DNA from: Histomonas meleagridis
Taxonomy: Eukaryota > Parabasalia > Tritrichomonadida > Dientamoebidae
Length of the DNA: 64,000 nt
Direction of reading: 5' to 3'
Assembly (NCBI GenBank): GCA_020186115.1
Contig: WSYJ01000186.1
Location: 2,215,501 to 2,279,500, forward strand
In this document: positions 1 through 64,000 of the stretch, piece after piece
Layout: each line of letters starts with the position of its first letter
How positions within the stretch are numbered: the stretch's first letter is position 1
Program-made: the position numbers and the translations under genes
Notes under the pieces: generated by a model
The model's input: only the letters and a program-made list of their open reading frames with translations
Told to the model about the DNA's origin: nothing
Databases searched by the model: none

Positions 1-358
1 TCGGTTATTTTTTAAATATTATTAAAGAAGAAACCAGATAATTTTTAGATCGTATTTAATTATCATGTTTTACATATGATTGGAATATGCTTTTAGTTAT
101 TAATCAATTTTTTATTAATTTTCTTTTACTGTTTCCATTTTCTGTATTTGGCAAATATCGCCGATACGTGTAAAAAATAAATTACAGAAAAAATGAAAAC
201 GAAATTTTTTTGCTGACAGAAATTAAAACCGCTACGATAGATTTCATCAATTGATTTGAAAGTAATTTTCGGTTAAAGTTTCAACTTTTACTAGTAATTT
301 ATTGCAAAAGTGTCGCTTAAGTTCAAAGCACAAAGAAAAAGTGAACAACTAAAAGCTA
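1..358. other. AT-rich upstream region of the Raptor-like gene
   Basis: No gene is visible. The stretch is AT-rich with scattered T-runs. An AAAACCGCT box lies near 228-236 and a CGGTTAAAG box near 270, both resembling the Myb-type boxes found before other genes in this window. It probably holds the promoter of the gene starting at 359. Confidence 0.4.
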
Positions 359-3300
359 ATGTCCAACACATCATCCTACTCATACTCTTCAGATGATGAA
401 TGTGTTGGGTATCAACAAAAAAGTGGACGATATTTTGGTGGTTCTATGATTCCTCGAACGTCTGGTATAGAACGTACATATAATTCATTAGGCTCAGATC
501 AATCCGAAGAAGATAATTATGAGTCATTTCCACTTTCGGATTGCCTTTCAAATAACAGCCCAATTTATCTCGATTTTTTATCTCGACAAAAAGGCGGGCC
601 AACACAATTATATCTTCCCCCTGAGATATTTGAAGAAGATCTCGAGATACCTGAAGTCATCAGTAGTACAATCGAAAAGGCAATTGTCCATTTACTTGAT
701 CTTCCAGTTCTTGTTGGTGAACGGAAAAAAAAATTATCTCATTTCATACATAGTTGGTGTGACATTTCATCCATTACAAGTGTTGAAGCTAAACGCGTTA
801 TAACGGAATTTTTTACACAACAATATGCAAATCTTGAAACAAAATCCTGGTCAATCAAGCCAGAAATCTCATGGGCGAAGTCATACAACGGGCGAATCTT
901 TCGTAAAAACACACAAATTCTCAGTCACTCAGCAAGTATTCGAATATTCCATTATATCGGATTAGGATTTCCTCCACCAAAAGACGGCAAAATATGGCTC
1001 AACGACACGTCATACTCCAAGCAATCGTGGACGAACTTACAAGATCTTATATTAACGCCACCATGTTTACTCATTTTTGATTGCGATAAATCATCAGTTC
1101 TCAAACCATATCTTCAAGACACGTCAATCCATAGTATAGACATCTGTATGAATCCTAGTAATTCCATTTTTTCGACACCGTTTGCCCTATTTTCATGTTC
1201 TCAAAATGAGCAATTACATATTCCTTCTAATTTGCCGCAAAACTTTTTCACGTGCATATTACTTACGCCCGAACGTTCATATTGTTCGATTATGAATTTT
1301 CATTCCACTTCGTCGTCATTATTTGAAACGTTGTTAGATATATTTACCGAGACAATTGCATTAGATTCATTAACCACCGAAATCTTTTATAAGTTATTTC
1401 GATCTAATTCACTTGTAGCAGTGATCTGGCGACGATTTTTACTTGCGCAACGCTTAATGAAAACGTTTGGATTACATGTCCAATCAATACCAGACTTACC
1501 AGATATGAGTGACCATCATTTATGGCAACAATTTGATTATTCGTTAAAGTTTTCGATTAGTTCCAATCCGATAATTCATTTAACGAAATTATATCAAAAT
1601 TATTTCGAATGTGTACTTTATCCGCCACGATATGTCTGTGCTTTTATTAGCGAATTATTAACGACAGATATGAAGTTAGAAATCTTAGGGAAAATCGCCG
1701 AATTTATGAAACAATCTCCTTCAAATTGTCGGATAATGGGCGAGTTTTTGAACTTTAAAGTTATTGGCGATTTTAATTCTTATCGAGGTCAAACTAAAAG
1801 TATGCGCGATTGGTGTATAGTCATTAGTGGGTTATTATTAGTTGCGCCATCGATCACATCATTAATTAATTCGACTGTTTCATTCCAAGATTTATTGAAA
1901 ATAGCAATTGATGATAATTATGATGAACAATGTCGTTATTTATTAATGTCTATATTTGTTTGTACTAAGTTAACAATGCAAAACATAAATTATTTCATAA
2001 CTACAAATCAAATAATTGAGAAATTATTAAAGAAATTATTTAAATCATCGGAAATAATACGTGAATGGTATATATTATTAATATATTCGACAATGTCTCG
2101 TTATAAAATAGAACCTGATTTAACTGGTAAATATAATTTACATGCATATTCAATGTTGTTATTATATGATAATAATAGATTTACTAGAACTATAACAGTA
2201 ATCATCTTAACTCAAATAATGTCAAATGGTTGGCCTGACTTTAATGAGAATTTAATGTTATGCGCTTTAAAGGCTGCAATTGATGGATCAAGTTTTGTTC
2301 GCTTTGCATTTTTATGTTGTGTTTCACGATATTTTAAAATTAATGGAATCAAATTTATAGATAATAATGAAGAAGAAGAAGAATTCGAAGATATTAATTA
2401 TATATTAAGAAAAGATCCAATTGATTTCGTTAATAATTGTCATAAGCCGAAACTTAAACATTTACTTTTATTAATGGAAAAAGATCCGAATTCGAAAGTA
2501 AAAGAAATCGCTCAACAAATATTAATTGATCCGAATAATATTAATGATGAAGTTAATCATACACAATTTGCATTACATGTATATAAATATGCACATTCAT
2601 CTTTGTTTTGTCAATCAAAGATTCATACAAAAATGAAACAAAGATATATTAATGTATTAATCGAAAACTCGAATTTGGATTTATTCGAAAATATAAATTT
2701 AACAAGTTCAAAGATTTCTTCAGTAAGTTTTGACCTTCAACATAATAATGTATGTATTAGTGATGACAAAGGTAATTTGTTTTGGGGAAATAACAAATGG
2801 AAAATTAATAATGGAATTACGAATGTAATACATTTACCAAATTTAATTGTATTAGCTGCATGTAATGATGGTAATATATATTTATATCAAAATAATGGTA
2901 AAAATTTAATTGAATCTTTTCGACCTTCAATTTCTTTACCAAATAATAATAACAAAACTTTAATTTGTGCAATTCCGAATACTTATATTACATTTATCAG
3001 TCAAGGATTTAATGAAATTTATGTTTGGGATATTGAAGCATTATTAATGATCGATTATATTAAAATTAATTCTGATTCAATTCCAATTTCTTTATATTAT
3101 TTCGACGGATTCATTTTCGTTGTACTTAATAATGGTATAATATTAAAAATCGATGTAAAAAGTTATAAAATTATCGATGAATCTGATTTCTTAATCAATA
3201 AAAATATAATTCGAATTGGTGAACATAAAAATAAATTATATACAGTGTTAAATTCTGGTGATATATATGTTTGGGATGATTTTAAGAACCCAATGAAATT

Positions 3301-3538
3301 AAATAAATCGATAATAGGTAACGCTGATGACGTATTATTACATCCAATTTTGGACGTGGCATTGAAATCAGTTGGAAACAAAGTGTATTTGGTGGAACTA
3401 AATAATAATAAAGAAAACGAAATGAAATATGATAATCATACCTGTACCTGCTTTACTTTTGACGGAAATAGATGTTTGGCAGCACTTGGTTATGATGATG
3501 GAAACGTTGCAGTGTGGAGTATACCTTCTTTTGTGTAA
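359..3538 (+). CDS. Raptor-like TORC1 scaffold subunit
   Basis: The 1059-residue protein matches Raptor/KOG1, which binds TOR kinase and presents substrates. Residues about 165-320 align with the caspase-like Raptor N-terminal domain: IRIFHYIGLGFPPPKDG, KIWLN, LLIFDCD, then an LPQNFFTCILLTPER segment. Next comes the family stretch at about 345-400 (FYKLFRSNSLVAVIWRRFLLAQRLM, then LWQQFDYSL). The middle is helical and Armadillo-like (about 400-720), and the last 280 residues read as WD40 blades (VWDIEALLM, YVWDDF, VAVWSIP). The residue aligned with the family's caspase His is Leu202, while the Cys (242) is kept. The acidic, Ser-rich first 60 residues look disordered. The ATG at 359 follows a short leader, and the gene ends TAAATAAAT. 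Identity is inferred from motif order; the exact WD40 count is uncertain. Confidence 0.8.
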   Translation: MSNTSSYSYSSDDECVGYQQKSGRYFGGSMIPRTSGIERTYNSLGSDQSEEDNYESFPLSDCLSNNSPIYLDFLSRQKGGPTQLYLPPEIFEEDLEIPEVISSTIEKAIVHLLDLPVLVGERKKKLSHFIHSWCDISSITSVEAKRVITEFFTQQYANLETKSWSIKPEISWAKSYNGRIFRKNTQILSHSASIRIFHYIGLGFPPPKDGKIWLNDTSYSKQSWTNLQDLILTPPCLLIFDCDKSSVLKPYLQDTSIHSIDICMNPSNSIFSTPFALFSCSQNEQLHIPSNLPQNFFTCILLTPERSYCSIMNFHSTSSSLFETLLDIFTETIALDSLTTEIFYKLFRSNSLVAVIWRRFLLAQRLMKTFGLHVQSIPDLPDMSDHHLWQQFDYSLKFSISSNPIIHLTKLYQNYFECVLYPPRYVCAFISELLTTDMKLEILGKIAEFMKQSPSNCRIMGEFLNFKVIGDFNSYRGQTKSMRDWCIVISGLLLVAPSITSLINSTVSFQDLLKIAIDDNYDEQCRYLLMSIFVCTKLTMQNINYFITTNQIIEKLLKKLFKSSEIIREWYILLIYSTMSRYKIEPDLTGKYNLHAYSMLLLYDNNRFTRTITVIILTQIMSNGWPDFNENLMLCALKAAIDGSSFVRFAFLCCVSRYFKINGIKFIDNNEEEEEFEDINYILRKDPIDFVNNCHKPKLKHLLLLMEKDPNSKVKEIAQQILIDPNNINDEVNHTQFALHVYKYAHSSLFCQSKIHTKMKQRYINVLIENSNLDLFENINLTSSKISSVSFDLQHNNVCISDDKGNLFWGNNKWKINNGITNVIHLPNLIVLAACNDGNIYLYQNNGKNLIESFRPSISLPNNNNKTLICAIPNTYITFISQGFNEIYVWDIEALLMIDYIKINSDSIPISLYYFDGFIFVVLNNGIILKIDVKSYKIIDESDFLINKNIIRIGEHKNKLYTVLNSGDIYVWDDFKNPMKLNKSIIGNADDVLLHPILDVALKSVGNKVYLVELNNNKENEMKYDNHTCTCFTFDGNRCLAALGYDDGNVAVWSIPSFV

Positions 3539-3645
3539 ATAAATTTATTTTAAATTTTTGATTTTTTGATGTGTTTCGTTTTCAATCAAAAATAATCGTT
3601 TTCAACACAAATAATTAACGAATAAATTTCCGATTTTCTTTGCAA

Positions 3646-6318
3646 ATGAATCAAAATGATTTTGATTCATCCATAGAGAAAATAAGAGATATACCATACA
3701 CTTCAATAGAAGATACAATTTTACATAGTAGAAAAAAATTAATTTATCCTCGTGAAATTATTCCAAGAAAACAACCAAAAACTTCAGGATCATACCATTC
3801 GTTATTTATGAATTTTGGGTCTTCTTATGATATCTCACATCTTAGAGATTCTAAATCAAAACCTAAAGATGATTTTACAATTAATCAATCCTTAGAAAAC
3901 CCAAATTTTATTAATATTTTTCAACCATCAGGAAAACGCTGGGTTTCAAAGCGTCGAGTTACATCTTTAGAATTAAAAAATAAATTATCAAATTTAAAAA
4001 CATTTAATCCCAAAGAGATTCACTCAGATAAACTTGAAGTCATTGATTCCAAAACTAGATCTATATTAAATGAGTTACCTACATATCAACAAACACTTGA
4101 TGAATTTATCACAAAAGATAATGAAATATCACCAGAGCGTTCATCATTACTTAATAGAGTTTCCTCATTCTATAAACAAATTTCTAATGAAATAACATCT
4201 GTAGAAACCAAATATCAACCTCAAATTTCAGAATTTAATTCATTACTTGAAACACAATTAAAAAGAAAACATTCGCTAAAACAAAACAGAGATAAAATAC
4301 TATTAGAAATCGACCAACTAAACAAATCAATTAAGGATTTAACTAAAAGAGTCGAAGAAATGAAACAAAAATGTTCTGATTCAGAATTACAATTTCGTGA
4401 AGCAACAAATGAAAAAGCATTTTTACGTAATAATTCGAAAGCAAATCAAAAGGAACTTGATGAACTTGACGAAGAAATCCAAAATAAGAAGCAACAAAAG
4501 AAATTTATTCAACAATTAATTGATTCGTTATCAAAAGACATTGAAGAAAAAATGAATAACTTAAATAAAATAGAGCAAGAAATAAAAGAAATACAACAAA
4601 GCAACAATGAAATCAAAAATCTCTTAAACAAAACTAAAGAAGAAACAAATGAACAAAAGAAAAACCTCCAAAAATACAAAAAGTTAATTCAATCAAAAAG
4701 TTCGATCGAAATTCAATGTAATTTAATACAAACCGACGAAATTGAATTAACCAAAACAATTGAGAACTTTACGCAGACCAAAAGTGACATGCGATCGATT
4801 CAAAACTTATTTAATCTCAAAAATGATGAACCGATAATAATTAATAATCTTCAAGAACTAAATTTAATATATCAAACTATATCACGTAATAATAATAAAT
4901 TTGATCATAGTTTAGATTCAATATCAAAATCATATCAAGGTAATTTTCACATAAACAAACAAAACAAAGAACAAATTAAATTATATTCACAATATCTAAT
5001 GAACAAAATTATGCAAAATTCACTTCAATCCAAAAAATATAATGAGAAATCAACTCAAACAGAAACAAATGATTTTATACAACTTAAACCAACTAAAATC
5101 GAAACCAAAAAAGAAAAACTTCAAATTAAATCGCCGAAAAATTTACGCCAATACATTAATCACTCACGTTTCATCACATTATTAACAACAGATTACTCAA
5201 CGCGTAAGCCGCGTTCATTTGATTGGCTCATACATTCTATCCGTAATATCTTTGACGAAAAGACAATTGATGACAAATCCACTGACAATAAAATAATGGA
5301 ATTACCCGAATACTTATTAAAATGGGCTTTTCGCCAATTTGGTAAACCTGACTTAATACAAAAAGGATGTTGGGACATATACATTACATCGCATTATTAT
5401 ATGAAATCATTTTTAGAAGTTAATTTGTTTGTTAAATTTTTGGATGAGATTTATAATGTGAAACAATTGACTTTCTTCTTGAACGCAAGGAAATATTTAC
5501 TTGAAAGAGGTATATCTATACCTATACAACATGTGGAATTCGATTCGTATTTCGTTGATACATTTTTAACAGTTTCACAAGTTTTTGAGTTTTTTAAATG
5601 TTTTTTCCCCAAAATGAAATCGGAATTAATAAATATATTAACGAAAAGATGTGAATTATATGTCGATAAACGAAATGAATTTGCAAATATTAAAATGATG
5701 AAAGTGATTGAAATCGCGTTAAACCAAAAAATCGAAACGAAAATATTAAAATTACGAAAATTATTTTCATTTTATAATATAATTCCGAAAATGAATTTCG
5801 ACGAATTTCGAATATTTGTTAAGAAATTAATTAATAATATTAATGAAAATGAAATCGATTCATTATATCAAAGTAGTAAAACACCAAATAATTTAAGAAT
5901 CGATTTAACATCTGAAAGATTCGTTGAGATTTATAATTCGAATTCGGAATTAATTCCGTTAAATATTAATAAGAAGAATTTCGATTGTAATGAATTCGCT
6001 AAATATTCGAAAATTTATGAAATCGTTTTAATTAAAGAACAACAAAACGAAAAATTTTTAATGGAATTCATTGATAAATTAGAAAAAGAATTTAATGATA
6101 AAAAATTGAAATGTTTCATCGATGAAATTATTAATGATTTGTTTAATATGTTATTGGCGAAGTTCTCTTTCGACGGAATTTTGTTCTATCAAATGTATCA
6201 TAAGTTGTTACAATCGCTGATTAATATATCATTGAAAATAAATTTGCCTGAAAAGGAAATTATCTTGAAGCAAATTAATGGCTTTCATAATTTGTTGGTT
6301 GAAAAGTTGAAAAAATAA
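3646..6318 (+). CDS. Coiled-coil protein of unknown function
   Basis: The first ATG in frame is 3646 (MNQNDFDSS); the frame opens two codons earlier with TTG. The 890-residue product has a basic N-terminal region, a long heptad-rich coiled coil (about 170-355, full of E/K/Q/N), a Gln/Ser linker containing STQTET, and an alpha-helical C-terminal half (about 500-890) with conserved-looking patches such as RSFDWLIHSIRNIF and LEVNLFVKFLDEIYNVKQL. No signal peptide or membrane segment is seen. The architecture would suit a cytoskeletal or axonemal protein, but I do not recognise a named family. It lies 107 bases after the Raptor-like gene on the same strand. Confidence 0.75.
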   Translation: MNQNDFDSSIEKIRDIPYTSIEDTILHSRKKLIYPREIIPRKQPKTSGSYHSLFMNFGSSYDISHLRDSKSKPKDDFTINQSLENPNFINIFQPSGKRWVSKRRVTSLELKNKLSNLKTFNPKEIHSDKLEVIDSKTRSILNELPTYQQTLDEFITKDNEISPERSSLLNRVSSFYKQISNEITSVETKYQPQISEFNSLLETQLKRKHSLKQNRDKILLEIDQLNKSIKDLTKRVEEMKQKCSDSELQFREATNEKAFLRNNSKANQKELDELDEEIQNKKQQKKFIQQLIDSLSKDIEEKMNNLNKIEQEIKEIQQSNNEIKNLLNKTKEETNEQKKNLQKYKKLIQSKSSIEIQCNLIQTDEIELTKTIENFTQTKSDMRSIQNLFNLKNDEPIIINNLQELNLIYQTISRNNNKFDHSLDSISKSYQGNFHINKQNKEQIKLYSQYLMNKIMQNSLQSKKYNEKSTQTETNDFIQLKPTKIETKKEKLQIKSPKNLRQYINHSRFITLLTTDYSTRKPRSFDWLIHSIRNIFDEKTIDDKSTDNKIMELPEYLLKWAFRQFGKPDLIQKGCWDIYITSHYYMKSFLEVNLFVKFLDEIYNVKQLTFFLNARKYLLERGISIPIQHVEFDSYFVDTFLTVSQVFEFFKCFFPKMKSELINILTKRCELYVDKRNEFANIKMMKVIEIALNQKIETKILKLRKLFSFYNIIPKMNFDEFRIFVKKLINNINENEIDSLYQSSKTPNNLRIDLTSERFVEIYNSNSELIPLNINKKNFDCNEFAKYSKIYEIVLIKEQQNEKFLMEFIDKLEKEFNDKKLKCFIDEIINDLFNMLLAKFSFDGILFYQMYHKLLQSLINISLKINLPEKEIILKQINGFHNLLVEKLKK

Positions 6319-6412
6319 ATTTTATGAAAATAACAAAACAAATTAATTTTTAATTATTATGTTAGTAAAAATTGATAAAAAAATTTTTGTTAGAAAAAAA
6401 GAAAAAATTTAT

Positions 6413-6483
6413 TCCGATACGGGGAGTCGAACCCCGCTCCCGTGGATGAAAACCACATATCCTAACCGATGAACGATATCGGA
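6413..6483 (-). tRNA. tRNA-Glu (anticodon TTC)
   Basis: The reverse complement folds as a 71-nt cloverleaf. The acceptor stem is TCCGATA/TATCGGA (7 bp), the D-loop contains ATCGGTTA, the anticodon loop is TTTTCAT with anticodon TTC, and the T arm is CGGGG-TTCGACT-CCCCG. No intron is present and CCA is not encoded. It lies between two convergent protein genes in the 341-base gap 6319-6659. Confidence 0.96.
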
Positions 6484-6659
6484 ATTCATTTAATAGTTTT
6501 GATTTTCATATAAAATTTAATTAAAATCGAATAAATGAATGAAAAAATAAGATGATTTATATTCAAAAACTGTATTGTTTGGGAAATTTTTATGCAGCCA
6601 CTTTAAAATTTGAAAATGATGTTAATCTTTGTAAAGAAAAAGATAATACAAAATATATT

Positions 6660-8003
6660 TTACAAACAATTTCTGTTTTCTAATTCATTTATAGCTTGCA
6701 AATAAAAGTAATCCGGGATATGTATAGTTTCCAAATATTCCAAAAATTCTTCTTTTTTCACTTTCATTTTCTTTCGAATAAATTCCACGCATATTAACAC
6801 TTCGATTCTTGTGAAATCCATTTCATCAGTTTCATAAATTATTTTCCAAAACATTTTCTTCCCAATTTCGTTTCCTTTCATCAATTCATTTCTATAGTTC
6901 AAACAGAATTTCTTTTGTTGCTCAGATTTCACGTAACCATTTTCTTGTACAAACTTTACGAATTCGTTCCATTGCATTTTTCTTGAAGGCAATGAAGAAG
7001 AATCTGTTTTTGCTTTTTTAGAAGATATTTCCCAATTCGAATGTCTTCTTCCTTTTGATTTTCCAGGTCCTATTGTCGCAATCCTTTCGCAATCACTTTC
7101 CAATAATTCTAATTGTCGTTGAAACGCCGCTTTCGATTCGAATGTTTTTTTAATATATTTCTCTCGATCAGAAATAATTTTTTGGTTTTGAAGTTCTTTT
7201 TCGATTATCGGCTTTTGTAATTGACTTTTCCACGCGTTTAAATGATTAACTTCTTCGCGTGTGAATGGAACTTTATGTTTGGTCCAAATTATATCATATT
7301 TACTGGAATCAATGAGCATAGATGGATATTCTGTTTCGATCTTGTCGGAATTATTCTCTTCGGAGTCAATTGTAAGTGATCGATCAGAATTTTCTGGATT
7401 TTCAAGACCATTTAGAGGGAAATCATCTTCATTATCAATGTTAGTAAATGGCGTTCCGCTTTGAAATACTCTTTTGATTTGTTTATGAATAAGATCTGTA
7501 CTTGGAACATATGATGAACTTCGTTTCGTACGTGGTTGAACAATGGGTTTGGGTTGACAGGTTTTAGGACGTACTGATTTAATGTGAATTTTGCCGATGG
7601 AATCAATAATGTCATCTGATTGAATATTCCCAAAGATTCCTGTTTTTTGAAATCTCGTGGAATTACTGGTCCTTGATCGCACAGGCTTTGGATTTGTTTC
7701 TGTCTGTGGGAATATGTATGTTATTTGATCATTTGCTAGATTATTTACATTATCATTTAATTCATCTTCGATTGATTTTGCTCGTTTATCTAAAGCTGCC
7801 ATTTTTTCATAAAGCTGGTTTATCTGGTTTTCAGACATTATTGGTAATCCTCTTTCAATGTTTTTTAATTTTCCACTTGATATCCACGCATGTTTCTCAA
7901 TTGGAACTGTAACACCTTGTTTTTGGTTAACAATTTTACGTGTAGTTTGATGGACTTTGATTGGCTTTGAATTATAGGGAATTGGATGTTTCAATCTTTC
8001 CAT
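6660..8003 (-). CDS. Hypothetical protein, mostly disordered with helical C-terminus
   Basis: This 447-residue reading frame starts at ATG 8003 and ends with TAA followed by AA. The N-terminal 280 residues are polar and low in hydrophobics, with a short helical segment (about 55-90, LYEKMAALDKRAKSIEDEL). A Lys/Glu-rich helix follows (about 255-300). The C-terminal 110 residues (MQWNEFVKFVQENGYV, then FIRKKMKVKKEEFLEYLE) look folded and helical. No catalytic motif or membrane segment is seen. I do not recognise the family. Codon use and frame length support a real gene. Confidence 0.65.
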   Translation of the reverse strand: MERLKHPIPYNSKPIKVHQTTRKIVNQKQGVTVPIEKHAWISSGKLKNIERGLPIMSENQINQLYEKMAALDKRAKSIEDELNDNVNNLANDQITYIFPQTETNPKPVRSRTSNSTRFQKTGIFGNIQSDDIIDSIGKIHIKSVRPKTCQPKPIVQPRTKRSSSYVPSTDLIHKQIKRVFQSGTPFTNIDNEDDFPLNGLENPENSDRSLTIDSEENNSDKIETEYPSMLIDSSKYDIIWTKHKVPFTREEVNHLNAWKSQLQKPIIEKELQNQKIISDREKYIKKTFESKAAFQRQLELLESDCERIATIGPGKSKGRRHSNWEISSKKAKTDSSSLPSRKMQWNEFVKFVQENGYVKSEQQKKFCLNYRNELMKGNEIGKKMFWKIIYETDEMDFTRIEVLICVEFIRKKMKVKKEEFLEYLETIHIPDYFYLQAINELENRNCL

Positions 8004-9510
8004 CTTTTGTACGTTTTTTGGTGGCCGTTTACAACGATAGAAAAATAGATGATAATGTAAAAGATCATTATATGTGCAATTTTGGTATCGCCTTACTTTG
8101 GGTGATTGGTTTGATCATTTGCTTTCGCAACACTGGTAATTCTGAATATTTTTTTTATTTAAATTGTCACACCTTAAATTTGATTGTCATGTTTCATTAT
8201 GCACTCCACCAACTAAATTATTATTTACATTATTACCTTTGTCAATTTCATTTTGCTGGCGTAAAAGTATAATGTTCATGTGGTTATCTGCATTCTTTAT
8301 TTTAGGAATAGTTGCACTGTGTTTTAATCCTGGTTTTTAAGACATTATTGTGTTAATATTTTTCTTTTGGTTTTTTTATCATTTATTTGTAATCGTAATA
8401 ATGATAATGAAATAATGGCACTGATGCACTTCTTTGCATATTTTTCACATCAAAATCAGACAAAATTGATATTAACCATGTTATATAGATTTCGATTTTA
8501 GAAGCTGAATTGTTTTGATCATGTCTATGATGCAAAGATTCGAATATAAATTGACTATGATATGCAATAATCTTTAGTTTAAATAAAGATATCAAAAAAT
8601 GTATCAATTGTTTCAGAAATTATTCTTAAAAAAAATTACAGTTTTATCATTTAAGAAATTATTTCATTTGTAATTATAGTTTTAACTTTATAATAACAAA
8701 AAGAAGGTAAACTATCAAATTAAAAAAAAAAAAAAAAGAAATTAATGGGTAATACACCAATGAATCTTATCAACAAATTCCAAATTTTCATATATTAATT
8801 CATTAAATCTAAAATCATTTGTATATATTTTGATGAATCACAATAAAATATTTTTGTAATATAATTAGAAAACTCAAAAACTTTTGTTAAATATATTTTA
8901 ATTATGATAATAATTTCAAATCAAAGCTATATTGACGAATTCCATATCTAAACTAATATCAGCACACAAAATGTGTAAAACAATTTTTGGCTATTTCGAT
9001 TTCGGTCTAACTGAAAGTGTATCAAATGTTAAAAATATTTAATAATATCAAATAATTCAAATGCTTTTGATATCATTTTTGTTGTAAGTTAAAAAATGAC
9101 TGAAATATTGAAGAAAAAGTTTTGAAATTTTGATTATCAAAATGATCAACAGAATATTTTATTATTGATTCTAATAAATCGATTGATAATTTATGTTCGT
9201 TGAATATGATTTTATACATTTGGAACTAATACAGAAAATGTTTTGGTTTCTATATTTACAAAATAATTTTCGCCTGATTTGATAGAAATAGGAGTTTGTT
9301 TTCTCCGAAGATAAACCCTATAAATTTTTTTCCTGATGAGTTAAAAAAAGAAATTCTTCATATTTAGATTCAAACAATGCTTCTTCCCAAAATTTGAATG
9401 AAATTATTCGTAGTTTGATTTCTAAAATATAATGATTTCAAAAAATATTTTATTTTTTATTTTGGTTGACGATAGCGCGAAACCACATTGGTTCGAAATT
9501 TTGTTGGACA

Positions 9511-9626
9511 TGATATTTTCAAAAATCCGTGTATAGAGAATTCAAAGCAGTAAATCGCATTGTTCTGAAAATCAAATATCGTTAATAGATTTTCCTATCG
9601 GCTGTACACGGATTTTTGGAATATCA
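9511..9626. repeat. Inverted repeat, 22-23 bp arms
   Basis: The arm at 9511-9533 (TGATATTTTCAAAAATCCGTGTA) is the reverse complement of 9605-9626 except for a 3-base patch with one indel. The 71-base spacer has no open frame. It could be a small hairpin transposon-like element (MITE), a structured RNA, or a paired binding site. It lies about 125 bases before the protease ATG. Confidence 0.6.
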
Positions 9627-9743
9627 GCATAACTATCAAATTTCATTAGAGTACATTTCCTCTCTCAATTTAAAACATTCGTCTTGCATTCTTTACCATT
9701 CGTAAAATAATTATAGACAAGAATAAAGACTAATTTTTTTAGC

Positions 9744-9752
9744 TTCACTATA
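9744..9752 (+). promoter_or_regulatory. Initiator-like element of the protease gene
   Basis: TTCACTATA abuts the ATG at 9753. It fits the trichomonad initiator (TCA followed by pyrimidine, then T or A), implying a leader of only a few bases. Similar TTCACTTT elements precede the ARF, cofilin and PNP genes here. Confidence 0.5.
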
Positions 9753-10694
9753 ATGTTCATCATACTTGTTACAAATATATTCTCATATTATCTTCCTTAT
9801 GAAGAAAAATCCTTTGTCAGTTGGATGAAATCAACAAATCAAATGTTTGTTGGAAAAGATTATGATATGCGTTTAGGTATTTGGATGTCAAATCGTCGTC
9901 TTGTTCAAGAGCATAACAAAGTTAGTTCATTCAAGCTTTGCATGAACAAATTTTCAGCACATACACCAATGGAATATAAGGCACTTCTTGGTTATATCCC
10001 TGAGGTTGTTACAAGAAAAGCATTGAAATCCAATTATAAGCCCGTTGATTCTATTGATTGGCGTACAAAGGGAGCTGTTAATTCAGTTAGAGATCAAGGA
10101 CAATGTGGTTCATGTTGGGCATTTTCCGCAATTCAAGGAGCAGAAAGCGCTTACTTCATTAAGTGTGGAACTCTTCATAAGTTTTCAGAGCAAAACTTAG
10201 TTGATTGCGTCAGCACATGTTTTGGATGTGATGGTGGTTTAATGACCTATGCACTTGATTATGTTATTAATAGCCAAAGTGGTAAATTTATGCTTGAAGA
10301 TGATTATCCATATGAGGAATTTCAAAACGCATGTAAATTCAATTCTTCATTAGCAACTGGCTCGATTTCAAGCTATGTTAGTATAGCTCAAGCTGATGAA
10401 GCAGACCTTCAAGCTAAGCTTTCAAACCACGGACCAGTTTGTTGTGGAATAGATGCCTCACTCGCAAGTTTTCAACTTTATAAAAGGGGAATTTATGATG
10501 ATCCACAATGTTCATCCACATTGCTTAACCATGGCGTTGGTTGCGTTGGATTTGGTGCTGAAGGAGATAAAAAGTATTGGATCATTCGAAATTCTTGGGG
10601 TACAACATGGGGTGAAGATGGTTATATTCGTATGATTAAGGATAAGAATAACCAGTGTGGTGTTGCCTCAGGAGCTATTGTACCAATTGCATAA
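9753..10694 (+). CDS. Papain-family cysteine protease (cathepsin L-like)
   Basis: The 313-residue product is a clan CA, family C1 preproenzyme. A short hydrophobic start (1-14) acts as signal peptide. The I29-type propeptide (about 15-90) precedes the mature domain, which begins near VDSIDWRTKGAVN. Catalytic residues are all present: oxyanion Gln116 and Cys121 in QGQCGSCWAF, His260 in LLNHGVGCVGFG, and Asn280 in WIIRNSWGTTWGEDGY. The GCDGG motif and paired cysteines for disulfides are there too. Length is normal for small protist enzymes. It probably acts in lysosomes or is secreted; trichomonads release many such enzymes. The start is set by an initiator-like TTCACTATA directly before the ATG. 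Confidence 0.97.
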   Translation: MFIILVTNIFSYYLPYEEKSFVSWMKSTNQMFVGKDYDMRLGIWMSNRRLVQEHNKVSSFKLCMNKFSAHTPMEYKALLGYIPEVVTRKALKSNYKPVDSIDWRTKGAVNSVRDQGQCGSCWAFSAIQGAESAYFIKCGTLHKFSEQNLVDCVSTCFGCDGGLMTYALDYVINSQSGKFMLEDDYPYEEFQNACKFNSSLATGSISSYVSIAQADEADLQAKLSNHGPVCCGIDASLASFQLYKRGIYDDPQCSSTLLNHGVGCVGFGAEGDKKYWIIRNSWGTTWGEDGYIRMIKDKNNQCGVASGAIVPIA

Positions 10695-10754
10695 CTAAAT
10701 GCTTTAGAGAGCAAATTAAGTTATTTCTTAGAAATGACCGTTTAGAAATTTTAT

Positions 10755-11429
10755 ATGGCTAAAATCAATACCTGTTGTGATGGAATAGGTCTCATTATTA
10801 TATTAACACTCTTTGTATTATCACATTTAATTATTTTTGTTTATTCTATCGTTTATTACTTAAGTATCAAATCTTATTTTCCTTATATTCAGAATGACCC
10901 AACAAATCAACTGTCTAATATTCCAAGTCTAACTATCCAGTCATTTGTTTATCCAATTCTTATCCCAATAATTGCACCTTTTGTTACGTCTGTATTAATT
11001 TTCAAAAAAACAAAGAATTCATTTTGCAAAAATGGATTCATTGCATTGACGACAAGCCTTGAAAGTGGGTGCAATAATGGAACTGAAGATCATCGTACTT
11101 TAATTACAAATTTTCAACAAGAATTTGAACACCATGGAATTTTTAATTGCTCAAATATCAATTTCACTGACCAAGCATGGCTTTCAAAATGGTTTGATGA
11201 ACGTTGCAAAACACCGCACAATATATATAAGTTTTGCATTATTATTAGATCATGTGAAATTTCTCTTTTCTTTCTAATTCTTATTATTGCATTTCTCATT
11301 GCTGTTATACCTATTCCTTTCCGCCTCAAAAAAATTCATAAATATCCTAAACCTCCTCCTTTAAATATCATTTTAAATAGAAATCCAAACGATGATGAGA
11401 ATATTCAAACACGTCTTTTATGTGATTAA
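10755..11429 (+). CDS. Small membrane protein, possibly tetraspanin-like
   Basis: This 224-residue protein has a hydrophobic helix at about 11-37, a second hydrophobic stretch at about 58-83, a polar Cys-containing loop (about 84-158, with FCKNG, GCNNG, NCSN, ERCK), and another hydrophobic helix at about 163-188. It then has a Pro/Lys-rich tail. Four cysteines in the loop and N-glycosylation sequons (NGT, NCS, NFT) suggest that the loop is extracytoplasmic. The layout recalls trichomonad tetraspanins, but only three clear membrane segments are seen and the CCG motif is missing, so the family is uncertain. It starts 60 bases after the protease stop on the same strand. Confidence 0.75.
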   Translation: MAKINTCCDGIGLIIILTLFVLSHLIIFVYSIVYYLSIKSYFPYIQNDPTNQLSNIPSLTIQSFVYPILIPIIAPFVTSVLIFKKTKNSFCKNGFIALTTSLESGCNNGTEDHRTLITNFQQEFEHHGIFNCSNINFTDQAWLSKWFDERCKTPHNIYKFCIIIRSCEISLFFLILIIAFLIAVIPIPFRLKKIHKYPKPPPLNIILNRNPNDDENIQTRLLCD

Positions 11430-11697
11430 TTTTTCAAGAAACACAAATTAAAAAATTTAGCATTACAAGAAAAATAAAAAGATGAAACTTAATTGAACCA
11501 TTAAAATGTAAAACATAGTTTAAATAAAGAATTCAAAATGAATTACAAAGAAGTGATAACATATTTTAATTTTCTTACATCTAATAGCGTAAAAGAATTT
11601 AAAAATACATTAAAAATTTATGTTTTACTCAGAGTTCATATGAACAAGTTGGTCAGATCATTCAAAATTCTATCGTTATTTAAAAGTGTCTGGCAAA

Positions 11698-11775
11698 CAA
11701 CCGTTTGTGGAGGCACCCTCCAAATGCCACTTTTTTAATCACGAAGGTCTTCTCCAATGATTGGAGAATCAGCGT
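11698..11775 (+). ncRNA. Candidate small structured RNA behind a Myb-type box
   Basis: A CAACCGTTTG box (11698-11707) is followed at once by a GC-rich hairpin (TGGAGG-CAC-CCTCCA, 11708-11722), a U-rich single-stranded stretch (ACTTTTTTAAT, about 11729-11739), and a near-perfect hairpin TTCTCCAAT-G-ATTGGAGAA (11750-11768). Hairpin, U-rich Sm-like site and 3' stem-loop is the layout of Sm-class snRNAs, but no diagnostic snRNA sequence was recognised. The box could instead serve an unidentified gene. A 66-codon frame at 11538-11738 overlaps it and looks spurious. Confidence 0.25.
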
Positions 11776-11852
11776 TTAAATTGTGAAAATTTATCAAATG
11801 TTACTATTTTTGCCAACACTTTTTTTTGTTGGAGTTTTTCTTATAATTCACT

Positions 11853-12193
11853 TTATAATATTATTGTATTTATGTATTTACATTTTGCTTTGTCAATATA
11901 TTTGTTATAATGTATATTGCGATTTTGATGATTTTCATATGCTTGTATGTTTATATCAACTTTTGTTTTGGTAATTTTCTTTCTAGATTTTTCTGTGAAC
12001 ATTTGATATTCGAGTTGATTTTGATTATTAGTAATGTATGCTTCATTTCTATTTCTTATTGAAAGTGAAGATTTGATATTTGTAGAAGAGGAATATGTAT
12101 TAGAATTTTCGTTTGTACTTTTTTCAAGGAGTAATTTTACTATTTCTATATTATTATTTCTAACTGCTATATGAAGTGCTGTTTCAAATTATT
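11853..12193 (-). pseudogene. Ankyrin-repeat gene relic
   Basis: On the minus strand, starting near 12186, the sequence encodes ETALHIAVRNNNIEIVKLLLEK, one good ankyrin repeat. It continues in frame through about 80 polar residues to a stop at 11853-11855. Upstream it is preceded by the AT-rich linker TTTTAATAATTTGAAACAGCAC, which is nearly the same as linkers in the ankyrin pseudogene at 30110-31790. No ATG or N-terminal domain is present, so this is a 3' fragment of a family member. Confidence 0.55.
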
Positions 12194-12228
12194 AAAATAT
12201 ATTATAAATTATTAAAACATATATCCAC

Positions 12229-12332
12229 ATTAAACTGGTGGAAAATAATCGGTAGTATCGGTTAGACTTTTTGAACGTGATTCTATTAAAACCGATCAAA
12301 AAATGCTGCTAATTTTTTACAACCAGTTTAAT
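12229..12332. repeat. Nested inverted repeat
   Basis: Outer arms ATTAAACTGGT (12229-12239) and ACCAGTTTAAT (12322-12332) are perfect complements. Inner arms ATCGGTT (12257-12263) and AACCGAT (12290-12296) pair as well, and they resemble Myb-type half-sites. It could be a cruciform or RNA hairpin in the far upstream region of the helicase gene. Confidence 0.5.
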
Positions 12333-12341
12333 TATGAACAT

Positions 12342-12511
12342 AAACGGTTTGCAGTCAATTCTTATTAATTTTATCTCAAAATACATCGAAAGAAAAAGAT
12401 TTAAATCTTTAGATTACTCTTTTTCTGTTGGATAGAGCTTTTTCCTATGACCCCACAGCAAAGTCAAAAAACCGTTTATTCATAAGGGAAGTTCACTCAT
12501 CCTTAAACGGT
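12342..12511 (+). promoter_or_regulatory. Three Myb-type boxes upstream of the helicase gene
   Basis: AAACGGTTT lies at 12342-12350, AAACCGTTT at 12469-12477 (within AGTCAAAAAACCGTTTATT), and TAAACGGT at 12504-12511, 33 bases before the ATG. These fit the Myb consensus YAACNG on one or the other strand. A GTTCACTCATCC stretch at 12491-12502 may be the initiator. Confidence 0.45.
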
Positions 12512-12543
12512 CATCCCGCCAGCATCAAACACAAAAGCAATAA

Positions 12544-14715
12544 ATGACCTTTAACTCATTCCTCAATGATCTTAATGAGGAACAACTTCAAGCAGTTCAT
12601 GCCTCTTTTGAAGAGCCTTTATTTGTATATGCTGGCGCAGGCTCAGGAAAGACACGGACTTTAATATGTCGAATTTCAAACATGATTACAAATGGGATTA
12701 ATCCAGATAACATTCTTGCAATTTCATTCACAAGGAAATCCACAGAAGAAATCAGAGAAAGACTTCGTGCTTTTATTGGTCCACGTGGATCTAATGTTGC
12801 CACTATGACATTTCATAAACTCTGTTTTCAAATACTCCGAGAAAATCCTTTTATTCTTGGTTTTGGTCAAAAACCATTTCATGTTGCCGATCCATCAACA
12901 CAACGAAAAATTGTCCAAAATGCATGTATTCAACTTCTACAAAAATCCAAAAACAAGAACTTATCAGCCCAAAATCCAAATGTCCTTCGTATTATGACCA
13001 TTAAAATGCTTAATTTTGTTCGACGTGCCAAGACACTTTTTAAATCACCTGATGATTTCAAAGATGATTTATCCTTTGTACTTCACTATTATCAAGATCA
13101 ACTTAAACTTCATCGATTAATAGATTTTAATGATTTTATGTCGTTTACTGAACAATTACTTAAACAATATCCACGAGTTGCATATGAATATCGGAAAATA
13201 TATCAATACATATTAATTGATGAATTTCAAGACACTTCAATTAGTAACTTTACAATCATCAAATATATATTAGGTAATTCCCAACGTATAACAATATTTG
13301 GAGATTGGCGTCAATCGATATATGGATTTCGAGGGGCTAATCCATCGAACATTAGTTCATTTTTAGAGTTATTTCCGAATTCCAACAAAGTTATCTTAAA
13401 CAAGAATTATCGAAGTACTCAAACCATATTAAATGCAGCACAATCATTAATCGTTCATAATTCAGATGATAATTTTTCATCACCATTAATCTCCAAGCAA
13501 AAACTTGGCGATTTAATACGTATCATTGAAGCTGAAGATTCATTATCAGAAGCAGATAAGATATGTACTGAAATCGAAAAACTTGTATATCCTGGAAGTG
13601 AATTCCAATATCGTGACATAGTTATAATGTTTCGTGTCCGTAAAATCGCAACAGATATTGAAATGGAATTATTTCGACGTAATATTCCTTATACACATAA
13701 AAGAGGCTTTGGCTTCTTCATGAAGAAAGAAGTCAGAGATTTGATATCATATGTTCGATTAATATTATCATATGATAATGTTGAAATGTTATCACAAAAT
13801 GAAAATGATCAAATTATTACTAATGATGTAGAATCAGTTATTAATGTACCATTTCGAAACATTGGACAAAATGTAATTAAAACACTTAAAAACAAAAGTA
13901 TTAAAGAAGGGAAAAACTTATTACAAATCATGAAAGAAATTACAGAGAATGAAATTGGTAAAACTACTTATAAACGAATACAAAAATTCCTTAAATTACT
14001 TGAGAAAATGAATCGACAAATATATATAATCAATAAAAGCATAGCAGTAAACACAGCATTACAAGAGATTATCGAAGCTACGCATATATTAGACGAAGAG
14101 AAAAACGAAATAGAAACTAATAATGAAACAATCATTGACGAATTCGATGAAATTAATGACGCGTTAAACGATTACTTAAATGATAAAAAAGAAACTATGG
14201 AACTATTAGTCGAAGAAGCAAAACGTTTCCAATGGAATATATTACAATCGAATGAACAAAATCAAATTTATTCAACTGCGGAAAACTTAAAAAAGTTTAT
14301 AAACTCAATAACATTCGATATAACTGGCGACACATCGAAAAACGCTATAACTTTGTCGACAATACACCAAATGAAAGGGCTCGAAAGCCCAATCTGCTTC
14401 ATAATGCGATTCAACCAGGGGGTGCTCCCGGTGTCTGATAGCGTGACAGCAGAAAGCGGAATCGAAGGCTTCGGCTCGGCAACAACGTTAGAGGAGGAGA
14501 GGAGAATCGCGTACGTGGCGCTGACGAGGGCGAAGCAGAAGCTGTTCATCAGCTTCTGCAAATACGCAAAAAATAAGCCGCTGGAGCCGTCGCAGTTTTT
14601 GGACGAAATTAGCAACAGCTGCATAGCAAAGTCACAGATCAACTTGGAGGACAAGAAGGAAATAATGCAGCTGATGTCAATGGCAGACGACTTCGATGAC
14701 ATAGAAATAGAGTAA
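12544..14715 (+). CDS. UvrD/Rep-type superfamily 1A DNA helicase
   Basis: The 723-residue protein carries the full SF1A set in order: Q-motif region EEQLQAVHA; Walker A GAGSGKT (31-37); motif Ia ISFTRKST; motif Ib MTFHKLCF; Walker B DEFQDTS (about 226-232); motif III FGDWRQSIYGFRGAN; motif IV NKNYRSTQTI; motif V IHQMKGLE; and motif VI EERRIAYVALTRAKQKL (about 650-665). Such enzymes unwind DNA 3'-5' in repair and recombination. The bacterial-like architecture suggests lateral origin or a UvrD/Srs2-type eukaryotic enzyme; phylogeny would decide. A Glu/Asn-rich insert lies near 515-565. The last ~300 bases are much richer in G+C than the rest. Three Myb-type boxes precede the ATG, and a minisatellite starts 35 bases after the stop. 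Confidence 0.93.
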   Translation: MTFNSFLNDLNEEQLQAVHASFEEPLFVYAGAGSGKTRTLICRISNMITNGINPDNILAISFTRKSTEEIRERLRAFIGPRGSNVATMTFHKLCFQILRENPFILGFGQKPFHVADPSTQRKIVQNACIQLLQKSKNKNLSAQNPNVLRIMTIKMLNFVRRAKTLFKSPDDFKDDLSFVLHYYQDQLKLHRLIDFNDFMSFTEQLLKQYPRVAYEYRKIYQYILIDEFQDTSISNFTIIKYILGNSQRITIFGDWRQSIYGFRGANPSNISSFLELFPNSNKVILNKNYRSTQTILNAAQSLIVHNSDDNFSSPLISKQKLGDLIRIIEAEDSLSEADKICTEIEKLVYPGSEFQYRDIVIMFRVRKIATDIEMELFRRNIPYTHKRGFGFFMKKEVRDLISYVRLILSYDNVEMLSQNENDQIITNDVESVINVPFRNIGQNVIKTLKNKSIKEGKNLLQIMKEITENEIGKTTYKRIQKFLKLLEKMNRQIYIINKSIAVNTALQEIIEATHILDEEKNEIETNNETIIDEFDEINDALNDYLNDKKETMELLVEEAKRFQWNILQSNEQNQIYSTAENLKKFINSITFDITGDTSKNAITLSTIHQMKGLESPICFIMRFNQGVLPVSDSVTAESGIEGFGSATTLEEERRIAYVALTRAKQKLFISFCKYAKNKPLEPSQFLDEISNSCIAKSQINLEDKKEIMQLMSMADDFDDIEIE

Positions 14716-14750
14716 TTGATGAAGCGATTTGTTGTGTAAATCGAATGACA

Positions 14751-16392
14751 TGTGAATGAATTTGTATGTTTTGAATGAGTAATGTGTTATGTGAATGAAT
14801 TTGTATTTGTTGGATGAGTAATGTGTTATGTGAATGAATTTGTATGTTTTGAATGAGTAATGTGTTATGTGAATGAATTTGTATGTTTTGAATGAGTAAT
14901 GTGTTATGTGAATGAATTTGTATGTTTTGAATGAGTAATGTGTTATGTGAATGAATTTGTATGTTTTGAATGAGTAATGTGTTATGTGAATGAATTTGTA
15001 TGTTTTGAATGAGTAATGTGTTATGTGAATGAATTTGTATGTTTTGAATGAGTAATGTGTTATGTGAATGAATTTGTATGTTTTGAATGAGTAATGTGTT
15101 ATGTGAATGAATTTGTATTTGTTGGATGAGTAATGTGTTATGTGAATGAATTTGTATGTTTTGAATGAGTAATGTGTTATGTGAATGAATTTGTATGTTT
15201 TGAATGAGTAATGTGTTATGTGAATGAATTTGTATGTTTTGAATGAGTAATGTGTTATGTGAATGAATTTGTATGTTTTGAATGAGTAATGTGTTATGTG
15301 AATGAATTTGTATGTTTTGAATGAGTAATGTGTTATGTGAATGAATTTGTATTTGTTGGATGAGTAATGTGTTATGTGAATGAATTTGTATGTTTTGAAT
15401 GAGTAATGTGTTATGTGAATGAATTTGTATGTTTTGAATGAGTAATGTGTTATGTGAATGAATTTGTATGTTTTGGATGAGTAATGTGTTATGTGAATGA
15501 ATTTGTATGTTTTGAATGAGTAATGTGTTATGTGAATGAATTTGTATGTTTTGAATGAGTAATGTGTTATGTGAATGAATTTGTATGTTTTGAATGAGTA
15601 ATGTGTTATGTGAATGAATTTGTATGTTTTGGATGAGTAATGTGTTATGTGAATGAATTTGTATGTTTTGAATGAGTAATGTGTTATGTGAATGAATTTG
15701 TATTTGTTGGATGAGTAATGTGTTATGTGAATGAATTTGTATGTTTTGAATGAGTAATGTGTTATGTGAATGAATTTGTATGTTTTGAATGAGTAATGTG
15801 TTATGTGAATGAATTTGTATGTTTTGAATGAGTAATGTGTTATGTGAATGAATTTGTATGTTTTGAATGAGTAATGTGTTATGTGAATGAATTTGTATGT
15901 TTTGAATGAGTAATGTGTTATGTGAATGAATTTGTATTTGTTGGATGAGTAATGTGTTATGTGAATGAATTTGTATTTGTTGGATGAGTAATGTGTTATG
16001 TGAATGAATTTGTATGTTTTGAATGAGTAATGTGTTATGTGAATGAATTTGTATGTTTTGAATGAGTAATGTGTTATGTGAATGAATTTGTATGTTTTGG
16101 ATGAGTAATGTGTTATGTGAATGAATTTGTATGTTTTGAATGAGTAATGTGTTATGTGAATGAATTTGTATGTTTTGAATGAGTAATGTGTTATGTGAAT
16201 GAATTTGTATGTTTTGAATGAGTAATGTGTTATGTGAATGAATTTGTATGTTTTGGATGAGTAATGTGTTATGTGAATGAATTTGTATGTTTTGAATGAG
16301 TAATGTGTTATGTGAATGAATTTGTATTTGTTGGATGAGTAATGTGTTATGTGAATGAATTTGTATGTTTTGGATGAGTAATCTGTTATGTG
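14751..16392. repeat. 39-bp minisatellite, about 42 units with higher-order structure
   Basis: The unit is GAATGAGTAATGTGTTATGT followed by GAATGAATTTGTATGTTTT (39 bp). Three unit types are seen at the junction: A (GTATGTTTTGAATGAG), B (GTATTTGTTGGATGAG) and C (GTATGTTTTGGATGAG). Their order forms a 15-unit (585 bp) pattern AAAAABAACAAACAB that occurs twice, the second time with one extra B and a final C. Nearly all other positions are identical. Stops occur in all frames, so it is not coding. It directly follows the helicase stop and probably lies in or near its 3' end. Confidence 0.97.
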
Positions 16393-16840
16393 TATAAGTA
16401 CGTAATGTTTATGTTGGCGTACATACTTAAAGAGAGATAAGTAAAGTATTGATTAAGGTAAATGTCAAAAACATTCTCCAACAATAGGGAAGATGTAATA
16501 AATTAATTTATAATACATTAAGTTATAACTGAATTCATTTTCTTAATTATAACACACATATTACTATACTAAATATTGTTTAAATAATACCACTTTATCT
16601 TAGTAATAGGATAAATTAACTTAAGTGGTTTTTTCCCTTATGTTGCAATGATTTTCTTTAAAAAAAACTTAATAACGATATAAAAAAAAAAGTTTTTATG
16701 AAACTGATTTAGCCTCATTCAACCTTAAAAATACTGAAAACAGATTGGGATATTTGAGAGAATTTTTATGCTTTTATAACAAAATAAATTTATTTTAATA
16801 TTTTCCAGAAATTTGAATAAAAATAAAAGTGCCACTTCAT
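16393..16840. other. AT-rich gap after the minisatellite
   Basis: No gene is visible. The first 30 bases are a degraded repeat tail. The rest is AT-rich, with a short inverted pair around TACCACTTTATC and TTAAGTGGTTTTTTCCC (about 16588-16637). GCCACTTCAT (16831-16840) directly before the next ATG looks like an initiator. Confidence 0.4.
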
Positions 16841-17572
16841 ATGAACGTCTCTTTTGGTCAAATCTTTGCATGTGAGCTTGTTAACACAAAAGTAATTCCA
16901 TTTAAACTTCCATTAATCCCTAACAAACCAGAAAGAATTTTAATTTTATCAGACACTCACATTGGTGCATATATTGCACCAGAAAAATCAATTCCTTTAT
17001 TTCTTAGAGAACTCCAAAATGTAATCAACATTGAACAGCCAACAATAATTTGCCATTTGGGTGATATTGTTAATGGCTCTTTTCCAAATGGTGCAACAAT
17101 TCTTCAAGATGTTCTTACAAAAATGAATGATTTTAAAATACCCATATACGCTATAGGTGGTAATCATGACAGAGATTATTTTGCCAGCTTGATTCCAAGG
17201 TGGAAAAATCCTCAATTTATTCATCCATTAAAAGAAAATGCCATTCTACTCACCACTCCAGCAGGGCCCACTCACCCAAATCCAACTAACATGTACCTAG
17301 CACATGATCTTCTTAATAATTACAGAGTTAGAGATCAATTTGCATTATCATTTCTTACATGGATTAAAAATGGATGTAAAATCAATAGTGCAGATTGGCT
17401 TATCACTGGCCATACGCATACATCTCTTCTTAGCTTTGCTACACGTACTGCATGTGTTGGCCAATTTTCACCTGAGATTAATGTTTTCGGGTATACAATA
17501 ATTGGAATTAATGGCGAAAACGTTTCAATTGAGACCAAATATATGCCTGGAAAACAAGCACCAAAACAATGA
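16841..17572 (+). CDS. Calcineurin-like metallophosphoesterase
   Basis: The 243-residue enzyme has the metal-binding signature in order: LSDTHIG (D-x-H), LGDIVNG (GD), GGNHDRD (GNHD) and TGHTHTS (GHTH). This places it in the calcineurin-like phosphoesterase superfamily, close to small single-domain bacterial-type enzymes. Substrate cannot be told from sequence. No signal peptide or membrane segment is seen, so it is probably cytosolic. The frame extends four codons further upstream to a GTG, but ATG 16841 (MNVSFGQIF) immediately follows CACTTCAT and is the likely start. Confidence 0.9.
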   Translation: MNVSFGQIFACELVNTKVIPFKLPLIPNKPERILILSDTHIGAYIAPEKSIPLFLRELQNVINIEQPTIICHLGDIVNGSFPNGATILQDVLTKMNDFKIPIYAIGGNHDRDYFASLIPRWKNPQFIHPLKENAILLTTPAGPTHPNPTNMYLAHDLLNNYRVRDQFALSFLTWIKNGCKINSADWLITGHTHTSLLSFATRTACVGQFSPEINVFGYTIIGINGENVSIETKYMPGKQAPKQ

Positions 17573-18141
17573 ATATGTAAAATTTCAAGAAACACATTAA
17601 TAGAAAATTAATTTAATAAAAATCTAATTAAAAACAATTTAAACATTTTGAGCCATTGAATTATTAAATAATAAATAATTACTTGAATTTATTTGATATT
17701 TTAATAATTTAAAATTAAGATTTGTTTAAAATGAATCAATTTTTATGTTTTATAAAAATTAAATAATTTAATGATTTTCAAATAAATTAAAATACGTCTT
17801 TGTAAAAATCATGTTCATAAGCAATCTGATTTATTTTATTGATTATATATTTAAATTAGTTTTGAAAAATAAGTAATTTGTGTTTTCGAAATGTGAAATG
17901 ATTTTATCATCTGATCCAAATTTCTAACATCGTAAAGGTATAATCATTTATATAATTAACAATCATGTATAATATAAAAATTACAGCTAATTAATATTCA
18001 TATGTTAAGAATTATTTTATAATAAAACAAGATATAAGCATTGATATTATAAGATAAAATTGAATGCAAATAAACTTTTTGAATTTTATGCCGATTTTTA
18101 ACGGTTCGTTTCCAAATCCTTATAAAGAAAACCCCAAACAC
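17573..18141. other. AT-rich intergenic region
   Basis: No gene is seen in about 570 bases of very AT-rich DNA rich in TTTAAT/ATTAAA words. Its 3' end carries the promoter of the PP2C gene, including TAACGGTT at 18100-18107. The PP2C frame is open upstream to an ATG at 18064, but that extension is judged to be promoter. Confidence 0.45.
18100..18107 (+). promoter_or_regulatory. Myb-type box that helps fix the PP2C start
   Basis: TAACGGTT lies 34 bases before the ATG at 18142 and inside the open frame that begins at ATG 18064. Because boxes of this type lie upstream of genes throughout the window, its position argues for the downstream ATG. Confidence 0.45.
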
Positions 18142-19779
18142 ATGGGAACAGAAGCAAGCCGTGAAAAAGCTCAAAAAATAAAGAACAGCTCGGCTAAGAC
18201 AATTTTCCTCAACTTTATTGAGTGTATTGAGAAACAACCCAACGATGTAAAAAATAATTCCAACTTGAAAAAAATGGTTTATTCATTTTATCACTCATGC
18301 AAAGCTCAACCAGAAGGAAGCACTTACCTATCTCTTGTGATTAATGGGAAGAATGTAGGGCCTTGTTTTACGCGCATTGGTCTAAATTTCATTCATATGT
18401 ATTCTATGGTTACAAAAATATCTCTTCGTGGATCATCCCTTACTTCCAAAGATGCAGATCCCATTGCTAAATTCATAAAAAGCAGTTCAACTATTAAAGA
18501 AATTGATCTTTCAGAAAATAAATTTGGTGATGCAGCCATCAAAACTTTATTAGAGGCATCGCGTAGGCATCCACGCCTTGAAGCCTTAATCCTTGAAGAA
18601 ACTCACATTACAGATGCCGTATCACCAGAAGTTTACAATATTCTCAAAGCCAAGTCCTGTCTTAAAATTCTTCGAATTGCGCCTGTTAAATTTAGTTCTA
18701 ACTCTCTTACCAACATTACTGATGCAATTAAAGATAATATCTACATCTCATTATTCACATATTGTGATCCCAACACTGAAATTCCAGCAGGTATATCCCA
18801 TATCCTTCGACGTAACAACGAAATTATGGGTATTATTGAAGAATGCATTACTTCTCCATGGCATCGAACCTTTCGAAAGCGTAATGACCTTTACAAATCA
18901 GTTAAAGGTCGTCGCATGGCCGAAGGCAAAGCCCAACAACTTCAGTCCCTTAAAGGCAATACGCTTTTCTCTCTTTACGCATCAAGCGAACAACGTGCAA
19001 AAACCGCCGCTCCAAAGCACACCGTAAACGGCTCCGGGTCGATACGTATCGGCACGTCAGAAACCGTCGGTCTTCGTGAGACTATGGAAGATTTCACCGT
19101 CGTAAAACAAGATTATTTCGGGCCGAAGACTTTATTAGTCGGACTCTTTGATGGCCATGGCGGTCGTGAAGCCTCCGAATATGCCGGAAATAATTTCCCG
19201 ACAGTTTTAAAGAGCCATAACAACGAACCACTTAGCGAAGCATTTAAGAAGTCATTCCAAGAAATTCATCAGTCGATTCAACCATGGTGTGTATATTGTG
19301 GCACTACTGCATGCGTCTCCAAAATTAGTCTCGATAAAGTCATTGTCGCAAATGTTGGCGACACGCGATGTATAATGGTAACCAACAAATCATTCGAACG
19401 ACTTTCGTTCGATCACAAGCCAAATTTACCAGAAGAAAAAAGTTACATCGAAAGCCACGGAGGTAATGTGTCAAGCGAAGGAAGACTTAATGGCGTCTTA
19501 GCCGTCTCCAGAGCACTCGGAGATGGATCTATTGGAGACGCAATTAACCCAATTCCTTACGTGTGCGAAAGGGATATCGAGGAGTCATGCAAATTCGTGT
19601 TCGCGTCTGACGGTCTGTGGGATGTGATGAGCGACGAAGAGGCGGCAAATGTGGTGAGGTCGGAAATCGATCCGATGCTGGCGGCGAGAAAACTTAGAGA
19701 CACCGCTGTGCAAAAGGATTCGAAGGATAACGTGTCAGTGGCTGTGGTGTTTTTGACAATTGAAGAATCAGATGAATAA
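18142..19779 (+). CDS. Leucine-rich-repeat PP2C protein phosphatase (PHLPP-like layout)
   Basis: With ATG 18142 the 545-residue protein begins MGTEASREK, an N-myristoylation pattern (Gly2, Ser6); an earlier ATG at 18064 would add 26 odd residues that contain the promoter box. Leucine-rich repeats fill about 75-220 (KISLRGSSLT, IKEIDLSENKFGDAA, LEALILEETHIT). The PP2C domain fills about 315-540 with all metal and catalytic motifs: ETMEDF, LFDGHGGREAS, GTTACV, NVGDTRC, DHKP, VSRALGDG, ASDGLWDVMS, and KDNVSV. LRR plus PP2C recalls PHLPP and the fungal adenylyl cyclase arrangement. It is a metal-dependent Ser/Thr phosphatase, probably membrane-attached by the lipid. The 3' half is GC-richer than the 5' half. 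Confidence 0.93.
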   Translation: MGTEASREKAQKIKNSSAKTIFLNFIECIEKQPNDVKNNSNLKKMVYSFYHSCKAQPEGSTYLSLVINGKNVGPCFTRIGLNFIHMYSMVTKISLRGSSLTSKDADPIAKFIKSSSTIKEIDLSENKFGDAAIKTLLEASRRHPRLEALILEETHITDAVSPEVYNILKAKSCLKILRIAPVKFSSNSLTNITDAIKDNIYISLFTYCDPNTEIPAGISHILRRNNEIMGIIEECITSPWHRTFRKRNDLYKSVKGRRMAEGKAQQLQSLKGNTLFSLYASSEQRAKTAAPKHTVNGSGSIRIGTSETVGLRETMEDFTVVKQDYFGPKTLLVGLFDGHGGREASEYAGNNFPTVLKSHNNEPLSEAFKKSFQEIHQSIQPWCVYCGTTACVSKISLDKVIVANVGDTRCIMVTNKSFERLSFDHKPNLPEEKSYIESHGGNVSSEGRLNGVLAVSRALGDGSIGDAINPIPYVCERDIEESCKFVFASDGLWDVMSDEEAANVVRSEIDPMLAARKLRDTAVQKDSKDNVSVAVVFLTIEESDE

Positions 19780-19942
19780 ATAAAGTAAAATTTTCGAATT
19801 TATTATGTTAAATTTCGTTTGAAATGTTTTTGTTGATGAAATTATAATTTGTTTATACGAAAAATATTTCAAATGAAATTTCTAATTTAATGTAAGATAT
19901 GATATGTACTACTTCTTCTTTATGTTTCATTTGTTAAGCTAT

Positions 19943-20049
19943 GATTATAAATTTATTAAATCAATAATTTCATTGTATCTTGTATGTTACTTTATTAAGA
20001 GCTTAAGCATAATATTTGACATAATATTCAGCTTAATAAATTTATAATC
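19943..20049. repeat. Nested inverted repeat between convergent genes
   Basis: GATTATAAATTTATTAA (19943-19959) is the perfect complement of TTAATAAATTTATAATC (20033-20049). Inside, TTATTAAGAGCTTAAGCATAATATT pairs imperfectly with AATATTCAGCTTAATAA. It sits in the 420-base gap between the PP2C stop and the RFC stop, where a shared 3'-end signal would be expected. The rest of the gap (19780-20199) shows no gene. Confidence 0.6.
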
Positions 20050-20199
20050 ACCATATAGAATAACTGGGTTTAGCTAATTATCATAAAGATAATCTCTTTG
20101 ATGTAAATAAGTTTAAACTTAGAAGCATCAGAATTAAAGACCGTTTAATATCTCGATAAGTATTTCAAAACATTACAAAAAACTAATTATAAATGACTT

Positions 20200-21162
20200 T
20201 TAATGAGTAGCAGCATTGATTGCTGATGAAATTGCAAGGAACTGTAAGTATGGGTCAGCTCTGTTTGTTATCATTCCATCAGCGGCAGAAATTCTCATTA
20301 TTAATTCTGGTTTTACCTCTTCTTTAATCGCTTCTGAGGAAACTAATATCCTTGTCAGTATTTCTAATATTTGCGATATGTCGAAGCCGCTATAGACAAT
20401 ATGTGAGGTCGCTTCTTCGATTTCATTCCATGGGGAATTAATACATGTATCAAAGTAATGGTGGATAACATCAGGATTTGGAGAGCCACTGAGTTCCCTA
20501 ATGAGGTTTCCTGAGATAACTCCTGTGATTGATGAGCTTTGTAAAAATGTAATAGCTTTTCTTAGATCTCCACCAGAAATATCAACGAGTGTTTGGAAGG
20601 CTTCTTCTGATTCAACCTTTAGGTGTTCTTGCTCGGCTATAAATTGAAGTCGGTTAATAATATTATCGCGTTCAAGAGATTTAAACCTAAATCGGGCACA
20701 TCTAGAAAGGATTGGATCAATAATCTTTGACACGTAGTTGCAGATAATAATGAAACGTGTAACAGCTGAATAGTTTTCAATGACACGCCTCAAAGCATTT
20801 TGAGCATCTCGAGTCATGGAATCGGCTTCATCAAGGATAATAATCTTGTATGGGACGGAACCTTGTGGTACGCTAAGGGAAGCAAATTGTTTAATTTTAG
20901 AACGAACTGAATCAATGCCACGGTCATCAGAAGCATTAAGTTCCATAACACGTCTACGGAACTCCTTTGGTTCAAAGAGTGTATGACAAAGTGCAATTGC
21001 AGTTGAAGTTTTACCAGAACCTGGGGGACCATGGAAAATTAAGTGAGGAAGATCTCCTTTTCCTAAGGTTGAGCGAAGTGCGTTAACAACTTCCTCCTGT
21101 TGGACAATTTCATCAATATTATGAGGCCTATATTTTTCTACCCATGGAATGTTTTCTTCCAT
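20200..21162 (-). CDS. Replication factor C small subunit (RFC4-like)
   Basis: The 320-residue AAA+ clamp-loader subunit starts at ATG 21162. It has the RFC boxes: PWVEKYRP (box II), LIFHGPPGSGKTSTA (Walker A, about 42-56), ELNASDDRGID, IIILDEADSMT (Walker B), ALRRVIE, and the arginine-finger SRCARFRF (box VIII). The C-terminal collar domain (about 235-320) is complete. The ICNYVSKIIDPILSRC wording points to the RFC4 (yeast Rfc2) branch over RFC2/3/5. It works with other RFC subunits to load PCNA on DNA in the nucleus. The promoter is shared with the divergent Hsp70-like gene, and a TAACGGTTTTGAC box lies 18 bases before the start. Confidence 0.95.
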   Translation of the reverse strand: MEENIPWVEKYRPHNIDEIVQQEEVVNALRSTLGKGDLPHLIFHGPPGSGKTSTAIALCHTLFEPKEFRRRVMELNASDDRGIDSVRSKIKQFASLSVPQGSVPYKIIILDEADSMTRDAQNALRRVIENYSAVTRFIIICNYVSKIIDPILSRCARFRFKSLERDNIINRLQFIAEQEHLKVESEEAFQTLVDISGGDLRKAITFLQSSSITGVISGNLIRELSGSPNPDVIHHYFDTCINSPWNEIEEATSHIVYSGFDISQILEILTRILVSSEAIKEEVKPELIMRISAADGMITNRADPYLQFLAISSAINAATH

Positions 21163-21180
21163 TTTTGTTTTGCAGTGTCA

Positions 21181-21280
21181 AAACCGTTACTGGAAATTGT
21201 TAACGTCTGCTGCTAAGTTCACATATGCACAGCTTCTGTGAACTCACATTTTCATACCAACAAAGCTGTGGTATACCACA
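21181..21280. promoter_or_regulatory. Divergent promoter with Myb-type box and two palindromes
   Basis: AAACCGTTA (21181-21189; TAACGGTTT toward the RFC gene) is followed by the perfect dyad AGTTCACA (21216-21223) / TGTGAACT (21237-21244) and the 14-bp perfect palindrome TGTGGTATACCACA (21267-21280). The region separates RFC (minus) from the Hsp70-like gene (plus), whose own side has AAACGGC at 21498-21504. No gene is seen in 21163-21560. Confidence 0.45.
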
Positions 21281-21560
21281 CCAAATGGAGAATGCTAAAT
21301 GGAATTAACACTTATGATGGTGGTTTAAAACAATTTAAGAAGTAATTAAAAATGATAAATTAAATTGAAATTTTAAATAATTTTTCTGGGTTCTCTCACA
21401 ATGATATAAATGTTTGAGTAGTTATTTATATTAATTTATTTTTTCTTAGATATTTGACGTCAACTTTCATGTGATTTATTAAAACAATGGCAAAACTAAA
21501 CGGCTTCATCAAAATGTTTATGAAAAAAAATTGGCATTTTTTATATCCTCACTGTTTTTG

Positions 21561-24266
21561 ATGGAAACCAACAATGGAATACTTGGTATAGATTTAGGTA
21601 ACAAAAAAATTAGAGCTAGTGTGCTTCTAGACGTAGGCAAAAATCTTAGAGTTAGAACGACAATTATTACAGATCAGATGGACAAAAGATTTACTCCTTC
21701 TTATGTTTCATTTACTAACGAAACCAGATATTATGGAGATTTAGCAGCAACAAGTTGTGGAAATCCTAATTTAATAACAATTTATAACATAAATCAATTA
21801 ATTGGTTTAAAATATAAAAGCAATCGCCGCGAAGAAATTGAAAAGAATGTTCTTTTCGAATTGTGTGATTTAGGTGATGGTTTTACAGGTATTAAGGTAA
21901 AAGATGAAATAATTCTTCCAGAAGAATGCCTTGCTTACTTAATCAAAGCCATTTTTTCATATACGATAGGAGATAGATTTCCTGATAAAAGTTTTTCAAG
22001 TTGCGTCGTTACAGTACAGCCATGGTGGAATCTTAAACAAAGGCAAGCAATATTTGATGCTGTAGCAATCGCTGGCTTCAAATGCATTGGTACAATTAGT
22101 TCCACGACAGCTGCAGCAGTTAAATATGCAGTTGATAATTTTCAGAAATACCGAGAAAAATCCACAAGAATCAGAATTCTAATTATTGACACTGGGGACA
22201 CATCAATGAGTGTTTCTTGTGTTCAAATATATTATAATCTTGCGCACCATGATATTAAGCCAATTCAGATAAACATTTTAAGTTCGGTTTCTGATACAAG
22301 ATATGGTGGCTCACATATCAACGAAATCATTTTTCAACTTTTTATGGAAAAATTCCAAGAAAGTCATCCAGATATTAAACTTGAAAAGATGCATTTATTA
22401 AATATCTTTTCTAAAGCTATTGAAGCCAAAGAAAAACTTTATCTCAACAAAAAAATTCGAGTTGATATTAATGTTGGTCATAAAGAACTTCCTGATGGTT
22501 TTGAATTTGATATTGAAAAACAAGAATTTGAAAGTAGACTTCAAGGACTTGCTCAAGATATAAAAAAACTAATTAAGCGATCCCTAAATAATGCAAAAGT
22601 TGACCAATTATCAATCAATGATTGTTTAATTGTTGGTGGAGGTTCACGTATAAGTCCATTTTTAAGTGAAATTTCTGGATGTTTTCAAGATGTTAAACCA
22701 AGTCCGATTCAAGATGAATATATTGCACAAGGAATCGCATATTTAACAGGAGTATTAGATCCAAAATCAATATTACATAAATATGTTGAGATCCAAGAGA
22801 AATATCAAGAAATTTTAAATGAAGAAGAATCTAAAGAAATTATATATTGGCCTAAAAGTTTTTGGCATTTCTCAAAAGTATTGTTTAAAAAAGATGAAAA
22901 TCTTCCGAAAGAAAAAGTGATAACTCTTTATCCAAAAGGAATAAAAATTAAATATTCGAATAATGATTATGTGATATTTGAAGATCATAAAAAATTAAAT
23001 ATTACAATTACAATGAATATTTCACATACAATTGATATCCAAAATGTAGAAGGAGTTAAATATGAATTAAAATATGGTATTAAAGATTTGCAAAAATATA
23101 TTAATAAGGAAATAGAAATGGAAGAAAAAGATCGCAAATTTGAGTTATTGGAAGAAAAAAGAAATGATTTACAATCACTTATATATTCAGCAAAAAGATT
23201 AGTAAATTATTTGAACATAAATTTGAATAATTATAACGAAACATATGATAATATTGAAGAGCTTGATAAAAAAATTGAAGAACTTATGTTGAAAATCAAA
23301 AATGCAAATGAACTTAAGAAAATTTACGTTTTGATGAATGATTTTATGGAAGAATTTGGTGATAAATTAGCAAAAATAAATCTGAAAAAGTTTGATTCTG
23401 ATTTTGTTGCATTATACAATTGGTATAATAGTAAAACTTATTACGAATACCCACAACTTAAAAATATGAATGAAAAAAATATTATAAATTATGTAAAGAA
23501 ACTTCTAAAAAGTGCAAACCTTATAATGGAAAAAGATGAAGAAGAAGAATCAATTAAAGAAGAAACAGAAAAAACACAGGAAATCGATGATACTAATGAG
23601 GAAAATAAGGAAGAAATCAAAGAGGAAATTAAAGATGAAACTAAAGACGTAAATATAGATATTAATGATAATGAAAATAAGGAAGAAACAGAAGAAGCTA
23701 AAGAAAATGTTAATGAATATGAAAATAAAGATGAAAACAAAGAAAAAGCTGATGAAAATAAAGAAGAAGAAAAAAACAAAGAAACTAAAGAAGAGGAAAA
23801 CAAAGATGATGAAACTAAAGAAGCAGGAAATGAAAATAAAGAAGAAGAAAATGAAAATAAAGAAGCAGAAGAAACTAAAGAAGAAGAAAATAAAGAACCA
23901 GAGGAAACTAAAGAAGAAGAAGAAACTAAAGAAGAGGAAAATAAAGAAGAAGAAGAAAATGAAAATAAAGAAGCAGAAGAAACTAAAGAAGAAGAAGAAA
24001 CTAAAGAAGAGGAAAATAAAGAAGATGATGAAAATAAAGAAAAAGAAGAAAATGAAAATAAAGAACCAGAAGAAACTAAAGAAGAAGAAGAAAATGAAAA
24101 TAAAGAACCAGAGGAAACTAAAGAAGAAGAAGAAAATGAAAATAAAGAACCAGAGGAAACTAAAGAAGAAGAAGAAAATGAAAATAAAGAACCAGAAGAA
24201 ACTAAAGAAGAAGAAAATAGCAGCGAAGGATCATCTGAAGAAAGAGAGGACGAAATAAATCATTAA
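21561..24266 (+). CDS. Divergent Hsp70-superfamily protein with acidic repeat tail
   Basis: The first usable ATG is 21561 (METNNGILGIDLGNKKI); the frame opens 30 bases earlier at a TTG. The 901-residue product has an actin-like ATPase domain (about 1-390): GIDLGNKK where phosphate-1 motif would be DLGTT, VVTVQPWW, IDTGDTSMS in place of DLGGGT, and the adenosine motif IVGGGSRISPF. A beta-type segment and helical region follow (about 420-640), like Hsp110/Grp170. From about 655 the chain is almost only E, K, N, D and T. The changed phosphate loops make ATP turnover doubtful. No signal peptide is obvious unless the TTG-start extension is used, and there is no KDEL-type end. It could act as a nucleotide-exchange factor, but this is inference. 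Confidence 0.85.
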   Translation: METNNGILGIDLGNKKIRASVLLDVGKNLRVRTTIITDQMDKRFTPSYVSFTNETRYYGDLAATSCGNPNLITIYNINQLIGLKYKSNRREEIEKNVLFELCDLGDGFTGIKVKDEIILPEECLAYLIKAIFSYTIGDRFPDKSFSSCVVTVQPWWNLKQRQAIFDAVAIAGFKCIGTISSTTAAAVKYAVDNFQKYREKSTRIRILIIDTGDTSMSVSCVQIYYNLAHHDIKPIQINILSSVSDTRYGGSHINEIIFQLFMEKFQESHPDIKLEKMHLLNIFSKAIEAKEKLYLNKKIRVDINVGHKELPDGFEFDIEKQEFESRLQGLAQDIKKLIKRSLNNAKVDQLSINDCLIVGGGSRISPFLSEISGCFQDVKPSPIQDEYIAQGIAYLTGVLDPKSILHKYVEIQEKYQEILNEEESKEIIYWPKSFWHFSKVLFKKDENLPKEKVITLYPKGIKIKYSNNDYVIFEDHKKLNITITMNISHTIDIQNVEGVKYELKYGIKDLQKYINKEIEMEEKDRKFELLEEKRNDLQSLIYSAKRLVNYLNINLNNYNETYDNIEELDKKIEELMLKIKNANELKKIYVLMNDFMEEFGDKLAKINLKKFDSDFVALYNWYNSKTYYEYPQLKNMNEKNIINYVKKLLKSANLIMEKDEEEESIKEETEKTQEIDDTNEENKEEIKEEIKDETKDVNIDINDNENKEETEEAKENVNEYENKDENKEKADENKEEEKNKETKEEENKDDETKEAGNENKEEENENKEAEETKEEENKEPEETKEEEETKEEENKEEEENENKEAEETKEEEETKEEENKEDDENKEKEENENKEPEETKEEEENENKEPEETKEEEENENKEPEETKEEEENENKEPEETKEEENSSEGSSEEREDEINH
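24039..24216 (+). repeat. 42-bp coding repeat (14-residue acidic unit)
   Basis: Four near-identical units encode EEENENKEPEETKE in the tail of the Hsp70-like protein. A looser E/K/N-rich low-complexity region extends from about 23535. The near-identity of units at DNA level indicates recent slippage. Confidence 0.85.
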
Positions 24267-24499
24267 AATCTTCGAAATAAATATTCAGCACCAGAAAACG
24301 GAAAGAATTGATGTAAGTTTCAAAGTTGACCATAAATTATAAAATAAAACACAAAATATCACTAAAAATATTTAAAACTTTTTTCATATGTTAAAATGTC
24401 ATTTTTTCAATGTATTGGAAATACTGATGCATTGAGGCAAATGGCACAATTACTATTATGGAGGTAATACATCTTTTGATTTAAAAAACATTTCTCAGA

Positions 24500-24790
24500 A
24501 ATCATTTTGATGATTTTCTTGTGATGATATTTCATGAAGTTTTCCTATATCATTTCGAATTATTTTGTAATTTTATTTGGATTTAGCTCATTCTTCTATT
24601 AATTGCTTATGAAGTTCTAATAAATCTTTGAAAACTTTTCATTATTATTAAAAAAGTATCTTCACATGGATCTTTATATTTCCTTTTTTTGTTTTCTTCA
24701 AAAGTATTACTTATGGTTAATCCTTTGTATATTTTATTTATTTAGTATTTTTTATTTTAGTAATGTGCAAAATATTTTGAATTAATATTT
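24500..24790 (-). pseudogene. Relic of a trichomonad ankyrin protein N-terminus
   Basis: Reading the minus strand from about 24790 downward, the DNA aligns with the N-terminal part of the ankyrin pseudogene at 30110. Matching pieces include DLLELHKQLIEE for ELHKQLINE, then IIRND.GKLHEISSQEN for IIRNDDIEKLQDISSQEN. Stops and frameshifts interrupt it (for example TGA just after LIEE). It is a decayed family member. Confidence 0.5.
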
Positions 24791-25149
24791 TTGGAGATAT
24801 ATTTTCTCTTTTTTTAATAATGATATCCTTGAGAATTGATTTTTCAAAAAGGAATAAATAAAAATTTTTATGATTTTGGAATTATTTTTTCTTCTTCTTT
24901 ATTTTCCATTATCACTAAAATTTTGAACATGTATCACTTCCAATATCTTATGAAAAGTAACCGAAGTTACCGAGCAACATTGGTAGATTCAAATCAAATA
25001 CTTCCATATTCTGTTGGTTAAATGATAAAATATTATTTTTTCCAGATAAATAAAATAATGTTTGTTGAAGTTTTATTAATTTTTCCTTATGAATTATTCT
25101 CTTTTAGAATAAATTACAAAATTCATGAACTTTGTATAGTTTACAAAAC

Positions 25150-25157
25150 AACCGTTT
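25150..25157 (+). promoter_or_regulatory. Myb-type box before the Sel1-repeat gene
   Basis: AACCGTTT lies 4 bases before an ATG at 25162 and 22 bases before the ATG at 25180. The surrounding words (ACAACCGTTTGTG) match those at 11697-11709. Confidence 0.45.
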
Positions 25158-25179
25158 GTGAATGACCATATTTTTTTTA

Positions 25180-27480
25180 ATGGAATCTCTCATCGCTAAA
25201 GCAGATTCTGGAGATGTCGGAGCACAAAATGAAGTTGGTATGAAATATGAAAAAGGAATAAACACACCAAAAAATTTACAATTAGCAGCAAAATATTATA
25301 AATTAGCTTCCGATAAAAAGGATGCTCTTGGAGCATACAACTACGGTAGGCTTCTTCAAGAAGGTCTTGGTGTTAAAAGGAACCTTGAAGAAGCAAAGAA
25401 ACAATTTCAATTCGCAAGTGATGAAGGAATTCCAGAAGCTTCATTTTACCTTGGCAAGATTTTTGAAAAAGAAAAAAAATATCAACAAGCCAAAGATCAA
25501 TATCGTAAAGCAGCAGATAATGGTCATGTTGAATCCCAAATCAAACTTGCCAAAATGATTGAACAAGATCGTTCTCAAGGTCCAAACAAATTTGCTGAAG
25601 CCGCTCGTTACTACCAAATCGCTGCTAATAATGGCAATGCACTCGCCCAAGCTCACCTTGGCTCACTTTTTGAGAAGGGAAAGGGGGTACCCAAAGACAT
25701 AAAGGGTGCCCTGAAATTATACCATCAATCAGCTGAGAAAGGATGTGCACAAGGGCAATATTACTTAGCCAAAATGTATCAAAAGGGGTATGGTAACACA
25801 GTTAAGCAAAGTACAGAAAACGCAATCAAATATTACAATATGGCCATCAAACAAAATCACATTCAAGCAATGATAGATTTATCAGATATGTATGAGAAGA
25901 ACAACAATATGCAAGAAGCATTACCATTGATAAAAAGAGCAGCAGAGATGAACAATGTATATGCAATGATGCACTATGCAACTCTAATACAAGAAATGAA
26001 CCCAAACGAAGCATTCGCAATGGTCAAAAAAGCATCAGACATGAGAAATGTGGAAGCATTAACGAAACTTGGTACAATGATATTAAATGGAATTGGTATC
26101 CAAAGAAATGATTCCGAAGCAATGAACGTGTTCAAATTAGCTTCTGATCATGGGAGTGCCGAAGCAATGTTTTATGTTGCAAACATGTACAGAGTAGGCA
26201 GAGGAACAGAGAAAAATCAAGCAGAATCACGAAGGTACTTGAAGATGGCTGCAAAAGCAGGACATCAAAAGGCAAAAGAAATAGTTGCAACACTACCAGA
26301 AGAGCAGAAGCCACAGAAACAAAATGCACCTCGAGGAAGAGGCGGAAGGAATGCACATGGACCAGAACAAGATGATAACAGAAAACCACGCGGCGGAAAA
26401 ACAGATGCTGCACCACGTGGCGAACGAGGTGGAGGAAATCAACGTGGCCGCGGCGGTGGAGCGCAACAACGTGGCCGAGGCGGCGAAACACAAAAGCGCG
26501 GCCGAGGCGGCGAGTCACAGCCTCGCGCACCGCAGCAACAACAAAATAAAACCACCACATCAAACCAACCGCCGAAAACCGCTCCGATACCGCCACAGGG
26601 TGCCCCTAAACCAACTGAACCTCAACAGCAACAAGCTCCAAATCCACCTCAACAACAACAAGCTCCAAAGCCACCTAAGCAACCTAAGCAAGAAGAACCC
26701 AAACAAAAGCCAGAGTCATTCCATGAAGCCAAATTAGATCAAAAGAAGAGTCGCGGAGGCCCCGAAGCCCAATATGCACTCGCAAAGCATTTCCTAGAGA
26801 AAGATTCTTACAACATTACCCTTGCATATCATTTCATGCGTCTTGCTGCAGAGCGCGTACCGGATGCTATCATGCAGATTTCGGATCTTCTTATTGACGG
26901 TACCTTCGGCACGCCGCCTGGCACACCAAATGTCCCCGCTGCCATTCATTATCTGAACATTGGCGTTCGATTCTCATATGTTCCGGCCATGAAGAAACTC
27001 GCACAGATATACATCGAAGGTAAACTTATCGATAGAGATGTTAAAGCAGGTGCCAACTACATAAAACTTGCTGCGGATGCCGGCGATGCTGAGCAAGCCT
27101 TCAGATTCTCGAAGATGCTTCGCGAAGGAGAATATGTTCTCCAAAACGCAGCGAAAGCTGATGAGTATCTGAAGAAGGCGGCAGACTTAAAGTTGCTTGA
27201 CGCGCAGCTAATAGTCGCAGATAGATTGTTTAAGTCGAAGAATCCGAAAGCAGCAGAATACTATGAAGGTGCTGCAAATAATGGAAACGTAACATCGATG
27301 AGCATTATCGGAGAAATGTATAGAGATGGAGACTTCATTAAAAAGGATTATAAGAAGGCAAAGAAGTATTTGGCAATGGCGGCACAAAAAGGAGGAGATG
27401 AAGAGAAAGAGGAATATGAGGATTTCTTAAAGATGATAGAGAAAGAAAAAGAAAATATTAGTGAAGCTCAAAAACAATAA
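25180..27480 (+). CDS. Sel1-like repeat protein with RGG-box and Pro/Gln insert
   Basis: Two starts are possible, ATG 25162 (MTIFFL) and ATG 25180 (MESLIAKADSGD); the latter begins in the first repeat and leaves room for a leader after the Myb-type box. The 766-residue protein has about nine to ten Sel1-like repeats (1-370; for example AAKYYKLASDKKDALGAYNYG), then an insert of about 150 residues, then four or five more repeats (about 525-745). The insert starts with six RGG triplets (RGRGG, PRGGK, ERGGG and similar), a known RNA-binding and arginine-methylation signal, and ends with Pro/Gln-rich stretches. Sel1 repeats are protein-binding scaffolds. No signal peptide is evident. A role as an RNP scaffold is inference. 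Confidence 0.85.
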   Translation: MESLIAKADSGDVGAQNEVGMKYEKGINTPKNLQLAAKYYKLASDKKDALGAYNYGRLLQEGLGVKRNLEEAKKQFQFASDEGIPEASFYLGKIFEKEKKYQQAKDQYRKAADNGHVESQIKLAKMIEQDRSQGPNKFAEAARYYQIAANNGNALAQAHLGSLFEKGKGVPKDIKGALKLYHQSAEKGCAQGQYYLAKMYQKGYGNTVKQSTENAIKYYNMAIKQNHIQAMIDLSDMYEKNNNMQEALPLIKRAAEMNNVYAMMHYATLIQEMNPNEAFAMVKKASDMRNVEALTKLGTMILNGIGIQRNDSEAMNVFKLASDHGSAEAMFYVANMYRVGRGTEKNQAESRRYLKMAAKAGHQKAKEIVATLPEEQKPQKQNAPRGRGGRNAHGPEQDDNRKPRGGKTDAAPRGERGGGNQRGRGGGAQQRGRGGETQKRGRGGESQPRAPQQQQNKTTTSNQPPKTAPIPPQGAPKPTEPQQQQAPNPPQQQQAPKPPKQPKQEEPKQKPESFHEAKLDQKKSRGGPEAQYALAKHFLEKDSYNITLAYHFMRLAAERVPDAIMQISDLLIDGTFGTPPGTPNVPAAIHYLNIGVRFSYVPAMKKLAQIYIEGKLIDRDVKAGANYIKLAADAGDAEQAFRFSKMLREGEYVLQNAAKADEYLKKAADLKLLDAQLIVADRLFKSKNPKAAEYYEGAANNGNVTSMSIIGEMYRDGDFIKKDYKKAKKYLAMAAQKGGDEEKEEYEDFLKMIEKEKENISEAQKQ

Positions 27481-28047
27481 AATATCTTTATAATTATTTA
27501 ATGTAATCAACTGAATGTGTTCAAGTCTTCAGGAAATTTGTGTCTAAATAAAAATTTTTTATTTAAACAAAAATAAAATTTGATGAAAACATTAAACAGA
27601 AATTCTCTAAGTTTTTCTTTAACATGAAATAATTGAAATATATATTAGATTATTTTGTAAAACATCATTCTTTATATATCACATTTTATATGTATACGTG
27701 AATTTCTCTTGAAATTTACAATGTAACAAATTATTTTTTTTGCTTGTTGAATCCTTATCATTTCTGCTCAATTTTTGATGAATTTTGAATTAACGATACA
27801 CAATCCATGGATTTGAAACAAAAAGTTCAGAACACCGATTTTCTCTAAATAAACCATTGTAATTTTTATCAAAAGTATTCAAAAAATCCGACCGGATGAT
27901 CGTTTCTCACTCAAATTCACAGTTTATTTTTTAACCGTTTTGATTAATCATTCAAATTTCAATGAGAAAGATTTAGTGGCGGTTGGGAACATGATCATGT
28001 TTTTTCGTATAATCTTTGTTGTTAAAGGAAAAAGGCATACGATTTCT
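27481..28047. other. Intergenic region between convergent genes
   Basis: No gene is seen. The DNA is AT-rich. A GTGGCGGTT word near 27977 (AACCGCCAC on the minus strand) resembles the AACCGCC motif found at three other intergenic sites. Confidence 0.4.
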
Positions 28048-28596
28048 TTATTTGAACTTCTTGTTGATTTGCTCGCCGAGCCAATCTAAACCTTCATAGA
28101 GACCATCACCAGTTGTAGCACAGCATCCTTGAACTTGCCATGGACGGTTGGTGATTGTGTTGAGTCTAAGACGATTTCCTAATTCCTGTGGCTTGATGGC
28201 ATTTGGAAGATCTTGTTTGTTTGCATAAACTAAGAGAATTGAGTCACGTAATTCATCTTCTTCAAGTAACTTGTGAAGTTCATCACGTGCTTCGTCAACA
28301 CGACCAATATCGTTTGAATCGACAACGAAGATAAGACCTTGAGTGTTGTGGAATTGGTGGCGCCATAAGGCACGGATACGATCTTGACCACCAACATCCC
28401 AAACGTTCATGTTGAATCCCTTGTATTCGATTGTTTCGACGTTGAAACCAATTGTTGGAATAGTTGTGACATGTTCACCAAGTTTAAGCTTATAAAGAAC
28501 TGTTGTCTTACCAGCAGCATCGAGACCAAGCATAAGGCAACGTGTTTCACGGTTTCCGAACCATTTCTTGAAGAGATCGCTGAAGAAAAGACCCAT
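28048..28596 (-). CDS. ARF-family small GTPase (ARF1-like)
   Basis: The 182-residue protein is a textbook ARF. It starts [14 protein letters not shown], with myristoylated Gly2 and the amphipathic helix. It has P-loop GLDAAGKTT (24-32), switch [17 protein letters not shown], switch [23 protein letters not shown] and [15 protein letters not shown]. It acts at Golgi membranes in coat recruitment and vesicle budding, cycling with a Sec7 exchange factor and an ARF-GAP. The ATG at 28596 lies just after an initiator-like TTCACTTTTCTT on the minus strand. Confidence 0.98.
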
Positions 28597-28623
28597 AAGA
28601 AAAGTGAATAGACTAACGGTTTA
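28597..28623 (-). promoter_or_regulatory. ARF gene initiator and Myb-type box
   Basis: On the minus strand TTCACTTTTCTT (28597-28608) abuts the ATG and fits the trichomonad initiator. TAAACCGTTA (28614-28623) lies just upstream, a Myb-type box. Confidence 0.55.
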
Positions 28624-28949
28624 TGTGAATATTGAATGAAAATGCTATTGACTTGGCGAAATATCGGGGAAAAAAGATTTTTAAGCGCTTAAAAACAAGA
28701 AGATTCCACTTACTGATCGAAAAATTGTGCTCTATGGGAAGCATATCAGGTAAGAAAGAATATAAGATGGTTATCTAAATTAAGAATATTAGATATTTGA
28801 TAAAATTTTTCATACTGGTAAAGAAAACTAATATTAGTTCTCCGTCAGAGAAAGTTTCAAGTATAATTTTCAAATTTTTGTTGGAATCATCACTCAATTC
28901 TAATTAAAAATTTATTGAATTTTCTTTATTTATTTATCTAATTAAACAC
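28624..28949. other. AT-rich gap
   Basis: No gene is seen in these 326 bases between the upstream region of the ARF gene and the 3' end of the DUF3737 gene. Confidence 0.4.
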
Positions 28950-29801
28950 TCAAGCCTTTTGATGATTGTCTTTAATTACAATATCAGCATTAACTCCATC
29001 GATATCTTTGATGATTTCCCCAACTGATGGTACTTCTATGCGCCCAGAGTATGGGTTCTTGATACTGATGACTGGTGTAGTGACTGTTGCTTCGACATCA
29101 GATCGTTCAAAGCATAAATCAGCATTTAACATTTTACAGTTGATAACTTTTAAGTTTTTGCAATAACAGAATGGCTGTGTGCCAGTGATTGTGCAGTTGA
29201 TCAATGTAAGATTTTCAGAATACCATGCAAGATATTCGCCTTTAACAAAACTATCTTTTACAATAACATTTTTTGTGTGCCAAAATGCATCCTTTGTATC
29301 AAATTGACAGTTTTCAAATACAGCATTTTCTGAATATTGGAATGAATATTTTCCTTGCATTTTCAAATTCGTAAATTTAAGGTTTTGGCAACGCATCACG
29401 AAGTATTCACTTTGTGCACTGCAATTTTTCATTTCAATGTTTTTAACAAACCATCCAAATTCTGGAGAAATTATATCGCAATTATTCATGACAACATTGC
29501 TGCATTCTCTTAATGCCTTAATCCCATGCATCTCTGTATTAGTAATTTCAATATTGTCTGAATACCATATTGCTGCTCTGCAAAGTTCAGTCATCTTCGA
29601 ATCATTGATTTTCAATCCATGAACATGCCAAAATGGATAACGCAAGTTAAAGAATGAGCTTTGAACTTGTACATTACTGCTTTCTTTCATTGCACTTTCT
29701 CCATCTGCTGGTCCATCAAAGGAACAATTCTTGACAAGGATATCTTTTGATCCGTAAAGAGCACGTTCTTCATCAAACTTTTGGTTTTCGAAAGTCTTCA
29801 T
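28950..29801 (-). CDS. DUF3737-family right-handed beta-helix protein
   Basis: With ATG 29801 (MKTFENQKFDEERALYGS) the product has 283 residues, the usual size of the DUF3737 family, which is common in gut Firmicutes and Bacteroidetes. Characteristic stretches are FDEERALYGSKDILVKNC, FDGPADGESAMKES, FNLRYPFWHVH, MTELCRAAIWYSDN, GIKALRECS, ISPEFGW, and GEYLAWYSENL. The chain is a ladder of about 20-residue coils with regularly spaced Asn/Cys, typical of pectate-lyase-like beta helices. Function is unknown. There is no signal peptide if this start is used. The frame is open 48 codons upstream, but TTCATATTTTTA just upstream of this ATG looks like an initiator. Lateral transfer from bacteria is likely by family distribution. 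Confidence 0.88.
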   Translation of the reverse strand: MKTFENQKFDEERALYGSKDILVKNCSFDGPADGESAMKESSNVQVQSSFFNLRYPFWHVHGLKINDSKMTELCRAAIWYSDNIEITNTEMHGIKALRECSNVVMNNCDIISPEFGWFVKNIEMKNCSAQSEYFVMRCQNLKFTNLKMQGKYSFQYSENAVFENCQFDTKDAFWHTKNVIVKDSFVKGEYLAWYSENLTLINCTITGTQPFCYCKNLKVINCKMLNADLCFERSDVEATVTTPVISIKNPYSGRIEVPSVGEIIKDIDGVNADIVIKDNHQKA

Positions 29802-30109
29802 CTTTCCAATTAAAAATATGAACAAAGATTTCACCCATAAATACACAACAGAATTTTCAATTGCATACGATAAAAATTTAAGTGCATTCATTTCACATTT
29901 GTTTTGATTTAGCATTGATAAGATTGGATTGTAACAAGGGAGCACTTTTTGTATAGTTTATAAATATTGGGTCATCTAAATACGTTAAAAAATGGGAATA
30001 ACCGCCATGATTTGACTACTTTTTATTTGGTTTACGTATTTTGACAAAACATCTCAATTGTGAGTTGAAATGTTGTCACTAATTTTCATAACTTTATTCA
30101 TTCAAAAAG
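29802..30109. other. Divergent intergenic region
   Basis: No gene is seen. The initiator-like TTCATATTTTTA of the DUF3737 gene lies near 29815 on the minus strand. AACCGCCATGATT at 30001-30013 matches the minus strand at 58726-58738. An initiator-like TTATTCATTCAAAAAG directly precedes the ankyrin pseudogene. Confidence 0.4.
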
Positions 30110-31790
30110 TTGAATACATTAGAATACATCAACAAGTCATTTTATTTTGCACAATATAGAACTTTAGATGAACTCAAAAATGATTCATTCGAACCTCATT
30201 CAGAACAATTTTTAGGCAATTATGAAGAACTATCAAAGAATGATTGGGAGCTTCACAAACAATTAATCAATGAAGGACATAATCCAAACGAAATTGCAAA
30301 AATAATTCGAAATGATGATATAGAAAAACTTCAAGATATATCATCACAAGAAAATTTTGATTTTAATCAATATAATGATCCATCACTTTATGAAAGACGT
30401 TCATTAATTAATCAAGTAGGTGTTACATTAATTGATTACGCAGCATTTTTTTCTTCTGTTAAATGTTTTAAATATTTACTTGTTAATGGTTCTAATATAA
30501 AAAACGCAGGGAAATATGCAATTGCTGGAGGAAACTTAGAGATAATTCATTTATGTGAGCAAAATCGTTCATCATTCGAAGGTGCGTATTCAGCAGCAAT
30601 TGAATTCCATCTCAGTGATATTATGCAATATGTTCATGAAAACGAGATTTTAGACGTAAGATATATAGCCAAATTTGGGAGACAATGTATTTATCATAAT
30701 AACTATGAACTTTTCACATATTTCAAAGATGAAGGAATGGAAAGCGATGATACTTTTATTAATGAAGCAGCGAAGAATGGAAATATATTTCTTGTTCAAT
30801 ATTTTAATGAAGAAGTTCAAATACCTAATGAGGCTTTAGTGTCAGTTTCAAAATCAGGTAATTTAGAATTGGTTAAATATCTTATAACACAAAAGAAAAT
30901 CAATGTAAATGTTAAAGATATTAAATATTTCTATTTAATGTTAATTTCGTGGAAAATGGATTTCTTTAAAATTTTTAATTTTTTTTTGTATTGTTTGATA
31001 CAGCGATTATAGTTGCTTCAGAATATGGGAATTTTGAATTAGTGAAATTTCTTCTTGAGCAAGAAGAAATTAATGTTGATGCAAGAAATGTTTTTTGGTT
31101 TTGTTTAAAATATCTTTCTAATATTTGATGTATTTTAATGATATTTGGACTTAATTGAAATCATTTAAAACTACACTTATTTGGGCATCACAATATAATA
31201 ATATTGAGATATTCAAAATGCTTATTGAACAAAATGATATTGATGTCAATACAAAAGAAATTTATCAAATTTATTTTAATGAATTGGATTTTATTTTGTT
31301 TTTATACTGCACTTATGTATGCATCTTTAAATGGTAGCATACAAATGGTTAAATTACTTCTTGAAAATAAAAAAATTAAAATGAATGTCAGCGATTTTTT
31401 TTGATTTTGGTTCGAATTTGTTTTAATAATTTGATATTTCAAAATAATATTTAAAAATTATTTAAATTATTTGAAACAGCACTTATTTTGGCATCTGAAA
31501 ATGGTCATACAGATATAGTTAAATTACTTCTTGAACAAAAAGGAATTGATATTAATGCTAAAGATATTTATATGTTTTATTTGGTATTCATTTTAATAAT
31601 TTTCTATTTCAAAATAATATTTGGAAATTATTTAAATTATTTGATACAGCACTTATGTGGGCATCTAATAATGATATGTTGAAATAGTTAAATTACTTCT
31701 TGAACAAGAAGGAATTGATACTGATGCTAAAGATATTTATTTGTTTTGATAATTTTATATTCCAAAATAATATTTGGAATTTTTTCATAG
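30110..31790 (+). pseudogene. Trichomonad ankyrin-repeat protein, broken
   Basis: The N-terminal ~270 residues are intact and typical of the trichomonad ankyrin family (LEYINKSFYFAQYRTLDEL, ELHKQLINEGHNPNEIAKII, LIDYAAFFSSVKCFKYLL). The first codon is TTG where an ATG is expected, right after TTCATTCAAAAAG, and the nearest upstream in-frame codon without a stop offers no ATG. After INVNVKD the frame is lost. At least four further ankyrin units (TALIVASEYGNFELVKFLLEQ, LIWASQYNNIEIFKMLIEQ, LMYASLNGSIQMVKLLLEN, LILASENGHTDIVKLLLEQ) follow in different frames. They are separated by AT-rich linkers of about 35-90 bases with stops, some of them copies of one another. The linkers lack the trichomonad splice signals. 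Confidence 0.8.
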
Positions 31791-33459
31791 ATAGTTTAAT
31801 AAAAGAAAAAAGTGACAGTCTTGCAAGTAAACCTTCATAAACGGTTCGGCTGTTTACACCGACTTTTTGTGTGCGTGATTGAATTATCAGCAATGGCAGC
31901 ACCGATGTAACCCCCCTTTTATTGTGCCTTTGTTTGATAAAAATACTGAAAATTTTATACTCGAATCAGCTCCAAATGAGGATTGATATGATGGTGTAAC
32001 GATTAGTTTCTCTTTTGATTATTCCTTTTTTTGTTGTGTTATCTCCCCCAGCGTTAATACTGTCAGCAATGAATTTTGTTTACAGGCCTTGTGCTTTTTG
32101 ATTTGATTGTGCAAATTTTTCAATGTTTCGTTGTAAAAAAATTAAATGCTATCAATAGTCAAATGTTTCTGATATCCAATCAAAAAGCCGAACAATAGAT
32201 AGCAATTTTATCCAAGTATGTCACATATCAGACACTTGTATTCTCACGAAAATAAATATATAATATAATATCTGAACATTCTATCATGGTGTCGTCAATC
32301 AAATATTCGGATGTCATAAGCAATATAAACGAATACATTCTTTCATTATTGAAAAACACTCGATCATCAATTGAACTACCTCAAACCATTATATAAAATT
32401 TCATGTGTATCGCATTTTGTCAATATTTTCAGACTTTTCAATTCGAGAAATTCTAAACGATTCATAATTTTTTTTATCTTCTACAAAAATATAAATCATT
32501 TTATAAACCTACAAGCCTAGGCAAGCCTTTTAAGTAACAAAATTCCAAAAGATTATGTAATAAGTATATTCATTTATTAAGAGATCTTATTACTTTTCTT
32601 TACGACTAAGAAGTTCTTGAAACTCCATTCTTTGCTTGTTAAAAGTATAACATTTCATTCATGTAAAGTTGTTGTAAATTAGTTATGTCAAACTTCACGA
32701 ACTGTTTATTCAAAAATTATTATGAATAGTGCACTGGCCAGCAAATAAACTTATACAAACTTTGAACAATTGCCTTTAATATTGAAGATATAAATAAAAA
32801 TTAATTTTGCAATAAATCAGCATAGACATTAGTCATGAGCAAAGGCAACATATAATCCAAATTAGTTAAGCTCTTAATGTATTATCATTTTGATAATTAT
32901 TTCTGATTTATTCTAAAATGATTTCTATTATCTAAATTTGCTAAGAAAACATAATTACATTTTGATTTTCTCTTTTCTTCAGTCATGTTACGCCATGTTT
33001 CAAACAAAAATTCTGAATTTTGAAAAAAAATTAATTTTCCCAATTTTCCCATTTGACCTATTGTCAAACTTGCTGAAATAACGCATTATGTATGATATTT
33101 CCAAATACAAGAGTATGAAATGCCAGAAAAGTTCACCGCAACCTCGAGTGTGCTGATGTTATTTTCAAATTCAATGCAATATAAACACGTAAACCATTAA
33201 ATAATTCAAAGGGCATACAATTTTTGTGATGACGAATGATAGAGCTTAACGTCCTTCTTTATAAGAAAACTTTTTATTGTTAGATCATGAATTTAAGTCA
33301 TAATAATTCTAATCTATATGTATGTGTATGATGAAAATCACAAAGAGCATAAAAAATAATGAATTAGAAAAACGAAACATTTAATTGAAGTTCTTCTAAA
33401 GCTATACGAAGTAGGAAAGAGAAATTGTTATTTTTATTTCTAATTGCATAGTACTTATC
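31791..33459. other. Long intergenic region with coding-like scraps
   Basis: No intact gene in about 1.67 kb. Near 31845 AAACGGTT resembles a Myb-type box. From about 31932 a broken frame reads FDKNTENFILESAPNED, then a stop, then YDGVTISFSFDYS. A 36-codon frame with gene-like codons (MVSSIKYSDVISNINEYILS...) lies at 32286-32396. These look like remains of decayed genes, but none could be assigned. Confidence 0.35.
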
Positions 33460-33999
33460 TTAGAACATTAGATCAAAATATTGATATCCGCCCGAAGATA
33501 ATGAATCATCAAAAAATCCAGTTTCGAAAATATCACCTGCGATAAATTGTAAGTTATCTTTTGAGGTGCAGATGGTATCATTCTTTTTCTCTTGTGATTT
33601 TGGTGCACTATTTTCTTGTTGCATGTTTTTGATTGATTCCGTTAAAAAAATTTGTCTATTGTTATGCCTTTGTATAACATGCCAACGATTTTTAACGCTA
33701 ACATCCGTTCTATTGTGGAAAAACTTGGATATTTTCACCCATTTTTGTCCAAATTTATGGACCAATATAATCAACATTTTATCTTCTTCTGGGGTAAATG
33801 GTTCATATCTATTCATGGGCGAGAGGTATTTTAGCCATCTTTCTCGACATTGTCTTGGATTTCTATCTTTCATTAATGATGAAATTAAATTCCAATTTTC
33901 ATCACCAAATTGCATTACTAATAGCCTTAATTTGATGTCCTCCTCTAAGCTAAATTTTACCTTAGGATGCGGTTTGCCAATCTGGGTAATTCTTGACAT
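33460..33999 (-). CDS. R2R3 Myb-like DNA-binding protein
   Basis: The 179-residue protein starts at ATG 33999. It carries two Myb repeats: R2 at about 14-62 (FSLEEDIKLRLLVMQFGDENWNLISSLM...RQCRERWLKYL) and R3 at about 67-112 (FTPEEDKMLIILVHKFGQKWVKISKFFHNRTDVSVKNRWHVI). The R3 third helix KNRWH is the DNA-reading helix. The C-terminal 65 residues are polar with an acidic end. Trichomonads use such Myb factors to control promoters of the YAACGR type, the kind of site seen upstream of many genes here, so this protein could be one of their regulators. That link is inference. Confidence 0.93.
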   Translation of the reverse strand: MSRITQIGKPHPKVKFSLEEDIKLRLLVMQFGDENWNLISSLMKDRNPRQCRERWLKYLSPMNRYEPFTPEEDKMLIILVHKFGQKWVKISKFFHNRTDVSVKNRWHVIQRHNNRQIFLTESIKNMQQENSAPKSQEKKNDTICTSKDNLQFIAGDIFETGFFDDSLSSGGYQYFDLMF

Positions 34000-35485
34000 G
34001 AAAAATGTGACTTTAAAAGTCGAAACTTTTTTAATGGATCGGAGATGTTTTTCAAAACGTACTCAATTACCGTCCCATTCAAATTTGATTCAAACCCATG
34101 AACCACACGATCAGACTCCTTCAGAAAAATCAATGGCCTCTCAAATTGGTTTTGTGAGGTTTTCTGTGAAATAAAAACATCAAGAAAGAACCAATGAAAT
34201 TGATTATATAGGTTTTGAGAAGAATTATGCCAAAATAAATGATGAAAATGAATTTAACAAATAATGGAGATGATAAATATATACGTAGGCATGAATTTAT
34301 TTGGGAAAAATTAATTATTATTTACAAATTATCAAAAATTATATTTTGATCAATGATAACAAATGAATTACAAATAACAAGTTATTTATTTGTTTTCATT
34401 TATTATAAAAGGGAAAAAATATCACAAAAAAAATTCAAAATAAATTCGAATCATAATGCCATCAGAATTCAAAAATAAACCAAAAAAAATTTATAGATAT
34501 GAACAGTAATCGCAGACATATTAAATAATGAAAATTATTATATAATATCAGATATTCGTCAAACGAATTCTTCAATTTCATACACCAATTCATTGGGCAT
34601 TATGTCCTAGTTATCATGATATGATTATTATCCATATTCTTATCAGAAAACAATTAAATTTGACAAATACAAATTTCAAACATTTCAGGAAATCATCTCA
34701 TTAAATGACGTATACATCATTAGCATGTCACCGCCACTCTATTCATATGATTTTGGTTCTTTTTATTAGATTCTATTTGTTCCAACGCTCAAATACCTTT
34801 TGTGAGGTTTCTGATCTCAGAAATTTGCGCAAATTTGAATGGATCAAACCGAAATTGCTCTGAATTTTCAAACCTTTTATTCGCAAATAAAAATATCGTC
34901 TCAATATAACCAATTCAAATTCACCTGTTACACATAAAAATTGTCTGCGACGGTTTATACGTTATGTGATATTCAATTGAATACCTCGCAAAAGTATTCG
35001 ATCAAATTCAAAAGCAAAAAAATTTCCATTCAAGTTCTGTTTCTTGCAATTTTCCTTCCTATTGCAATCATATGAGCAATAGAAAGTGAGTGCAAAACAT
35101 TTGCATAAGTTCCATACAACTTTAAGAAATCAAATTTGATAACATTTGAAAAAAAAATTACAAATTTTAACTAAATGCAAATGATTTACATCCACTACAC
35201 AACAGCACATTTTATGTACTTCAAATCCATTACCAAATTTTACAAATATCTCAAAAATTGCAAATTTATTTGCTCCGTTTCTCATTTTGCGCACTTTAAC
35301 AATTGCACATTGATAACATTTCGTTTGTTTCCTTATGCGCTTTCGTTTCATTCATCTTATGCATTTACCCTAAAAACGTTACAATTTGTGCACAAAAAGT
35401 TCGTTACCACAAAAAATAAATTGTTGTGGGGTGGCATTTTTTTAAAAAATTGGTGTTTAATTGAAAAAAAATAAAAAAAAAAAAG
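34000..35485. other. Long AT-rich intergenic region
   Basis: No gene is visible in about 1.5 kb. Open frames here (for example 35175-35474 plus and 35130-35351 minus) show no motif and overlap each other. Two words GTGAGGTTTTCTGTG (34155-34169) and TGTGAGGTTTCTGATC (34800-34815) are alike. The region holds the promoter of the Myb gene. Confidence 0.4.
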
Positions 35486-37735
35486 TTAAAGCTCATCAAG
35501 TAAAGTAACGAGCTTTTGTACTATCATCTTTGAAGATTCACGTTTCTTATTTGTAAATGCACTCTTGACTTCGGACTTTATGTCTTCTCTAAAAAGGTTT
35601 ATATGTTTCTCTTGGTTTGCTAACAAACTCTTCTTTTGTTGTGTAAACTTTGCGATTATTTCTTCGGCTTTCTTCTGTATGTTTTGGCAATCTTTAATCA
35701 TTTGTTGAATATGCTCTGATTGTTGTTCTCCAAGTTGTGCAACAGTTTCTTGTTTTTGTCGGATTTCTTCTGATATTCGACTGGACTTATCAATGAATTC
35801 TGTACGAAGTGCTTCAAGATCTCCATCACATTTTAACATAAATTCATTAACTTCTTTAAGTGATTCAGTGATTTTATCATCGATTGCTTTGTTCAAAAGT
35901 GTTCTCTTTTCAGATAAACGCGTTTTAATCGCATTACCAAATGATCGCAGCTCATCAAATGTTTCAAGTTCCCATCTTTCTGGTGTATATAAACGCCTTT
36001 TTTGTTGTATCTTTGGAGATGGTATTGACGTAACATTTGTTTGTTGGATTTCTACTTTTTCTTCTTGTTTCAGTGGTTGCTCTGGTTGTGAAAACGGATC
36101 TTCACTATCATCTGATTCATCGAGATCAAATGATTGAGAAATATTTGCAATAGGAACATCATCATCTAACTCAAGTTCATTAAGTGATTCTTCATCTTGT
36201 TCATTATTCTTTGGCTGTTTACTTTCATTTTTTTGTTTTGACTCTTTTTTGATATTTATCGATGGAATAATTTTTGGTTTTGATGTTGAAACTTCTTCAA
36301 TAGGTTCAACTTTTGGTTCCTTTTTTATATTTATTAATTGATTAAAGTTATTTTCATTTGTTTCTATTTCATCACTATTATCTGAAAGAATTTCAATGAT
36401 TTCATTTTTGACTCTTTTTGATGATTTTGTTGGTGTTGTTGACTTGACTTTACCTGATGAATAAAATATTTGTTTTGGTAATGGCGTTTTTGATTGTTTT
36501 TGAGGTGTTTTAGGTTTAAGTACTCTAACTTTATCACTTTTAACTTTTGGCGTTGCTGATTTTGTTTTGGATTTTGCTTTAGTTTCAACGGATTTCTTTG
36601 GCTTTGGTGTTAATGATGTCATATTTTTTATTTTTGGTTTTGGTATTGTTCGAAATGGAATTGTTCCATATCTTTGTTGTGCAATATTAAACATTTCTGG
36701 TTCAGGGTCAATCGGTATAAACACAATCATTTTATCATCATTCATAAAATATTCTGTTAATGTATCGAAATCTTTTGTTATACCTATTGCCCAATACTTT
36801 TCATTCGACCCAAAACCAGAGATATTTTCACTTTTCAAAGTAATTAATTCTAAATCATTATCACCCATTGAAAATTCGGTATTTTTTGAGATCCAAAGTA
36901 ATATTGTATCGGACCCAATATACAAAGTATGTTTTCCTGACCCTAAGTTATTTCCAATCATAACTTTTTTAATATAACATTGAACAATTCGATCATTATC
37001 TCTTCTTTCGAGATTAATTGTCTTTATAAAGTCTAAGATTCCATCTCGAAAATTGTCCGCTGTAATACTACAAAGTTGATTTCCATATTGTCCAAAAATT
37101 TTTGTTTTGAATTCATTGGATGGTTTCATCGGAAGAACAATTCTCCATAAGAATTCAACGGAAAATATTTGAACCATCGGATTTCCTGTTGTTAAAATTA
37201 GGTTAAAAACAGCTGATATTTTCCCTCTCGATGTATTTTGCGCAAAAAATATTCGGTTTTCTTGATGATGAGTAACAGTACAAACAAGAAGTTCCATAGC
37301 TTTAGAAAGAAGACTTGGATGAAGAGTTGACTGTTCAATTGATGTTAGTAAATATTCATGAATTGACATGCATAATTGTGATTTCAATTTTTGAGATATT
37401 GATATAAGATCATATACAACTATTAACATTAGTTGCTCACTTCCATCAATGCTCCTAGATGATGATGCATATGAAAGCATCTTGTCAAGAATTGATGAGA
37501 AAACAGGTCCTTGATCGACAATTTGATTGATTAGTGATGTATTTCTACTTAGTAATAATAAAATTTCGGCAATGATACTTAACAAGCCATCTGAGTTCAT
37601 CGACTCTTTAAGTACTTCAAGTAACTTCTTTTGAGCTTTAATTGTAATCTTTGGGCCTGGATGTTGTTTGAGCAACTCCAGAATCGAATTTGGCGTTGGC
37701 TTTCCTTTAATAAGATGATCATTTAAGTTCTGCAT
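35486..37735 (-). CDS. SYCP2-like chromosome axis protein candidate
   Basis: The 749-residue protein starts at ATG 37735. Domains: helical ARM-like N-terminus (about 1-245); a beta-rich PH/Spt16-like domain (about 250-365: LGSGKHTLYIGSDTILLWISK, ELITLKSENISGF, MIVFIPIDPEPEMFNIAQQRYG); a long Lys/Pro/Ser basic and acidic disordered part (about 370-590); and a C-terminal coiled coil (about 600-745). That order, and the pairing of 'beta strand, DNDLEL.T, ...MIVFIPID...' with a following helix, matches SYCP2, whose coiled-coil C-terminus is shared with yeast Red1 and plant ASY3, the meiotic axis core proteins. Sequence similarity is low, so this is a structural argument. A TAAACGGTTTTGACT box lies 55 bases upstream. 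Confidence 0.5.
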   Translation of the reverse strand: MQNLNDHLIKGKPTPNSILELLKQHPGPKITIKAQKKLLEVLKESMNSDGLLSIIAEILLLLSRNTSLINQIVDQGPVFSSILDKMLSYASSSRSIDGSEQLMLIVVYDLISISQKLKSQLCMSIHEYLLTSIEQSTLHPSLLSKAMELLVCTVTHHQENRIFFAQNTSRGKISAVFNLILTTGNPMVQIFSVEFLWRIVLPMKPSNEFKTKIFGQYGNQLCSITADNFRDGILDFIKTINLERRDNDRIVQCYIKKVMIGNNLGSGKHTLYIGSDTILLWISKNTEFSMGDNDLELITLKSENISGFGSNEKYWAIGITKDFDTLTEYFMNDDKMIVFIPIDPEPEMFNIAQQRYGTIPFRTIPKPKIKNMTSLTPKPKKSVETKAKSKTKSATPKVKSDKVRVLKPKTPQKQSKTPLPKQIFYSSGKVKSTTPTKSSKRVKNEIIEILSDNSDEIETNENNFNQLINIKKEPKVEPIEEVSTSKPKIIPSINIKKESKQKNESKQPKNNEQDEESLNELELDDDVPIANISQSFDLDESDDSEDPFSQPEQPLKQEEKVEIQQTNVTSIPSPKIQQKRRLYTPERWELETFDELRSFGNAIKTRLSEKRTLLNKAIDDKITESLKEVNEFMLKCDGDLEALRTEFIDKSSRISEEIRQKQETVAQLGEQQSEHIQQMIKDCQNIQKKAEEIIAKFTQQKKSLLANQEKHINLFREDIKSEVKSAFTNKKRESSKMIVQKLVTLLDEL

Positions 37736-38188
37736 TCAGATATCTAATTTGTGCATCAAAACATTGATGCGATTTTTGTGAAAATAGTCAAAACCGTTTA
37801 TCGATTTGTCACTTTTTGGTAAAAAGGTGAAAGACGTTTATTTTGCTGATGAAGCTATATTTGAATAGTTTACTTACAGATTATGTTACAACATTTGCAA
37901 ATCTTCAAATATTTATATAAAACATATGATTTTACAAATTTGTCAAAAAAATTTTGGTAAACTTTCTAATAACCAATTATGGAAGTATGAGAAGAATTAA
38001 GAAGATCACTTTTTATAATAAAACTTAAGTATAGTTTTACATTTTAAAAAAACTATTTCTACAATAGATGTTTCTTTTCGAATAACTAAAAAATTTAAAC
38101 TAAAGTTTCGAAACTTGAATCTTACATATGCATAATTTAAAAAAAAATTAAAATAATAAAACACAAAAGTTTTATTCCCAATCATTTA
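37736..38188. other. Intergenic region
   Basis: No gene is seen. Apart from the promoter box at 37786-37800 the DNA is AT-rich with several homopolymer runs. Confidence 0.4.
37791..37800 (-). promoter_or_regulatory. Myb-type box, extended form
   Basis: On the minus strand TAAACGGTTTTGACT (37786-37800) lies about 50 bases before the SYCP2-like ATG. The same extended word occurs before the RFC gene and, on the other strand, before the helicase gene. Confidence 0.45.
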
Positions 38189-39169
38189 TCAAAATTCGAA
38201 ATCTCTAAAATGCATATAAAGTTTCATGTTTTTTTTTATCATAAATTCCCCAAATGAAACAAAATTATCTTTTATCCACTTATGATGGAGAGCTTCATCA
38301 GCTGTTATCCTTTGATTGGGATTTGTATTCATCATTTTCACTATTAAATCTTTTGCTTCTTCCGAAATTTGAGGGGTTTTTGGAAATGAATCGAGAGTAA
38401 TTCCGTTTACAATTTGTTGAAACATTTCATTTTGATCAGATGGATTAAATGGTACAAATCCTGTTAGGATGTAATACATAATAAGTCCTGCAGCCCAAAT
38501 GTCAACAGGACAAGAATATGATTCATCACGAACAATTTCTGGAGCCCAAAACAATGGATTCCCAAGTTTTTGGTGAAGAGAGTTATCTTCAGATATCGTG
38601 GCAGTAAACGAAAGACCTGTCAAGCGAATATTTTGATAGTCATGGTCATTATTTGTGATTAAAATATGAGTTAAATTAATATTTCTATGAACTAAAAATT
38701 GCTGATGAATGCATCTAATCGAACTTAAAAGCTGAAACATGATTATACTTGCTTTTTTCTCATCAAAAATACTATTAGTCTGAATATATTCAAAAAGATT
38801 TTCATTGTGCCAATCAGTGATAATGCCAAAATAGCTTTGATCTGTGGAATGAATTGTATCAATAAAATCAACTATGTATTCAAATCTGCTAAGTAACTTC
38901 AGAGCACTTACCTCGTTTTCGAAAAACACTGAATTTGACCCTACATTTTTTAATAATTTGACAGCAACTCGGGAATTATTATAAAAAGCTACATATACAG
39001 TTGGATAGGAATCATCAAGACCCTTAACAATCATTTTGTTAAAGTTGAGAGATTTAGAACTTAGTTCTAAACCACTTGAATTAATGTAGGTTTTGGTCGG
39101 AGCATCATCATCCATGATTTGATGAGATTTTAAGTTGTTTCCAAAATCTTTTTTGGACGATTTACACAT
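38189..39169 (-). CDS. Protein kinase-like pseudokinase
   Basis: The 326-residue protein is a kinase fold of CAMK-like type (about 45-302): VAVKLL with Lys71; alpha-C Glu near 84-86; catalytic-loop region FLVHRNINLTHILI; WAPEIV (209-213); VDIWAAGLIMYYILTGFVPF; and QRITADEALHHKWI. Key residues are changed: HRD Asp is Asn163, the loop Lys and Asn are Asn165 and His168, the DFG position reads LTGLSF with no Asp, and no Gly-rich loop GxGxxG is seen. It should lack normal kinase activity and may act as a scaffold or allosteric partner. A second ATG (MDDDAPTK, residue 19) could be the true start. No frameshift or stop indicates decay, so it is a conserved-looking pseudokinase, not a pseudogene. Confidence 0.88.
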   Translation of the reverse strand: MCKSSKKDFGNNLKSHQIMDDDAPTKTYINSSGLELSSKSLNFNKMIVKGLDDSYPTVYVAFYNNSRVAVKLLKNVGSNSVFFENEVSALKLLSRFEYIVDFIDTIHSTDQSYFGIITDWHNENLFEYIQTNSIFDEKKASIIMFQLLSSIRCIHQQFLVHRNINLTHILITNNDHDYQNIRLTGLSFTATISEDNSLHQKLGNPLFWAPEIVRDESYSCPVDIWAAGLIMYYILTGFVPFNPSDQNEMFQQIVNGITLDSFPKTPQISEEAKDLIVKMMNTNPNQRITADEALHHKWIKDNFVSFGEFMIKKNMKLYMHFRDFEF

Positions 39170-39528
39170 GTAAAATACACAAAAAATTTATGTCGACATT
39201 GTAATACAATTCAGAGATTTGAAATGTCAAAACAACAATTGAATACTTTATTTGAGAAGGAACTTGCCAAGTAAAAACGAAAGCTTTGATTGATCGATCA
39301 AGGAAGGGTGCTATAAATATAAAGATATTAAAAACAAGTTAAGGGTAGTTTCAAATTCCCAAATTGAATATGATAAATGGAATTAAAAAAGAAAATAATA
39401 AACAAAGTACTTTATTATGTTGTATTTTGTAATTTTATAATAAATAAAAATGAAAATATTTTGAAACTCAATGATGAAAAAAGATTATGGGAATAAACAG
39501 CACAAAATTATGCAAAACATCATTAAAG
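39170..39528. other. Intergenic region
   Basis: No gene is seen in 359 bases of AT-rich DNA upstream of both the pseudokinase and the eS30 gene. Confidence 0.4.
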
Positions 39529-39596
39529 AAACCGTTAAACGGATAATTTATCGTCAACGGTTTATGGTTTGAACGGTTTGGTCCTCCTTTTATCAA
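39529..39596 (+). promoter_or_regulatory. eS30 promoter: three Myb-type boxes and CCTTTT initiator region
   Basis: AAACCGTTAAAC (39529-39540), CAACGGTTTA (39555-39564) and GAACGGTTTG (39571-39580) lie within 70 bases of the ATG. GTCCTCCTTTTATCAA directly precedes the ATG and contains the CCTTT core of a known trichomonad start-site motif. It is the densest cluster of boxes in the window. Confidence 0.55.
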
Positions 39597-39785
39597 ATGG
39601 GTAAAGTTCACGGTTCACTCGCACAAGCCGGTAAGGTTCGTTCTAACACTCCAAAGGTTCCAAAGATGGAAAAGCCAAAGCCACTTCGTGGACGTGCCGC
39701 TACACGCAAGCACTACAACAAGTATTTCCTTTCTGCCAACCCAGATGCCAAGCGCAAGGTTGGTCCAAACTCACAAAGCCAATAA
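39597..39785 (+). CDS. RPS30: Small-subunit ribosomal protein eS30
   Basis: The 62-residue protein reads GKVHGSLAQAGKVRSNTPKV, then a basic stretch (GRAATRKHYNKYF) and a KVGPNSQSQ end, matching eS30. In animals eS30 is made as a fusion to a ubiquitin-like domain (FAU); here it begins directly with the ribosomal part, as in yeast. Codon use is strongly biased (GGT, AAG, CGT/CGC), as expected for a highly expressed gene. It is a structural component near the decoding site of the 40S subunit. Confidence 0.96.
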   Translation: MGKVHGSLAQAGKVRSNTPKVPKMEKPKPLRGRAATRKHYNKYFLSANPDAKRKVGPNSQSQ

Positions 39786-40563
39786 GTGAATAAAGTATTA
39801 ATTTTTTAGTTTTCGTTCTTATAAAACTATTAATTTTACAATAATGTGAAAAATTAAATTCTATGTAAATAACATCAGTTATCTTTACAGTATTCATGAG
39901 TTAAGCTTTCTTTGTTCTTCATGAAACGTAAGAATTATATAAAATAAAGTGGTTGATTATTTTTATTATTGATGTAGAAGAATATGATTGATCCCAAATC
40001 AAAAAACATTGATCTCCTAGCTGTTAGCATAATTTGTGTACAATTTCAAAATCTTTTGGCATGAATACCATTAAAATTTTATGTTCAATACTCGAGTTTG
40101 TATGAAAAATGTTTTTTAATGAATCAATCAGTTGCAACCTAGGAAGGTATTGATTTGAAAACTAGTTCGTTTAGCTATGTTAAGCTCATTTGTACAAAAT
40201 AACATGTCAAAATAAACCGGAAAAATTATTGTATTTAAACTTCATGAGTTTTGAGCATCCAAACACTTATCAACTATTTTTTGAGATATAGCAGAAACCC
40301 TTTTATGTTATATCTTGTGTTAAACCAAAAAACAAAGTTTACCATTATCATATTTACTCAAAATTTTTTTAGAAAGGAATTAATCACTTGATTGGTGTTT
40401 AAATTTTCTTTACGTTAGCTCATATTTATTATTGTTGCTATGACAAACAAAAAAATTCCTAACTTGTGTTTATAAGCATCGTTTTTTTGTAGCCACTCCG
40501 AAGGTGTTGACAAAAAATTGAATGTTGACAAACATATAGCCCGGTCGTTAATGTCCTGCTCAC
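39786..40563. other. Intergenic region
   Basis: No gene is seen in about 780 bases. Just before the cofilin gene GTTGACAAAAAATTGAAT and GTTGACAAACATATAG form a short imperfect direct repeat (about 40506-40539). The cofilin frame stays open to an upstream ATG at 40518, which I take as leader or promoter. Confidence 0.4.
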
Positions 40564-40571
40564 TTCACTTT
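40564..40571 (+). promoter_or_regulatory. Initiator-like element of the cofilin gene
   Basis: TTCACTTT lies 6 bases before the ATG at 40578, inside GCTCACTTCACTTTGATAGA. Its position rules for ATG 40578 over the in-frame ATG at 40518. Confidence 0.5.
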
Positions 40572-40577
40572 GATAGA

Positions 40578-41003
40578 ATGTCATTGACTGCAATTAAAGT
40601 TCATGATGACTGCATGCCAGTTTGGAACGATATCAAGATCGGACACAAGTACCGTTATGTTATCTTCACATTCAGTGATGATCTTGAATATATTGTCGTA
40701 GAAAAGACAGCCCCAAAGGAGAAGACATATGATGATTTCCTCGACGATCTTCCACAACGTGATGTTCGCTATGCCGTTTATGATTTCGACTTCACTGCTG
40801 AAGATGGAACACAACGTAATAGACTTGTCTTCGTCGCTTGGGCCCCAGATATTGCTCCAGTCAAGAGGAAGATGCTCGTTGCTTCCACCAAGGCATCACT
40901 CAAGAATGCACTTGCCGGTATTTCATTAGAAATCCAAGCCACCGATGATTCCGAAATTCAAGAATCTGAAATGCTCGCTAAGTGCTTAGCATCAATCAAG
41001 TAA
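40578..41003 (+). CDS. Cofilin/ADF actin-depolymerising protein
   Basis: The 141-residue protein has a single ADF-H domain over its whole length: MSLTAIKVHDDCMPVWNDIK (N-terminal regulatory Ser2 position included), KYRYVIFTFSDDLEYIVVEKT, DVRYAVYDFDFTAEDG, LVFVAWAPDIAPVKRKMLVASTKASLKNAL (actin-binding long helix with the KRKM patch). Length equals typical cofilins. It severs and depolymerises actin filaments in the cytoplasm. Codon bias is strong, suggesting high expression. An in-frame ATG 60 bases upstream would add 20 unrelated residues and is rejected because the initiator lies after it. Confidence 0.96.
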   Translation: MSLTAIKVHDDCMPVWNDIKIGHKYRYVIFTFSDDLEYIVVEKTAPKEKTYDDFLDDLPQRDVRYAVYDFDFTAEDGTQRNRLVFVAWAPDIAPVKRKMLVASTKASLKNALAGISLEIQATDDSEIQESEMLAKCLASIK

Positions 41004-42086
41004 GCTAGCAGATATGACTTCAATGCTGAATAAACATTTAGCATTTTTTTATTCTTTTTTAACTCATTATCGATAACACAAAATTAATGCATTCAAAAAT
41101 CAAACAAAAATAACGTTTTTAAGAAAATTTATTTGTCGTCTTGAGTTGAATTTGTTTTGAAAATGAATTCGGTAATTTAAACAATTCAGAACGTTTTTTT
41201 TTCCAAAACGATGAAAGAGCACTTTTTGAATGGTTCCGACTTAATGTTTAGAGGTTAATATTAATTTAAAATTAAATTAAGTAAAGTTATTAAATATGAT
41301 AAACGTTCTCTTCATACGTTCAAAACATGAATAAAATAATTGTTAATTTTTTTCCCCATAATTCTTACTTATGTTATTTAATTATATTTTTTGAAAATGT
41401 ATGATAATTTTTTAGAGTATCTTCTTCTGAATTTTGAGAAAAAGTTACGTAAATATGCTATCTTCAGACCAAACGATTATTTCATATACAAAAAATAATT
41501 AACCGTTAAATACTTGAATGCTAAATTACGGTTAAAAAACCGCCATAAATAATTCTACTTTTTCTCGAAATTTAGAGAAAGAAATCAAGTAACAATATTT
41601 CAATTTTATATATTTCATCTTCAAAAATTTTTTTGTGTTAAAAATTCATAATATCCGGAGTCCGAATGATCTTTCAGTATGTAATTTTTTTCAATGGAAA
41701 TACTTTTTCCAGAAACTGATAATATAAATTTAATTTTAATTCAGATTTTAAATCTGATTCCATATATGCGTATATTTATTTATGAGAATGATTGAAAAAA
41801 TCAAGATAAAAAATTTAACAATTTTTTTCGAAATATTCATCTTCAAACAAGAAGCACATTCTGGTGAGTATAAAGAAAAATTAAATGTATGATAAAAATT
41901 TTTAATTAACGAATATTCGAGATCTTATTTATTGAAGGTTGTGTGTTAAATCCAAAATAAAAATATTTTTCAAATTGCTGTAAATGGAATAACAAGAATT
42001 CTTTACACTTAAAATAAATTTATAAATTCAATTAAAAGTGACTGTCACTTTCATTCGATCTTCAACCAATTCTAAACGTACAGCAA
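41004..42086. other. Long intergenic region with a cluster of Myb-type sites
   Basis: No gene is seen in about 1.08 kb. At 41499-41545 TTAACCGTTAA, ATTACGGTTAA and AAAAAACCGCC cluster within 50 bases, followed by a TTTCTC/GAGAAA hairpin (about 41564-41581). That lies about 550 bases before the next ATG, further than such boxes usually lie here, so an unseen short transcript is possible. GTCACTTTCATTCG (about 42045-42058) is a probable initiator for the next gene. Confidence 0.4.
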
Positions 42087-43085
42087 ATGAAGAGAGCCCT
42101 CTCTCGCATTGACACAATAATAAAGAAAATAGTTGATATTAAAGATATGGCTCCCGGAACTCCATCTTCAATAACAGAATCCGAAATATATTTCTTGTGT
42201 GACACAGTAGAAGAAATTTTTCTCAAACAACCAATTCTCCTTGAACTTCAAACACCGCTCACTATCTGTGGAGACACGCATGGACAATTTCACGATTTAA
42301 ACAGAATTTTTAAGAAATGTAAGTATCCACCATATACAAACTATCTTTTCCTTGGAGATTATGTTGATAGAGGTGTTAACAGCATTGAAAACGTTTGCCT
42401 TTTGTTCGCATTTAAGATCAAATATCCAGAAAACTTCTTCTTATTAAGAGGTAATCATGAGTGTTCATATATCAATCGTCAATTTGGTTTTTATGATGAA
42501 TGCTGTGAACGCTTTAATCAAAATGTTTGGGGTCGTTTTTGTGATGTTTTCAATTGTCTTCCAATTGCAGCAATTGTTGATGACAAAATCTTTTGTGTTC
42601 ATGGTGGAATTTCACCAGATTTAAAGGATCTTGATGACATCCGCAAGATCCAACGACCTACTGAAATCCCAGAAGAAGGTTTATTATGCGATTTATTATG
42701 GTCTGATCCAGATCCAGATACTGATCAATGGGATGATAATGATCGCGGGACAAGTTATATTTTTGGCGTATCGCCATTAAAGAGATTTCTTAAGCGCTTT
42801 GGGTTTGATCTCGTTTGCAGAGCGCACCAAGCAGTGATGGGCGGTTTTGAGTTTCCTTTCGGGAGCAATGAACAAGGAATTGTAACATTATTTTCAGCTC
42901 CAAATTATTGTTATGAATATCAAAATTATGGTGCAATGATGGAAGTTAATGAATCTTTATTCTGTTCATTCCATGTTTTAGAACCAATAGATTGGAGAGA
43001 TGTAGAATACTTTGCTTCAGAAAGACCTGGTACACCACCAAGAGGAGTTCCTAATGGAGTTCCACCAGAATTACATTTAGAATAA
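42087..43085 (+). CDS. PPP-family Ser/Thr protein phosphatase (PP1-like)
   Basis: The 332-residue enzyme has the full PPP signature: CGDTHGQFHDL (62-72), FLGDYVDRGVNS, LLRGNHECSYINRQFGFYDEC, CVHGGISPDL, LWSDPDPDTDQW, CRAHQAVMGGFEF and LFSAPNYCYEYQNYGA. The SAPNYC and RAHQ wording places it nearest PP1, although ISPDLKDLDDIRKIQRPTEIPEEGLLCDLLWSDP is shared with other PPP members. The C-terminal tail (about 300-332) is Pro/Gly-rich with PPRGVPNGVPP. It dephosphorylates Ser/Thr in complexes with regulatory subunits. The start follows a GTCACTTTC initiator-like word by about 30 bases. Confidence 0.96.
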   Translation: MKRALSRIDTIIKKIVDIKDMAPGTPSSITESEIYFLCDTVEEIFLKQPILLELQTPLTICGDTHGQFHDLNRIFKKCKYPPYTNYLFLGDYVDRGVNSIENVCLLFAFKIKYPENFFLLRGNHECSYINRQFGFYDECCERFNQNVWGRFCDVFNCLPIAAIVDDKIFCVHGGISPDLKDLDDIRKIQRPTEIPEEGLLCDLLWSDPDPDTDQWDDNDRGTSYIFGVSPLKRFLKRFGFDLVCRAHQAVMGGFEFPFGSNEQGIVTLFSAPNYCYEYQNYGAMMEVNESLFCSFHVLEPIDWRDVEYFASERPGTPPRGVPNGVPPELHLE

Positions 43086-43187
43086 CTAAAAAATTAGGAT
43101 TTAATTTTTTTACAAAAGAACAAAAATCAAAATTGATTTATATTACATATTTTCAGATTTTTTAAATTTTAAAAAAATTAAAAAATT

Positions 43188-43259
43188 GCCTGCGAGCGGA
43201 GTCGAACCGCCGACCTTTCGCTTACAAGGCGAACGCAATAACCACTATGCTACGCAGGC
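43188..43259 (-). tRNA. tRNA-Thr (anticodon TGT)
   Basis: The reverse complement folds as a 72-nt cloverleaf: acceptor GCCTGCG/CGCAGGC, D-loop AGTGGTTA, anticodon stem TTCGC/GCGAA with loop CTTGTAA (anticodon TGT), and T arm GGCGG-TTCGACT-CCGCT. No intron is present. It lies antisense just upstream of the gene starting at 43327, whose frame happens to be open through it. Confidence 0.96.
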
Positions 43260-43326
43260 TTTCGATATTATTTTAAATGACTTGTTTATATTTTATTATA
43301 ATAAACAACAAATTTCAAGAGAGATA

Positions 43327-46203
43327 ATGTCACTTTTATTCGATCGATTTAATTCAATTTTCAGTACTTCGAATAAAAATCAAATGGAACAAAAAACCTT
43401 CCAAACAAATATAGGGAAAGAATATACTGTTCCAAGTTGTGACTATTTCCCTCCTCCTATTGAAGGTGGATCAACAACTGTTTTCTCTTCACCAAATTCA
43501 CGAATTTTAAATCGTCAACTTCAAACTATTAGTGAAATAACTGATTTCCCACCTATGCCTATCATCACTGATTTCAATTCAAACGAAGAATATCTTAATA
43601 AACTTGAAGAATGGAAAATGGGTATCAATGAATTTATTAAAAAAGCTACTTTACCAGTTCCTATGTCCCATTTTATCCCTCGTTATACCCCACCTGAGGT
43701 TATATCCGCTGAAGATTGGTCTGATATTATTGTTCGTCGACGTTTAATCCGTAATTATTCAAATACCAAATCACCCTTAAGTCCTCAAAACTTTCTCTAT
43801 CAAGATTCTGTTATTCAAAAAGGCGAAGAGATAGATGAATCCGGGAAATTCCAATTCCAAGGCCTTGATGATTCTGATGTACCAATAAATTGTCATTTAA
43901 GCAAAAACTTAACATGGGGTTCACGCCTTGTTATACCCAAACCCGATCCATCACTCTACAGTAACTTTTCTGAATATGAATCAGCCATGATGAATTGGAG
44001 CAAATATGTAAATGAGCTTGACTTCTTACCGCCAAACCCACAACAAGTTGGAGAACTCATAGGTCTTCATGAAGAAGGTAAACCCGACATTGAATCTCCG
44101 CCACCTCCACGCGAACCTGTTGAACCACCAGAGCCATTATCTGATTTACCAATTGATGAAACCTCATTAAAACTACAAATTGGTAAATTATTTACAGCAT
44201 ATAACAAATTAATTATAGCGCCTGATGAAATTTCTAATATCAAACCCAAGAAAATCCATACAGCGACTCCACCACATTGTAATAAATTAATTTCATCGAA
44301 TACACTTATACAACATATGATATTATATGGAGTACCTATTCAAGAAGGATATGAAAACTTAACAAACATTATGCGAATAGAACATACTTATAAAGATTGT
44401 GGCTTTTTAGCTAAACCAGATTTCACACGTCGTTCACATCGATATGATTTAACAAAGAACTTAAATGAAATATCGAATTTATTAGAGACAAATCCATCAG
44501 AGTTTTTATTAAGTGATTTCTCGCCATATGAATTTAAGAAGTTACTAAAAACTAAAATACCAAATACGCATATGACATTTGGTGAACAATTACAAAGTAA
44601 ATTAACACTTGAAGATATCATTAAGTTATCAATGTATTCAACGAATCAACGATTCTCATTAAAGTTTTCATTTTTAGTTATTTATTTAATAACATTTCCA
44701 AAGATTCGCCAACAAATCATTGATTTAGAACATATATTATTAGAACGATTTATCGAATTATTTATTATGGTTGGGCCTAATTCATTTTCTGTTACAAATA
44801 TTAGTGAAGAAGAAATAGCAGCAGCTACACAACATGGCTCATTAAACAAACAATTAATTGAATCATTAGCAATGGAATTTAGTCAATCATCATTAATACA
44901 TGCATTATCGACAATTGTCTTAAGTAGTAAAGAAACATTATCAAAGTCATTTCCATTTATCCGAGAATTAATCCATAAATCATATCAACGAATTACTACA
45001 GCAATAGCAAATGAATCAATATTCCAATCGATAATGTCTGACTTCTTATTTTCTGATGATGAAATTGCACATAATTTCTTTTATAAATTAATTCATATAG
45101 TTATTGAATTAGAATATTCTAAAATAATTCATGCATTATCAGGTTATGATTTATTATCATTTTTACAAAAAGGTATTGATTCAAAGGTTAGTTATATCTC
45201 ACGACATTCTAAATCGATATGGCAATTATTTTTACATACGAGTTCATCATTAGCATTACAACAACAATTATTACAAACGTCGCCAACGTTTATCTTACAA
45301 ATGTTATCTATTCCACAAACGTTATTTAAAGATATATTATATTCGATATTTTCTATCTTTAAACATACGAATACTATGTCGGAATATTTAACATTTAACT
45401 TTATCCAATTCAAAGGTTTCTTTAATGTCTTTTCAAGTGATTTAGATAATGGTTCATATTTACGTTTTTTACAAATATTATTAAGTTATATCCAAAAGAA
45501 TGAAGAAGTAATATATTGTATCGATAAAGAAGAATTTAAGAATTTCATTAATTCATATGGAGAAACAATATCATTACAATTTAAAGATCATGCATCATTA
45601 TCTAATTCTAAATGCTTAAGTACATTATATAAAACAAATTTACTGAACGAAGAATCAATACATATATCCGAGTTATGGGGATTCATATTAAATGAAATGG
45701 GTTCCAAAAATGATATGGCTGATAACTACCGACAATCGTTATGGAACATATTTAAGAACGCAATGTTTTACTCACGTAACATAATGAATAACATATTAAT
45801 CGATCAAGAATTAACGAAGAAGTTGGACAGCGCGTTCTCTTCCTTAGATATGGCTATCATCGCTTGTATGATTAGAACGTTAAACGCTTTCGGTAAAGTG
45901 TTATTAAACCAAAACGCTTTAGGAGAAGTCCCGAAGCAAAACTTGCAGCTCCTCTTCGAGCACTTAAGTCAGCCAACTGTTTTGGTCGCTGGAAAGTTGG
46001 TGTCAGCTTACAAATGGTCAAAGGAACAGCCCGAAATGAGGCAGCTCTTCCCAGTCACATTGGACTTCTTCGCAACAATGCTCGAGTCGAAGCCCGATAC
46101 AATTTTGTACTCGTTCATGAACGCAGACCCAATAATTAATAACATAGGAGAAGTGCTGTCTGAGGTCGTCAAGCTGATGAAGTTTAGGAAAAATAATGAA
46201 TAA
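43327..46203 (+). CDS. Large helical (Armadillo-like) protein of unknown function
   Basis: The frame is open back to 43186 but that part translates the tRNA; ATG 43327 (MSLLFDRFNSIF) is the likely start, giving 958 residues. The N-terminal 300 residues are Pro-rich and contain two related segments, FNSNEEYLNKLEEWKMGINEF and YSNFSEYESAMMNWSKYVNEL. Residues about 400-950 are almost all helices with Leu/Ile-rich pairs (SLIHALSTIVLSSKETL, YLRFLQILLSYIQKNEE), suggesting ARM/HEAT-type repeats. No enzyme motif, signal peptide or membrane segment is seen. I do not recognise the family. The last 300 bases are distinctly GC-richer than the rest. Confidence 0.8.
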   Translation: MSLLFDRFNSIFSTSNKNQMEQKTFQTNIGKEYTVPSCDYFPPPIEGGSTTVFSSPNSRILNRQLQTISEITDFPPMPIITDFNSNEEYLNKLEEWKMGINEFIKKATLPVPMSHFIPRYTPPEVISAEDWSDIIVRRRLIRNYSNTKSPLSPQNFLYQDSVIQKGEEIDESGKFQFQGLDDSDVPINCHLSKNLTWGSRLVIPKPDPSLYSNFSEYESAMMNWSKYVNELDFLPPNPQQVGELIGLHEEGKPDIESPPPPREPVEPPEPLSDLPIDETSLKLQIGKLFTAYNKLIIAPDEISNIKPKKIHTATPPHCNKLISSNTLIQHMILYGVPIQEGYENLTNIMRIEHTYKDCGFLAKPDFTRRSHRYDLTKNLNEISNLLETNPSEFLLSDFSPYEFKKLLKTKIPNTHMTFGEQLQSKLTLEDIIKLSMYSTNQRFSLKFSFLVIYLITFPKIRQQIIDLEHILLERFIELFIMVGPNSFSVTNISEEEIAAATQHGSLNKQLIESLAMEFSQSSLIHALSTIVLSSKETLSKSFPFIRELIHKSYQRITTAIANESIFQSIMSDFLFSDDEIAHNFFYKLIHIVIELEYSKIIHALSGYDLLSFLQKGIDSKVSYISRHSKSIWQLFLHTSSSLALQQQLLQTSPTFILQMLSIPQTLFKDILYSIFSIFKHTNTMSEYLTFNFIQFKGFFNVFSSDLDNGSYLRFLQILLSYIQKNEEVIYCIDKEEFKNFINSYGETISLQFKDHASLSNSKCLSTLYKTNLLNEESIHISELWGFILNEMGSKNDMADNYRQSLWNIFKNAMFYSRNIMNNILIDQELTKKLDSAFSSLDMAIIACMIRTLNAFGKVLLNQNALGEVPKQNLQLLFEHLSQPTVLVAGKLVSAYKWSKEQPEMRQLFPVTLDFFATMLESKPDTILYSFMNADPIINNIGEVLSEVVKLMKFRKNNE

Positions 46204-46616
46204 AAGAAACTGATGAAACAGTCAAATTTTGCTGTTTATTAATGTGCAACGTTCAAATTAGGCGCGTTGTTAAAATATGTGAAAGTGAACACTTCAAACT
46301 TTTGCGTTGTATTGGTTTTCAAAAGTTAAAAAAATCATATTTCTAAATACATTATTAAAATAAGTAAATGAGCTATTAAAATAATATTAAAATAATGTAA
46401 ATAAAAGAGTAAATGAAAATACTTTTCACACATTAAAAATGTATTGAAGTAATATAACTAATGCAAAAAATATTAAAATTCGCATTTAATCTCAGAAGAG
46501 CTACAAAATGCCATTTGGAGTACTAAAACAATTTTACTTACGAAAATCATTTAAAGATGTGAAACATTGCACAAGAAACAACAAAAATTATTACTTTGAA
46601 TGCTTTATCCAAGTAC
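46204..46616. other. Intergenic region between convergent genes
   Basis: No gene is seen. The DNA is AT-rich with repeated AAAATAATATTAAAATAA words around 46350-46400. Confidence 0.4.
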
Positions 46617-49600
46617 TCAAACAAGGACATCAGAAACCAAAAAATACAAAAGCACTGCGAAACTCAATGCAAAGAAGATATTAAAATCGTTTTGCAATGT
46701 TTCCTCGCCGTTCAACACTTGTTGCACCATTTCGTTCTTCACTTTCTTCTTCTTTTTATCGCTGACTTTCTCTTCTTTATCTTTTCCATCGCTTGAGTCA
46801 GAGAACGTAAATTGTTCTCCTTCGAGTTCGATGTCTCTCGAAACGATTTCCGGTTCGCTATCGCTGCTGCTGCTGCTTTCTTTCTCTTTGTTATTCTCTG
46901 CGATTTTCATTATCTTTAAGTTAATCTCCTTAAATTGTTTCGAATTTTCCGATTTCTCTGATTCGATCTCTTTTTGCATTTTATCGTTCGTTGTCAATAT
47001 GTCTTTGATTGTGTCATTGACTTTGTTCAGTTCGTCACTTTGCTGATGAAGTGCTCCAGAAATTTCATCGATTTTATGTGTGAGCGATTCATACAAATTG
47101 TCTTTCGACTTGTCCTTAATTTTGGCTTCGTTCTCATCTTCGCTATCACTGCTGCTGCTACTGCTGCCGCGCGATTTGTTGTCGCTTTCGAGTTTCGCTT
47201 GTAGCGCAGTAAGCTTGGACTTGAGCTCAATGAGTTCCTCGGCCGGAGCCTCCGCCTTCTGGCTGCTGCTGCTGAGCTGGCCGGTGATCGTGACAATATT
47301 CGCTTTGATGGTGTCGATCTCGTCGACTTTGTCTTCGAGTTTGTCTTTGAGCTCTTTGTAGTCATCTTTGATCTTCTCGATTTCTTCTGCTTTGTCTTTG
47401 AGCTCTTTGCACTCGTTTCTGAGCGCGTCGATTTCGACTGCTCTGTCTTTGATGCTTTCGATGTCGTCGAGCTTCTCTTTGAGCTCTTTGTATCTGTCCT
47501 TAAGCTTTTTGACTTTGTTCTTGATCTTCTCCATGTCGTCGATCTTCTCTAATACCTTTTCGATCTCCTTAATGTTCTCGATGCCCTCGAGTTTTTCTTT
47601 AAGTCTTTCAAGTTCTTCGATCTTTTCGACGATCTTTTCGATCTCTTTAATGTTTTCGATGCTTGCGACATTTTCCTTAAGCTTTTCGAATTCTTCGATG
47701 TCGACTTTGATTTTCTCTACTTCGTCGATCTTAACTTTAAGTTTATCATATTCTTCAACTTTAGATTTAAGCTTATCGAATTCTTCGATATCAAGTTTCA
47801 CCTTTTCAACTTCTTCAACTTTAACTTTGAGTTTATCATATTCTTCAATGTTAACTTTGAGTTTCTCGATTTCTTCGACTTTAGTTTTAACTTTATCATA
47901 TTCTTCGATCTTAACTTTGAGTTTTTCGAACTCTTCAATGTCGACTTTGATTTTCTCGATTTCTTCGATCTTGACTTTAAGTTTATCATATTCCTCAATT
48001 TTAACTTTAAGTTCTTCGAATTCTTTAATGTTAACTTTGATTTTCTCGATTTCCTCAACTTTAACTTTAATTACTTCGATTTCTTTAACATATTCTTTGA
48101 TTTTCTCTATCTCTTTAACATATTCTTTGATTTTCTCGATTTCTTTAACATATTCCTTAATTTTCTCTATCTCTTTAACATATTCCTTAATTTTCTCGAT
48201 CTCTTTAACATATTCTTTAATCTTTTCGATCTCTTCGATTCTTATTATTATCTTTTCGACTTCTTGAATGTTAACTTTGACCTTTTCTATTTCTTCGATT
48301 CTAATTTTAATCTTTTCGATTTCCTGTATAATATATTTAATCTTCGGAACATTTTCAACTCTATCATCGAACTCTTCGACGATAATTTTGAGCTCATCGA
48401 AGTCGCCTATTTTATCTTTAATGTCATCTATAACATCTTTAATACTTTCGATTGCTTCAATTTTATCTTTAATATCGTCGACTTTATTTTTCACCTTATC
48501 AATTTCATCAACTTTATCCTTAATATCATCGACCTTTTCTTTAATTTTATCAATGTCGTCAATTTTATCATTAATTTCATTAATTTGATCTTTAATCTTT
48601 TCAATTTCTTCAATCTTATCTTTGTTTTCATTAACTTTATCTTTAATCTTATTCATATCATCATTGATATCTTTAATATTTTCAAGTTTATCTTCAAATT
48701 CTTTAATCTTTTCATTTGTTACTTTCTTATCTTTCTCTAATTGTTCAACTTTGTTCTTTAATTCTTCCATATCCATCATCACAACTGGTGATGCTTCTGG
48801 TTTATCATCATTTTGTTCTTGTGCTGTTTTCGTAGCTAATGTTCTGATTTGATCTTTCATTGTCTTTGAGTCTAATTCGGATTGTTCTTTAATTCCATTA
48901 ATGTTTTGTTGTAATTCTTTAAGTTTCTTTTGAAGTTCATCAATTTCTTCTTTACGTTTCTTGTTCTCTTCCTTACGTTTCTTGGACTTCTTTTGTAATT
49001 TCTCAATGTCTTCTTTATCGCCTTTCTCATCAAGTTTTCCATTGATTATATTAATGTTATTTTCGATGTTTTGTAACTTGGAATAAATCTCACCAATCGA
49101 TTTGAGTTGTTCTTTAATTTGTTCAACATCTTTGTTATCGGCAATTCGCTTTTGTAATGCCTTAAGTTCATTCCGCAATGCTTGTATTGCATTGTTCAGT
49201 GATTCTATCATTTTCTCAAGTGTTTTCATTCGTTGGACATGTGATGTGAATTTCTTTTCAATTAAATCGCGTTGTACTGAAAGCTCATCCTTTTGTTGGG
49301 TAATAAGATTGCCTTGTTTAACAAGAAGTTGATCATGTTCTTGGACAGTGGAAATTAAGTCTTCATAGCGTTCCATTTGATCTGTTGCCATTGGAACATC
49401 TACTGATTTGTTGGTGGATGGTTGTGAGGTGTCTTTTCCAATTCCTTTGATTTCTTCTTTGACTTCTTTGATGATTTCTTCTTGTTGGCGATTGTTATTT
49501 AAGATATCTTGGATTGTCTGATCAAGTTCGGATTTGAATTTGGTGAATTCTTCTTGAAGCTTTTCGACGTCTGGCTTAAGGTCTGGGATTTCACCATTGG

Positions 49601-50114
49601 CTGAGGCTGTATCATCTGTAGGAACAAGATTTGAACCTGCTTGTTCAATATCAAGCTTGGATATATCTCCTTTGGATTTACGATGTGCACGAGATTTCTT
49701 TTTAGGTGTACGAGGACTTTCTGTGAGTTGATTTGCTTTTGAATTTTCCAAATCAGCTTTAAGAGTTTCTACCATTTCTCTAAGTTGTGTAATTTGGATG
49801 GTTGTTTCAGTGACATCAGAAGAACGTGCTTTAGAACTCCTTCTATGACCATGACTTTCTGATTTTTGCTGAATTGCGTTTGTTAACTCTTGAATTTGTT
49901 TATCTTTCTCTTCCCTTAATTGTTCGATTACTTGGTTTTGATTTCGGATTGATTCACGAAGTGCTTCAATCTCTTGCTTCAATCCCTCTTGTTGTTTTAA
50001 TTGTTCCTTCAATTCTTTTATTTCGGAACTAAGTCTTTTAATAGACTTCCTGCTTGAGGAACCATGTGGTGATGTTGCCTGTTTAGGCGGGCTACTCGAT
50101 GAGGAGTCGCTCAT
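46617..50114 (-). CDS. Tail-anchored coiled-coil protein with 10-residue repeats
   Basis: ATG 50114 (MSDSSSSSPP) is the first in-frame ATG; the frame opens 63 bases earlier with TTG. The 1165-residue product has a Ser-rich start, heptad coiled coil from about 25 to 560 with breaks, then about 22 consecutive ten-residue repeats (for example EIEKIKEYVK five times), more coiled coil, and two Ser-rich stretches (RGSSSSSSDSEDENE; ESSSSSDSEPE) that look like CK2 targets. It ends in a basic patch (KKKKKVKNE) followed by a single hydrophobic helix FFALSFAVLLYFLVSDVLV, the hallmark of a tail-anchored membrane protein. The form suits a golgin-type tether or other organelle tether. Around 47000-47500 the G+C content is markedly raised. 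Confidence 0.85.
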   Translation of the reverse strand: MSDSSSSSPPKQATSPHGSSSRKSIKRLSSEIKELKEQLKQQEGLKQEIEALRESIRNQNQVIEQLREEKDKQIQELTNAIQQKSESHGHRRSSKARSSDVTETTIQITQLREMVETLKADLENSKANQLTESPRTPKKKSRAHRKSKGDISKLDIEQAGSNLVPTDDTASANGEIPDLKPDVEKLQEEFTKFKSELDQTIQDILNNNRQQEEIIKEVKEEIKGIGKDTSQPSTNKSVDVPMATDQMERYEDLISTVQEHDQLLVKQGNLITQQKDELSVQRDLIEKKFTSHVQRMKTLEKMIESLNNAIQALRNELKALQKRIADNKDVEQIKEQLKSIGEIYSKLQNIENNINIINGKLDEKGDKEDIEKLQKKSKKRKEENKKRKEEIDELQKKLKELQQNINGIKEQSELDSKTMKDQIRTLATKTAQEQNDDKPEASPVVMMDMEELKNKVEQLEKDKKVTNEKIKEFEDKLENIKDINDDMNKIKDKVNENKDKIEEIEKIKDQINEINDKIDDIDKIKEKVDDIKDKVDEIDKVKNKVDDIKDKIEAIESIKDVIDDIKDKIGDFDELKIIVEEFDDRVENVPKIKYIIQEIEKIKIRIEEIEKVKVNIQEVEKIIIRIEEIEKIKEYVKEIEKIKEYVKEIEKIKEYVKEIEKIKEYVKEIEKIKEYVKEIEVIKVKVEEIEKIKVNIKEFEELKVKIEEYDKLKVKIEEIEKIKVDIEEFEKLKVKIEEYDKVKTKVEEIEKLKVNIEEYDKLKVKVEEVEKVKLDIEEFDKLKSKVEEYDKLKVKIDEVEKIKVDIEEFEKLKENVASIENIKEIEKIVEKIEELERLKEKLEGIENIKEIEKVLEKIDDMEKIKNKVKKLKDRYKELKEKLDDIESIKDRAVEIDALRNECKELKDKAEEIEKIKDDYKELKDKLEDKVDEIDTIKANIVTITGQLSSSSQKAEAPAEELIELKSKLTALQAKLESDNKSRGSSSSSSDSEDENEAKIKDKSKDNLYESLTHKIDEISGALHQQSDELNKVNDTIKDILTTNDKMQKEIESEKSENSKQFKEINLKIMKIAENNKEKESSSSSDSEPEIVSRDIELEGEQFTFSDSSDGKDKEEKVSDKKKKKVKNEMVQQVLNGEETLQNDFNIFFALSFAVLLYFLVSDVLV
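47664..48323 (-). repeat. 30-bp coding repeat, about 22 decads
   Basis: Each 30-bp unit encodes a decad such as EIEKIKEYVK, EYDKLKVKIE or EFEKLKVKIE. Five adjacent copies of EIEKIKEYVK lie at about 48080-48233. Other units tend to follow a three-unit cycle (I-type, F-type, Y-type), giving a 90-bp super-repeat. Confidence 0.85.
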
Positions 50115-50665
50115 TTCAATTGAAGCAGACCCTCTGAAATTTTTTTTTGTTTTTATCAAAAATGAAAAAGCTTTCAAAAATAGAAAAGTTCATCAGAAAA
50201 AGTAAAAATTGAGAAATTACAGTGGTGGTTTATCGACTATTTTTTCTTGCACCTTCGTTTATGATTAAAATGAAATTTTTGAAGATTGAGCAACTGGAAA
50301 CATAACGCCTGATGAAAGCGAAACTTTACTTCATATAACTTTTGTTTTTTAATAATAATTAAAAGATTATTCATTTTTTATTGAAATAATTTCATGTTAT
50401 TTCTAATTAAAAATTAAACTAATTGAATAGTTTAATATTGAGTTTAACATGAAATTACTTTTTTTTCATTTCTTATCTTAAATGATAAATCATATTTTAA
50501 TGTATCAAAAATGTTTGATTTATTTGATAAGCAACTAATAAAGCTAGCATTGTCTTTTAATGTTGTAAATGTATTATGTAATGAGATAAAAAAGTTTTTA
50601 ATATTTTTAAACTTTTTCGAATCGGGGTGCTCCAAAATAATATTAAACGTTCATATCACCTCCAA
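50115..50665. other. Divergent intergenic region
   Basis: No gene is seen. AT-rich; a 63-codon minus-strand frame at 50444-50635 has no motif and is likely chance. CGTTCATATCACCTCCAA (50648-50665) directly precedes the ORC1-like ATG and may hold its initiator. Confidence 0.4.
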
Positions 50666-52321
50666 ATGCAACAACTTCTAATATCAGAATTTCCAGAACC
50701 AAAGTTTCTTGACGAAGGAAAACCTGGTGTTGATGGTAACATATATCACACAGTAGCAGAAGTTGATGACATGACAATAAATGTTGGAGATTCTGTTTTA
50801 TTACTTTCAGACGGCCCTTTCACGTATGTATGTAAAGTCCTTTCTATGTTTGAAGACAAGGATAAGAAAATGCTTATGAAAGTTAATTGGTATCATCGTT
50901 ATGAAGAACTTGATAAATCAAATAGCCAATATCTTCTTCTTCGTGAACTTCTTCAAACAGAGGCCACTGACATAGTTCCAGTTGATTCGGTTAAAGCTAA
51001 AGCAATAATTTATGATAATCCAGCACAACTAGGAGAAAATGCCAACAAAAAATCAGAACCTCTCACCAACGAATTCTTTTGTAATAGAGGCTTTATTACG
51101 CCACGCAACGAATTTGTTGCTCTTTCAACCCTTCACAGGTTAATGCAAAATGCAGATTATACTGTTGAAACATTTGAAGGTAACACGCCATTTGACCTAG
51201 CTCGTGCACGCCTTCAACTTAACTTTGTTAAATCAGTTGCTGGTCGTGAGAATGAAATCCGTAAAGTCAAAGGTTACATTGAAGGCTTTATTAAGCGCGA
51301 TGGCCTTGGAGGTTGTCTATATCTTTCTGGTGTGCCTGGAACCGGTAAAACTCTTGTAGTTCGTGAAGTTATGCGTCAACTATCATCTGAACAACTTCAT
51401 GGCAAAATTGGGAATTTCCAATTTTATGAACTTAATTGTCTTAGACTTGAATCCACACGAGAACTCTTTTCGGAACTATGGCTTTTACTTACTGATGAAA
51501 AGCTTGGACCAACGTCAGCACAAAAGGCACTTAATGAAATGTTTACTACTGAGACATCACCGTTTTATATCATTTTACTTGTTGATGAAATTGATGTTTT
51601 ATTAACGCAACAACAAAATGAACTTTATTGTTTACTTGAATGGGCATCACTTCCTAAAGCAAAGTTTGTTGTCATTGCAGTTGCTAACTTAATGGATCTT
51701 GAAACCCGATTAAAGCCTAAAATAGCTTCAAGAATGGGACATACATCAGTTAAATTCTTTGCATACAAAGCAAATGAACTTTCCACAATTATTAATTCGC
51801 GTGTTGGAGACTTAAAAGTGTTTGAACCAGCTGCGATTCAATTATGTTCGCAGTTACTAACACGAAATGGAGGTGACGCAAGAAAAGCACTCGAAGTATG
51901 TAAAAGAGCTATTGATATGAGGAAAAAGAATGATCAGAAAGTGAAGACTGTCGATATTAAGAAAGCAATTAATCAAGTCGATTCAGTGAAGGCGAATAAT
52001 ATTTTGATGAATTTGTCGGAATTACAAAAATTGGTTTTAGTTGCTTTCTTGGTGCAATCAAAAAAGGTACAAAAAACGCAGTTGTCTATTAGAGATATTA
52101 TATCAAGAGCAGCTGTAATTGCAAAAGCAACTGAAATTAATGACGTGAGATCAAACTATTTGATCATGATCATAAATCAATTGTTGGAAATGAATATAAT
52201 CAACTCAGGAAAAAACAAAATTATTAATACAAATACAATGATTTCGTTGATTACATATGAATCTGATTTGATACAACACTTGAAAAATACAGAAAAATTT
52301 GTTAAATTTTTGCCTAAATAA
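50666..52321 (+). CDS. Origin recognition complex subunit 1-like ATPase (ORC1/CDC6)
   Basis: The first in-frame ATG is 50666 (MQQLLISEFPEPKF); the frame opens 13 codons earlier at GTG. Of 551 residues, about 25-130 form a BAH-like domain (INVGDSVLLLSDG, VCKVLSMFED, VNWYHRYEEL, LLLRELLQTEATD), and about 185-400 the AAA+ domain with Walker A GVPGTGKT (about 223-230), Walker B LLVDEID (about 304), sensor 1 IAVANLMDL, and sensor 2 GGDARKALEVC. A winged-helix C-terminus follows (about 420-551). BAH plus AAA+ is the ORC1 pattern, in contrast to CDC6, which lacks BAH. It marks replication origins on chromatin. The long basic linker of animal ORC1 is missing. Confidence 0.93.
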   Translation: MQQLLISEFPEPKFLDEGKPGVDGNIYHTVAEVDDMTINVGDSVLLLSDGPFTYVCKVLSMFEDKDKKMLMKVNWYHRYEELDKSNSQYLLLRELLQTEATDIVPVDSVKAKAIIYDNPAQLGENANKKSEPLTNEFFCNRGFITPRNEFVALSTLHRLMQNADYTVETFEGNTPFDLARARLQLNFVKSVAGRENEIRKVKGYIEGFIKRDGLGGCLYLSGVPGTGKTLVVREVMRQLSSEQLHGKIGNFQFYELNCLRLESTRELFSELWLLLTDEKLGPTSAQKALNEMFTTETSPFYIILLVDEIDVLLTQQQNELYCLLEWASLPKAKFVVIAVANLMDLETRLKPKIASRMGHTSVKFFAYKANELSTIINSRVGDLKVFEPAAIQLCSQLLTRNGGDARKALEVCKRAIDMRKKNDQKVKTVDIKKAINQVDSVKANNILMNLSELQKLVLVAFLVQSKKVQKTQLSIRDIISRAAVIAKATEINDVRSNYLIMIINQLLEMNIINSGKNKIINTNTMISLITYESDLIQHLKNTEKFVKFLPK

Positions 52322-52996
52322 ATAAAATGTTTAATTGTTAAAACTTGTAATGAATTAATTTTTTATCAGTATGCGAATGCCATTTGCACCATTAAACATG
52401 AATTTTTTTTAATGGAATATCTGAATGTACAGAGAAGATAGAAACAAAAACAAATTTAAAAAGCAAAAAAGAAAAATGTGTAAATCAATTAAACAAATTT
52501 CATCTAATGATCAAAAGAAAACATGAGTAAATAAACATGAATTGATGTGCATTTTTATCATCCAACATTGGATGATTATAGTTCATTTGCTATAATTTAT
52601 AATAGATTTAACGAGTGATAAGTATACGAATTTAAAAAATCAAAAAAAATAAAATTTACAAATAATTTTACAGTAGATTTTTATTGATCACAAATTAGTG
52701 AAATTTCTTCCCATTTAAAAACTCAAAAATATTATATTTTCTGTAGATTTTTTAATAGCGTTAGCGGTGACGATAATAGAGTATTTATATTATTTTTGCC
52801 TCATGTAACGAAAGTTGACACTGCAATTGAAATTTCAGCTGTGATAAATATTATATTGAATATTCAATCAAAAACAGATTATTTCACAAAAATTTTTTTT
52901 CAGAGAAAACTTGTTGAATTGAATACTGTTTGACGCTGGGTGTGAAATGGTGGTTGAGATTATTTTTTTTTTTCAAGTTTCTTGTACTCTCTTTAA
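52322..52996. other. Intergenic region
   Basis: No gene is seen in 675 bases of AT-rich DNA with a T-run before the next ATG. Confidence 0.4.
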
Positions 52997-54226
52997 ATGC
53001 GATATTTTTCCTTGGCCCGTCCATTGCTTTTTATTAAATCACTTAACACTTACATGAGATCAATGATTATAAAAAATCAATTTTCATTTTCGCTAATTTT
53101 AACGAAAATAACAAATGCATTTGTATTTATATTCCTTCTTCAAAATTCTTACCCAATGGCATATTATGATAATCAAACACTCTTCATTAATCATTCAAGC
53201 GATTTACAATCAATCACACAATATAAAAGCACAACAGTACATTTAATTTTTGGTGAAGGTATTACTGAAATTCCAAAGAATTCGTTCAATTATTGGGATG
53301 CACTTGTTTCTGTTAACTTAAGTAATATGATTTCAATAATTGATCAAGCATCATTTTATGTTTGTACATCTTTATGTGAGATAAATCTTGGAGATAACAT
53401 AAAAACGATTGGAGCTTTGGTATTTTATCAGTGTTCTATTCAAAACTTAGAAATACCAAATTCTCTTCAATCAATAGGAATTTCTGCATTTTCATCATGT
53501 TCTTCATTAAAAACTTTGATAATTGGTACTGGTTTATTGAATATTGATTCAGAAGCATTTAATTATTGTTCTAATTTAAAATGCATTTACTTTTATGGAG
53601 AAATTTCACCATCAATTAATAATGGTGCATTCCAATATATTCAAGCATCGAATGTTATGACATATTCTTTTTATAAAGGGAATAAATTTGGTCGTTTAGG
53701 TGTATTAAAAGGAGGCATTGTTCAAGGGTGTATTTCATTACCAACTCTTACATTTACAATGTCAAATACATATTCAAATACATTTACACACAGTAATACA
53801 TTTTCTAAAAGCAATATATTTTCACAAAGTAATACATTCGCTGCATCACATCTATTTACACAGTCAAATACATATTCACAAAGCACTACATTTTCTAAGT
53901 CGAATACATATACGCAAAGTAATACACTAAAGCAGTCAAGCACGTATTCAGAATTAAGTACATTTTCTAAAGCGCTTACAAGTTTATCTTCTGATGAATT
54001 AATAACAAATGATATAAAATCAAACGAAGCACAGGAAAACAATAATTCAATTATTATTATTTCTGTGTGTGTTGCTGTAGCAGTCATTATCATAATAGCC
54101 ATAGTTTCAATAATAATTTATAAACGAACAAAAAAGAATAAGCAAGATTTTACAAAGGAGACAGAAACCCAATCACAAGTTGGTGATGACCATTACAATG
54201 AATCCATGGACAAACTTTTTCTCTAA
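52997..54226 (+). CDS. BspA-like leucine-rich surface protein
   Basis: The 409-residue frame begins ATG 52997; inner ATGs at residues 20 and 23 would place the hydrophobic segment (about 28-53) as a signal peptide and may be the true start. Residues about 60-225 are LRR_5/BspA repeats (ITEIPKNSFNYWDALVSVNLS, IKTIGALVFYQCSIQNLEIP, LQSIGISAFSSCSSLKTLIIG). Residues about 255-325 are six-residue repeats of the type (F/Y)(S/T)(Q/K)SNT, rich in O-glycosylation sites. A strong transmembrane helix (about 350-370, IIIISVCVAVAVIIIIAIVSIIIY) precedes a 35-residue cytoplasmic tail ending HYNESMDKLFL. It is a single-pass cell-surface protein; trichomonad relatives are linked to adhesion. Confidence 0.92.
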   Translation: MRYFSLARPLLFIKSLNTYMRSMIIKNQFSFSLILTKITNAFVFIFLLQNSYPMAYYDNQTLFINHSSDLQSITQYKSTTVHLIFGEGITEIPKNSFNYWDALVSVNLSNMISIIDQASFYVCTSLCEINLGDNIKTIGALVFYQCSIQNLEIPNSLQSIGISAFSSCSSLKTLIIGTGLLNIDSEAFNYCSNLKCIYFYGEISPSINNGAFQYIQASNVMTYSFYKGNKFGRLGVLKGGIVQGCISLPTLTFTMSNTYSNTFTHSNTFSKSNIFSQSNTFAASHLFTQSNTYSQSTTFSKSNTYTQSNTLKQSSTYSELSTFSKALTSLSSDELITNDIKSNEAQENNNSIIIISVCVAVAVIIIIAIVSIIIYKRTKKNKQDFTKETETQSQVGDDHYNESMDKLFL

Positions 54227-54297
54227 TATAATAAAAACTAATACACTGTAAATCATATTTAAACACTAACACTTTTCTAATGACAAATGCGTTGAAA

Positions 54298-54448
54298 ATA
54301 TTCGATATTTATATCTAATTATGAATATATTAAAATATTCGATATTTATATCTAATTATGAATATATTAAAATATTCGATATTTATATATTTAATTATGA
54401 ATATATTAAAATATTCGATATTTATATATCTAATTATGAATATATTGA
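54298..54448. repeat. Four tandem 37-39 bp units
   Basis: The unit ATATTCGATATTTATATCTA plus ATTATGAATATATTAAA recurs four times, twice with a 2-base TA insert. It lies in the 323-base gap between the BspA-like and PNP genes; the gap holds no gene. It is short enough to be polymorphic. Confidence 0.9.
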
Positions 54449-54549
54449 GCAAACAAAGTGATTTAACTAATGAAAAATTTAACACTTTCCAAAAATTTGC
54501 TTAATAAGTCGTTTTGCATAAAACAATTTCATAACTTAATTCATTTTAC

Positions 54550-56871
54550 TCAAAGAGCATTCTTGAGCACTTCGTCGTCTATTGTCCACGGCTCATTTAA
54601 GCAATTTACAAGAACCGAAATTTGCTTGAAGACTTTACCGCCTGAGTGTCTATTGATTGTCGCTTGCTCAGCACCGAAATCGGATGCGACTCCAGCGCCA
54701 TAAATTTCCATCATATGTCTATAAGCCTTTGTGACTTCTCTTGTATCAGGTACATTAAATTGTATCAAAGGCTTTAAGCCCTTAACAGGTTCATATAATT
54801 GTGTCATATCGGGGAATCTATCGCCGAATTTGTTTCTACCGATTAAAGCATAAATTCCGGTAATGTTAATGTGATCACTAATTGTTACGAATCTATCAGT
54901 TAATTGAGGATTTGTTGCTATTGCAGCGTTGATCGCAATAATTTGTATTTTCTTTTGTGCGATTGCACGAACTAAAGCACGTGTAGCGACTGCAATCATT
55001 ACTTTCTTACCGAATAACTCTCCATGATTTAACTTAAGTCCTTTAACTTCTACAACATTTGGTAATTTAGATTTAAGATCATTATAGAACTTAAACTCTT
55101 TCTTGAATAATAATACATCTTCAACATCTGGTAATGCTTCAGCAATTGCATTAACTTCTTCTGGATCTTCTTGTTGATTTTGCTTACGTGATGGAGTATC
55201 ATTCCATTGTATGGCCTTCTTGTCAGTGGCATTGAAGGATGGTGTAGCACCTGCACTTGTTCCTGGGAATTTGCTAATTGTTGTTTTGATTGCTTGTGAA
55301 ATTTCATCAGACTTTGAGCGACATGATGATAAAATGGCTTCAATGTTATCATTAGAGGTAAGAATTGCATTATATGCACCATCAACAAATCCTTGCGCTT
55401 GTAATCCAATCTTACGGGCCATCATCAAACCTTTGACTGTACCTAATGTAATATGTGTAGCACCACACATTTGTAAATGCTTGGCATCACTTTGCGTTGG
55501 GAATTCAGGTCCATGGAATGACGCAAGAATTGACTTGTTCTTGATGCTTGCTTCTGGAGATTCGATTGGACACTTGCAGATTTCGGGTATGACTGTTGGA
55601 TGTTCAAAGAATGGAATAACATCAGTAACAACTGCTAATCCTTTTTCACCAAATGCACCAGCTTGGAATGTTTGGATATATGATTTAGCTCCAAGACGTT
55701 TAGCTAGTTTGATTAAATAATATAATTCATGTTCTTGTAAACCTGTCAAATTGCGGAGACCGTTAACAACAAATAATTGTTTTCCATTTAAGATACCAAT
55801 GTTAAGTTTCAAGGAGGTGTGTTGTAATATTGGGAAGTTGGGTAATTCATTGCAGTCAATTGTAACTTTGACTTCGAAGTCTTTAAGTTCATGACATGCG
55901 CCAAGAACAACAAGACCATCAATCTTTGTCTTTCCAAATTGTTTGGCGTATTCATCAATTTCTTTATCAGTGACAAATGATTCTGGAATGGCCATATTGA
56001 TGTTATGATCATCTCCTTCGATAACTGGAATTGGGAATTCTTTGAGTGGAGTGCGCTTAATGACTTCGGAGATTAAGGCGCGCATGTTTGGTTCACCAGC
56101 TTTGGCTGCAATTGTGACATCTTCATGTGATAATTTGACACCGTCAACACCAGCGGCCTTGTTGGTAACAAATGACATGGCAAAGACTGGAACACCTAAT
56201 TCTTTCATTGCAACAACTTCAGGGACTGTTGACATACCAAAGTTAGTGGCACCAACTTTGAATTGTCCTTCAACTTCAGCTGATGTTTCATATGTAGGAC
56301 CAAAGTTGTACATGTAAACACATCCTTTTGTTTGAAGATGCATTTCTTCGGCAACTTGTTTAGCTACTTCAGTAGCAGCTGCATCATACATATCAGCTTG
56401 GATAAGATGATTAAAGTCTTTGAAACAAAGAGGTTCTTCGGTGTAACCACGATGTGTAGTATTCATGTGATCAACAATTGGGGTAAGATCTCCTGGATTA
56501 AGATCAGGATCACGTGTACCAGCAGCATTGGTAAGAATGCAAAGCTTGCAACCACACATTGCAAGAAGACGTATTGCAAATTGAACTTCATGTGGAGCAA
56601 GTCCTTCATATTGATGAGAACGACCAGAAAGACAAAGAACTTTGCGATCACCAACGAGACCATAGATAAGGCAACCGAAGTGACCTGGAACTGTGGTATC
56701 AAGCATTTGTGGGATTTCACTGTATGGAATACGGATAGAATTTACAAGGACATCGCCATAACTTCCAAGACCACTACCAAGGATAATTCCTATATCTGGC
56801 CTATCTTTAATTCGGTCTTTAACATAGTTGCAAGCTTCATTGAGCCTTTGAACGTAAGTTGATGCTTTCAT
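54550..56871 (-). CDS. Triple-domain purine nucleoside phosphorylase fusion
   Basis: With ATG 56871 (MKASTYVQRLNEA) the product has 773 residues, against about 290 for ordinary trimeric PNP. Domain 1 (1-285) keeps every key residue: GSGLG with Ser33, His86 in SGRSHQYEG, TNAAG, Glu195 in GPTYETSAEV, GMSTVPE, Asn237 in VTNK, and His249. Domain 2 (about 290-540) shows the same fold but has lost these (NGLRNLTGLQEHE, FHGPEFPTQ, LGTVKG, VDGAYN). Domain 3 (about 570-773) has lost the phosphate loop and His86 region but keeps SDHINITG and GDRFPDM. Trimeric PNP cleaves inosine and guanosine to base plus ribose 1-phosphate; trichomonads depend on purine salvage. The start follows TTCACTTTTTCTT. An upstream in-frame non-ATG extension was rejected. 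Confidence 0.92.
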   Translation of the reverse strand: MKASTYVQRLNEACNYVKDRIKDRPDIGIILGSGLGSYGDVLVNSIRIPYSEIPQMLDTTVPGHFGCLIYGLVGDRKVLCLSGRSHQYEGLAPHEVQFAIRLLAMCGCKLCILTNAAGTRDPDLNPGDLTPIVDHMNTTHRGYTEEPLCFKDFNHLIQADMYDAAATEVAKQVAEEMHLQTKGCVYMYNFGPTYETSAEVEGQFKVGATNFGMSTVPEVVAMKELGVPVFAMSFVTNKAAGVDGVKLSHEDVTIAAKAGEPNMRALISEVIKRTPLKEFPIPVIEGDDHNINMAIPESFVTDKEIDEYAKQFGKTKIDGLVVLGACHELKDFEVKVTIDCNELPNFPILQHTSLKLNIGILNGKQLFVVNGLRNLTGLQEHELYYLIKLAKRLGAKSYIQTFQAGAFGEKGLAVVTDVIPFFEHPTVIPEICKCPIESPEASIKNKSILASFHGPEFPTQSDAKHLQMCGATHITLGTVKGLMMARKIGLQAQGFVDGAYNAILTSNDNIEAILSSCRSKSDEISQAIKTTISKFPGTSAGATPSFNATDKKAIQWNDTPSRKQNQQEDPEEVNAIAEALPDVEDVLLFKKEFKFYNDLKSKLPNVVEVKGLKLNHGELFGKKVMIAVATRALVRAIAQKKIQIIAINAAIATNPQLTDRFVTISDHINITGIYALIGRNKFGDRFPDMTQLYEPVKGLKPLIQFNVPDTREVTKAYRHMMEIYGAGVASDFGAEQATINRHSGGKVFKQISVLVNCLNEPWTIDDEVLKNAL

Positions 56872-56872
56872 A

Positions 56873-56885
56873 AAGAAAAAGTGAA
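56873..56885 (-). promoter_or_regulatory. Initiator-like element of the PNP fusion gene
   Basis: On the minus strand TTCACTTTTTCTT lies one base before the ATG at 56871. It is nearly the same as the element before the ARF gene. Further upstream (56944-56962) AGCGGTTACAGATACCGCT forms an inverted pair AGCGGT/ACCGCT. Confidence 0.55.
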
Positions 56886-57318
56886 GTGTCAATTTCAATG
56901 CTGTCGCTTTTTAATTTGATCGTTTTTATTTGTGAGCAAGAAGCGGTTACAGATACCGCTCATTTCAATACTTGAAGCTTAAGTCCAACCATTTTCTTAA
57001 ATGATACCATCATTGGCTAAAACACATGAATGCTTGACTCTAATTTTTAGAAATATATTTATCAGTAGTTTTAAATTTGAAAATTGCTTATCTGATGTAA
57101 ATAAAAAAAAGTTTTTAATTTAAGAAAACTTCATAAAATTTATTAGCATTTATTTAAATAAATAAAACAAATGTTGTTTTATGCCTAAAAAGTTTTTATT
57201 TTTATTATTTTTATTTTTTTAATTTTCTTTGTTTTGGAGAAAAAAAATTGCAATTGAAAATTCAATCAGTTTTACGTTAACCGAAGTAATTGCTCCACTC
57301 AAAGCTACCAATTCATCA
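56886..57318. other. Divergent intergenic region
   Basis: No gene is seen. The dyad AGCGGT (56944)/ACCGCT lies near the PNP side. The rest is AT-rich with T-runs before the phosphatase gene. Confidence 0.4.
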
Positions 57319-58368
57319 ATGGAAAAAGAAATCAGGCAATTCCTGAGGCCAGTTTTTAAATGGTTCAAATGGATCCTCACACAGAGCATTGAAGATATGG
57401 AAGAACTTGCTTTTGAACCACTTCCATTAAATTCTTTATTAGATATATGTTCTTATTGTACGACATTATTTGCCAAAGAAAGTACCCTACTTCGACTTGA
57501 AGGAGAATTCAGAGTTGTTGGTGATTTACATGGTCATTTACCAGATTTAATTAGAATTATCAAAAAATGCGGAGGACCGAAAAAACATAATTATATTTTT
57601 CTTGGCGATTATGTAGATCGAGGAAATTTCTCAATTGAAACAATTATGCTTCTTTTAGCACTTAAAGCTGAATATCCAAATTCAGTTTATCTTATCAGAG
57701 GTAATCACGAGTTTGAATCAATTTCCAGAACCAAGGGTCTTCATGACGAAATTTTAAAAGTATATGGCAATGATGTTCTCTTTCAAAAATTAATTGAATG
57801 TTTTAGTTTTCTTCCAATAGGTGCTTTAGTTAACAACAACATTCTTTGTGTACATGGTGGCATTGGTCCAGAACTTAAAACACTCGAAAATTTTGATAAT
57901 ATTGCTCGACCACTTAATCAATTATATGGTGGTCTTGCAGATGACATACTATGGTCAGATCCACTTGACAAAGGGACTGGTTTTAAGGTATCAAAACGTG
58001 GTAATGGAGTTTTTTTTGGCGAAGATGTTACAAATAAGTTTCTTAAACAGAATCATCTCCATTTAATTATACGTGGGCATACCAGCGTTAAAGAAGGAAT
58101 TCGATTTCAACATCACAACAAAGTTATTACAGTTTTTAGCGCATCGAATTATTGCGATCAACAGAATAAAGCGGCGGTTCTCATTTTGAGAAAGAACAAA
58201 GAAGAGTACATAACTTTCGAACCATTAGCAGACATTAAAAGGAAAATATTTCCGAAGTTTGGTGGACTTTCTTTGAGGACAAAAGAATCTCGATCACTGC
58301 CTTTGCCACCAAATAGACATACAAGAAATGAGTGTAAAATTAGATCTGCAAAAATATTGCTCAAATAG
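57319..58368 (+). CDS. PPP-family Ser/Thr protein phosphatase, divergent
   Basis: ATG 57319 (MEKEIRQFLRPVFKWFK) is the first in frame; the frame opens 30 codons earlier at TTG. The 349-residue enzyme keeps PPP motifs: VVGDLHGHLPDL, FLGDYVDRGNFS, LIRGNHEFESISRTKGLHDEI, CVHGGIGPEL, LWSDPLDKGTGF, IRGHTSVKEG and FSASNYCDQQNK. Changes against the PP1 gene at 42087 include GNHEF for GNHEC, RGHTS for RAHQ, and SASNYC for SAPNYC, and it has an unusual basic tail (about 310-349). All metal ligands (Asp, His, Asp, Asn, His, His) appear present, so it should be active. It is closer to trichomonad-specific PPP paralogues than to PP1 or PP2A, which is inference. Confidence 0.92.
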   Translation: MEKEIRQFLRPVFKWFKWILTQSIEDMEELAFEPLPLNSLLDICSYCTTLFAKESTLLRLEGEFRVVGDLHGHLPDLIRIIKKCGGPKKHNYIFLGDYVDRGNFSIETIMLLLALKAEYPNSVYLIRGNHEFESISRTKGLHDEILKVYGNDVLFQKLIECFSFLPIGALVNNNILCVHGGIGPELKTLENFDNIARPLNQLYGGLADDILWSDPLDKGTGFKVSKRGNGVFFGEDVTNKFLKQNHLHLIIRGHTSVKEGIRFQHHNKVITVFSASNYCDQQNKAAVLILRKNKEEYITFEPLADIKRKIFPKFGGLSLRTKESRSLPLPPNRHTRNECKIRSAKILLK

Positions 58369-58991
58369 AAATCGCAATCTGTTAGTAAATGTTTCTTTCT
58401 TTATTTGTTGGAATTTTTTTTATATATTATTTTTGTTTTTAATAGCAGCAAAGCTTTTGATGCTTAGAAATAATATTTTAAATAAATAATTAAGTGTTAT
58501 ATTTTTATTATATCTATTTATATTTATATATAGTAAATATTTCAAAAAATGTTTTAGATCTTAAAAAAATTATGAATACAAAAAATAATTAAAATAGAAA
58601 AGAACGCATTTCTGGAAGGAATATGGAACAAATTTAATACTCATATCATTAATTCTTTAAGGTTGATGATAATCTTCAAAGAATTAAAATCCGCTATTCG
58701 GTTTATTTGTCATGACAAACTGGGGAATCATGGCGGTTTTTTTATAAATTAACTTTTTTGAAAGAAAAAACAGGAAAATAAGGACATATAAGACAAATTA
58801 TTATTTCATATTTAAAAATTATTGAATATTAAGATAATCTCACCTATTTTTCATCACGAGATAAAATTTCAATAGATAGCGAATGAAATATTAATAGATT
58901 AAATTTTAAATGACCACCATTCAAAATTTAGAATAATCTCATAGAAATTAATCAACAAAAGTTAGTGAAAAATAGGCAGTTGAATCGATAG
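58369..58991. other. Intergenic region with palindrome and AACCGCC motif
   Basis: No gene is seen in about 620 bases. The 14-bp perfect palindrome TTTGTCATGACAAA lies at 58706-58719, followed by GGAATCATGGCGGTTTTTTT (58725-58744), whose minus strand carries AACCGCCATGATTCC, as at 30001-30013. Confidence 0.45.
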
Positions 58992-59630
58992 ATGGTTGAT
59001 CTTAGCCAATCAAACTCCGAGGTCAAGAAGATCCTTAAAATACTTGTTGTCGGTGAAATGGGCACAGGTAAAACTTCTCTTATTCGTCAGTATGTTCAAG
59101 GCTTCTTTTCAGAGTTTTATAAAACAACAATTGGTGTTGATTTCGCAAACAAAGAATATGTATGGGACCAAAGTACAAAAATAGACATTCAATTATGGGA
59201 TATTGCTGGTCAAGAGCGATATGGAAATATGACACATGTATATTATCAAGAAGCCTTCGCAGCTTTTGTTGTGTTTGATGTTACCAGGTTACCTACTCTC
59301 GAAGCAGTTACCGAGTGGAAGAAAGATATTGATTCAAAAGTTTTTACTTCAGAAGGAAAGCCAATTCCATGTATGCTTCTTGGAAACAAAATAGATATGT
59401 GCAAGGATGGCAAATGGGTTAAGTCGCAAGAAGAAATGGATGAGTTTGTCAAGGCAAACGGATTTATTGGCTTTTTCCCAACAAGTGCTCGTGAGGGAAC
59501 AAACATCGAACAAGCAGTCACTGAGCTAATAACTTATATTATGAACAACAAAATTGAACCTGCTGCTGAAGAAAAAGGTGTTGATCTCAAAGAAGTTCCA
59601 AAGAAGACTAAAACAGGATGTTGTAAGTGA
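58992..59630 (+). CDS. Rab-family small GTPase (Rab32/38-like)
   Basis: The 212-residue protein has P-loop GEMGTGKTS (21-29), switch I FYKTTIGVDFANKEY, switch II WDIAGQERYGNMTHVYYQEA, GNKID, and TSAREGTN. The switch II IAGQE in place of TAGQE, together with GNMT.VYY.EA.AAFVVFD and WKKDIDSKV, is characteristic of the Rab32/38 (and Rab29) group, which serves lysosome-related and mitochondrial membranes. The C-terminal GCCK carries the Cys-Cys pair for geranylgeranylation. No initiator was clearly identified, but ATG 58992 gives the normal N-terminal length. Confidence 0.95.
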   Translation: MVDLSQSNSEVKKILKILVVGEMGTGKTSLIRQYVQGFFSEFYKTTIGVDFANKEYVWDQSTKIDIQLWDIAGQERYGNMTHVYYQEAFAAFVVFDVTRLPTLEAVTEWKKDIDSKVFTSEGKPIPCMLLGNKIDMCKDGKWVKSQEEMDEFVKANGFIGFFPTSAREGTNIEQAVTELITYIMNNKIEPAAEEKGVDLKEVPKKTKTGCCK

Positions 59631-60066
59631 TATAAATCAACAATAGATAAAACACACACTAAAGTAAACTCTTTGCCAGTTCTTTCCTTTATATATATTC
59701 TTTCATGGGATCAAAACGCGTTTTTTGTGCATTGCACTTGCAAGAACCAGAAAAAGCGAACGAACTTTTTGTAAGAATAAAATTTTATTTCAGTGAATTA
59801 TCTTTTTTTTTTTGATAGCGAAATTCCGGTTTCGGTTCAGGCGTGACATGACCAAATTAGGATTCGAATTCTTTTGTCACTTCGAAAAAAATAATTTATT
59901 CATTTTTAATTAGTTTTTTCAGCTTCTCTCTGAAACAACTTTTTTAAAAACTTTTTTTTTTAGATTTAGGCTCATAAAGAAATTTTTTTGTGAAATATAT
60001 TATTCTAAAAACAATAATTAACAACTAAAAATATGTTTATTTCTACAAACATTAATAACAGGTAAT
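59631..60066. other. Intergenic region between convergent genes
   Basis: No gene is seen. It contains two T-runs and an atypically GC-richer patch around 59820-59850 (GAAATTCCGGTTTCGGTTCAG), otherwise AT-rich. Confidence 0.4.
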
Positions 60067-61113
60067 CTAATTTTCGTCTCCGCTTCCATCTGAGTATTCA
60101 TACTCAAGTTTAGATTGTGATGTCAGAAGCATTAAAGCCCTTTCTTCACCACCGTTTTTCTCTGCAAAGTCGACCATTTCCTGATAAGAGTTAAAGTGAG
60201 TGATTGGTTGTAATCCGAAATATTTTGATCTTCTGAAATTAATTGCATCGACTCCAAGAACTCTAAATACGAACTTGAAGCACGTGTTGTACCATAGCGA
60301 TGGACGATTACCATTATGGCCTCCATCGAACTTTATGAATTGCTTATCTTTATTTGAATATGCATTAAAAACTTGTTCTCCCTGGATAAAGGGTATAAAC
60401 TTGTCATCCACGGCATGACCTAAAACAAGAGGCGCTCTTCGTGGAAGTTTGGCATATTCTATTGGAATAACACTGTCAATATCAAATCCGGCAATATCTT
60501 TTATGTTGAGTTTAAGCCACCAAACAAGTGGCGGAATGAAGACCTTTGGAACACCAAAATCAGATGCAATAGAGTAACATAGGTCTGTAAGAGTTGAAAA
60601 TGTTGAATCCGCAATAATCCCTTTGACATGAGAGTGATCCGCCATTATGGATGAAATAGCACCCATAGATCTTCCCCATATAACAAAAGGACCAAGATTA
60701 AATGTAATCATTAATTGTTTCATTAAAAATGATACATCTTTAGATTCGTAATATCCCAAAGAAACATACTCGCCACCACTGTCCCCACAACCCGCACAAT
60801 CATAAAGAAATACTGAAATACCGTATTTGCATAAATTGGGTATTAAAAAAAGTCCTTCGCTTTGCGAAGAAGCATTTCCATGCATGAATATTACACACGG
60901 ACCACCATCTAAAATTTCGCGTTTTGACTCAATATATATAGATCCGATTATTTTTTGGTTTCGAGGATTTGTGAAATTGATTGGCTGTCGAATATATTCA
61001 ATTCCGTTGTTAGATTTAAGGTATATTGGTAAAGAATCGAGTTTATATGTATTTCGAGGAGGACGTACAATCGCATTTACTGCTTGTTGTGCTAGATTAC
61101 TTAATTGATTCAT
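60067..61113 (-). CDS. Alpha/beta hydrolase (ABHD17/BEM46-like)
   Basis: The 348-residue enzyme starts at ATG 61113. The fold signature is clear: FMHGNASS (oxyanion region), YDCAGCGDSGGEY, nucleophile elbow IWGRSMGAISS (Ser about 149), acid HAVDDKFIP (Asp about 237), and catalytic His in FDGGHNGNRPSLW (about 265). These wordings are those of ABHD13/ABHD17/BEM46 serine hydrolases, some of which remove palmitate from proteins. The N-terminal ~30 residues are polar, with no clear membrane anchor, and the family's Cys-rich palmitoylated start is not seen. Substrate is unknown. Confidence 0.92.
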   Translation of the reverse strand: MNQLSNLAQQAVNAIVRPPRNTYKLDSLPIYLKSNNGIEYIRQPINFTNPRNQKIIGSIYIESKREILDGGPCVIFMHGNASSQSEGLFLIPNLCKYGISVFLYDCAGCGDSGGEYVSLGYYESKDVSFLMKQLMITFNLGPFVIWGRSMGAISSIMADHSHVKGIIADSTFSTLTDLCYSIASDFGVPKVFIPPLVWWLKLNIKDIAGFDIDSVIPIEYAKLPRRAPLVLGHAVDDKFIPFIQGEQVFNAYSNKDKQFIKFDGGHNGNRPSLWYNTCFKFVFRVLGVDAINFRRSKYFGLQPITHFNSYQEMVDFAEKNGGEERALMLLTSQSKLEYEYSDGSGDEN

Positions 61114-61624
61114 CTGATTTCGGACATGTGATGTAAAACCAAAAACAACATAAACAATTCAAAATTACCTTCCTCCGAAGAAATAATAAAATCATTAACC
61201 TGTTTTGATTGCTTAGATTTGAACTAACATTTGTATATAATCAAAAATATTGCCTCAATTACTTTAACTTTAATTCGAGTAATTTCAAAAATCTAAAATG
61301 ATAATCAAATTTTCATTTTTTTTACGCATTTCATGCAACAACATTAGAAATAACATTATATAATGTACCCATATTGATATTTAAAAATGAATAAACTATA
61401 AAAAATTTCATATTAATATTCACTCTCATAAAGGAAAATTCAACAATGCATATATGAGAACAAGATTTCATTAATTTTAGTTAAATCATAATAAATTTAA
61501 TTCAAATACTAAAATTCAATCGTAAGGTATGTAATAATATAGAGAACAAAATAGTTAAGCTTTGTGTTACTGTTTATTTCTTAATCAGGTTTGGGATTTT
61601 TAAGGAAAAAAATTATTCCATGTT
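61114..61624. other. Divergent intergenic region
   Basis: No gene is seen in about 510 bases of AT-rich DNA serving two divergent genes. Confidence 0.4.
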
Positions 61625-62299
61625 ATGTCACTTTTTAAATTGGAAGATATTCTCAACCAAAAAACACAAAACATTAAAAATCAATTTGGAATCACTCAAG
61701 CCATAATGGACATGAGTGATGACCCTATTGAAGTCATGAATGCTGACGATTTACCACCGTTAATTCCTACTAATGATGATAAAAAAATCAAAATTTCACA
61801 TGGTTCTCCAATAAAAAAAGCCACACGTAAACGCAAAAAGCAAAAGCAAGAAGAAAATGATGATTTGCCTTTTAAAGAAATTACAGAGTTTCAAGAAAAT
61901 GATTCCAAACCGATCCGAAAAAAATCAAAACCTAAAACAGAAAAACAGTCCAAAAAAAGCGAGGTGCTGCCGAGAAAGAAAAGAAGTAATGTAAAAAAGA
62001 AAGAACAGCCAAATCATGGAAAACAAGCTAAAATTTTTAATTTTGGGGAAATACAAAATGCTAAAGTGGTATCAAGTGATCCCAAGTATGAAGTTGTTTT
62101 AAAAATTTACTATTTTTTTAATCGAAAAAAATCCATTCCAACAATTTTAGAAGCAATTCATTCAGAAGCAGGTGATTTAAGAAGAACAATTATCAAACTC
62201 ACAAATGATTCATACTTTGTTGATGAAGACTCAATAGACTTCAGCTTTTCATCAATTATAACTGAAGATGAAGATGAATTAATCGAATACTTCAAATAA
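61625..62299 (+). CDS. Basic, probably nuclear protein of unknown function
   Basis: The 224-residue protein begins at ATG 61625 (MSLFKLEDILNQK). Residues 55-130 are very basic and disordered, with several nuclear-localisation-like clusters (KKATRKRKKQKQ, RKKSKPK, PRKKRSNVKKK). The C-terminal 75 residues look folded, VLKIYYFFNRKKSIPTILEAIHSEAGDLRRTIIKL, possibly a small helical domain, and end in an acidic stretch (ITEDEDELIEYFK). I do not recognise a family; DNA or chromatin binding is a guess from charge alone. Confidence 0.7.
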   Translation: MSLFKLEDILNQKTQNIKNQFGITQAIMDMSDDPIEVMNADDLPPLIPTNDDKKIKISHGSPIKKATRKRKKQKQEENDDLPFKEITEFQENDSKPIRKKSKPKTEKQSKKSEVLPRKKRSNVKKKEQPNHGKQAKIFNFGEIQNAKVVSSDPKYEVVLKIYYFFNRKKSIPTILEAIHSEAGDLRRTIIKLTNDSYFVDEDSIDFSFSSIITEDEDELIEYFK

Positions 62300-62957
62300 A
62301 AAAAATGGCGTTTAATTATATGTAATTTAATAAAAATTATATTTAACTAATAAATTTTCATTCATATTTCCTTTCATTTTAGTTTTTAATGGGAACCATT
62401 CCAGCCGCCGATATTTGAGTGGACTATAGTCAAATGATTAATCATTTGAATAGTTTATATGTACATTCCTCGAGAAATTCCTTTACACACAAAATATTTT
62501 GTCATATGGTTGATGTGACGGTATATATAGCAATAATGCAGAGCAAAGATTTTGTATTTGGTTTGGCAAGTAAATTTTTTTTATTACTTTTTTAAGCATG
62601 ATCGTTTTTTCTTCTGAAAAGAAACTTATATCAAAAAGTGGGAGTTGGGTAGTGAATTATTCCTTCATTTTTGTATATTATACAAATTCAACATATGAAT
62701 ATAAACCATCATTTCAAATGAAAATTTTTATAAAGTCAAATTCAAAAATTTATCTGTACAAAATAATATTTATCTATTAATTAAAAGACTGAAGGCCATT
62801 ATAAGTTAATTTGATTAATATGATCTAATATTATAAAATGAACAATTTTTTTTAGAAAAATAACCACAAAGAATCGAAAAACGTTTAGAGTTCAATTACA
62901 CGAAATTTGTCATATGTTAATCTCGATTTTTGTGTAGTTTACAATAAATCACAACAA
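62300..62957. other. Intergenic region
   Basis: No gene is seen in about 660 bases. Frames of up to 60 codons (62598-62780) lack motifs. TTGTGTAGTTTACAATAAATCACAACAA precedes the next ATG. Confidence 0.4.
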
Positions 62958-64000
62958 ATGGGTGCTGCGGGAACTATAGTTGCAAAACCATTCGCTTCAA
63001 TGGATCCAATCAAAGACGTTGAAACATTTATGGATGGTGACGAAGTTAATTTTGATGATTTTGCAGATCCTAAATTTTGGTCAGAATTTTACATTGCTCA
63101 ACTAATGCCATGCGGTGAAAAGTCTTTGACCAAGCATAATGTGTTATATGTTTCTTCGGCAGTCGTTAATAATTTATTTTTTAATTGTTATGAGCACATA
63201 ACAGACGTTCAAAAATTCCTTAACATTATGATTCATGCATCTGTTAAACCAGATAGAGCAAATGATGATATTGAGCAACGTTTTCAACAGTATGTTTTCT
63301 ATGGTCAATGTCGTGAAATTTGTTATTCCATTAATTCTGTTTATCAAAATTCTCGGTTAAGAAACACGTTTGATTTTCTCAATATCTCCGCACAATCTTG
63401 TGGCCAAATTTTCAAAGCTGTTGAACTTCTGCCAAAGCTATATAAAAATAGTAATTTATTTAAAAACATCAAAGGCGATCAAAATGCAAGGTCGCTGGAA
63501 GATTTTTTCAGAAGCTTTTCACCATTACCAGCACTTACACCACCAATACCAAGTTTTTATACTGATCAATGGACGCAATTCAAAAATGTGCATTTAACGA
63601 GCAGTTATTATGTCAACACAATAACCAGCAATGGCGAATTTCTCTTCTTTGTCAGTGGAATTCGCATATATTATTTTTCATTATCAAATACCTCATGTTT
63701 ACATCAACAAAATAGTGTTATTATTCAAGAATTAGTTAATCGGAATGATTCAAACTTTTCATGTTTTGCTAGCAAAGCTTATTTATATCTCCAAAAATCA
63801 GATTATGTTATTCGAATATCAATTCGAACTTTATTAATCAAACAAGAGATTGGTATCAAAGATGTTCAAATGATCAAAAGTTCTAATTCAGGTTCATTTG
63901 TTTATGCATCTGATGGTATTACATGTGTTGAAGTCAGTAACAATGGTTTAATGAACTTAGCGAATGTTGAAACTTTAGAAACATATAATTCATTATTATG
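62958..64000 (+). CDS. Large hypothetical protein, 5' part only
   Basis: From ATG 62958 the frame is open for 347 codons to the window edge, so the gene is truncated on the right. The start MGAAGTIVAKPF fits N-myristoylation (Gly2, Thr6). Residues about 40-190 are helical (FWSEFYIAQLMPCGEKSLTKH; VQKFLNIMIHASVKPDRAND). From about 195 the pattern is beta-rich with repeated hydrophobic strands (FKNVHLTSSYYVNTITSNGEF, LFFVSGIRIYYFSLSN, FVYASDGITCVEVS), like blades of a beta-propeller. I do not recognise the family. Codon use matches neighbouring genes and no stop interrupts it. Confidence 0.8.
   Translation, partial: MGAAGTIVAKPFASMDPIKDVETFMDGDEVNFDDFADPKFWSEFYIAQLMPCGEKSLTKHNVLYVSSAVVNNLFFNCYEHITDVQKFLNIMIHASVKPDRANDDIEQRFQQYVFYGQCREICYSINSVYQNSRLRNTFDFLNISAQSCGQIFKAVELLPKLYKNSNLFKNIKGDQNARSLEDFFRSFSPLPALTPPIPSFYTDQWTQFKNVHLTSSYYVNTITSNGEFLFFVSGIRIYYFSLSNTSCLHQQNSVIIQELVNRNDSNFSCFASKAYLYLQKSDYVIRISIRTLLIKQEIGIKDVQMIKSSNSGSFVYASDGITCVEVSNNGLMNLANVETLETYNSLL

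Follow-up and report, generated by a model that had tools for sequence, protein, structure and literature searches.

How does a single protein chain make use of three purine nucleoside phosphorylase (PNP) domains when only one of them carries a catalytic set? The question is raised by a gene of Histomonas meleagridis that lies in a 64,000-nucleotide stretch of contig WSYJ01000186.1, which was analysed whole and is called the window here. The coding frame is on the minus strand, with its ATG at 56871 and its stop codon at 54550-54552, and gives an uninterrupted protein of 773 aa (Table 1). The predicted chain (P0001) could be aligned over its full length with P0002-P0022, 21 closer relatives that measure 741-805 aa, and one relative from T. 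foetus, P0005, starts at the same place as the ATG chosen here. Directly upstream of this ATG stands TCACTTTTTCTTT, which we take to resemble a parabasalid initiator. Searching the H. meleagridis genome (43,276,120 bases, 121 contigs) with the PNP chain returned one match, the chain itself.

Table 1 Features of the three-domain PNP gene in window coordinates, with residue numbers of the encoded chain.
Feature	Position	Strand	Evidence
Entire coding sequence, 773 aa and a stop codon, readable without an intron	54550..56871	-	Open frame; full-length alignment with relatives
Domain 1, complete trimeric-type PNP catalytic domain, residues 5-273	56053..56859	-	S33, H64, R84, H86, Y88, N115, E195, M213, S214, N237, H249
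Domain 1 interface loop, residues 134-162, rewritten, G-x-R-F lost	56386..56472	-	N137 and R141 at human positions 137 and 144
Domain 2, PNP fold without catalytic set, about residues 302-535, borders approximate	55267..55968	-	hhalign 99.8% (family); residue table
Domain 2 conserved face GPEFPTQSD, residues 454-462	55486..55512	-	Acidic where human PNP has Glu205, Pro where it has Glu201
Domain 3, shortened PNP domain without catalytic set, about residues 569-773, borders approximate	54553..55167	-	hhalign 100% (family); residue table
Domain 3 interface loop, residues 666-693, DHINITGIYALIGRNKFGDRFPDMTQLY	54793..54876	-	8 of 9 domain 3 columns conserved at >=0.9 lie in the loop
R685-F686, equivalent of human R158-F159	54814..54819	-	Present in 59/59 chains

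Elsewhere in the window, the minus strand at 46617-50177 encodes a charged, repeat-rich protein of 1186 aa with repeats around 'EIEKIKEYVK', which by eye is coiled-coil-like with a hydrophobic C-terminal stretch. Positions 14001-16000 show an extreme GC skew of 0.58 at 31% GC, and the only frame of at least 150 aa that overlaps them, helicase-like by eye, ends at 14715.

The sequence-only reading had recognized three fused PNP domains without giving the strand, and profile-profile comparison of domains 2 and 3, next to a plain domain 1, bears this out. Pfam sees domain 1 alone in the H. meleagridis chain (27-272), and in NCBIfam domains 2 and 3 appear as extra stretches. A profile that we built from single-domain PNPs, of which the best 120 matches listed contained 115, gave 280 bits for domain 1, with weak scores for domain 2 (13 and 16 bits) and domain 3 (30 bits). 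In the distant relative P0023, the same profile matched all three domains (292, 101.5 and 118 bits), and it found no domain 2 match in seven of the 59 aligned chains described below (P0029, P0033, P0055, P0063, P0067, P0079 and P0080). Comparing the aligned family with PNP in hhalign yielded probabilities of 99.8% for domain 2 (E 2e-28) and 100% for domain 3 (E 1e-48); with P0001-P0022 alone, the values were 98.3% and 99.3%.

The chain belongs with the trimeric type of PNP. It passed the cut-offs of PRK08202 (300.7 bits, cut-off 218) and TIGR01697 (273.8 bits, cut-off 197.1), each with its best stretch in domain 1, and not those of the narrower models TIGR01700 (245.9 versus 293.35) and TIGR01698 (225.8 versus 302.6). 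P0001 had 12 NCBIfam matches at E values up to 0.1, and no model of the hexameric, DeoD type was among them. As the initial reading had it, domain 1 contains the catalytic residues S33, H86, E195 (in GPTYET), N237 (in TNK) and H249, which correspond to human S33, H86, E201, N243 and H257; we checked the human numbering against the letters of PDB chains. The trimeric-PNP set S33, H64, R84, H86, Y88, N115, E201, N243 and H257 is present in domain 1 of H. meleagridis and nearly always in the family. Over 58 chains (P0073 is cut), R84, H86, Y88, E89, E201, M219, S220 and N243 were found in 58/58, H64 in 57, N115 and H257 in 56 and S33 in 54.

The H. meleagridis genome holds five other PNP_UDP_1 matches: two MTA/SAH nucleosidases above cut-off, two 287-aa genes with a weak, below-cut-off likeness to DeoD or uridine phosphorylase, and a fifth that adjoins masked bases. 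The two MTA/SAH-nucleosidase genes (L002 and L003) are near-alike, and the L003 frame stops early relative to L002, after 'SIRS'. A frame of 22,867 aa around one PNP-like match was rejected as an artefact of masked bases. None of the four other matches that could be classified is a trimeric-type PNP and the three-domain chain is the sole genome match to itself; from these sequence comparisons, it is therefore probably the organism's 6-oxopurine PNP.

To place this chain among its relatives, we considered 149 distinct proteins (P0001-P0149), one search contributing its best 120 of 302 matches, and picked 59 chains by hand, by length and a readable third domain. All 59, including that of H. meleagridis, share the same design, and they come from parabasalids, Barthelona, an amoebozoan, a rhizarian and unnamed sources. 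The fusion that we looked for in other parabasalids was found in T. foetus (P0005, P0020) and T. musculus (P0014); these are the only three named besides H. meleagridis in what we call the parabasalid-like group (P0001-P0022), and no relative named T. vaginalis was among the matches listed. Beyond parabasalids, it occurs in Planoprotostelium fungivorum (Amoebozoa), Plasmodiophora brassicae (Rhizaria), Barthelona sp. PCE (Metamonada) and two records named 'Eukaryota sp.'. The ANDGO tag of P0079 presumably denotes the jakobid Andalucia godoyi. In P0045 of Planoprotostelium fungivorum, a histidine phosphatase domain (PF00328, 920-1263) follows the three-domain PNP, either as a fusion or through a joined gene model. 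Viral contigs gave 12 pattern matches, none of which was a relative; among phages, 13 records matched, none over more than 80% of the query, and the five matches listed covered domain 1 alone.

The 90 proteins left unaligned comprise P0046, in which domain 1 is interrupted and the domain 3 loop is present; 19 models without a readable domain 3 (P0032, P0034, P0040-P0044, P0047, P0058, P0059, P0061, P0069, P0081-P0085, P0087 and P0088); three two-PNP chains (P0060, P0064 and P0076); and 67 others, mostly bacterial-type fusions of PNP with another enzyme. The 19 family-like models, several with read-through-looking tails, likewise have domain 1 loops without G-x-R-F and are neutral as to domain 3. 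Seven of them (P0042, P0081-P0085 and P0088; 572-655 aa) contain domain 1 with such a loop and part of domain 2, and end before domain 3. They are perhaps cut at introns and could hide a two-domain variant. P0150, a 281-aa model that consists of domain 1 only and comes from a contig of 4.2 kb, is 83% identical to domain 1 with a rewritten loop and would be a free domain 1 if the model is not cut. Many chains of about 660 aa, mostly unnamed, join PF01676 to PNP (among P0035 and P0086-P0149), one of them (P0140, Clostridia) named phosphopentomutase; other PNP fusions involve PF01791 (P0089 and others) or cytidine deaminase domains (P0091). Neighbouring steps of nucleoside salvage seem to be fused often.

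The residue table of the 59 chains supports the earlier view that the catalytic set is gone from domains 2 and 3. The H. meleagridis protein shows two isolated matches: R373 in domain 2, at human R84, and N756 in domain 3, at human N243. No alignable catalytic position of domain 3 keeps its residue as the usual one (H64, R84 and H86 were not alignable); position 243 is Asn in six of the 59 chains, H. meleagridis included. The catalytic residues of domain 2 are likewise gone as a consensus (H86 and H257 not alignable), with Arg at position 84 in five chains, again including H. meleagridis. Position 200 of domain 2 is still Phe in 32/59 chains, position 201 is Pro in 52/59, position 205 is acidic in 58/59, and the Tyr88 position is Leu in 38 and variable in the rest. 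Given this loss, we count domain 1 alone as PNP proper, and domains 2 and 3 as PNP-derived domains.

In 115 single PNPs, R158 and F159 were each present in 114. Domain 3 of the H. meleagridis chain retains this element, KFGDRFP at residues 681-687, as had been noticed from the sequence, and [GK]-x-R-F is found in the domain 3 loop of 59/59 chains (58 with Gly, P0019 with Lys), a count conditional on the chains having been picked for a readable third domain. By contrast, [GK]-x-R-F occurs in none of the readable domain 1 loops of the 59 chains. R-F outside the [GK]-x context was seen in the domain 1 loop zone of 15 chains, the printed examples being mostly R154-F155, and in the domain 2 zone of five. 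The proposal that domain 1 lacks the loop altogether did not hold: the loop is rewritten rather than missing, with 29 residues versus 28 in domain 3 and a median of 30 in single PNPs (from the 79 of 115 that were measurable by pattern). Throughout P0001-P0022, it retains a His that is immediately preceded by Phe or Tyr (22/22).

When the hand-made alignment was checked by an automated count with hmmalign, 14 of the 59 active-type domains followed downstream by G-x-R-F were given a Phe at position 159, a result that on its face speaks partly against that alignment. Inspected by eye, nine of these 14 were [FY]-x-H motifs in loops from among P0002-P0017, two (P0057 and P0067) had the shifted R154-F155, one (P0031) a P-A-P-F stretch, and the last two (P0060 and P0064) belong to double PNPs. 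Among active-type domains without a downstream G-x-R-F, Phe was placed at 159 in 192/206: 184 had an ordinary-looking R-F or Q-F loop, seven were misplaced family-like loops without G-x-R-F (P0042, P0081-P0085 and P0088) and one was P0150. The 14 with neither comprise 12 that look like cut family models, P0019, whose domain 3 loop reads K-x-R-F, and P0267, with R-W.

The loop is one of two faces that PNP subunits turn to each other. According to PMC9916683, loop 141-168 of one calf subunit meets residues 87-91 and 196-205 of the next, N137/N145 meet N199/E205 across the interface, and F159 is the one residue that a subunit contributes to the neighbouring site. When we scored conservation by face, domain 3 had kept its loop face (mean 0.59, versus 0.28 for the other face and 0.33 for the domain) and domain 2 its 87-91/196-205 face (0.56, versus 0.275 for the loop face and 0.29 for the domain), while domain 1 combined a conserved site face (0.74) with a relaxed loop (0.38; domain 0.51). 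Eight of the nine domain 3 columns conserved at 0.9 or more fell within the loop, which spans 28 of 241 columns (hypergeometric p 1e-7, kinship ignored).

We propose that a homotrimer became one chain in which only domain 1 catalyses and domains 2 and 3 serve as structural subunits in a ring around its site, an arrangement that we regard as likely on the strength of these sequence patterns. Judging from the conserved residues, domain 1 would bind phosphate and a 6-oxopurine nucleoside as trimeric PNP does, presumably acting on inosine and guanosine. The long loop of domain 3, with R685-F686, would lie over the open side of the domain 1 site as the neighbouring subunit does in a homotrimer; the rewritten loop of domain 1 would pack on the GPxFPxxxE face of domain 2, which would close the ring by gripping this loop; and the contact between domains 2 and 3 would be degenerate. 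With catalysis confined to domain 1, and with the kept faces of domains 3 and 2 serving it, the two derived domains would thus be structural subunits that hold one site in shape. The ring itself, its direction and its closure within one chain are all parts of this model. Points that weigh against it are the Phe or Tyr that the domain 1 loops of P0001-P0022 have themselves, the choice of the 59 chains by a readable third domain when 19 family-like models lack one, and the domain-1-only model P0150.

Closure within one chain is where the model meets its first competitor, in which domain 3 of one chain serves domain 1 of another and the enzyme is an obligate oligomer instead of a monomer, all else being the same. 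Intramolecular and intermolecular contacts look alike in sequence, and the roughly 28 residues leading from domain 1 to domain 2 are enough for either arrangement. Each chain nevertheless has one live site and one live loop, so that a second chain is unneeded, and we consider this form unlikely, if worth keeping in mind.

The direction of the ring requires other evidence. In the favoured ring, the domain 3 loop faces domain 1, the domain 1 loop faces domain 2 and the domain 2 loop faces domain 3. In the opposite ring, the domain 3 loop would pack on the GPxFPxxxE face of domain 2 as a conserved clasp and the degenerate domain 2 loop would cap the domain 1 site, leaving it without an aromatic neighbour. 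Mean face conservation fits both directions equally, each having one high-high, one high-low and one low-low interface. The opposite ring would pair the domain 3 loop and the domain 2 face, the best-conserved elements of the dead domains, and the domain 2 loop is often hydrophobic and then has a conserved Pro at human 159-160 (Pro at position 160 kept at 0.88). Yet the invariant F686 would then face a variable domain 2 pocket, with Leu in 38 chains at the Tyr88 position.

Charges at the interface also speak to direction. Positions 137 and 205 face each other across the calf interface, and acid would meet acid there in nine cases in the favoured ring (1, 0 and 8 of 58 chains for its three contacts) versus 20 in the opposite one (15 between domains 2 and 1, 5 between domains 3 and 2, and 0). 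Four of 58 chains have lost Glu205 in domain 1 (Q, Q, Q and M; P0066, P0068, P0070 and P0071); all four have an acid at position 137 of domain 3, compared with only one of the 54 others (p 1e-5, kinship ignored). The same four also have an acid at 137 of domain 2, as the opposite ring would have it, but so do 15 of the 54 others (p 0.009, kinship ignored). In the domain 1 loop, 57/58 chains have a basic residue at position 137, 143 or 144, R137 and a basic 144 mostly replacing one another (R137 only in 17, basic 144 only in 34, both in three, neither in four). The single exception, P0080, is likewise alone in lacking an acid at 205 of domain 2. In the opposite ring, this basic residue would face domain 3, where position 205 is acidic in only 16/58.

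These compensations amount to about two evolutionary events, the four chains being one clade and P0080 one divergent chain. Tests of independent pairs on the tree had too few events to discriminate, and mutual information between faces was dominated by kinship and made no choice between the rings. At the scale of those two events, the charge changes favour the domain 3 loop meeting the domain 1 site and the rewritten domain 1 loop meeting domain 2, and we judge the opposite ring rather improbable.

A further possibility is that domains 2 and 3 have another job, such as ligand sensing or partner binding, and that the domain 3 loop is kept just for the folding of domain 3. A role for Arg158 inside its own domain is conceivable, and human F159A is reportedly nearly fully active, being cited in PMC9916683 as showing no significant change in activity. 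Against such a job, mean identity among distant chains is only 19% in domain 2 and 23% in domain 3, versus 40% in domain 1, both derived domains are poorly conserved outside their interface faces, and their best-conserved columns lie mainly on those faces; we hold this explanation to be improbable. The F159A result bears as well on the sequence-only claim that domain 3 completes the domain 1 site within the chain. The positional part of this claim stands, since the Arg-Phe is in domain 3 of 59/59 chains and absent from readable domain 1 loops, and the interface compensation fits; its catalytic sense is weakened by F159A. Calf PNP with six interface residues changed to Ala, Phe159 among them, is mainly monomeric and has no activity, according to the same paper. 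Because the single change is tolerated and the sixfold change is not, F686 and the domain 3 loop probably scaffold the site, shaping and stabilizing it, rather than take part in catalysis. Tandem genes joined by an assembly or gene-model error, as some insect two-PNP chains (P0064, P0076) could be, can be dismissed here with near certainty, since the H. meleagridis frame is single and intronless and 58 other aligned chains, some transcriptome-derived by name, have the same design.

How old is this arrangement? In a quick tree, a branch with SH-aLRT 99 separated the 58 domain 1 sequences from the 32 other PNP domains included, which came from fusions and from single PNPs of human, insect, bacterial or unnamed origin. 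This is in keeping with a single origin of the three-domain family, gene transfer being the alternative. On balance, we lean towards an ancient and widespread eukaryotic class of one-chain hetero-trimer PNP that arose once and whose two pseudo-PNP domains have persisted through very long periods chiefly because of the faces that they turn to one site. Databases already label such chains 'purine-nucleoside phosphorylase', and searches of the open-licence literature of PubMed Central listed no paper on a three-domain or single-chain PNP.

Why PNP is a trimer, when nearly all residues of the site come from one subunit, is asked in PMC9916683, where the answer is that the trimer is needed for site geometry and the monomer made there is inactive. 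The family seems to be evolution's complementary experiment, in which two of the three sites have been lost and the best-preserved parts of the derived domains are mainly their contact surfaces with a neighbour. If the chains do form one ancient class, they represent a natural experiment on PNP's need for a trimer. If the ring is right, one residue or face could be changed at one place only, which is impossible in a homotrimer, and the question of why PNP is trimeric would thereby become directly testable.

What is known already is the trimeric PNP itself and, in the herpesvirus dUTPase, the presumed passage of an enzyme from homotrimer to one chain with one site. With the human and calf trimeric PNPs (TIGR01697, PRK08202), domain 1 shares the catalytic residues, including Glu201 and Asn243, the two named for 6-oxopurine enzymes in PMC9916683. 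Those PNPs are homotrimers of single-domain chains of about 30 kDa with a site in each, whereas the H. meleagridis protein has three domains and one catalytic set in one chain. The two-PNP chains (P0060 and the insect P0064) are likewise fused PNP domains, but both of their domains score at least 300 bits, P0060 has G-x-R-F in both, and they grouped with single PNPs in the tree. An analogy, and no more than that, is offered by the monomeric dUTPases of herpesviruses. According to PMC12524310, duplication and fusion presumably turned a homotrimeric enzyme into a single chain there, with one composite site and with motifs lost in other places. The dUTPases differ in fold and family, in having two domains instead of three and in their changed motif order.
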